From positions 1 to 30,452 of the IMG/VR virus record IMGVR_UViG_3300007754_000366: a DNA stretch of 30,452 bases. The stretch is one strand, 5' to 3'. A program made the translations under genes and the position numbers. Under the pieces are notes generated by a model. The model was not told the origin of the DNA, made no database searches, and saw nothing but the letters and a program-made list of their open reading frames with translations. Positions 1-30,452 of this stretch are shown here, in pieces (positions within the stretch are counted from its first letter, which is position 1; every line of letters begins with the position of its first letter). This DNA comes from a virus.

Positions 1-2421
1 GGCGCCGGCGGGCGCCGCATAGGTGCGCGACGACTGCAGCACGACCGCCAGGTCGCCCGACAGTCCACGTGCGCCAGCCAGGGTCGGGATTCCTGGCAGG
101 GTTAGCGCAATCGTCTGCCCTGGCACCAGCAGCCAGCCCTTACGATTGATCCGCAGGCGCAACAGTTCGTAAGGGTGCCCGAACCTGGCGAACAGCGCTT
201 GCGACCACAGGTGCACGACGCCCAGCGCCGACATCGTATCGAGCGCGTACCCTTGCAGGTTCAGCGTCATCTTGCCTTTTTCGCCATAGATGCGTTGGCT
301 GTCGGTGTCGTTCACGATCACCCGCAGGCGGTCGTCTGGCGCTTCCTTCAGATTGTCCCAGACGGGCATGACCTCGAGCTGGTTGACCAGGCGGCTGAAT
401 CCTTCTTCATATGTCGCCGGATCGTCGAACAGCAGGTCGGCGGCGCCGATGGTCGTGTCGGCTTCAGACTCCAAAGGCGGCAGCGCCTTGATCACCTGGA
501 TCCTGTATTCGCCATCGTCGGTGATGCCCGCCGCCAGGAAGTAGCCGAACGGTTGCAGCCAGCGGCTGGCGAGCTCGGACAGTCGATGCGACTTTGCTGT
601 GAAGAAGCCGATCGCCGCTTGCAGTTCGTTCAGCTGGTCGCTGACCTTCGACATCTGATCGGTGTCGAAGTGCAACGGGTTGATCTCAGGGCTGACGCCT
701 TCAGTCAGTACGTCGTAAGTCCCATGGTGCGACGCGGTGCCTGTGCTGACCGCCAGCTGCAAGATCGCTTCGATGGGCGTCGCGGTGTCGAAGCCGATGC
801 CGAATTCGACAGCCAGCAGTTCGGTGTCGCTTGTCCAGTCTTCATTGACCTGCACCTGGTGCGTCAGCGCGCTGGTGTTGAATCGCCCGCGCACGCACCC
901 TGTCAGCGCGTACAGCCCCTTCTGCCCTGTCGATTGCAGGTCGGTGATCGACGTGTATTGCACGATCTCTTTTTCGCCGACGCGCGCGTAGCCCGACGAC
1001 GGCGCTGCGCCTGTCGCGATGCCTTCGGTCGACTGGTACCAGAACGGGATCTGCGACGCGTCGGGCCCGATGTAACAGGCGACTTTGCCCAGCTTTGCGT
1101 CGATGTAATCGGCTGTGTCCAGCCCGACGACGTGCCGCTCTTGCGTGCCCTCGAAGCCCAGCAACAGCCCGACGCTGTCGCCTGTGTCCCAGTACATCGT
1201 GACGCGGTATGCGGGCGTCGCCGACGTCTGCGCGATGCGCAGGCGAAACGCGGTCCAATTTTCCAGCCCGACGTTTAGCGTCGTAATCGCCGCCTTGCCG
1301 CCATAGGGCGTATCGAATTCTGTGGTGATGGCGTCATTGATCCGGTCAAGGATCTGACCATGCGACGTGATGCCCGTCGCGATAGACAGTCGGTTGTCGC
1401 CTGTGAAGTCGTAAATCTCTGTCGGCGCGGTGCCAGGGTACGACGCCGCCAGCGCCCAATATTCAACCTGGAAGTCGAGATACTTGGTGTCGTCGGTGAC
1501 CACGAAGGGGAACTTCTTATCCAGCGTCTTGATCTCCTGATCGGTCAGGTTCGCGCTGCCGTCTTCGTTCATCTTCGCGCCGCCAGGGAAGCGCACCAGC
1601 GCACCCTTGCGCCATTCGCGCCCGACCTCAGTTCGCAGCACAGCTTCGATCGATTCGGCGCGCAGCTGCACCTGACCCCAGGTCGGCGACCATTTCGGCG
1701 TGCCCTTGATCACGCCGCGGAACACTTCACGCTGATAGCCGTCAGTCTCGAGGTATGAGCTGTCAAAGGCGAAGCCGTTGGGCCCGACGACCACAGCGAC
1801 AACGCTGATCCATCGACCATGCCAGCTGGTCGGCGTGTCGGTGACGACCTGCGGCGCGCCGACCTTGTCGACGTTCTTCGTGTACTTCGTGTCACCGTAG
1901 CCGTTGCCGCCGCTGTCGGTCAGGTCGTAAATGTTGCGGGTGACCGGGCTGGGCCCAGTCCCGAAGTCGGCGCCGCTGATGACCGGATAGTAGAAGCATT
2001 CGCGACCCATGTGCGCGTCGCCTGACGCCGACCAGCCGGTCAGCGCTTCGCAGGTGATCGTCGTGTCGGTGTGGTCAACATCGGCGTCAAGGCGTGCCGC
2101 CAGCAGGTCAGACTTCTGCCGCGCGAACAGCGCCAGCAGGTCGCCGCCGGCGTTGTCGATCAGGTTGATCGACATTCCGCCTGGTGTGATCTGCGACGAC
2201 CGGCGGCTGATTTCGGGGCCCGTATCGCGCAGCCCGTCAGACAGGTCGAGCGTATGCGGCAGCAGGTTATACTGTCGGCCGGCGGTCGGCGCAGTCCAGG
2301 CGACGCCATCGGGCCCTTTGATCGATTCGCCATCGATGAAGATGTATTTGATCGACTGAATGCGGACAAAGAACCTGACGCCGCATTCGCGACGTTGGAT
2401 CGCTGTAGCGAAGTCGGTCAC
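1..2421 (-). CDS. Tail hub / tail-tip protein, 3' end missing (partial)
   Basis: An open minus-strand frame starts with GTG at 2421 and runs to the left edge without a stop: 807 codons, C-terminus missing. The start overlaps the TGA of the upstream gene as GTGA. By position (after tape measure and two small tail proteins) and size it should be the tail hub or host-contact protein, the role of the Tal/hub proteins of siphoviruses. The protein begins MTDFATAIQRRECGVRFF, is rich in Asp/Thr/Tyr beta-type sequence and has no obvious collagen-like or coiled-coil segment and no membrane segment. I recognise no catalytic motif for peptidoglycan cleavage in the visible part. The frame is certain because the codon pattern is unbroken; the function is inferred from synteny only. 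It could also be a receptor-binding or baseplate protein. Confidence 0.85.
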   Translation of the reverse strand, partial: MTDFATAIQRRECGVRFFVRIQSIKYIFIDGESIKGPDGVAWTAPTAGRQYNLLPHTLDLSDGLRDTGPEISRRSSQITPGGMSINLIDNAGGDLLALFARQKSDLLAARLDADVDHTDTTITCEALTGWSASGDAHMGRECFYYPVISGADFGTGPSPVTRNIYDLTDSGGNGYGDTKYTKNVDKVGAPQVVTDTPTSWHGRWISVVAVVVGPNGFAFDSSYLETDGYQREVFRGVIKGTPKWSPTWGQVQLRAESIEAVLRTEVGREWRKGALVRFPGGAKMNEDGSANLTDQEIKTLDKKFPFVVTDDTKYLDFQVEYWALAASYPGTAPTEIYDFTGDNRLSIATGITSHGQILDRINDAITTEFDTPYGGKAAITTLNVGLENWTAFRLRIAQTSATPAYRVTMYWDTGDSVGLLLGFEGTQERHVVGLDTADYIDAKLGKVACYIGPDASQIPFWYQSTEGIATGAAPSSGYARVGEKEIVQYTSITDLQSTGQKGLYALTGCVRGRFNTSALTHQVQVNEDWTSDTELLAVEFGIGFDTATPIEAILQLAVSTGTASHHGTYDVLTEGVSPEINPLHFDTDQMSKVSDQLNELQAAIGFFTAKSHRLSELASRWLQPFGYFLAAGITDDGEYRIQVIKALPPLESEADTTIGAADLLFDDPATYEEGFSRLVNQLEVMPVWDNLKEAPDDRLRVIVNDTDSQRIYGEKGKMTLNLQGYALDTMSALGVVHLWSQALFARFGHPYELLRLRINRKGWLLVPGQTIALTLPGIPTLAGARGLSGDLAVVLQSSRTYAAPAGA

Positions 2422-3110
2422 GTGGGGATCTCCTGGAAGCGCAGCTGGTGTTCCATCAGCAGCTGTTTTGTCGGGCTGACCCAGCCGACCGACGCATCGC
2501 GCTGCGATAGTGCACAGCGCACGACGCCGTCGAAGTTTGCGTAGGACCAGGCTGCGGTGTCGTCGTCATTGCGGAACCAGCTGCACGGTATGCCTTTCAG
2601 CAGGTTGTCGAGCATGATGTTGAATTGCGCTTCTTCGGGCGCATCGAATACAGCCGTTAGGCGCCAGTGGCGGGCTGTCGCCAGCCTGACCGATCCACCG
2701 ATGCCGCGCTGACCAGACCACGCCTTGCGCGCGAAGCTTAGACCTATCACGTCGTCGCGCCAGGGCAACGTCGCGACGAACGTGCCGCGGCAGGTGTTCG
2801 GCGCCAGGTAGGATCCGGCGCCCGACAGGTTGCCTGTGTAGCCCAGCCAGTCGCGCAGCGCCGGGCGTGTCCAGGTGACAGTGAACGATGGGCCCGCGCT
2901 ACGGATCGTGACAATGCCGTCGGTGTCGGCGCATTGCATGCCCGCGGCGATGACCGCGACCAGGCGCGTCTGAATGTGCGCGCACAGCGATGCGAGCGTT
3001 TCATGGTTGGCTTCGGTCAGGGTCACGACTGTGTCGCCGCCGCCATTGTAATTGACGGTCAGGCGGTCGGTCGTCGGATCGATACGGTGCCAGGCGTCGA
3101 TGCGCATCAT
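2418..3110 (-). CDS. Minor tail protein, paralogue of the next upstream gene
   Basis: 230 aa with no recognised family. It is visibly related to the 260-aa product of the gene just upstream: both carry a strand of the form I-(V/T)-(T/V)-x-x-x-x-GP-(S/N)-F-x-(V/I)-x-W followed by LRDWLG (residues 85-90 here, 102-107 there) and then G-(N/D)-(L/M)-S-x-A. The start is ATG at 3110, overlapping the upstream stop as ATGA; a second ATG follows immediately. Position between tape measure and hub is that of distal-tail or tail-tip adaptor proteins (Dit of siphoviruses, gp12/gp13 of gene transfer agents), so a structural role at the tail end is likely. The second half is rich in Trp and Arg. A tandem duplication followed by divergence is the simplest explanation. 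Confidence 0.85.
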   Translation of the reverse strand: MMRIDAWHRIDPTTDRLTVNYNGGGDTVVTLTEANHETLASLCAHIQTRLVAVIAAGMQCADTDGIVTIRSAGPSFTVTWTRPALRDWLGYTGNLSGAGSYLAPNTCRGTFVATLPWRDDVIGLSFARKAWSGQRGIGGSVRLATARHWRLTAVFDAPEEAQFNIMLDNLLKGIPCSWFRNDDDTAAWSYANFDGVVRCALSQRDASVGWVSPTKQLLMEHQLRFQEIPT

Positions 3111-3889
3111 GTGACGACCTCTTCAACCAGCAGCAGGTCGACCGCCATCGACCATAGGCTGTCAGGTGTTGACCCGCGCACGCGTTCTGCCCAGACGTTG
3201 ATCTGCTGACCGTCGAAACGGCACAGCGTCTGCTGGGCGCCTGTGCCGTCGTCATGAAAGACGCTGAACGGTTCGCCGCCCCCGTCTTCATCGTGCAGTT
3301 CTTCAACGAAGTTTTCAAAGGCGGATATGCCCGCCTGGTCGGTGCCAGCCTTCGCCCACCAGCTGACCGCGAAGCGGGCGTCGGGCTGGTCGCTGGGATC
3401 GCTGCTGTGCTGGGTCTGTAGGTCGCCGTCAAGCATGCCGCCGAACGATCCGTCGTAAGTGCGCCCAGACAGGCGGGCGGTCAGCAGCGGGCGATCCAGG
3501 TAGTACCCTGCGCGCGTGCGGGCTGTGAACTGTGCGCCCGACGCTGCGTTCGACATATCGCCGGCGCTGCCCAGCCAGTCGCGCAAGTCGGTGCCGTTGC
3601 CCGATTGCGACCAGTCGATCGAAAAGTTGGGCCCGTCTGTGGTGACAGTGATGCGACTGGTGTGCAGGGTCGCCGCGCTTTTCGTGTTCGTCAGCGTGAC
3701 TTTGCCTGCGCCCAGGTCGCTGTCGATCTGCGCCTGCCAGGCGACCAGCAGATCGTCGAGGCTATCCCAGTTGTCAGTCGTCGCGACGACCCAGTCACTG
3801 GTCGACGGCGTGCCCGTCGGGTCATAGGTCACCCTGATCGTCGCAGCAGCTGTCGGTCTAAAGCTGCCCTGGAAGTAGGCTTCGGACAT
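3107..3889 (-). CDS. Minor tail protein (first of two tandem paralogues)
   Basis: 260 aa, directly after the tape measure gene with 6 bp between them. Residues about 17-115 share a pattern with the downstream neighbour: an N-terminal strand ending V-(T/N)-Y, a helix-like stretch, a GP-N-F-S-I-D-W strand and LRDWLG at 102-107. The C-terminal half differs, with an acidic GGMLDGDLQT region and a final Trp-rich strand. The place in the tail operon suggests a distal tail protein that closes the tube and connects to the hub. No enzyme motif is seen. Start ATG at 3889 has only a weak ribosome site, so coupling to the tape measure stop is likely. Confidence 0.85.
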   Translation of the reverse strand: MSEAYFQGSFRPTAAATIRVTYDPTGTPSTSDWVVATTDNWDSLDDLLVAWQAQIDSDLGAGKVTLTNTKSAATLHTSRITVTTDGPNFSIDWSQSGNGTDLRDWLGSAGDMSNAASGAQFTARTRAGYYLDRPLLTARLSGRTYDGSFGGMLDGDLQTQHSSDPSDQPDARFAVSWWAKAGTDQAGISAFENFVEELHDEDGGGEPFSVFHDDGTGAQQTLCRFDGQQINVWAERVRGSTPDSLWSMAVDLLLVEEVVT

Positions 3890-3895
3890 CGCCTA

Positions 3896-6100
3896 TCACC
3901 CGACCGCGAAGTCGATGCCTGCGCCCGACCTGTTGTGTTTGGCTTCGTCGATGGCACCTGCCAGGTCACGACCCAGCTGGCGCCTGTTGCCCCCGTAGAA
4001 GTTACCTTGCAGGTTCAGCACATATGTCGTCTTCGTCGCGCCGCCTTCGTCATTGCGCTGCACCGCGCCGACAGTCGGCGCCCGCTGCCTGGTGCGCCCG
4101 CCGCCTGACGACTTCGATCCGCTGGCTGACATACCTGCGACGACCGCATACATGACCGACGACGCCGCGTGCATGGCGCCGCCGACATAGTCTTGCGTCG
4201 CGAACGACGCAGCTGCCGCCGCAGCTTCAAAGGCAGACATCACAGCCGCCTGCGCGGTCGTGTCTTTGATCAGCCCTGCCGCCATTTTGCCGCTGCTGGC
4301 CAGCATGCCAGGTACAGCCTTCGCGTACCCTTGCGCCATCGTGCCGCCGGCGGCGGTCACCTTGGTCACCATCGCTTCCATTTCCTGGAAGCCAGCAACG
4401 CCTTCGCTGACCGCGTTGCCCAGCCCGCCGATGAAGACGTTGTCGATCGATGCGCCGAATTCCTGCAAGGCAGACGCGCCAGACAGCAGCGTGCTGAACG
4501 CCTGATCTTCCAGGTGCCTGAACAGTTCTGACTCCGCGGCGCGTAGCTTTTCCATCTGGGCGACCTGGTCGGCTGTGCGCCCGTCCAGCTTCGCCTGTGC
4601 CTGGTCGGCTTCTGTCTGGTCGCGGTCGGTCAACAGGTCTCGCTGGTCTTTCAGGTTGCCGCTGATGTCTTTGGGCTTTTGCTTGCGACTGCCGCCGCCG
4701 CGGGTCTTCGGTGGCTTCAGCGGTCTGTTGCCCTGTTCAAAGATCAGCGGCAGCGTCTTCGTCAGCAGTACATCGGCTTCTGTCTGCAGCTGGGTCGCCA
4801 GCCCGATGTCGCCCTGCTGTTTCAGCAGCGCAGCTTCTGCCTTCAGCACCGCTGCCGCCATCGTCGCCTGTCGATGTCGCTGCACGTTCAGCTGGCCGAC
4901 GTTCAGCGCCACCTTCGCCGCCGCCTTCGCGGTCTTATCCATTGCGCCAGCTGCGGCGGCTTCGGCTTCGGCGACCGCTGCGGCTGAACGTGCCGCCGAC
5001 GTCTGCGCAGTGACCAGGCGTCCCAGTTCTGGATTGACCTCGTCAGCCAGGCGGGCGCCCAACTTGCCCAGTAGCTTATCGGCGTACTCCGTCTGCTTTG
5101 CGGCTGACCAGCTTGCGCGCTTCTGCGCGATCAGCTGGTGCACGCTGGCGCGGATCTGTCCTGCGGTCTCCTCTGAAGACGCGCCCAGCGTGTTGATTGC
5201 ACCCCTGAATCGGTCGATCCCCTTGTCATTGAAATTCTTAAGCAGGTGGCGCACGTTCGCCGCCAGCGCCTGCGACTTCTGCACGTTGTCGCTGTCAGGC
5301 AGGATCGCTTTCATGGTGTCAGCAATGCGCTTCAGCAGCGGCAGCAGCGTGCGCTGCATAATGTCGACCGCATCAGCCCACGACTTGCGGAACTGTTCGG
5401 CGTCAGCCAGGGCGCCCTGACCGATCTTCACGTCGCCGAACGCTTCCTTAGAAGACAGTGCTGCTTTTTCGAGTAGTACCGCGCGCTTCTGCGCGATGTT
5501 CATCTGTTCCGCGCTGATACCCAGCGTCTTCGCGTGATCGCGAAAGGTCTTCTCTAGATCCAGGTGCAAACCCAGCTGTTTGAAACCTTCGTCAGTCGCG
5601 CCGACCACAGACGTCAGCAGACCCTGCGCGACCTCTTCTGTCGTCTTGCCTGTCGCCGTCGCCGCCTTCGTGGCGATCAGCAGCGACTGTTCGATCTGGT
5701 TGAACGACAGCCCAGCGCGCTGCGCCTGCGTCGCGAACGACTGCAAAAAGGTCTTCGTTGCACGACTGGCGGTCGCGGCTTCCATGCGACCCATTGCGTC
5801 GGCGATGCTGTCGAAGCGCTTTACGAACTGCGTTTCAATGGCAAGCGACCTGCCGATCGTCTGCATTCGTTCGGCGACCTGTGACCCGACAGTCAGCAGC
5901 TTACCTGCGATGTCCAACGCGGCGTTCACTGCGATCGTGCCCAGCTTCCAGCCGTCTTCGATCTTCTTTGACGCCTTCGCTGCTTTCTTTGTCGACTTCT
6001 CAATGCCCAGCACTTTCGCGTCGATGCTGCCCAGCATCTGCGTTATGCCGTCTTCGCCTTTGACTGAAATGATCAGTTCGGCTTTTTGCTTCAGCGCCAT
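3896..6100 (-). CDS. Tail tape measure protein
   Basis: 734 aa, the longest complete tail gene. It lies directly behind the tail chaperone pair, as in lambda-like phages. It begins MALKQKAELIISVKGED, then continues as a long Ala/Lys/Gln-rich, mostly helical protein with few Cys. A hydrophobic stretch (about residues 595-660, rich in Ala, Gly and Val) resembles the membrane-active part of tape measure proteins. The C-terminus carries an LNLQGNFYGGNRRQLG segment of a kind often seen at tape measure ends. Such proteins set tail length during tube polymerisation and are ejected ahead of DNA. At the usual rule of about 1.5 angstrom per residue it would fit a tail near 110 nm (inference). The start ATG overlaps the upstream stop as TGATG. 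Confidence 0.92.
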   Translation of the reverse strand: MALKQKAELIISVKGEDGITQMLGSIDAKVLGIEKSTKKAAKASKKIEDGWKLGTIAVNAALDIAGKLLTVGSQVAERMQTIGRSLAIETQFVKRFDSIADAMGRMEAATASRATKTFLQSFATQAQRAGLSFNQIEQSLLIATKAATATGKTTEEVAQGLLTSVVGATDEGFKQLGLHLDLEKTFRDHAKTLGISAEQMNIAQKRAVLLEKAALSSKEAFGDVKIGQGALADAEQFRKSWADAVDIMQRTLLPLLKRIADTMKAILPDSDNVQKSQALAANVRHLLKNFNDKGIDRFRGAINTLGASSEETAGQIRASVHQLIAQKRASWSAAKQTEYADKLLGKLGARLADEVNPELGRLVTAQTSAARSAAAVAEAEAAAAGAMDKTAKAAAKVALNVGQLNVQRHRQATMAAAVLKAEAALLKQQGDIGLATQLQTEADVLLTKTLPLIFEQGNRPLKPPKTRGGGSRKQKPKDISGNLKDQRDLLTDRDQTEADQAQAKLDGRTADQVAQMEKLRAAESELFRHLEDQAFSTLLSGASALQEFGASIDNVFIGGLGNAVSEGVAGFQEMEAMVTKVTAAGGTMAQGYAKAVPGMLASSGKMAAGLIKDTTAQAAVMSAFEAAAAAASFATQDYVGGAMHAASSVMYAVVAGMSASGSKSSGGGRTRQRAPTVGAVQRNDEGGATKTTYVLNLQGNFYGGNRRQLGRDLAGAIDEAKHNRSGAGIDFAVG

Positions 6101-6501
6101 CAGTCACCGACCTTCGCCATCAGCTGCGCCTGGCAGGCGCGTGATTCTGCAAGCATGTACCTCACGCCCTCGACCGCCTGGTTGCTGTACGCGTTGGGCC
6201 AGCCTGGCACGACGCCCGCTTCATAGTCTGCCGCCAGGGCGACGACGGCATCGCGCCAGGCGTTGGGCTGTCGGGCAATGATGAACATCGGGCAGCGGTC
6301 GATCTCCCAATCGCCGAAGCTGAAAGGGAAGCGTGCGGTAAGCGGCGCCGGCGCATCACAGCCTAGATACGCGCGGCGTTGTTTGTCTTGCCCGCAGCTT
6401 TGGCAGTCGAACGGGCGCGACCCCTTGCGGCGCCCGTCGACTTTCGCCCTTTGGTTCCATTGCGCTTGGTGGGCGATAAGCCAGGCGACTCGCTTTTTTT
6501 T
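6100..6501 (-). CDS. Tail assembly chaperone C-terminal extension, read by -1 frameshift (T-like)
   Basis: A 133-codon open frame lies in the -1 frame relative to the tail chaperone gene, bounded by TGA at 6502-6504 and ending at TGA 6100-6102. It has no ATG before 6288 and no good ribosome site, but shares the slippery A-tract with the upstream frame. Slipping there gives a 288-aa fusion: 157 residues of the 6363-6965 product plus 131 from this frame. The extension reads like real protein: VAWLIAHQAQW, then CQSCG and two more Cys (31, 34, 46 and 68 of the extension), FPFSFGDWEIDRCP, ending QLMAKVGD. This is the lambda G/GT arrangement: the fusion binds the tape measure. An independent 62-aa gene from ATG 6288 is the alternative, but would leave the conserved-looking first 69 residues unexplained. 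Confidence 0.8.
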   Translation of the reverse strand, partial: KKKRVAWLIAHQAQWNQRAKVDGRRKGSRPFDCQSCGQDKQRRAYLGCDAPAPLTARFPFSFGDWEIDRCPMFIIARQPNAWRDAVVALAADYEAGVVPGWPNAYSNQAVEGVRYMLAESRACQAQLMAKVGD

Positions 6502-6965
6502 TCATCCAACGTCGATAGCCTCATGATCACGTTGCCGACGAACATCAGCACGTCGTCGGGCATGGCGGCGATGACCGATTCGGGCCATGCCTGCAAACCG
6601 AAGACCCGTTCGCGTTCAGCGTCTGCCCAGCCCTGCCAGCCTTCGACGTCGATCAGTCCGAAGCGCACGAACTGCAGCACCGTTTCGACCAGGCGCACCA
6701 GCCGTTCGCGCCCAGTCTCGCCATCTTCAGCCAGGGCGACGCGCGACCTGACGATCCGCATTTCGCGCATGGTCAGCGCGCGGACAGTGAACCAGGTCGG
6801 CTGTGCGCCCGCCTTCAGCACCAGCGTGTCGACATCGGGATCGTCGCCAGCTGCATACGCTTGCAGCGCATCCGCAGGCGTCGCGTCGGTGTCGATCGCA
6901 TCGTCGGTCGGCACGATCACGCGCACAGGCTCGTCTGCCGCGAAGATGATCGGCGGAAGGGGCAT
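6363..6965 (-). CDS. Tail assembly chaperone (G-like), frameshift donor
   Basis: 200 aa when read in one frame. The first 157 residues are an acidic to neutral domain (MPLPPIIFAADEPVRV..., helices around 61-105 and 128-150). The last 43 residues after the slippery Lys codons are a low-complexity Lys/Arg/Ala tail with Gly. That low-complexity tail overlaps the -1 frame, which is much more protein-like, suggesting selection acts mainly on the other frame there. In lambda the short form (gpG) and the frameshifted form (gpGT) together chaperone tape measure and recruit tail tube protein; neither is in the virion. ATG at 6965 overlaps the TAA of the major tail gene (TAATG). Confidence 0.85.
   Translation of the reverse strand: MPLPPIIFAADEPVRVIVPTDDAIDTDATPADALQAYAAGDDPDVDTLVLKAGAQPTWFTVRALTMREMRIVRSRVALAEDGETGRERLVRLVETVLQFVRFGLIDVEGWQGWADAERERVFGLQAWPESVIAAMPDDVLMFVGNVIMRLSTLDEKKSESPGLSPTKRNGTKGRKSTGAARGRARSTAKAAGKTNNAARI
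6495..6501 (-). other. Slippery heptamer for programmed -1 ribosomal frameshift
   Basis: On the minus strand nine consecutive A (6494-6502) contain A AAA AAA in register with the tail chaperone frame (codons Lys156 and Lys157). This fits the X-XXY-YYZ rule for -1 slippage: both tRNAs can re-pair one base back. After the slip the next codon is AAG and translation continues in the 6100-6501 frame. The only run of nine A seen in the window falls exactly here, between the major tail protein and tape measure genes, where lambda G/T and most siphoviruses have their frameshift. I have not identified a downstream stimulatory structure. Confidence 0.8.
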
Positions 6966-8284
6966 TAGGTGAACGCCAGTCTGAAGAACGTATCTTTGGG
7001 CTGACCCGCGGTGACCGAATACGAGTCGGGCGTTTCATCGCTGTCGGCGTTGTAGAATCCTGCGACCAGGGTGACCGGCGCGGTGACAGCGCCGTCGCCA
7101 TCCTGCCAAACAGGGTACTGTTCGACGAACGGATGCGGAATGCAGAAGCCCATCATGTTGCCTGGCTGGTCACCCCATTGGAAGCTGAAGGGCTGGTCGA
7201 CCGTCTGATCGACAAACTTCTGCACTTCTTCGCTGCCGTCGCGGTAGACGTTGAAGGTGACAGTCGGGCGGATCTCTGTGGTGTACCAGCCGCCGATGCC
7301 GTTCGCCTTGCTGTTGTCCAGCAGCGGCGACACAGCCAGCCCGAAGTCGATCTTCAGGTCGGTGACGATGCGGTGCGCGCCGCCAGTCCCCCACTGGCAC
7401 AGCGCGCTTGTCATCGCCGCGGGCTGCGCGAAGTCGTAAGACCCGACAGTCAGACCGCTGTGCGTCGACGGGCTGTCGCCCACACCGACCTCAGACCAAC
7501 TGGCGACCGCCCAGGTGATGGTCACCTTCGGCGGCATGTTGTTCGCGATCTCCATGGTGACGCCGCTGGGCGTGCAGCCCAAGCACGTCGTTTCATCGTC
7601 GGTGTCTTCGCCGGTGATGATCAGCGTAAAGCTGGCGGGCGTGCCGTCCATGTACGGGCGCCCGTGCTTCATGAAGATGTTGTACGCGCCCCATAGGATC
7701 GTGCCCTGTGGGTTGTTCACAGGCGTCTGCAGCAGCCCGCCAGTGTCAGGGTCGGCGGCTTCGTCGATCTCTGTCAGCCAGCCCATTTCATAGGCAGGCG
7801 TTGCGCCAGTCGCCCAGATGATCGCAGCACCTTCGACGAAGTCGCCCAGCCCGCCGCCGGCGTCGGTGTTCGTCAGCTCGCCGCCACTGAAGCTGACGAC
7901 CGCGCTGCCCTCATACATCGCCGTCGCGGTGTAGATGTCGCCCAGCGCCGCAGCCAGTGCCGCCATCAGCATATCGTGCCCTGTCGCGTTGTCATCGTCG
8001 GGCGTCAGGTGAACGGGCCCAGTCGTCACCAGGGTGTCGGTCAGACCATGTAGATAGTGTTCGGTCACGACCTGCCCGTTGGCGACGCCGACGATGCGGG
8101 CGTTTTCATAGAACGTCTGCTTTTGCGACTCATGTTCGATCGACTCGCGGGTCAGCCCGCTGCGGTCGATGCTGATGCATTCGACATATTTCAGGTCAGC
8201 CGCCGCCGCTTCGGTGCCGAAGGTCGTTTCGCCGCCGACTTCAAGCTTGATCAGTTTTGTCAGCTTAGGTGCTGAACTACTCAT
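6965..8284 (-). CDS. Major tail (tube) protein
   Basis: 439 aa, immediately upstream of the tail chaperone pair, the standard place of the tail tube subunit in long-tailed phages. It opens with a Ser/Lys-rich stretch and KLEVGGETTFGTEAAA, a form common in tube proteins that begin with a strand and a loop. It continues as Gly/Thr/Asp-rich beta sequence with several Trp and ends PKDTFFRLAFT. It is larger than the minimal tube fold (about 150-250 aa), so an extra surface domain is probable. The start is ATG at 8284 with AGGGGG about six bases ahead. Identification is by position and general character; no specific motif was matched. Confidence 0.8.
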   Translation of the reverse strand: MSSSAPKLTKLIKLEVGGETTFGTEAAAADLKYVECISIDRSGLTRESIEHESQKQTFYENARIVGVANGQVVTEHYLHGLTDTLVTTGPVHLTPDDDNATGHDMLMAALAAALGDIYTATAMYEGSAVVSFSGGELTNTDAGGGLGDFVEGAAIIWATGATPAYEMGWLTEIDEAADPDTGGLLQTPVNNPQGTILWGAYNIFMKHGRPYMDGTPASFTLIITGEDTDDETTCLGCTPSGVTMEIANNMPPKVTITWAVASWSEVGVGDSPSTHSGLTVGSYDFAQPAAMTSALCQWGTGGAHRIVTDLKIDFGLAVSPLLDNSKANGIGGWYTTEIRPTVTFNVYRDGSEEVQKFVDQTVDQPFSFQWGDQPGNMMGFCIPHPFVEQYPVWQDGDGAVTAPVTLVAGFYNADSDETPDSYSVTAGQPKDTFFRLAFT

Positions 8285-8309
8285 GATGCCCCCTGTTCAA
8301 GTGTCGCCA

Positions 8310-8780
8310 TCAGGCGAACGTTGCCCTGTATCGAAGCGCCAGCGACAGCGTCAGCAAGGCGACGCCGCCATCTGTCGCAAACTGGATCGCTGCGCTGGTG
8401 ACCTGGCGCCGGATCAACCCGACGCTGGTGTTGGCTGACTGGGTCAGTTCGTACACCAGGCGGTCGCGGTCGCGCAGGATCGCCTTGACCGCGTCGACGA
8501 CGCTGCTGCGCCCGATCTGATAGGCCACATGCGCGTCAAGCGATGAACTGAATTCGGCCCATTCGGTGACCTGACCGATCGGCGCTTCAAGGTTGAAGGT
8601 GCCGTCAGACAGTACCGCGAAGCGCCTGGTGACCGAATGGCCCGACATCAGGTCTTCGGGACTGTTGGCGTTTTCATCGTGCACGAACGCCGTCGCACCG
8701 TTGTATTCCAGGTCGGTCGCGGCGTCGGCGATCGTGTCGATCGTGTTCGTCACGTGCGTGTCTATGGTTGACGACGCCAT
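8310..8780 (-). CDS. Putative tail terminator / tail completion protein
   Basis: 156 aa between a connector-like gene and the major tail protein gene, the place where long-tailed phages keep the tail terminator or neck protein. It looks like an alpha/beta protein: a helix near the N-terminus, strands around RRFAVLSDGTFNLEAP, a central helix (SSSLDAHVAYQIG and SVVDAVKAILRDRDRL) and C-terminal strands ending LSLALRYRATFA. The C-terminal beta strand rich in Arg and aromatic residues is typical for lambda gpU-type terminators, but no diagnostic motif was seen. The start ATG overlaps the upstream TAA (TAATG). Confidence 0.7.
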   Translation of the reverse strand: MASSTIDTHVTNTIDTIADAATDLEYNGATAFVHDENANSPEDLMSGHSVTRRFAVLSDGTFNLEAPIGQVTEWAEFSSSLDAHVAYQIGRSSVVDAVKAILRDRDRLVYELTQSANTSVGLIRRQVTSAAIQFATDGGVALLTLSLALRYRATFA

Positions 8781-9697
8781 TACAGGTAGAACCTTGCCGC
8801 CGGCGCCGGGCGCGCAGCCGCTTCGGTGTCGGTCGTGTCGCCGCTGTCGTCGGCGTCATAGCTATCGGTCACGTCTACCGCCAGGTCAAGCGCTTGCTCA
8901 TACAGCGCCAGCTGGTGCTGGTACCAGCCTTCGGCGTCGCCCTGCCAGCTGTTGGGCGTGAACGCGCGTTCTGCCCATTTCAGCAGCACAGCTTCGGCGA
9001 CGACTGGCACGAACGCAGAGTACGATCGAAACAGGTCGACCTCGGCGCCGCGGCGTTTCAGATCCCAGCGCATCTTCTCAGTCGCTACTGCGATCTCCTC
9101 GGCGAAGCTGTCGCCCTTGCGGCTGACCAGCTGCATCACGTCAGACGCCAGGTCGCTGGATACGTGCCGCTTGAAGGCGTCGGTAGTCAGGATGACCGTC
9201 GGCCATTTCTGGCGCACGACGTCATAGAAGCGGATCGCGTTGTACGACACGCCGCCGATCGTGTACGCCCAGCGCGCTTCATATCCGCGAGCTCGCGTGT
9301 CGACCAGGGCAGCGCTGACGCTGTACGTCAGACGTTCGCCGACGAAGGTGTCGGTGCTGACATACGCGTATTGCAGCGGTTCGCGAAAGGTGACGACCAG
9401 GGTGCTGGTGTTGACGCCGACCACGACCAGCCGTTCGTGCTGACTGTCAGCATTGTCGACGCGATAGGTGCGACCAGGCGTCACGCCTGTCACCGACGTC
9501 AGCGTCATCGTCAGCGCGCCGACAGCTGCGTTGGCTGACAGTGTCGTGTCGCAGGTGTCAAGGGTCGCAGACGCTGCCGCCTGTACGACGGTGCCATCGC
9601 GCTCGAACAGCGCGACGGTCGCGGCTGTTGCTAGCCCGCCTTCAGGGGGATCGAAAGTAAGATCCCCTCCGACGTCGACGACCAGTTCAGCCCGCAT
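8780..9697 (-). CDS. Putative head-tail connector (adaptor) protein
   Basis: 305 aa directly after the major capsid gene. It seems to have two parts. An N-terminal beta-rich domain (about 1-130) holds a GRTYRVDN...HERLVVVGV stretch like that of adaptor proteins which handle packed head-tail interfaces. A helical part (about 140-275) contains many charged and aromatic residues. An acidic Asp/Thr-rich C-terminus follows. Position suggests a neck or adaptor role. No family was recognised with certainty. ATG at 9697 is preceded by AAGGGG at a normal distance. Confidence 0.7.
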   Translation of the reverse strand: MRAELVVDVGGDLTFDPPEGGLATAATVALFERDGTVVQAAASATLDTCDTTLSANAAVGALTMTLTSVTGVTPGRTYRVDNADSQHERLVVVGVNTSTLVVTFREPLQYAYVSTDTFVGERLTYSVSAALVDTRARGYEARWAYTIGGVSYNAIRFYDVVRQKWPTVILTTDAFKRHVSSDLASDVMQLVSRKGDSFAEEIAVATEKMRWDLKRRGAEVDLFRSYSAFVPVVAEAVLLKWAERAFTPNSWQGDAEGWYQHQLALYEQALDLAVDVTDSYDADDSGDTTDTEAAARPAPAARFYL

Positions 9698-9712
9698 TGC
9701 ACCCCTTGACTG

Positions 9713-10615
9713 CTAGGCAACCGTGGCGCCGAAGACCGCGCGCCAGGTGTTGTCATGCCCGACCGCATAGATGATGCGATCGTTGGCGATCAGGTTCTTC
9801 GACTTGCTGTCGATGAAGGTGGTCGGCGCGGGCAGCTGCTTCCAGTACAGGTTGAAGCGCGCCCGCGTGCTGTCGACGCACGCCCAGTCGTTCAGGTCCG
9901 ACAGGTCAGGGCTGCTGATGATCCGCTTGATCCGGCGACCGACGACGTTGACATCGTTGATCGCAGCGCCGCCAGTCGTCAGCAGCAGGTTGCCGACAGT
10001 TTGTTCGGCGATGAACAGCCGGTCAGGCGACACGATCAGCGTGTCGTAATAGACCGGACTGATCAGCCCCTCGGGACTGGTCATGCGCATGCCGACGACC
10101 ATCGCGGCTTCGAGCGCATCGTTGTCCAGCTCGGTCGTGCCCTCGTTGCTGATCGTCGCAGCCGTCTCAGTCGGATGCGCGGTGTCGAACAGGGGCACAC
10201 CGTCAGGGCCGTTCGCGGTCGCGCCTGTGGCGATCACGTTCATACAGTCCGCGTTGACCTTGCGCTGGGCAGCAGCGCCCAGCTGGCGCATGAAGTCGCC
10301 CAGCGCGGCTTTGTCCAGGAAGGCGAGACTGAAGGCGCCGACCTCATACCCGATGACCTTTTCGACCATCGTGTATGTGACCTGGTTGCCCTGCTCAACT
10401 GGCGACGTCGGGATCTCGGCGCCGTCGACGCCATCGTTGTACGCCGCCGGCGGCAGCAGACTAGACTTCTGGATCGTGCGGGTCGTGCCGCCTTTGATCG
10501 CAAACAGAAATGGATACTCGACCTGTTCGGACAGGAAGCCATCCATGAAGAGCTCTGCGTTCGCCGGGTCAAGCGGCTGCGGCAGATGCGTAAGTGCGAG
10601 TGAAGGTGTGCCCAT
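9713..10615 (-). CDS. Major capsid protein, Mu gpT-like
   Basis: 300 aa. Several features match the Mu-type major head subunit (gpT) group of HK97-fold capsid proteins. There is an N-terminal helical part with SEQVEYPFLFAIKGG, then an EVGAFSLAFLDKA helix, the GVPLFDTAHP loop followed by a helix rich in Met (ALEAAMVVGMRM), and TLIVSPDRLFIAEQ. It ends with a beta-rich region (VGHDNTWRAVFGATVA). The place behind scaffold-like and portal genes fits. It is shorter than HK97 gp5 (385 aa) and has no obvious protease-cleaved delta domain, which agrees with a separate scaffold gene. Start ATG at 10615 has AAGGGG ahead. The capsid role is well supported; the subfamily is inferred from motif memory. Confidence 0.88.
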   Translation of the reverse strand: MGTPSLALTHLPQPLDPANAELFMDGFLSEQVEYPFLFAIKGGTTRTIQKSSLLPPAAYNDGVDGAEIPTSPVEQGNQVTYTMVEKVIGYEVGAFSLAFLDKAALGDFMRQLGAAAQRKVNADCMNVIATGATANGPDGVPLFDTAHPTETAATISNEGTTELDNDALEAAMVVGMRMTSPEGLISPVYYDTLIVSPDRLFIAEQTVGNLLLTTGGAAINDVNVVGRRIKRIISSPDLSDLNDWACVDSTRARFNLYWKQLPAPTTFIDSKSKNLIANDRIIYAVGHDNTWRAVFGATVA

Positions 10616-10637
10616 TTTAGCCCCTTGTCAGTCCGGT

Positions 10638-11321
10638 TTAGCTGCGCTGCCAGGTGACGCGCACGTAATCGATCTCGAGCGCATCCGTTTCGGTGCCGCC
10701 ATCTTTCTGGATCTCAGCGATGAACTGCAGCCCGTCGGTCGCAGCCATGCCGCTAACGTCGACCTCGCCGACGTTCTGACCGTCGATGCTGAACTGCACG
10801 GCGTCCAGGTCGCGACCGTCGATGCGCAGCACCTGATAGACGTCGTCGGTGTACGACGTCGACGGGCTGGACGCCTGGTCGTCGGTGTTGGTCGTGCCGT
10901 CGTCGCCTTCCAGCTGCCAGACGTTGGACGCACCTTCGATGCGGAACCAGGCATTGTCGGCGACGCTGTCAAGCGTTGCGTTGCGCGCCGATGCCATACC
11001 GATGACGCAGCGCTGGTCGGCGCTGAAGCTGGCGCCCGACGCGATGACGATCTTTACGCGCGCTTCCATGACCCAGCCCTGACCCGCTGGGACCATCAGA
11101 CTGTCGCCGAACGACAGGGTCAATTCCTGAAGCTCGTCGGTGTTGTCGTGCAGAAGCTCGAAGGCGCCGTCGACGGCGTCATCATTCGCCGCCAGGGTCG
11201 GCGCGCCCGCCGCGCTGGTGTCGTTCGTGCCGAACGGATCAGACGCTGCAGCCGTCGCCTGAATGAAGTCGCTGAAAACCTCGCAGACGCCAGCGCCCGC
11301 GAATCCCTTAGATTGTGCCAT
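10638..11321 (-). CDS. Capsid-associated beta protein, possible decoration protein
   Basis: 227 aa, Asp/Gly/Ser/Thr-rich with alternating hydrophobic strands, such as GWVMEARVKIVIASGA, NAWFRIEGASNVWQLEG, YQVLRIDGRDLDAVQFSIDG and an EIDYVRVTWQ end. This pattern is that of concanavalin A/LamG-like jelly-roll domains, which bind glycans or sit on capsid surfaces. Next to the capsid gene, a decoration or stabilising protein is the natural guess. The fold is judged from sequence pattern only. ATG overlaps the upstream stop as TGATG. No signal peptide or membrane segment. Confidence 0.75.
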   Translation of the reverse strand: MAQSKGFAGAGVCEVFSDFIQATAAASDPFGTNDTSAAGAPTLAANDDAVDGAFELLHDNTDELQELTLSFGDSLMVPAGQGWVMEARVKIVIASGASFSADQRCVIGMASARNATLDSVADNAWFRIEGASNVWQLEGDDGTTNTDDQASSPSTSYTDDVYQVLRIDGRDLDAVQFSIDGQNVGEVDVSGMAATDGLQFIAEIQKDGGTETDALEIDYVRVTWQRS

Positions 11322-11791
11322 CAGTTGCCCCCAGCTGCGCCGGCGCGCGTTTCAGGTGTCCACTTGCTTTCGGTTTTGCCGCGCGCGGTGACGCCGCCGG
11401 CGATGTTCAGATCGTCGGTGGTCGTCGCTTGGCCCGACGTCTTTCGCTTGTCGTTCGCGATGCGCTGGCGCTTCGCTTCGTCTGCCAGCGGTCGCGGTTG
11501 GAACATGACGAAGCCGCCTTTTACGCCGCGCATCTGCACGCGTTCGTCGCCGACGCGTCTGAAGCCGCGGGCGTGCAGGCGTCGTTCGGTCTTCTCTGTG
11601 ACCACGCGCACCAGCTTGCCGTGTCGCGGGTCAACCAGTTCGGCGGGCCCGTCCCATTCAAAGGGCGACTCGATAGACCCGACCAGCGGGCCAACGTTCG
11701 GCAGGTCGGTGATGATCTGATCTTCGGGCACGCCCAGCGCGCGCATGTGATCGGCGATCTCTTTGTTCTTCGCGCCGCGCCGACCTGCCAT
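11321..11791 (-). CDS. Hypothetical protein in head operon
   Basis: 156 aa, basic, starting MAGRRGAKNKEIADHM. The first 60 residues look like a small alpha/beta unit (helix, then PEDQIITDLPNVGPLVG), followed by charged helix-forming sequence and a flexible C-terminal end. It sits between the scaffold-like and decoration-like genes with stop/start overlaps on both sides (TGATG at the start and TGATG at the end), so it is certainly part of the head operon. I do not recognise a family. A minor head protein or capsid assembly factor is possible. Confidence 0.75.
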   Translation of the reverse strand: MAGRRGAKNKEIADHMRALGVPEDQIITDLPNVGPLVGSIESPFEWDGPAELVDPRHGKLVRVVTEKTERRLHARGFRRVGDERVQMRGVKGGFVMFQPRPLADEAKRQRIANDKRKTSGQATTTDDLNIAGGVTARGKTESKWTPETRAGAAGGN

Positions 11792-12408
11792 CAGTTGATC
11801 CCCAGATGGTCAAACATGCCGTCGTAATGCTTGAACAGTTCCGTTTCTTTGTAGGCGCCTGGCGACGTGCGCGCTTCCTTGAACATGCGCAGCTGTTCGG
11901 CGTCGTATCCGCCTGGCTTGCGCGTCGCGGCGCCGCCCAGTGCGGTCGTGCCACCAGGCGCGTCGGCGTCGAACAGGTAAGCTTTCTTCTCTCTGAAGTC
12001 TGCCAGCCAGGCGACGGCGTCGTCGGTCAACTCGCCCGCATCGGTCAGCGCGACGTTGTCTTTGATCACAGGCCAGAACGTCGCCGAGTCTTTGAGACCA
12101 GGCAGCGCAGCCAGGGTCGCGGTCTTCTTCAGCGCCGCGTGCTGTACGCCGTTCTTCGTCTGCGACTCTGCAAGCTGGGCTTCGGCGGCTTCAGCGCGCG
12201 CGGTCAGTTCTGCCAGCTGTGCGGCATGGTCGTCGGCGGTCTTCGCGTCTGCCGCCGCCTTGATCTTCGCTTCGGCGGCTTCCGCCCTGGCGCGTGCCGC
12301 TGCGATGGCGGCGGCAGGATCGGCGGGCGTTGGCGGTGTGGGCGCAGGATCGGCGATTACCGGATCGGGTGTCGGGTCAGCAATCGGATCGGGTGTCGGA
12401 TCGGGCAT
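11791..12408 (-). CDS. Capsid scaffolding-like protein
   Basis: 205 aa. Residues 2-30 are a Pro/Asp repeat (PDPTPDP ... DPTPDP), encoded by a 24-bp near-repeat that includes two copies of a 14-mer at 12362-12375 and 12386-12399 on the plus strand. Residues about 32-95 are Ala/Glu/Lys-rich with heptad character and probably form a coiled coil. The C-terminal half holds FWPVIKDNVALTDAGEL and ends KHYDGMFDHLGIN. Disordered N-terminus, coiled coil and a short C-terminal capsid-binding end describe phage scaffold proteins, and the gene precedes the capsid gene. First gene after a promoter-like element; AAGGGG lies at a good distance from ATG 12408. No protease motif is seen. Confidence 0.8.
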   Translation of the reverse strand: MPDPTPDPIADPTPDPVIADPAPTPPTPADPAAAIAAARARAEAAEAKIKAAADAKTADDHAAQLAELTARAEAAEAQLAESQTKNGVQHAALKKTATLAALPGLKDSATFWPVIKDNVALTDAGELTDDAVAWLADFREKKAYLFDADAPGGTTALGGAATRKPGGYDAEQLRMFKEARTSPGAYKETELFKHYDGMFDHLGIN

Positions 12409-12452
12409 CGTGCCCCTTTGCCTGCGGCGGCGGTCTTCATGACCTGCCGATA

Positions 12453-12482
12453 AAGGTACGGGCAGTCCACAGTCTTAGTCAA
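12453..12482 (-). promoter_or_regulatory. Candidate promoter for the capsid/tail genes
   Basis: On the minus strand TTGACT (12482-12477) and TACCTT (12458-12453) are 18 bp apart, in sigma-70-like arrangement. They sit in the 179-bp gap ahead of the scaffold-like gene, whose start is about 45 bp downstream of the -10. The -35 matches consensus in five of six positions; the -10 is weak. It could give extra transcription of scaffold, capsid and tail genes relative to terminase and portal. Confidence 0.4.
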
Positions 12483-12526
12483 GAGGGTCTGTGTTAGACT
12501 TCGGCCATACTCCCCTATCCTGCCCG

Positions 12527-12583
12527 CCTGGTCGGCGTGCTGCGACCCAGACAGTACCCACCAGACAGCACAGACCGACCAGG
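12527..12583. repeat. Large imperfect inverted repeat behind the gpG-like gene
   Basis: Arms CCTGGTCGG-cg-TGCTG (12527-12542) and CAGCA-caga-CCGACCAGG (12566-12583) pair over nine plus five bases around a 23-nt loop, starting 5 bp after the stop codon of the upstream gene. The loop region holds two CCAGACAG copies (12547-12554, 12561-12568). No U-run follows on the minus strand, so it is not a standard intrinsic terminator. A terminator helped by other factors, an RNA-processing site or a protein-binding site are open. Confidence 0.55.
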
Positions 12584-12587
12584 CGAT

Positions 12588-13265
12588 TTATGGCGACAGC
12601 AGCTGTATGCCGTCCAGGTACGCCCTGGCGATGATCGCGAACTCCCTGTCGGTCAGTCCCATCAGCTCAAACTGTGGCACCTTCGTGCGCGTGCCGTCTG
12701 CCTTGCGCCGCTGAAGCGCGTCGGCTTTCTTCTGATTCGTGATGCGCACCCGCTTGGTTCGGTATTTGACCTGACGCGTTTTGATATTGGTCGAATGGGC
12801 GATCTTCGTCGTCGTCACGACGCTGCTGCCGATGAAGCCGATCGCAATGACGACGCCGTGTTTCTTTCGGATGCCCAGCGTTACGCGCCCGTTGTCCCAC
12901 ATATCGCCGGTCAGGTCGCCGTCGCTGTGCCTGCCGCCGCCAGCTGACGCCTTCGCTTCGGCATATCCGCCGCGAAAGATGCGCGATACGGGTTCCTTGC
13001 CATCGACGAAGCGCGGTCCCTTGTCGGTCATCACCAGGCGCGACAGCTCGCCGCCGCTGAAGCGCTGGTCGTTCAAGGGCACGATCGCCCAGCCGTCTGA
13101 ATACTTCGGCAGCTTCTGCCCTGTATGCAGCATGCCCGTCTTCGTGATGCGGTCGCGGATCATGTCGAACGCCCGCTGACCGACCTTCGCCATCAGGTAT
13201 GCGTTGGTCGGCATCTTGCCTTTCAGCGTCTTCGACCAGCGCACCTTCGCAGGCTTCATCACCAT
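12588..13265 (-). CDS. Putative virion morphogenesis protein (gpG-like position)
   Basis: 225 aa, strongly basic. Pattern: N-terminal helices with Lys/Arg (KVRWSKTLKGKM), a central Gly-rich part (FRGGYAEAKASAGGGRHSDGDLTGDMWDNG) followed by strands (VTLGIRKKHGVVIAIGFIG) and a very basic segment before the C-terminal helix. The segment order and place between portal and scaffold match gpG-like virion morphogenesis/neck proteins of Mu-type head modules, which act late in head completion or tail joining. I cannot prove the family. The start ATG at 13265 overlaps the portal stop (TGATG); a second ATG follows at 13259. Confidence 0.75.
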   Translation of the reverse strand: MVMKPAKVRWSKTLKGKMPTNAYLMAKVGQRAFDMIRDRITKTGMLHTGQKLPKYSDGWAIVPLNDQRFSGGELSRLVMTDKGPRFVDGKEPVSRIFRGGYAEAKASAGGGRHSDGDLTGDMWDNGRVTLGIRKKHGVVIAIGFIGSSVVTTTKIAHSTNIKTRQVKYRTKRVRITNQKKADALQRRKADGTRTKVPQFELMGLTDREFAIIARAYLDGIQLLSP

Positions 13266-15019
13266 CAGCTGGCGTCGGGCGGTCGCTTCTGCCCTGGCGC
13301 ATGTGCGGGCGCCGGCGGCGTGCCTTTCGGCTTCGGCAGCTTGCCGTCGCCGGGCGCCGGCGGGCTGAAGGTGCCTGTGCCCGCGCTTCCCATGATCGTC
13401 TCGCTTTGCTCTTTGGATAGGTTGAACAGCACGAACAGCTGACCCAGCCCTGCGTCGCGCGGGATCTGCCCAGCCGCGACAGCCAGCACGATGTCAGACG
13501 CCGACTTGAGCTGTCCGCCATTCAGTACGTCATCTTCGCGTACCTCAACTGTCTGATCCGTCTCGCTGCCGCCGGCGACGATGACCAGGTTGCGTCGGTG
13601 TCGTTCGGTCGCTTCGTCGCGGTCGACGCGGTCGCGGCGCATGATGTCGTCGATCGGGTTCGACAGCCCTGACTGGTAGTCCAGCGTTCGCGCCTGCGCT
13701 TCCTGGAAGCGATCGACGGGCAGCGGAATGGGTTGCCATTCGACGACCAGGCGAACGCCGTCGGCGTACTTCTGCTGCGGTCGATGGTAGTTCGCGACCG
13801 CGACGTGCGCCTGCCAGGTTTCATCGATAAAGTAGCCGTAGTCGCTGACGCGGTCTTCGCGGCGTTCGTTCAGGTGCTGGCGTCCCAGCTTCAGCGCCGC
13901 CATCGACCGCGCCGCCAGGTCGATCGACCACATGTCTGGCGGCATCCCCTCGCTGACCGCTGTGCGCCGAAGCGCGTTTTCAATGATGCCTTCCATTTCT
14001 TCGACGTTCGTGTCGGCGGTCACGAAGCTGAAGCTGGCGCGGTCGCCCTGCGTCACGATCGGTTCGTCAGGGCTGATGGTCGGCGACGGGTCTTCGCCCG
14101 CCCAGTGTTTCAGCCAGGGCACAGCGAACGTCTGAAAGTCCATTGTGTGCGCCAGTCCCATCATGGCGCGATTGATCCAGCGCTGTTCACTCCACCAGCT
14201 TTCGCGCGGCGGCAGAAAGAACTCGCCTTCAGCCGGTTCGCCATCGTGCCAGACCGCGAACGGATGCATGCGGTATGGGTTCAGCCCGCTTTTGTCAGGC
14301 GTCAGCGTTTCTTCGTACAGGGCACCGTTGGCGTCGTGCAGGTAATGGCGACGCAGCCCGTCAGGGTCGACGATCCAGGTCGACCACAGCGCCGGTTCAG
14401 CCTGCGCACTGTCGTGCGTGTTCGCCAGCCCGACGCTGATGACAGGGGCGTCGGGAAGGCGCGTCGGATCGTCGATGTCTTGCACGATGCGCACGTTTTG
14501 CGGCATGTGACGAAGCCAGCGCATGCGCCCCTTTACCCATGCCGCTTGAACGACCAGGGTGCGATGTAAGACGGTGTCGCGGTCGATCGACTTGATCACG
14601 CTGCCGAAGCGCAGGTCGCGTTCGTCTTTGCGCCACAGCATGACGTTGGGATCGTCTTCGGGCAGGCGGGCGCCAGCTGCGTCGACCAGGTGCGTCGACG
14701 GCGTCTGGTGCGCCATCACAGCCAGGGTGCGCTGTTGCATGGCGACGACGTTCAGATAGCGGTGATAGGCAAAGTCTGTATTCCAGCGTTCAGCCTTGCG
14801 GGCGTACAGTCGCTGCACCAGCTTCTGCATATGGTCGCTGAAGGCGTCGCCGGCGAAGAAGTGCAGGTCGCGCTGAACGTCGCGATAGCGGGCGCCCTGC
14901 GCCGCCTTCGCCTGGCGCAGCCCTTCGACGATGTCGGCTTCAAGTAGACCTGTCGCGCGTTCGCGCTGGCGCAGCGCATTCGCAATGAAGGGGATCACAT
15001 TGGCTGGTGCGTTACTCAT
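13265..15019 (-). CDS. Portal protein
   Basis: 584 aa from ATG at 15019. This start overlaps the terminase stop as ATGA and has AGGAAGG at a good distance, so it is preferred over an upstream in-frame ATG at 15070. Long, mixed alpha/beta, rich in Trp and Arg, following large terminase: this is the dodecameric channel through which DNA enters and leaves the head. Features include a long helical region near PFAVWHDGEPAEGEFFLPP, the NALRRTAVSEGMPPDMWSID segment typical of portal stem regions, the RSMAALKLGR helix, and a Pro-rich flexible C-terminus. The terminase-portal-morphogenesis order supports it. Confidence 0.88.
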   Translation of the reverse strand: MSNAPANVIPFIANALRQRERATGLLEADIVEGLRQAKAAQGARYRDVQRDLHFFAGDAFSDHMQKLVQRLYARKAERWNTDFAYHRYLNVVAMQQRTLAVMAHQTPSTHLVDAAGARLPEDDPNVMLWRKDERDLRFGSVIKSIDRDTVLHRTLVVQAAWVKGRMRWLRHMPQNVRIVQDIDDPTRLPDAPVISVGLANTHDSAQAEPALWSTWIVDPDGLRRHYLHDANGALYEETLTPDKSGLNPYRMHPFAVWHDGEPAEGEFFLPPRESWWSEQRWINRAMMGLAHTMDFQTFAVPWLKHWAGEDPSPTISPDEPIVTQGDRASFSFVTADTNVEEMEGIIENALRRTAVSEGMPPDMWSIDLAARSMAALKLGRQHLNERREDRVSDYGYFIDETWQAHVAVANYHRPQQKYADGVRLVVEWQPIPLPVDRFQEAQARTLDYQSGLSNPIDDIMRRDRVDRDEATERHRRNLVIVAGGSETDQTVEVREDDVLNGGQLKSASDIVLAVAAGQIPRDAGLGQLFVLFNLSKEQSETIMGSAGTGTFSPPAPGDGKLPKPKGTPPAPAHAPGQKRPPDAS

Positions 15020-16503
15020 GCTGCTGCCTTCCTGGCGTCGGCGAATCGGATATGTCGATACCGGGGCCATGCGAACATGCGCAGGGCATCGGGACCATGA
15101 TCATACACTCCCTTTTCAGGGCGCAGATCGTCAAGGATCGTGGTCGATTGTACACTGCGTTCCTTCCAGGCGTACAGACGCAGACACTGCACCAGGCGCC
15201 GGCGCGACTTCGTCTTCAGCATCTGCGGCGCCAGAAATAGTCGGCGCACGCCGTGATAGTCGCGCAGGCGCCAGCTGACCGTATCGATACCGTCGCGCAG
15301 ATCGTCAAGGTGTCGCACAGTCCAGGCGCGCACAGGTACCCAGCCTGCCGCATTGCGCCGGCGCTGGTCGCTTGCCTTCGTCGGGCGCCCGAAGAACGCT
15401 TGCGCCGTCGCCAACGCTGACCCAGGGTTCGGATCGCAGTAGACGCCTGCATAGTCCAGCCGACCCAGCCCGTACAGCTTCTGACCGCGCTGCACAGCCA
15501 TTTCGATCAGGTCGCGGGCATGTATGCCGTCGTCGCATATTTCATCGAAGACGACATCGAAGTCGCCCTGCACTTCGCCATCGGCGTCGACGTATGCAGG
15601 CTGGTGTGCGATGTAAAGCAAATGTGGGTAGTTCGGGCCCCAGTCAATCGCCAGGTACACTTCGACGTCGTCATGCCCGCCCATCACCCGCAGCCCTGTT
15701 TCAGCCGTCCAGCCCTTCGCGATAGCCTGCTGCCCGAACTCGCTGGCATAGACCGCCCCCTTGAAGTCTAGGACGCGGGCGTGCAGCTGCTGGTCGACCT
15801 GGCGCTGGGTCTTGCCGACCAGCTGGCGTTCGATGTAGCCAGGCGCCAGGTTCGCTTTATTGTCCCAGGTGCTGCTGACCTGCATATCGTATTCAGGGTT
15901 GCGGTTCGGGCCACAGGCTGACGCCTGGTCATCCCAGTCGCATTGTTCGACGAAGTGCTGCACGACGCCGACGGGCCCGCGCGGTGTGGTTGTCACGATG
16001 CCGAACAGGAAGTCGGCGTTTTCGCGCAGGCGTTCAAGTAGAACGTCCCATGCCGCCATGCCGTCAGACAGCAGCCCGCCTTCGTCAAGGTGGAAGCCAG
16101 CGATCGTCGGGCCCGCGAATTCGTGCGGCTTCTTCAGCCCGACGAAGCTGATAACGATGTTGCCTTGTAAGACGATCTCGCGCGCAGCTGGCGACGTGCG
16201 CACCTTCATAGCCAGCTTGCGCCCGTTGACCTGTGCGCACTGCTGAACGAAGCGCAGGTACGTGTCGAAGGTCGCCTGGCGCAGTATCTTTTCGCTGGGC
16301 GCGCCGACGATGTACCGCTTGTCTGCGCCGTTATGCAGCGCCGCCATGACCAGTTCACGACAGCCCCAAAAAGTCTTGCCTGCGCCGACGCCGCCTAGAA
16401 ACATCTTGAAGGTCGCCCGACTGGCGTGCAGCGCCGCCTGTGCTGGGTTCGGTGGTCGCGGGCTGTCGCCGACCATCCCATAAGGCGGCATCTGGTAAAT
16501 CAA
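15016..16503 (-). CDS. Terminase large subunit
   Basis: 495 aa. ATPase part: Walker A GGVGAGKT (37-44), Walker B GFHLDE with D140/E141, coupling motif TTTP (171-174). Nuclease part of RNase H fold: AIDWG with D287, CDP with D357, and DHGPDALRMFAWP with D468/D472. It cuts concatemeric DNA and drives packaging through the portal. The length is usual for the family. The start is uncertain: the frame opens after a TAG, TTG at 16503 is the first possible start, and ATG at 16491 is the alternative; neither has a strong ribosome site. Downstream the stop overlaps the portal start. Confidence 0.95.
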   Translation of the reverse strand: MIYQMPPYGMVGDSPRPPNPAQAALHASRATFKMFLGGVGAGKTFWGCRELVMAALHNGADKRYIVGAPSEKILRQATFDTYLRFVQQCAQVNGRKLAMKVRTSPAAREIVLQGNIVISFVGLKKPHEFAGPTIAGFHLDEGGLLSDGMAAWDVLLERLRENADFLFGIVTTTPRGPVGVVQHFVEQCDWDDQASACGPNRNPEYDMQVSSTWDNKANLAPGYIERQLVGKTQRQVDQQLHARVLDFKGAVYASEFGQQAIAKGWTAETGLRVMGGHDDVEVYLAIDWGPNYPHLLYIAHQPAYVDADGEVQGDFDVVFDEICDDGIHARDLIEMAVQRGQKLYGLGRLDYAGVYCDPNPGSALATAQAFFGRPTKASDQRRRNAAGWVPVRAWTVRHLDDLRDGIDTVSWRLRDYHGVRRLFLAPQMLKTKSRRRLVQCLRLYAWKERSVQSTTILDDLRPEKGVYDHGPDALRMFAWPRYRHIRFADARKAAA

Positions 16504-16591
16504 GCGCTAATCCGTCAACGTGACGTTGATAGTGCATCGCGGCACGTCGCGACGGTCTGACCGACGTATCGCAGCAGACCCCTTATCGCCA
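16504..16591. other. Terminase inter-gene gap with two palindromes
   Basis: 88 bp between small and large terminase genes. It holds a perfect inverted repeat with 7-bp arms (TCAACGT-G-ACGTTGA, 16515-16529) and a 10-bp palindrome CGTCGCGACG (16545-16554). A 25-codon mini-frame (ATG 16593-16591, overlapping the small terminase TGA; stop 16515-16517) also fits in it; its product MAIRGLLRYVG... is not recognisable, and it may only serve to couple translation. Confidence 0.5.
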
Positions 16592-17197
16592 TCAGTGCAC
16601 CGTACCAGACGCCTGCGCCGCGGCAGCTGCGGCGACCTGGTCGACATACGCCGCCATCGCGTCGCGCCAGTTGTCGGTCTTGACCTCGAGCTTGCTGATC
16701 ATCGCGTCGAGCTCGTTGTCCAGCCACAGCCTGTTGACGGTAACCGACGCGTCGATCAGCTTCTTCTGCGCGGTCGCGTATGACGCCGCGGCTGCGAACA
16801 GCTGCTGCGCGCGCCAGGTCGCATCGACGAAGATGACTGATCCGTAGCCCGCGGGCATCTCCTGCCCGTCTGGCGTTTCGCGGATCAGCTTGCATAGTTC
16901 CTTGTAAGCTGCGCCCAGTTCGTATTGCGCCTGGCACGCCAGCCCTTGCAGGTGCACCAGCCCGTCGGCGCCGACTGTCGGCGCGGTCTGGTAGATCGCT
17001 TTGGCGGTCTTTGTCGTTCCCAGCCGGCGCATGTGCACGCTGAAGAAGTCGGGGTCTTTCAGTCTGGGATTGCCGCCGCCTTTACGCGCAGCAGCTGCCT
17101 TCTTCGGGCGCCGCGCTGGCTTGCCGCCTGACGCCTTGACGGCGTTGCGTTCGGCGTTGGCGCTGGATCGGCTGGTCTTGTCTTTCTTGCGTGCCAT
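16592..17197 (-). CDS. Probable terminase small subunit
   Basis: 201 aa just ahead of the large terminase. The N-terminus (1-45) is very rich in Lys, Arg and Ala, as for nucleic-acid contact. The rest is mainly helical (LVHLQGLACQAQYELGAAYKELCKLI, the WRAQQLFAAAASYATAQKKLIDA helix, LDNELDAMISKLEV) and ends in an Ala-rich helix. Small terminases form rings that recognise the packaging site and stimulate the ATPase. The placement and architecture fit, but no family motif is firm. Start ATG at 17197 with AAGGGG ahead. It has a long untranslated region upstream with a hairpin. Confidence 0.7.
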   Translation of the reverse strand: MARKKDKTSRSSANAERNAVKASGGKPARRPKKAAAARKGGGNPRLKDPDFFSVHMRRLGTTKTAKAIYQTAPTVGADGLVHLQGLACQAQYELGAAYKELCKLIRETPDGQEMPAGYGSVIFVDATWRAQQLFAAAASYATAQKKLIDASVTVNRLWLDNELDAMISKLEVKTDNWRDAMAAYVDQVAAAAAAQASGTVH

Positions 17198-17222
17198 CCT
17201 GGCGCCCCTTGCGTCTATGACC

Positions 17223-17241
17223 CCTGACCCTGTCGGTCAGG
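17223..17241. repeat. Hairpin in the leader of the small terminase gene
   Basis: Perfect 7-bp stem CCTGACC / GGTCAGG with the 5-nt loop CTGTC, about 25 bp upstream of the small terminase start. No U-run follows on either strand. It could be a translation control element, a protein-binding site or part of the packaging site. Confidence 0.6.
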
Positions 17242-17612
17242 CGGGCGCGCCTGGTCACCGTTGGCGTCGCGCCCTGGAAGGTTGACTGTCTGCCCGCGCG
17301 GACAATGGTTACAGAGAAAACCGCACAGGCGAACAGTCTGAACGCCCGCATCGACGCCCGATGCAGACAGCATATGCGCCAGCGACATGGTCGCGCAAGC
17401 GCTCGATTGCCACTGTCTGGCACAAACAGGTCTGAAACGCCGGAAAAACGCGGGGTCGCGTAGCGCCGCATGCTTCCCTATGGGTCAGGGCCGGGGGTGT
17501 GCGGGCCACAGCGCGCCCCTGTGTCGCGCCAGACTCGCCGACGGGCATGGGGTCGACCGCCAGACAGCGCCAGACAGGCGGCGTTTACGGGCGCTGTGGG
17601 CGGTGTGACACA
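17242..17612. other. 371-bp non-coding stretch ahead of terminase, candidate packaging region
   Basis: No frame here has convincing codon use or a ribosome site. The stretch has five CAGACAG/CTGTCTG copies (17286-17292 minus, 17364-17370 plus, 17413-17419 minus, 17561-17567 and 17571-17577 plus) and three CGCCAGAC (17527-17534, 17558-17565, 17568-17575). Packaging (cos/pac) sites of tailed phages often lie just upstream of or inside the small terminase gene, so this is the best place for one. A late promoter may also be here; I could not pick a good -35/-10 pair. Confidence 0.45.
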
Positions 17613-17918
17613 TCAGTGCACCGTCGTCGGCGCGTCAGGCGTCGGCAGCTTGCGCTGTATCCAGGCGACGACGTCAGGGTGAACGGGCCCACCCTGGTGC
17701 ACGCGTGCCGCCACCATGGCTTCGCACCAGTCCTGCGACAGCCCTGAATGCAACTGCATCAGCACCAGCCAGCTACCGCCGCCATTGGCGACGCGCATCG
17801 CTTGGTCAAGATGACCCTGCGCGTACAGCGCCCGCATCGCCAGGGCGCAGTAATACGCGCCTTCAAGGCACATGACCGGATCGCTGGCCCAGTCGGGCAC
17901 GTCGCGGTCGGCGGTCAT
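17613..17918 (-). CDS. Hypothetical protein behind the co-chaperonin
   Basis: 101 aa from ATG 17918, chosen because it overlaps the co-chaperonin stop as ATGA; an upstream in-frame ATG at 17951 would add an Arg-rich leader. Mostly helical: DPVMCLEGAYYCALAMRALYAQGHLDQAMRVAN, followed by GSWLVLMQLHSGLSQDWCEAMVAARVHQ and a C-terminal VVAWIQRKL. The helical repeat-like character slightly recalls TPR proteins, but is too short to call. No signal peptide. It is the last gene of the overlapping leftward run; a 415-bp non-coding gap follows. Confidence 0.7.
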   Translation of the reverse strand: MTADRDVPDWASDPVMCLEGAYYCALAMRALYAQGHLDQAMRVANGGGSWLVLMQLHSGLSQDWCEAMVAARVHQGGPVHPDVVAWIQRKLPTPDAPTTVH

Positions 17919-18391
17919 CCTGGTGCTGCTGCGTCGGCGCCGACGTCGCATGCTTCGATGTCGATCAGCGCCACAGCCCCCTTGCGCACGACGCCCAGCA
18001 CTTCGTGCAGGTCAAGACTGGCGATGCGATAGGCGCCATCCCAGTCGAATTCGATGCCCATATTGCGCCTGAACATGATCAGGTCGCCGACTTCGACATC
18101 AGGCGGGCTGTGACGCATGCCGCGCAGGTTGTCTATCAGGCCACATAGGCGCGTGACTGGCGCGCGACCCTTGAAGCCATCAGCCGATCGCATGTCGTCG
18201 TCTGCCTTCAGCAACTGGTCGACCGCCTTCAGCAGCTGGCGCCCTGTGCCCGCCAGCGGACCGACCGACAGCACATAGCCGTAAGGTTCTTCGATGTCGC
18301 GTGCCAGGTGCAGCCCGCTGTCGGTCTGGTTGTACCCTTCCAGCACGCGCACAATGATGCGCCTGCCTACTGCTTCAATCCGTCGCGGCAT
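17915..18391 (-). CDS. GroES-like co-chaperonin with an insertion
   Basis: 158 aa from ATG 18391 (AGGGGG ahead). Residues 10-45 follow the GroES pattern: RRIIVRVLE aligns with R-V-I-V-K, SGLHL (25-29) with the mobile-loop SGGIVL, and GYVLSVGP (38-45) with GEVLAVG. Residues 99-135 (VEVGDLIMF...GIEF...LHEVLGVV) align with V-K-V-G-D-I-V-I-F and the C-terminal DILAIV. Between them sits an insertion of about 50 mostly helical residues (49-97), in the place of the GroES roof loop. Such proteins cap GroEL for folding; T4 gp31 does this for its capsid protein. Here the gene lies just before the packaging and head genes, so folding of capsid or tail protein is the likely need. No GroEL gene is in the window. 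Confidence 0.85.
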   Translation of the reverse strand: MPRRIEAVGRRIIVRVLEGYNQTDSGLHLARDIEEPYGYVLSVGPLAGTGRQLLKAVDQLLKADDDMRSADGFKGRAPVTRLCGLIDNLRGMRHSPPDVEVGDLIMFRRNMGIEFDWDGAYRIASLDLHEVLGVVRKGAVALIDIEACDVGADAAAPG

Positions 18392-18713
18392 CTGTTGTCC
18401 CCCTGACAGGCGGATCGCCTGCCGTCTTCGGTGTGTAGCCGACCGCCAGGCAGCGGTCGTGCAGGTCTTGCAGCTGAAGGTCGATGAACGTTTCAGCGTT
18501 GGCTTCGGCGTATTCGGCGGCGTCTGCTGCCCGCTCGACATCGACCTGTGCGGCGCCCAGCTGTTCAGACTGGTCGACCTGATTCAGCAGCGACAGGGCT
18601 GTGCCTGTCAGGTTGCCGCCTGTCAGCAGGGCGATCGTCACCAGGGCAGCATACAGCTTGCGAACGTTCACGTGTATCGTGATCACGTCGCCGTTAGGGG
18701 TCGTATGCGTCAT
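18375..18713 (-). CDS. Small membrane protein, possible spanin- or holin-like
   Basis: 112 aa with one hydrophobic segment at about 20-43 (YAALVTIALLTGG...), preceded by a short polar N-terminus. The remainder (44-92) is helical and acidic, with coiled-coil character (QLGAAQVDVERAADAAEYAEANAETF), and the tail is polar. One N-terminal membrane helix plus a coiled-coil domain is the plan of inner-membrane spanins. Two genes upstream is the endolysin, so a lysis role is reasonable but unproven. The start ATG overlaps the previous stop (ATGA), and its 3' end overlaps the co-chaperonin gene by 17 bp. Confidence 0.75.
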   Translation of the reverse strand: MTHTTPNGDVITIHVNVRKLYAALVTIALLTGGNLTGTALSLLNQVDQSEQLGAAQVDVERAADAAEYAEANAETFIDLQLQDLHDRCLAVGYTPKTAGDPPVRGTTDAATD

Positions 18714-18961
18714 GCGTCTACCTCTTTCCAGAATCGGGTTAGCCCGCCTTTGTACAGCCGTTTGGGCCCGCGGCGGATTAGACCCATGCGCCAGTGTGCG
18801 AATACTGTACGCCTGACCACGCCGCGGCGACGGGCCATTTCTCGACTAGGCAACCAGCCGTTGGCGATCAGCTGGTCGGCGCCCATCAGAAAGGGATCGG
18901 ATTCGCCTGGCGACGTGACCGCCTGCCCTGCGTCGGTGCGACGATACCTGTGCTTCGTCAC
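18710..18961 (-). CDS. Small HTH DNA-binding protein
   Basis: 83 aa from GTG 18961, overlapping the upstream stop as GTGA. Residues about 30-62 (LIANGWLPSREMARRRGVVRRTVFAHWRMGLI) fit a helix-turn-helix of the MerR/excisionase kind, followed by a basic wing (RRGPKRLYKGG). It may act as a late-gene regulator or a phage packaging helper; its position between lysis-related genes is unusual for an excisionase, which is normally next to the integrase. No further family could be named. Confidence 0.7.
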   Translation of the reverse strand: MTKHRYRRTDAGQAVTSPGESDPFLMGADQLIANGWLPSREMARRRGVVRRTVFAHWRMGLIRRGPKRLYKGGLTRFWKEVDA

Positions 18962-19131
18962 TTGCCGTTGATCCAGGCGCGCCCATAGGCGACACAGGCG
19001 TCGCCATCAGCGCAGACGACTATCGATTCGCGCCCGCCGGCGACGCCTTGCTTGACGCGCCCATAGGAGCGTAGACAGCGATAGCTGCGCGACCTGCCGC
19101 AGCACCTGCACTTTTCGCGTTCGTCTATCAT
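18958..19131 (-). CDS. 57-aa zinc-ribbon-like mini-protein
   Basis: ATG at 19131 overlaps the endolysin stop as ATGA and the gene ends with GTGA overlap to the HTH gene, so both edges are well placed. The product has CRCCG near the start (Cys 8, 10, 11), Cys 19, and CADGDAC (40-46): a likely metal-binding pair of knuckles. It is basic. The function is unknown; small zinc-ribbon proteins in phages often bind host proteins or nucleic acid. Confidence 0.65.
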   Translation of the reverse strand: MIDEREKCRCCGRSRSYRCLRSYGRVKQGVAGGRESIVVCADGDACVAYGRAWINGK

Positions 19132-19604
19132 CGGATCCCCCCCAGTCGCTTGAAGGTGCGCATGGCGCGCACCGCGTACAGCGCCGCCCTGGCGCTGGCG
19201 TTGTATGCCCTGAATCGGCTGTGCCAGCTGCGCAGGCGTGCAGACTTCGCCCGCAGCACCAGCAGCCCCCAGTGCAACGCTGTCGGCAGGTGCCATGTCA
19301 GCACGCCGCATGGCGGCGTCGACCAGCGACCCAGCGCTGTGTTGCCGAATGGCGACATCGTAACCACCTGCAAGGCGCCGCAGCCTGTGCCGCGCGGCTT
19401 CGGGTGCACAGCGAAGGTGCCAGCCGTTTCGGTGTGCCAGATGGCGACCAGGGCGCGCGCGCAGGTCAGACCCTGCGGTGCGCGTCTGGGACCGTCGCCG
19501 CAGGCGTCGACCAGGTGCAGCGCCAGATCGTCGACATCGGCTGGCAGGTGCCACTCGGCGGCGCCTGCCTGCGTCAGTAGGACCGCGACAGCAAGGGGCG
19601 TCAT
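19128..19604 (-). CDS. Endolysin, lytic-transglycosylase-like
   Basis: 158 aa. E59 in WHTETAGTF, then GCGALQV (74-80) and RAYNASARAALYAV (132-145) follow the order of catalytic Glu, G-L-M-Q-V and A-Y-N-A-G of the SLT/goose-lysozyme-like fold, which cleaves the glycan of peptidoglycan. The N-terminus (MTPLAVAVLLTQAGAA) is hydrophobic with an AxA-like site: a signal peptide or signal-anchor-release helix would let it reach the periplasm without a holin (inference). ATG at 19604 overlaps the stop of the nuclease gene (TGATG). A competing frame 18958-19554 covers the same bases, but lacks these motifs and only its last 57 residues are taken as a gene. Confidence 0.8.
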   Translation of the reverse strand: MTPLAVAVLLTQAGAAEWHLPADVDDLALHLVDACGDGPRRAPQGLTCARALVAIWHTETAGTFAVHPKPRGTGCGALQVVTMSPFGNTALGRWSTPPCGVLTWHLPTALHWGLLVLRAKSARLRSWHSRFRAYNASARAALYAVRAMRTFKRLGGIR

Positions 19605-20818
19605 CAGCGCACAGCCAGCCGCTGACCGCGGCGCGTCTTCGCGATGGCGTGCAGTTCGGCTTCCAGCAGGGTGACCTGTTCGCGCGTCAGGGCATCGCCG
19701 GCGCCGATCTTCTTCAGCAGCGCCGATACGCGCTTCTGATCCAGCGTCAGCGCGTCATACAGGTCGTGCGGCACGCCTGCCGTCTCGAGACGCGCAAGCA
19801 CCGACTTGACCGGATAGGTGCGCGATGTCGTGCCGATGACCTTGAACGTCTTACCGCCCGCTTCGAGCTCGTCTAGGTTGTCGGCTTCCAGGTGCGTTCT
19901 AACGACCTTCGCGATCTCCGACTTGCGCTTCTTTATCAGCCCTTCAGCGGCTGTCAGGTGCGCATACTCTGCACAGGCGCTGTCGATGTCGGTCAGGTCT
20001 GCAGCTGGCGTGCCTATCGGCGACCTGGTCGCCGCCTTCCAGGCTGGGCAGGTCGCCCGCCAGTCGCACCAGCCGCACAGCCCGTTCAGCTTCGGCTCGA
20101 AGGCGTCTGGCGCTTCTTCGATGCGCGTGATCAGCGCCCTGGCGTACTTCAGCACGTTGTCAGCCTTGTCGCGGGTCATGGTCGCTGTGAGCTGGTAGTC
20201 ATGCCGCATCAGATCCAGGGCGACGACCACAGCGGGCGCGTCTGGATACAGGCGCCAGGCGACAGCCGCATAGATGCCCATCTGCAAGCTGGATTCGAGC
20301 TCTCTTTGCGACGGGCGGTACTTGCCCGTTTTGTAGTCTGTGACGACCACTGTGCCGTCAGGCAGGCGGTCTATGCGGTCGATGTAGCCCATCAGGCGGG
20401 CGCCATCGATCAGCAGGTCAAAGCGATGCTCGACTTCGGCGACGTGCGGCAGGCTACCGATGCGCTTCGCCCACAGCTGCAGACAGTCTTCGCCGATCAG
20501 CGCCCAGTCGATGCCGACCAGGTCGGTCTGTGCGAACTTGCGCCAGTACAGCGCCAGCAGGCGGTCGACAGGGATGGGCCCGCGGTAGCCTGTTCTGACG
20601 ATGCCTTCAGCGGCTTCTTCGTTCACGCTGTGCACCAGCTTGCCTGTGTCAGCGGCAGCACGCGCGTCAGCCAGCGCCGGCGGCGCCTTGCCGTCGGTCA
20701 AGTAGCGCTTTGCGAAGCTGAAGCCGCACCGCTCGAAGGTGTCAAGGCTGCTGTAGCTGTAGTGATCGCGGTAGCGTCGCCCGATGGGCGGCAGCATCTG
20801 TACGGTCGTGTCGTTCAC
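19604..20818 (-). CDS. RecB/Cas4-like PD-(D/E)XK nuclease with Fe-S cysteines
   Basis: 404 aa. It has SYSSLDTFERC (21-31), GKLVH with H63, GYID with D147, VTDYKTG with D161 and K163, and QMGIYAA with Q179: the full series of RecB-family nuclease motifs. Four Cys (C31, C248, C251, C257) in the spacing of AddB/Cas4 proteins should hold a 4Fe-4S cluster. These enzymes are DNA exo- or endonucleases in recombination and end processing. Residues 270-404 are helical and of unknown role. It starts with GTG at 20818 (AGGGGG ahead, GTGA overlap). With the SSB-like and RusA genes it forms the phage recombination set. Confidence 0.9.
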   Translation of the reverse strand: MNDTTVQMLPPIGRRYRDHYSYSSLDTFERCGFSFAKRYLTDGKAPPALADARAAADTGKLVHSVNEEAAEGIVRTGYRGPIPVDRLLALYWRKFAQTDLVGIDWALIGEDCLQLWAKRIGSLPHVAEVEHRFDLLIDGARLMGYIDRIDRLPDGTVVVTDYKTGKYRPSQRELESSLQMGIYAAVAWRLYPDAPAVVVALDLMRHDYQLTATMTRDKADNVLKYARALITRIEEAPDAFEPKLNGLCGWCDWRATCPAWKAATRSPIGTPAADLTDIDSACAEYAHLTAAEGLIKKRKSEIAKVVRTHLEADNLDELEAGGKTFKVIGTTSRTYPVKSVLARLETAGVPHDLYDALTLDQKRVSALLKKIGAGDALTREQVTLLEAELHAIAKTRRGQRLAVR

Positions 20819-22038
20819 GTGTCCCCCTGGCTAAATAGGCTGATCTGATGACCTGTGCGGTCGGCGTCTTCATCGTCGAGCTGGCGCGCCTGGTCGGCGC
20901 TGATCCCTGCGACCCCATGCCAGTGCGCGATCCTGGCGGCGGCGATCTCGACGTGCTTGGGGTCCAACTCAAAGCCGACGAAGGCGAATCCTTCCATCAG
21001 CGCAGCGGCGCCCGTTGTGCCGCTGCCAGTGAACGGGTCCAGCACGCGCCCGCCTGGCGGCGTTATCAGCCGCACCAGCCAGCGCATCAGCGCAATTGGC
21101 TTGACGGTCGTATGCACGTTCCGAATGTTCGTTGCCGTCTTGCCTGACCTGGCGTGATTCTGCCCTGCGCTGTCAGCCTTGCGACCTGTGATGTCTTCGC
21201 GCGTCACGACGGGCAACGCGTCAAGACCTGCTTCGCGTTCGGCGCGCGATGCTTTGGCTTCGTATCTGAAGACAGGGAAAAACGCCGACCAGTCAGCGCG
21301 AACAGCGCCCAGCAACACGTTAGGTGGCCAGCGCCCGCCTTCGTGCCCGTCGCCGCCCATCTGGGCGCCTGCGCCCATTGCGGCGGGCGACGCTGGGTCA
21401 ACCAGGGCACGACGTTGGGCACAGTCGTCATCGGTCGCCAGGCGGCAGGCGTCCACATTCAGCGCGCCTGTGCTGTGCAGCTGCACATTGGCGGCAACGG
21501 TCCCTGACAGGGGTTTGCGGGCCAACACGATCGGTTCGTGCGCTGGCTTCAGCGCCGTTCCGAATCCCTGCCATTGCCTGGCGGCGTCGGTGGCCGGCGC
21601 TGTCGCATCGTATTGCGGCTGATACGCGCCCAACGATTGGGTATTCGTCGACCCTGCGCCCTTTGACCGCCCGATGACCTGGCGATCGGCGCCCGCTGCG
21701 CGATCAATCGCCTTTGAGACGTCCAGCGACTTCGGGAAGCCCGATCCGTAGATCCAATGCAGCGAATCGCGGATCTCAAAGCCGACATCTTCGATCGCGC
21801 ACGCCATCCGGTGATAGGTGCGCGTGGCGCCGAACGCCGCCAGGTGCCCGCCTGGCTTCAGAACGCGCAGACAGTGCGCCCAGACGTCGGGATCGTATGC
21901 GATGCCTGATCGGTCCCAGTCCCTGCCCATAAAGCCCAGCTCATAAGGCGGATCGGTCACGATGGCGTCGATGCTGTTGTCGGGCAGCTGCGCTAACAGC
22001 TGGCGGCAGTCGCCGCAGTCCAGGCGCCAGGGCTTCAC
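20815..22038 (-). CDS. DNA methyltransferase, beta class (DPPY)
   Basis: 407 aa. Motif IV DPPYELGFMGRDWD begins at D29; motif I DPFTGSGTTGA lies near the C-terminus (FTGSG 336-340), followed by the Glu of FVGFELD. The order catalytic motif, target recognition part, then SAM motif is the beta class, which methylates N6 of adenine or N4 of cytosine. The DPPYELGFMG form is common in phages and prophages. Residues 120-310 make up a large variable target-recognition region. No restriction enzyme partner lies next to it, so it is an orphan enzyme that probably protects phage DNA. GTG start at 22038 overlaps the next gene's stop (GTGA). Confidence 0.92.
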   Translation of the reverse strand: MKPWRLDCGDCRQLLAQLPDNSIDAIVTDPPYELGFMGRDWDRSGIAYDPDVWAHCLRVLKPGGHLAAFGATRTYHRMACAIEDVGFEIRDSLHWIYGSGFPKSLDVSKAIDRAAGADRQVIGRSKGAGSTNTQSLGAYQPQYDATAPATDAARQWQGFGTALKPAHEPIVLARKPLSGTVAANVQLHSTGALNVDACRLATDDDCAQRRALVDPASPAAMGAGAQMGGDGHEGGRWPPNVLLGAVRADWSAFFPVFRYEAKASRAEREAGLDALPVVTREDITGRKADSAGQNHARSGKTATNIRNVHTTVKPIALMRWLVRLITPPGGRVLDPFTGSGTTGAAALMEGFAFVGFELDPKHVEIAAARIAHWHGVAGISADQARQLDDEDADRTGHQISLFSQGDT

Positions 22039-23033
22039 AGATTCAGCCCCAGCTGCGCGACAGTGCCAAGGGGCAGGTTATCGGGCGTCGCCCGCCCGCT
22101 GTCAGCCAAGGCGCGCGCGATGCGCTGATCGGCTAACGCGATGTATTCGGCGTTGATCTCTGTGCCGATGAACGATCGACCCAGCGACACAGCAACAGCC
22201 CCTGTCGTGCCGCTGCCTGTGAAGGGGTCCAACACGACGCCGCCGATCGGACTGCCAGCCTTGACGCAGGGTTCAACCAGCGCAGGCGGCATCGTGGCGA
22301 AATGGGCGCCCGAATACGGCTTGCTGTTGACGGTCCAGACGGTGCGCCTGTTGCGCCCTGTGCCGTTATTGACCCAGGGTACCGACGACCCCATGTGTGT
22401 GCCGCGGCGGGCGCGCTGACCATGCACGTCGATCTTTCGTTGCACGTTGCCAGATGCTGCGCGCAACGCGTGTTCGCGCACCGCGTCGGCGTCATAGAAA
22501 TACCGCGCGCTCTTAGTCAGCAAAAAGACGTACTCATGCGCCTTCGTGGGTCGATCTGTCACCGATTCGGGCATGGGGTTCGGTTTGTGCCAGACGATGT
22601 CGGATCGCAGGTACCAGCCGTCAGCTTGCAAGGCGAAGGCGACGCGCCACGGGATGCCGACCAGGTCTTTGGGCTTCAAGCCAACAGGCGGCTTGCGTGG
22701 CGGTAGCGCTGTTGCTGTACCCTGCCCTGCATTCACACCTGTGCTGCTGTTGGACCCCTGCCGTCCCGTCATGCATCCAGCCGCATAAGAGTCCCCCAGG
22801 TTTAGCCACAACGTGCCGTCATCCCGAAGCACACGCCGAACTTCTCGGAAGACCCGAACCATGTTCGCGACGTATTCAGCCGGTGTCGGCTCTAACCCCA
22901 GCTGGTGGGCGTTGCCATAGTCGCGCAGCCCCCAATATGGCGGGCTGGTGACGCAACAGTGCGCGGTGCCGTCGGCGAACGGCAGCGACAGCGCTGATGC
23001 GCATTCGACCCTGGCTGTGACCGCCTGCGTCAA
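22035..23033 (-). CDS. DNA methyltransferase, beta class (SPPY)
   Basis: 332 aa. TSPPYWGLRDYG (29-40) is motif IV and DPFTGSGTTGA (269-279) is motif I, with the Glu of FIGTEIN after it. SPPY is frequent in N4-cytosine methylases but also occurs in N6-adenine ones, so the base is open. The start is TTG at 23033, overlapping the upstream stop as TTGA with GAGG eight bases ahead; no ATG lies in front of the motif. It stands in tandem with a second methylase of a different subgroup, giving the phage two target specificities. Confidence 0.92.
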   Translation of the reverse strand: MTQAVTARVECASALSLPFADGTAHCCVTSPPYWGLRDYGNAHQLGLEPTPAEYVANMVRVFREVRRVLRDDGTLWLNLGDSYAAGCMTGRQGSNSSTGVNAGQGTATALPPRKPPVGLKPKDLVGIPWRVAFALQADGWYLRSDIVWHKPNPMPESVTDRPTKAHEYVFLLTKSARYFYDADAVREHALRAASGNVQRKIDVHGQRARRGTHMGSSVPWVNNGTGRNRRTVWTVNSKPYSGAHFATMPPALVEPCVKAGSPIGGVVLDPFTGSGTTGAVAVSLGRSFIGTEINAEYIALADQRIARALADSGRATPDNLPLGTVAQLGLNL

Positions 23034-23572
23034 ACACGTACCTCAGTCAGATGTGCCAGCTGCGCAGGTCGCGGTGCTGTAGACAGGCAGACCAGGGCGC
23101 GTCGGTCGGTCAGCGCTTGCTGCGCCAGCCAGCGCACAGTCGTCTGCTGGCGCACGACCGCCAGATCGGTGCAGCCGATCCGATCCTCAAAACACTCAGA
23201 ACACATGCCGCATTCGCCGGCGAAGCCGTCTATGACCAGCACGTCAGCCGCCAGGCAGCGCGCCTTCGTCGCTTCCCATCGCTCCCATAGCAGCGTGTCA
23301 GCCGGATCGGTGCGGTCGCAGCTTCTGAAGGGCACAGACCAGCGTGCGCGCAACCAGGCGACGCTGGTGCCTGGATACAGCGCATTGACCGCGGCGCAGG
23401 CGATGCGGGCGCCGGCGATGCCGACGGCACCGCGCAGAAACAGTCCGCCTGACTGGTGCGGCGGCAGCGTCTGGCTGACTTTATGCGCCCGCGCTCTGGC
23501 GCGCGGCATGTATTGCAGCCCGTCGAAGGTGTCGTCAGGGAAGGGCATCTGTGTCGATACGACGGCGATCAT
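23030..23572 (-). CDS. Hypothetical protein with a Cys cluster
   Basis: 180 aa, alpha/beta. N-terminal IAVVSTQMPFPDDTFDG looks like the start of a nucleotide-binding or glycosyltransferase-like fold. Residues about 108-134 hold VLVIDGFAGECGMCSECFEDRIGC: a strand ending in Asp and four Cys close together (C-x2-C-x2-C-x6-C), followed by helices. It precedes the methylases by stop/start overlaps and may act with them, or be an independent metalloprotein. I recognise no family; the strand-Cys cluster is the point to test by structure prediction. Confidence 0.75.
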   Translation of the reverse strand: MIAVVSTQMPFPDDTFDGLQYMPRARARAHKVSQTLPPHQSGGLFLRGAVGIAGARIACAAVNALYPGTSVAWLRARWSVPFRSCDRTDPADTLLWERWEATKARCLAADVLVIDGFAGECGMCSECFEDRIGCTDLAVVRQQTTVRWLAQQALTDRRALVCLSTAPRPAQLAHLTEVRV

Positions 23573-24720
23573 GCTGCCTGTGCTCCTATTTTCCAGCCCT
23601 GCGACGCCAGGAAGGCGCGCGCGTCGGCTTCGGTTTGTGCCTTGCCGTCGGCGATGACCTGCGGGATCAGCGCGACAGCTTCGGGATCGTCAACAGGTGC
23701 CGTCGTCGGCTTCCATGAAGCGGCTTCCAGCCGCAGGCGATTGACCGTCGAAGACGCGTCGCGATTGCCGTCGCGCCCTGCGCCGTGCTTGACGCCGAAC
23801 AGGGCGTCGGCGCGTGTCAGACCATCGACACCGTTTGTCCATTGCCGCCAGCCCGATCGGGCACAGAACGCCAGGATGTCGGTCAGCGTGTCGACCGGCG
23901 CCCAGTCGGCTTCGATGCAGACCTGCACAGCCTGCGCGATCTGCCAGCTGACCGCTCTGAAGCTGGGCGACGGCATCGGTGACAGGGCTGCGCACCAGGC
24001 GTCAAAGACCTGCCTGACCGGACCGTCGGCGCCGTCGACCATCAGCAGGTGTCTGACCGCTTCGTCGACGCTGGTGACCAGGGCTGGCGCTGGTGCTTCC
24101 TCACGTGCGCGCACGTGTACGGGCGCAGGGATGCGTTCACGTGCGCGTTCACGTGCGCGAACAGGCGCGCGTTCGCTTGCTTGCTTGCTTGCTTGCTTTT
24201 CTCTGGGGTTCTTTTGGTTGGGATTAGGATTTAGCTCCGACGCGCCCGCGCGCGCGAGGGGTGCGTTCGGCCATGGTGCGGGCAGCGGCTGGTCGGCGCG
24301 GATGGCATGCCAGACATCGGCGAAACAGTCGGGGTCACGTTTGGGTCGGATGGATTGCAGCTGGTATCGGTTGTGATGCAGCCAGCGGGCGCCAAGCTCG
24401 TATCCACCGACCGCGATCACTTCTCGAAGCGCTTTGGCGAACCAGCCTTCAGACTGCACCGACCAGGTCGCCACTGGCAGAAGCCACAGCCAGCCGCCTG
24501 CCAAGGGCTGAACGACATCTGCTGCGGTCAGCAGGTCAATAGCATCGCCATAGACCGACGCTGTGATACCCAGGGCGCCCGATAGCCTGTTAGGCGACAC
24601 AATGCCCGATGCGCCGTCGTTCGTGGCGCACAGGGCAAGATAGACGGCTTTAGCGGTCGGGCAGTCTGGAAGGGCTGGGTTGTCCAGCAGATCGGTCGGT
24701 ATGGTCGCGTAGCCTTTCAT
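23569..24720 (-). CDS. Replication initiator-like protein
   Basis: 383 aa. Residues 1-80 (GYATIPTDLLDNP...PTAKAVYLALCATNDGASGIVSPNRLSGALGI, then a helix and a GGWLWLLP wing) read as a winged-helix domain like those at the start of phage replisome organisers and O-type proteins. A low-complexity Lys/Arg/Glu/Ala linker (about 165-215; KQASKQAS, RARERARER) follows, then a helical C-terminal domain (225-325) that could recruit a helicase loader. The gene contains repeats and an AT-rich stretch in the linker, the same plan as the lambda O gene with its internal origin. ATG at 24720 overlaps the preceding stop (ATGA). Confidence 0.75.
   Translation of the reverse strand: MKGYATIPTDLLDNPALPDCPTAKAVYLALCATNDGASGIVSPNRLSGALGITASVYGDAIDLLTAADVVQPLAGGWLWLLPVATWSVQSEGWFAKALREVIAVGGYELGARWLHHNRYQLQSIRPKRDPDCFADVWHAIRADQPLPAPWPNAPLARAGASELNPNPNQKNPREKQASKQASERAPVRARERARERIPAPVHVRAREEAPAPALVTSVDEAVRHLLMVDGADGPVRQVFDAWCAALSPMPSPSFRAVSWQIAQAVQVCIEADWAPVDTLTDILAFCARSGWRQWTNGVDGLTRADALFGVKHGAGRDGNRDASSTVNRLRLEAASWKPTTAPVDDPEAVALIPQVIADGKAQTEADARAFLASQGWKIGAQAA
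24101..24240. other. Candidate replication origin inside the initiator gene
   Basis: On the plus strand TCACGTGCGCG occurs three times (24101-24111, 24137-24147, 24149-24159). The last two are part of a 12-bp tandem TTCACGTGCGCG pair (24136-24159). The first overlaps a 16-bp perfect palindrome, CACGTG-CGCG-CACGTG (24102-24117). Then come five TTGC units (24177-24196) and an AT-richer run to about 24236. Iterons followed by AT-rich DNA within the initiator gene is the lambda ori plan. Protein-level low complexity alone (Arg/Glu, Lys-Gln-Ala-Ser repeats) is the alternative explanation. Confidence 0.45.
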
Positions 24721-24890
24721 GCGTTGGTCAGGTCGGCGTCTTCGATCAGATTTAAGACGTCCTGCGCCAACAGCAGCATCAGGTCGAAAGCGCGGCCGTT
24801 CTGATCCAGGATCTCACCTACATCCGGCAGGGGCTTCTCGTCTGCCATCGCCAGCGCCCGCTCGGCACGGCTTTGCGGTGTGTCAGTCAT
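24717..24890 (-). CDS. Small acidic protein
   Basis: 57 aa from ATG 24890, chosen because GAGGAG stands seven bases in front; an earlier in-frame ATG at 24935 lies right after the previous stop and is possible. The product is acidic and helical (RAERALAMADEK, then ILDQNGRAFDLMLLLAQDVLNLIEDADL). The stop overlaps the initiator start (ATGA), so it may be made in step with it. Function unknown. Confidence 0.6.
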   Translation of the reverse strand: MTDTPQSRAERALAMADEKPLPDVGEILDQNGRAFDLMLLLAQDVLNLIEDADLTNA

Positions 24891-24935
24891 CGCCCGCTCC
24901 TCATCTGGTAATTGTATTCTTCGATCGTCTCGCAT

Positions 24936-25049
24936 TCATTCGGCATCGCCGTGGAGTAGCCCAGCGCCCGCAGTTGCCCACATGGCGCAGTAGACTGTCG
25001 CCGATGGCTTCAGACAGCCGCGGCAGGGCACCAGGTCGTCGGCGATCAT
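24936..25049 (-). CDS. 37-aa Cys-containing mini-protein (tentative)
   Basis: ATG 25049 overlaps the stop of the zinc-ribbon gene as ATGA and the frame ends just before the next possible start. The product starts MIADDLVPCRGCLKPSATVY and holds three Cys (C9, C12, C21). The overlap pattern and the CxxC support a real gene; the short length makes it tentative. Confidence 0.4.
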   Translation of the reverse strand: MIADDLVPCRGCLKPSATVYCAMWATAGAGLLHGDAE

Positions 25050-25303
25050 GCGGCGGCGTCTGGCGGCTGTGGCGCTTCGGGCACCAGCGCGATCTGCGCC
25101 TGTCGCGACAGGATCGCAGGCATGCCGCTGCACTTCGGGCACAGCCAGGCGCCGAAGCGATGCGCCCAGCCTTCGCGCGTCAGCTTGTCGGCGGCAGATT
25201 CGGCGTCGGTGTACCGCGGCGGAATGTGCACCAGGGTGTGACAGCGCTTGCAGCTGCAAGCGTAGGTCGCGACGATCTTGCCGTATGGATCAGGCGTCGG
25301 CAT
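25046..25303 (-). CDS. 85-aa zinc-ribbon protein
   Basis: Cys pairs at CSCKRC (16-21) and CPKC (55-58), about 34 residues apart, form a zinc-ribbon pattern; a helix (TDAESAADKLTREGW) and the FGAWLC strand lie between. The C-terminus is Pro/Ala-rich. Such small ribbons usually bind DNA, RNA or protein. ATG at 25303 overlaps the stop of the SSB-like gene (TGATG). No more exact role can be given. Confidence 0.75.
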   Translation of the reverse strand: MPTPDPYGKIVATYACSCKRCHTLVHIPPRYTDAESAADKLTREGWAHRFGAWLCPKCSGMPAILSRQAQIALVPEAPQPPDAAA

Positions 25304-26073
25304 CAGCGCCGCGGGCCAAAGGGGATGTCGTCATCGCTGAAGTTGCCAGGCGGCGGCGTGACAGTTCGCGGCTGTGAATTAGCGGGCGCCTGATCCCAGC
25401 GCGGCGCGCCTATGCTCGCTGGCGTGACCGTCGGGCGATTCAGTTCGGTGTGCGCAGCCTGTGCCGCATCGGCGAAGCGCTGCGGGCTGGGCTGTGCAGC
25501 TGGCGACTGCACGTATGCCTGTACAGGCGTCGTCGGCGTGCCAGGGAAGGGCTGGGCGGCACCGTTGATCGCATCGGCGACCAGCCCGCAGGCGTGCGGC
25601 AGGTTGACCGGATCCTGGCTGTCGATGTAGACGCCCTGCTTTGGCGTCAGCGGCGCGTGCGGCGTGATCATGTAGGTCGTGTTGCTGTCGCCTTTCTTAC
25701 CGGCGCGCTTGACCTGATACGACCAGTTCTTCAGCCCGAACTGTGGGTTGTCGCGGTATTCGATCAGCTGCGGATAGGTCATCGTGCTTAGGCTGATGAC
25801 CCGCATCGCCTTCGCGTCGGTGTCGAAGAACGACAGCGCATACTGCACCTTCACCTTCAGCTTCTGCGCGCACCAGCCGCAGGCGTCGCCGTCGCAGTTA
25901 TCCATCCCTGCGCCGTTCCAATGCCGATAGCGCACCAGCGGCGCGCCGACGAAGACGCCGCGCACCGATTCGCCATCGTCGGCAAGCTGGACAAACAGCC
26001 CGTCGCCCGCCTGTTCAGCCTGTTCTTTGTTGGTTCGGTCGGCAGCTTGCCAGCCTGTGTCATATCTCGACAT
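25303..26073 (-). CDS. Probable single-stranded DNA-binding protein with a metal site
   Basis: 256 aa from ATG 26073, which has AAGGGG at good spacing; an open frame continues upstream to 26184 but without a site. Residues 25-140 look like an OB-type beta domain (GESVRGVFVG, VKVQYALSFF, NTTYMITPHAPL), with H51, C60, C65, C68 spaced like the His-Cys-Cys-Cys zinc site of T4 gp32. A Pro/Ala/Gln-rich linker (170-243) follows, then the tail FSDDDIPFGPRR. DDDIPF is exactly the partner-binding tip of bacterial SSB, here followed by four more residues. It should coat ssDNA in replication and recombination and recruit partners such as the nuclease. Family assignment rests on these motifs. Confidence 0.8.
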   Translation of the reverse strand: MSRYDTGWQAADRTNKEQAEQAGDGLFVQLADDGESVRGVFVGAPLVRYRHWNGAGMDNCDGDACGWCAQKLKVKVQYALSFFDTDAKAMRVISLSTMTYPQLIEYRDNPQFGLKNWSYQVKRAGKKGDSNTTYMITPHAPLTPKQGVYIDSQDPVNLPHACGLVADAINGAAQPFPGTPTTPVQAYVQSPAAQPSPQRFADAAQAAHTELNRPTVTPASIGAPRWDQAPANSQPRTVTPPPGNFSDDDIPFGPRR

Positions 26074-26218
26074 CGTGATCCCCTTGGTTGTCGGTGTTGT
26101 CTTCGGCGTCGGCGCCACAGCGCGGGCACCCTGGTGAATCGGTCCAGCCCCGATAGCGGCAGCTGGTGCAGTCGACGCGGTCACAGCCCGCGCGTTCGGC
26201 GTCTTCGATGCGCGTCAC
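26060..26218 (-). CDS. 52-aa zinc-ribbon mini-protein
   Basis: GTG 26218 overlaps the preceding stop as GTGA. The product has CTSC and CPRC (with a further Cys before) about 11 residues apart, a compact zinc ribbon, and an acidic tail. Its last 14 bases overlap the SSB-like gene, and the SSB ribosome site lies inside it, which would couple the two. No function can be named. Confidence 0.6.
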   Translation of the reverse strand: MTRIEDAERAGCDRVDCTSCRYRGWTDSPGCPRCGADAEDNTDNQGDHDVEI

Positions 26219-26355
26219 GGGCGCACGTCCCGTTCGTGCATGCACCGCGCGCATTTCTCGACGACCACGAAGCCGCCGCTTAGAACGTGCGGCGACCAGG
26301 CGTGCCCCCACAGCCAGCACGCCAGTCGCGTGCGCCAGTCATTGCCGTGCTTCAT
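26215..26355 (-). CDS. 46-aa Cys-containing phage protein
   Basis: ATG 26355 (AAAGG ahead, ATGA overlap with the preceding gene). The sequence RLACWLWGHAWSP followed by a strand VVVEKCARC resembles small phage proteins with a Cys/Gly-His/Trp opening and CxxC end, thought to bind zinc. The end overlaps the next gene by GTGA. The frame upstream of this ATG is Arg-rich and looks like a shadow. Confidence 0.6.
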   Translation of the reverse strand: MKHGNDWRTRLACWLWGHAWSPHVLSGGFVVVEKCARCMHERDVRP

Positions 26356-26867
26356 GTCGTGAACCTTTCGATGTCGACGTACTGGGCGACGCTGTCTGCC
26401 AGGGCGTGCGCGCGCTTGCGGCATGACCGACAGGTTGTGTGATAGGCGACGTCGACGACCGGCGCGTTATCCAGCAGGGGCGCGCCGCACATGGCGTTCG
26501 CGTCGCCTGTCGCCGCCAGGTGTGGCGCGCTGCGCACGACCAGGTCTTCGCGCGGCACCAGGCGCGACAACTTGACGACTGTGGTGATGACCGCCTTCGT
26601 GCGCTTGTAGCACTGCCAGCAGACGTCGGCGCCTGGCTTGTCGGGCGTCAGCGTTTCGCCTTCGCGCCCGACCTGGCACATGCGCCAGCCGTTGACCTCG
26701 GCGTGCGACTTGCGGCTGGTCGGCAACGTCCACCACTGCACCAGCCCTGCGATCGGGTTGCCGATCTGCGCCAGCTGCAGACGTTCGGCGCGCAGGTCGC
26801 GCAGCGCGGCTTCGTGCACTTCGATCTGCACGTCGAGGTCTTCGACGGTCTGTAGGTCGGCGGTCAT
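26352..26867 (-). CDS. Hypothetical protein with two CxxC pairs
   Basis: 171 aa. N-terminal coiled-coil-like helix (DLQTVEDLDVQIEVHEAALRDLRAERLQLAQIG), then a Trp/Arg/Lys-rich region, CWQC (83-86) and, after a gap, CRSC (146-149), plus another Cys. The two pairs could join as one zinc site. The gene is joined to RusA upstream and a mini-protein downstream by ATGA overlaps. A nucleic-acid-binding helper is plausible; nothing is certain. Confidence 0.7.
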   Translation of the reverse strand: MTADLQTVEDLDVQIEVHEAALRDLRAERLQLAQIGNPIAGLVQWWTLPTSRKSHAEVNGWRMCQVGREGETLTPDKPGADVCWQCYKRTKAVITTVVKLSRLVPREDLVVRSAPHLAATGDANAMCGAPLLDNAPVVDVAYHTTCRSCRKRAHALADSVAQYVDIERFTT

Positions 26868-27337
26868 GACAGCCCCAGCGCTTGCGCCAGTCGGTTCGGG
26901 CAGAAGTCGCCGCGGTCGCCCAGCGGCGTGACCTTGACCCGCAGCTGCGGTCGCGCCAGGGCGCCTTCGAGCGCGGTGTATGTCGTCAGGGTGTCGCCGC
27001 AGCAGACCTGCTTATCGTCACCCCAGCAGCCCTTCATCGCGTCAAATACCAGCTTTTCGATGTTGTCCTTGTCTGGCTTCTGCGGGCACCAGCACAGCCC
27101 GATCGGGTCTTTCTTTCGCAGCAGCCGCTTCGGTCGCTGGATCACAGCCAGGATGTCGACGCGCAGCGGACCTTCAAGGCGTTCGGCTGGCAGGGCAGCG
27201 CGGGCGAAGGTGGCGACAGCCGCCATCAGCGGACCGTTGCGCGGATCTGGATAGGTGTGACCTGTGCCCTTGACCCTGATGCGCGGCTTTTTGCCCTGCG
27301 GCGCCAGGGGCACGTCGAAGCGATAGCTGATGGTCAT
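26864..27337 (-). CDS. rusA: Holliday junction resolvase, RusA family
   Basis: 157 aa. The KPDKDNIEKLVFDAMKG (87-103) motif, with D89 and D91, and WGDDKQV (105-111) with D107/D108 are the acidic metal-binding residues and conserved block of RusA. It resolves four-way junctions as a dimer, removing branches before packaging. The length is a little over the E. coli protein (120 aa), owing to a C-terminal extension (LRVKVTPLGDRGDFCPNRLAQALGLS). ATG at 27337 overlaps the preceding stop (ATGA). Confidence 0.9.
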   Translation of the reverse strand: MTISYRFDVPLAPQGKKPRIRVKGTGHTYPDPRNGPLMAAVATFARAALPAERLEGPLRVDILAVIQRPKRLLRKKDPIGLCWCPQKPDKDNIEKLVFDAMKGCWGDDKQVCCGDTLTTYTALEGALARPQLRVKVTPLGDRGDFCPNRLAQALGLS

Positions 27338-27792
27338 CCGGCGACGCCTTCAGCGCGATAGATCACTTGCTGTGCCGCCTGGCGTGCGGCGGTCGTCTGT
27401 TCATAGGTCAGCTCGAGCGGGCGCAGGCGCGCCAGCCAGCGGTCGACGGTCGTGCCAGTCGCCAGGCAGTCGCTGTCGATCAGGCGCCCGGCGACCAGGA
27501 TGAAGCCGCACAGCTGGCGCAGGTCGCGCGGGTCAGCCATGCATGCGTTGACCAGGTCGGCGGGCCAACAGTCGACATCGATTGCCGCGGCGATTGCTTC
27601 CTGGTTGCGACCCAGCGCGCCCAGCACAAGCGGCGCCATTTCACGCGGCACAGATGTCTTGCGGACCCATTTGTAAACCGTCTGCCAGGGCACGCCGACT
27701 AGCGTGGCGACGTCACCGACTGAGAATTCGGTTTTGTCCAAGGCGGCGTATGCGCCGAAGTCTGACGGCACGACGTTGATCGGTGTCGTCAT
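27334..27792 (-). CDS. HTH-domain protein, putative regulator
   Basis: 152 aa. Residues 22-48 (EFSVGDVATLVGVPWQTVYKWVRKTSV) are a clear helix-turn-helix, with the recognition helix TVYKWVRK. The remaining 100 residues are helical with a few Cys and no known domain. As the third gene of the leftward operon, it may regulate early genes or be a replication accessory. ATGA overlaps on both sides. Confidence 0.75.
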   Translation of the reverse strand: MTTPINVVPSDFGAYAALDKTEFSVGDVATLVGVPWQTVYKWVRKTSVPREMAPLVLGALGRNQEAIAAAIDVDCWPADLVNACMADPRDLRQLCGFILVAGRLIDSDCLATGTTVDRWLARLRPLELTYEQTTAARQAAQQVIYRAEGVAG

Positions 27793-27971
27793 CGGGTCAC
27801 CCGCTTGCGCACGCGCGCCAGGTGCTGGGCGGCGACGCTGACCGGCTGGTCGTCGTCGATCGTCTGCGCTGCCGCCTGGACTGCGCCGACGCGCACCAGC
27901 TCGCGGACCATTTCACGCGCGACCGCCACAGCGACCGCGTCAACTACGCGTTTTAGTTCAGCGTCTTTCAT
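27789..27971 (-). CDS. Small helical protein
   Basis: 60 aa, Val/Ala/Arg-rich helix (MKDAELKRVVDAVAVAVAREMVRELVRVGAVQAAAQ) followed by a polar tail ending in Arg-rich sequence. ATG overlaps the first gene's stop (ATGA), stop overlaps the next start (ATGA). Function unknown; amphipathic helix could serve in dimerisation. Confidence 0.6.
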   Translation of the reverse strand: MKDAELKRVVDAVAVAVAREMVRELVRVGAVQAAAQTIDDDQPVSVAAQHLARVRKRVTR

Positions 27972-28201
27972 GTGGTTGTGATCCAGCGCCGACCTGTCTG
28001 CGGGTCGACAAAAACGCCCGTCGCCGGGCGTGGTAGCGGTGACAGCACTTCGGTGCCAGCTGTCGCAATGTGCAAAGCGACCCAGCGCCCGACTGTTTTG
28101 CGGTCGCGCCCGATGAAGCGTGCAAATTCAGCGATCGTCATTCGCGGCTTCGGCAAAAGGTCGGTTTGGCTGTTTTCTGGCGCGTCCATAGGTTCGACCA
28201 T
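27968..28201 (-). CDS. First gene of the leftward operon: small HTH regulator
   Basis: 77 aa from ATG 28201; ATG at 28189 is the alternative and the open frame also extends to 28258 with AT-rich codons unlike the gene. Residues 21-46 (MTIAEFARFIGRDRKTVGRWVALHIA) are a helix-turn-helix, followed by a short strand TGVFVDPQTGRRWI like a beta wing. It could be a Cro-like early repressor or an excisionase (Xis). It is the first product of the leftward transcript and lies opposite the putative repressor gene, as Cro does. No exact family is claimed. Confidence 0.7.
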   Translation of the reverse strand: MVEPMDAPENSQTDLLPKPRMTIAEFARFIGRDRKTVGRWVALHIATAGTEVLSPLPRPATGVFVDPQTGRRWITTT

Positions 28202-28260
28202 ATGGTACGAAAATGCCCTAAAACAACCTAAAATCCGCAGAAATCCGCAGAAATCCACAC
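28202..28260. promoter_or_regulatory. AT-rich control region with phased A-tracts and a 10-bp tandem repeat
   Basis: Runs of A start at 28210, 28220, 28230, 28241 and 28251, that is once per 10-11 bp, so they lie on one face of the helix and should bend the DNA. Two perfect copies of AAATCCGCAG (28231-28240, 28241-28250) and a third imperfect one (28251-28260) sit in the same period. CCTAAAA occurs at 28217 and 28227. It lies just upstream of the first leftward gene; its promoter should be here or in the next 60 bp, but I see no good -35/-10 pair for the leftward direction. Confidence 0.6.
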
Positions 28261-28280
28261 CTTCAGATCCGACTTGTTAC

Positions 28281-28310
28281 TTGACCGCCTGACTAACGTG
28301 GCGTTAGTTT
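28281..28310 (+). promoter_or_regulatory. Rightward promoter with palindromic operator
   Basis: TTGACC (28281-28286), an 18-bp spacer and TAGTTT (28305-28310). Within the spacer, overlapping the -10, lies the inverted repeat ACTAACG-TGG-CGTTAGT (28292-28308, 7-bp arms). The predicted transcript starts a few bases before the ATG at 28320, so the mRNA would be nearly leaderless, like lambda cI from PRM. The same module, with the same spacing, is at 30397-30426. Confidence 0.6.
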
Positions 28311-28319
28311 GATGCAGTC

Positions 28320-28856
28320 ATGACAGGCTGGGACGAAAAGCGCAGACGCGACGGCATTACCAGCCAGCAACTGGCTGACGCGCTGGCTGCTGCCAGCGGG
28401 TCACCTGTGTCACAGCGCGCCCTTTACGATTACGCCCGCGGAAAACTGCCACGCGCCGCGGCGACATTCCGACTGCTGGACGCATACGCCCGCGGCGATG
28501 TCGAGCTGGTTGACGACGCCGACGGCGTGCCGCAGCTGGCGCCTGTCGACAGCGAAACGAAGCACGCGACGGCATTGGCGACGACTCGAAAGCTGGCTGA
28601 ACAGATCCTGGCGCTGACCGACCGCGATGGCGTCATAACCTTGATCGAAGCGAAGACGCCTGCTATCGGTGGTACCAGTGACAGCGCCGAAAGGGTGCAG
28701 CCAGGGTACCGCATCAGCCGCAACCTGCACGACCGTATACAGCGCGCATTCGACATCGCGCACGCCGCCGACCCTGCCAGGTTCAGCAGCGTGAATGCCC
28801 TGGTCGAACACGCGTTGTCGCAGGCATTCCCTGACCTACCTGAAAAGCGCCGCTAG
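28320..28856 (+). CDS. Probable repressor: N-terminal HTH, C-terminal RHH-like region
   Basis: 178 aa. Residues about 12-57 (GITSQQLADALAAASGSPVSQRALYDYARGKLPRAAATFRLLDAY) look like a phage repressor-type HTH. Residues 130-172 (YRISRNLHDRIQRAFDIAHAADPARFSSVNALVEHALSQAF) fit a ribbon-helix-helix or Arc-like strand-helix-helix. A linker with Asp/Thr joins them. Two DNA-binding-type domains in one repressor are unusual. There is no RecA-dependent cleavage domain (no Ser/Lys protease motif visible). It lies divergent from the early operon, behind its own operator-bearing promoter, with no ribosome site. Most likely the lysogeny repressor, but a role as activator or antirepressor cannot be excluded. 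Confidence 0.75.
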   Translation: MTGWDEKRRRDGITSQQLADALAAASGSPVSQRALYDYARGKLPRAAATFRLLDAYARGDVELVDDADGVPQLAPVDSETKHATALATTRKLAEQILALTDRDGVITLIEAKTPAIGGTSDSAERVQPGYRISRNLHDRIQRAFDIAHAADPARFSSVNALVEHALSQAFPDLPEKRR

Positions 28857-28915
28857 CGTTCGCAGGAAGCGAGGCAGCAACCTTGCGCATGACGCGCCCG
28901 ACTTAGGGGCGACCG

Positions 28916-30160
28916 ATGAACTGCCAGACCTGTAACAGCGAGCTGTGCGCGTATCACTTCAAAGACCCTGACGGCGCCTTCAGCGTGCGCGCCTGGCTTG
29001 AACGCCGCGAACCTGCGCGGCGCGACCGCTGGCGCCTGCGCGTCTTCGTCAAGGGCAGCGTCAACCCAGCCAATGGGAAGCCGACCGAAGATCACTACTT
29101 CGGCGCCGACCGCCAGGCGGCTTTTGAAGAAGCTGTCGCGATGAAGGTCAACTGGTGCAACGGGCTGTACAGCGTGCCTGACCCTGCGCCGGCGACGCTG
29201 GGTCAACTGGTCGACGCCTGGATCGAAGGCGGCACGATCACGCGCGGTCGGTTCAAGGGCAACCCAGTCACCGACGCGACGCGCCTGGTCGGCACGATCC
29301 AGCTACGCCGCTTCGCCCGCGCGATGGGCGAGACTCGCCGACCAGATTCGCTGTCGGCGCCGGTCATCGCGAATTGGGTCGACGGCATGCTGCACTTCAG
29401 AACGGGTCAGCCGGTCAGCCCTGTGACGAAGAACAACGTGATCAACTGGGTTCACATGCTGCTGGGCTGGGCGAAGGTGAAGGGCTGGCTGACTGATACG
29501 CCGTTCATTGAACCTGTGCCGATGCCCGCACAGCGCACGCTGCCCTGGCTGGACTATCCACAATGGCAGACCTACCTGAACGGCTGCACCGACAGCCTGC
29601 GGGCGCGCGCACAGTTCATCATGTACACAGGCATCCGCCGGCGCGAGCTGTGCCTGGCGCGCTGGGAAGACGTGCAGACGTTCGGCACGACGTCGACCCT
29701 GACCGTCGGCGGCAGCTACACAACCAAGTCGAAGAAACAGCGGGCTGTGCCGCTGACGCCCAAAGCGATGGAAGCGATCGACCTGGCGCGTCAGGTCTTC
29801 GGTGATCAGGGGTACATCTTCTGCGACGGCACCGACACGACTGACCCGATGAACGTTACCGCACAGTTCCGCAACTGCTGGCTGAAGCTGAAGGCTGAAG
29901 CCGAAGCGACTGGCACGACACCCCTGGTGCAAAAGGCGGCGACGGCGCATAGCTTTCGGCGGGCAGCAGGTGCCCGCTGGCTGGCGCAGGGCATCGGGAT
30001 CTATACCGTCGCGACCGTGCTGGGCCATTCCGTCGCGGTGTGCGAACGGCACTATGCAGGCATCACCCGCCGCGACCTGCACCGATGGTTCAAAGGCATC
30101 GACGACGTCGACGCCGCCAGCGCCCTGGTGCTGTTGCCTGTCGCCGCCGACAAGGCATAA
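28916..30160 (+). CDS. int: Tyrosine integrase with N-terminal Cys/His knuckle
   Basis: 414 aa. Catalytic set: R241 in TGIRRRE, K271 in TTKSKKQRAVPL, H345 and R348 in HSFRR, H371 in LGHS and nucleophile Y380 in ERHYAG. Residues 90-200 are the helical core-binding domain. The N-terminus starts MNCQTCNSELCAYHF, with C3, C6, C11 and H14: a likely zinc knuckle ahead of the arm-binding region. It inserts and excises the phage at the attachment site. Start ATG 28916 has AGGGG ahead. It follows the repressor gene on the same strand by 59 bp and is followed by attP-like repeats. Confidence 0.95.
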   Translation: MNCQTCNSELCAYHFKDPDGAFSVRAWLERREPARRDRWRLRVFVKGSVNPANGKPTEDHYFGADRQAAFEEAVAMKVNWCNGLYSVPDPAPATLGQLVDAWIEGGTITRGRFKGNPVTDATRLVGTIQLRRFARAMGETRRPDSLSAPVIANWVDGMLHFRTGQPVSPVTKNNVINWVHMLLGWAKVKGWLTDTPFIEPVPMPAQRTLPWLDYPQWQTYLNGCTDSLRARAQFIMYTGIRRRELCLARWEDVQTFGTTSTLTVGGSYTTKSKKQRAVPLTPKAMEAIDLARQVFGDQGYIFCDGTDTTDPMNVTAQFRNCWLKLKAEAEATGTTPLVQKAATAHSFRRAAGARWLAQGIGIYTVATVLGHSVAVCERHYAGITRRDLHRWFKGIDDVDAASALVLLPVAADKA

Positions 30161-30396
30161 TGGCGCGTACCCCAGGCGTACCCCAGGCGTACCCCAGACG
30201 CGCAAGCTGTGGCAATCAAAGGGCTTTATCACGTGGACATGAATAGACGAACCTTTGTCGACACAGGCGCGCAGTCCACCGAATAGAGCCAGCCTGGCGC
30301 GTACCCCAGGCGCGCAATCATGGCGCAGTAACACGGTTAGCCGGGGTATGGGGTAACACCCTGCTATCAAACAAGTTGTTTCCCTGACGTTCACTA
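30161..30396. other. Non-coding attP-like region with repeats
   Basis: Downstream of int, 11-bp GCGTACCCCAG occurs three times in tandem (30165-30175, 30176-30186, 30187-30197) and once more at 30299-30309. The 18-bp segment TGGCGCGTACCCCAGGCG is repeated exactly (30161-30178 and 30295-30312). Two inverted GGGGTA elements (30343-30348, 30350-30355) match TACCCC in reverse. Such clustered arm-type repeats flanking a core, next to int, are the plan of attP. The core would be in the roughly 100 bp between; I could not identify it. A CAAAGG/CCTTTG inverted pair also lies there. No gene is supported. Confidence 0.55.
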
Positions 30397-30426
30397 TTGA
30401 CGACGTCGCTAACGTGCCGTTAGTCT
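30397..30426 (+). promoter_or_regulatory. Second copy of the operator/promoter module, facing out of the window
   Basis: TTGACG (30397-30402), 18-bp spacer, TAGTCT (30421-30426); operator CTAACG-TGC-CGTTAG (30409-30423). Distances from -35 to operator (6 bp) and to -10 (18 bp) equal those of the module ahead of the repressor gene. The transcript would start near 30432 and serve a gene beyond the right edge. Confidence 0.6.
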
Positions 30427-30452
30427 CGACGATAGGCGCGAATTTTCGCGCG

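Follow-up and report, generated by a model that had tools for sequence, protein, structure and literature searches.

Two copies of one promoter-like module, each carrying a 15-bp palindrome, were identified on the two sides of the repressor-integrase gene pair of a viral DNA (IMG/VR record IMGVR_UViG_3300007754_000366; the window, below, is the whole stretch analyzed, 30,452 nucleotides). The modules share spacing and orientation and are unique in the window, and two arrays of direct repeats accompany them; these features were observed directly. The chances are about even that the modules are the paired promoter-operators of the lysogeny control circuit of a temperate phage, with a 178-aa repressor-like protein as the most likely regulator; regulator binding and promoter activity are both predicted from the sequence.

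Sequence and uniqueness of the two modules

Copy 1 (28281-28310, + strand) reads TTGACC-GCCTGA-CTAACG-TGG-CGTTAGT-TT and copy 2 (30397-30426, + strand) reads TTGACG-ACGTCG-CTAACG-TGC-CGTTAGT-CT. The -35 hexamer is TTGACC in copy 1 and TTGACG in copy 2, the spacer is 18 bp in both, and the -10 hexamers are TAGTTT and TAGTCT, respectively. The palindromes are CTAACGTGGCGTTAG at 28293-28307 and CTAACGTGCCGTTAG at 30409-30423. TTGAC is placed 12 bases upstream of the palindrome in both copies, TAGTYT follows the TTGACS hexamer at 18 bases, and both copies are intergenic. The initial annotation had described the same module with identical spacing on both sides of the repressor-integrase pair, and its sequences were found to be exact. 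Its statement that the palindrome overlaps the -10 was refined: an overlap exists, but it is restricted to the first three bases of TAGTTT and TAGTCT.

The perfect form CTAACG-TGS-CGTTAG occurred twice in the whole window, at the two module positions, and the virus record as a whole held only this pair. No further copy of CTAACGTGNCGTTAG was present in the window at up to two mismatches, beyond those at 28293 and 30409, which agrees with the earlier claim that the module has no other copy there. When the centre of the palindrome was left free, the window contained no other perfect copy, and the nearest imperfect one was a 2-mismatch site at 5437, within a gene. Counted by strand, four matches to CTAACGTGNCGTTAG were observed, whereas dinucleotide shuffles averaged 0.13 and gave 2 at most. 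Equal six-base inverted-repeat pairs with a shared upstream five-mer in register were found once, against a shuffle mean of 0.045; this count ignores base composition and therefore understates the rarity of the pair.

A search of 2.9 million viral contigs returned the bare palindrome in 108 stretches, none of which had TTGAC in the corresponding upstream position. As the TTGAC context was missing, these stretches were set aside as unrelated. The wider pattern TTGACN6-8CTAACGNNNCGTTAG matched a single stretch in the 2.9 million contigs, within a portal-like ORF. A chance origin of the module pair was ruled out, since no shuffle reached the observed number of matches and the wider module is rare in viral contigs.

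Promoter reading of the modules

Each module is interpreted as a rightward promoter whose operator is placed between the -35 and -10, because the pattern TTGAC-N16..19-TANNNT is confined on the + strand of the whole 30-kb window to these two places. Two further sites were found on the - strand. One of these (12482-12453, TTGACT-18-TACCTT) is promoter-like, has no palindrome and is intergenic, upstream of the gene at 11791-12408. The -10 hexamers of the modules match the sigma-70 consensus at only three of six positions, and a generic promoter scan reported neither copy.

The -10 of copy 1 is located about 10 nt before the ATG at 28320, and no Shine-Dalgarno sequence was found. The copy 1 transcript would start at this ATG or a few bases before it; its leader would measure about 3 nt, and the message would be leaderless-like. 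In an alphaproteobacterium, Methylorubrum, such messages form a known minority class of 7% (PMC9320726).

Genome layout around copy 1

Copy 1 is situated in a divergent intergenic region, which measures about 116 nt with ATG 28201 taken as the start of the leftward gene. The region is AT-rich, with a GC content of about 46% compared to 64% for the window. Rightward of it are the repressor-like gene (28320-28856) and the integrase gene (28916-30160). Leftward, up to the left edge, are genes for HTH proteins, RusA, SSB, two methyltransferases and a RecB/Cas4-like nuclease, followed by terminase, a portal-like protein (assigned by position), capsid and tail genes. No RNA families were found in the region, and no tRNA in the window. 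The two DNA methyltransferase-like genes adjoin each other at 20815-23033; the second is 56% identical to a protein of Pseudomonas phage LESphi3, a match far closer than that of any other searched protein of this phage.

The divergent intergenic region also contains tandem direct repeats of AAATCCGCAG (28231-28256; period 10 bp, 2.6 copies), which are candidate Cox/Apl-type sites positioned where the leftward early promoter is expected.

Integrase and probable attachment region

The integrase gene (+ strand) encodes a tyrosine integrase of 414 aa, which scored 55.8 bits against Pfam Phage_integrase (cut-off 27.1). The R..H-x-x-R..H..Y residues are conserved as R241, H345, R348, H371 and Y380, and the N-terminal region would fit an arm-binding domain. 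The stop codon is followed directly by three tandem 11-bp repeats of GCGTACCCCAG (30165-30197), and a fourth exact copy is present at 30299-30309. These repeats are probable integrase arm-type or RDF sites of attP. The AAATCCGCAG and GCGTACCCCAG arrays are the only exact tandem repeats with a period of 9-12 bp in the whole window. More speculatively, an inverted repeat with one mismatch, GTTAGCC-N8-GGGTAAC at 30336-30357, could be a core-type site. The DNA that separates the integrase from copy 2 thus resembles an attachment region with a putative attP, a feature absent from the initial annotation.

The integrase gene is followed by 292 nt of non-coding DNA, in which copy 2 is found. It is probably located on or just beyond the attachment region, since it lies past the integrase and beyond the non-coding DNA with the GCGTACCCCAG repeats. 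Such a place for a second putative operator, beside the attachment region, may be unusual. The record is a linear fragment with 26 nt of contig after copy 2; ATG, GTG and TTG are all absent from the + strand of these last 26 nt. A hairpin, GCGCGAATTTTCGCGC, occupies the last contig bases (30436-30451), just downstream of the copy 2 promoter. No circular end-to-end overlap was seen when the terminal sequences were compared by eye. The 292-nt region had no match in phage or plasmid records, a result that does not tell host from phage.

Candidate regulators and proposed mechanism

The repressor-like protein of 178 aa (28320-28856, + strand) has a weak N-terminal HTH (HTH_31, residues 8-63), with a Pfam E-value of 0.037 that falls below the cut-off, and no match was found in PHROG or NCBIfam. 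Its AlphaFold model is of low confidence (pLDDT 59), and a fold search with this model was uninformative. The modelled C-terminus has a strand-helix-helix arrangement, possibly a ribbon-helix-helix. Two HTH proteins of the divergent early operon were also considered, both with weak matches to excisionase, Cox-like or MerR-like HTH proteins. The first early gene (27968-28258, - strand; start at GTG 28258, ATG 28201 or ATG 28189) has weak similarity to excisionase/Cox-like repressors, and the product of the second (27334-27792, - strand) is a candidate rival regulator.

The 178-aa protein is the best candidate for the regulator of the palindrome; its binding is predicted, with a probability of about one half, and it is a plausible natural candidate in an autoregulated operon. 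The separate direct-repeat array at 28231-28256 suits proteins of the Cox/Apl type, and a dimeric repressor would then be left as the binder of the palindrome. In the proposed mechanism, a dimeric phage-encoded HTH regulator would bind the 15-bp palindrome between the -35 and -10 and block RNA polymerase. Copy 1 would drive the repressor-integrase operon as a leaderless-like transcript, and the regulator, most likely the 178-aa product, would thereby limit its own synthesis. The same regulator would govern copy 2, which lies past the probable attP arms and would drive a rightward transcript beyond the contig.

Alternative explanations

The operator of a lysogeny repressor usually overlaps a lytic promoter. 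The palindrome of copy 1 covers the 178-aa gene's own promoter, and no evident leftward lytic promoter is overlapped. Given this position, a Cro- or Cox-like protein from the divergent operon is a real rival, and the early proteins were given about one quarter as regulators of the palindrome. In lambda, Cro takes OR3, the position over the repressor promoter, and copy 1, which overlaps the repressor-integrase promoter only, resembles OR3 in this regard. The palindromes could then be operators of an early lytic HTH protein (27968-28258 or 27334-27792), which would shut off both promoters, that of the repressor-integrase operon and the second one, on entry into the lytic cycle; we regard this as possible but clearly the weaker reading, the weak HTH matches of both early proteins notwithstanding. 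Apl of coliphage 186 acts at both switch and att, which favours such a protein, but the sites of Cox/Apl proteins are direct repeats spaced by one helix turn, not a 15-bp palindrome (PMC7498355). Moreover, direct-repeat arrays that would suit them exist separately, with 10-bp repeats at 28231-28256 and 11-bp repeats at 30165-30197. The initial annotation had proposed one regulator, most simply the 178-aa protein, for both modules; the shared orientation holds and a single regulator is probable, but an early Cro/Cox-like protein fits the modules equally well.

An unlikely reading is that the palindrome serves in recombination or DNA architecture, as a site for the integrase (core-type) or a host factor, and that the promoter-like hexamers are incidental. 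Copy 2 is near the arm-like GCGTACCCCAG repeats, and core-type sites can take the form of an inverted repeat with a short centre, but copy 1 is located at the repressor promoter, where recombination is not expected, and the equal spacing of TTGAC and TAGTYT in both copies argues for promoters. Less likely still is a copy 2 that belongs to host DNA or the prophage boundary and regulates a host gene. The contig, a linear fragment, does stop 26 bp past copy 2, but this copy shares an otherwise unique phage module. A MerR-type activator bound to the dyad in the spacer is very improbable. The dyad is indeed between the -35 and -10, and a weak match to a MerR-like HTH was found for one early protein, but MerR-type promoters have a 19-20 bp spacer and a centred dyad, whereas the spacer here is 18 bp and the dyad, about 4.5 bp off-centre, overlaps the -10. 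Finally, under the preferred reading of paired promoter-operators, there is a slim chance that copy 2 is beside the crossover, so that integration would change the DNA transcribed and the regulator's output would depend on integration state. The DNA transcribed from copy 2 would then be phage genes in the circle; in the lysogen it would be host DNA or another prophage end.

Relatives and comparison with known systems

A protein search of viral contigs with the integrase, repressor-like, terminase, capsid and early HTH proteins revealed no relatives. The integrase alignment comprised three sequences, the two others from distant loci with 23-26% identity. A tblastn search of phages and plasmids gave only integrases below 60% identity (about 21-28% among the matches listed); for the repressor-like protein no match was found in phages. 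A search of genome contigs yielded one distant Firmicutes integrase. No relative close enough for an analysis of conservation was found in the collections searched, which may omit near records of the same genome. The two modules offer a small, directly testable regulon in a phage without close relatives in these collections. If copy 2 fires next to attP, lysogeny control would be coupled with the attachment region through a second transcript made there, possibly that of a lysogenic-conversion or integration-control gene.

The proposed arrangement resembles PRM/OR of lambda in its leaderless repressor transcript and in an operator placed over the repressor's own promoter. Lambda, however, has three operators, compared to a single palindrome per promoter here, which does not evidently overlap a lytic promoter. 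Apl of coliphage 186 and Cox of P2 provide a case of one regulator acting at both switch and att (PMC7498355), and helix-phased direct repeats are present at both places here. Apl sites are direct repeats (PMC7498355), whereas the operators proposed here are palindromes. The AAATCCGCAG and GCGTACCCCAG arrays differ in sequence and each is absent from the region of the other, and one protein for both arrays is therefore not supported.

The repressor of mycobacteriophage BPs, gp33, recognizes several promoters across its genome through an identical palindrome (PMC4557955). The present phage likewise has an identical short palindrome at both of its intergenic promoters, which are predicted from sequence. 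The gp33 operators consist of a 12-bp palindrome paired with a degenerate second half-site, in five regions (PMC4557955), whereas two single palindromes are found here. The attP of BPs is inside the repressor gene (PMC4557955), whereas the att-like repeats here follow the integrase. The proposed operator pair is a fresh instance of an already known arrangement.
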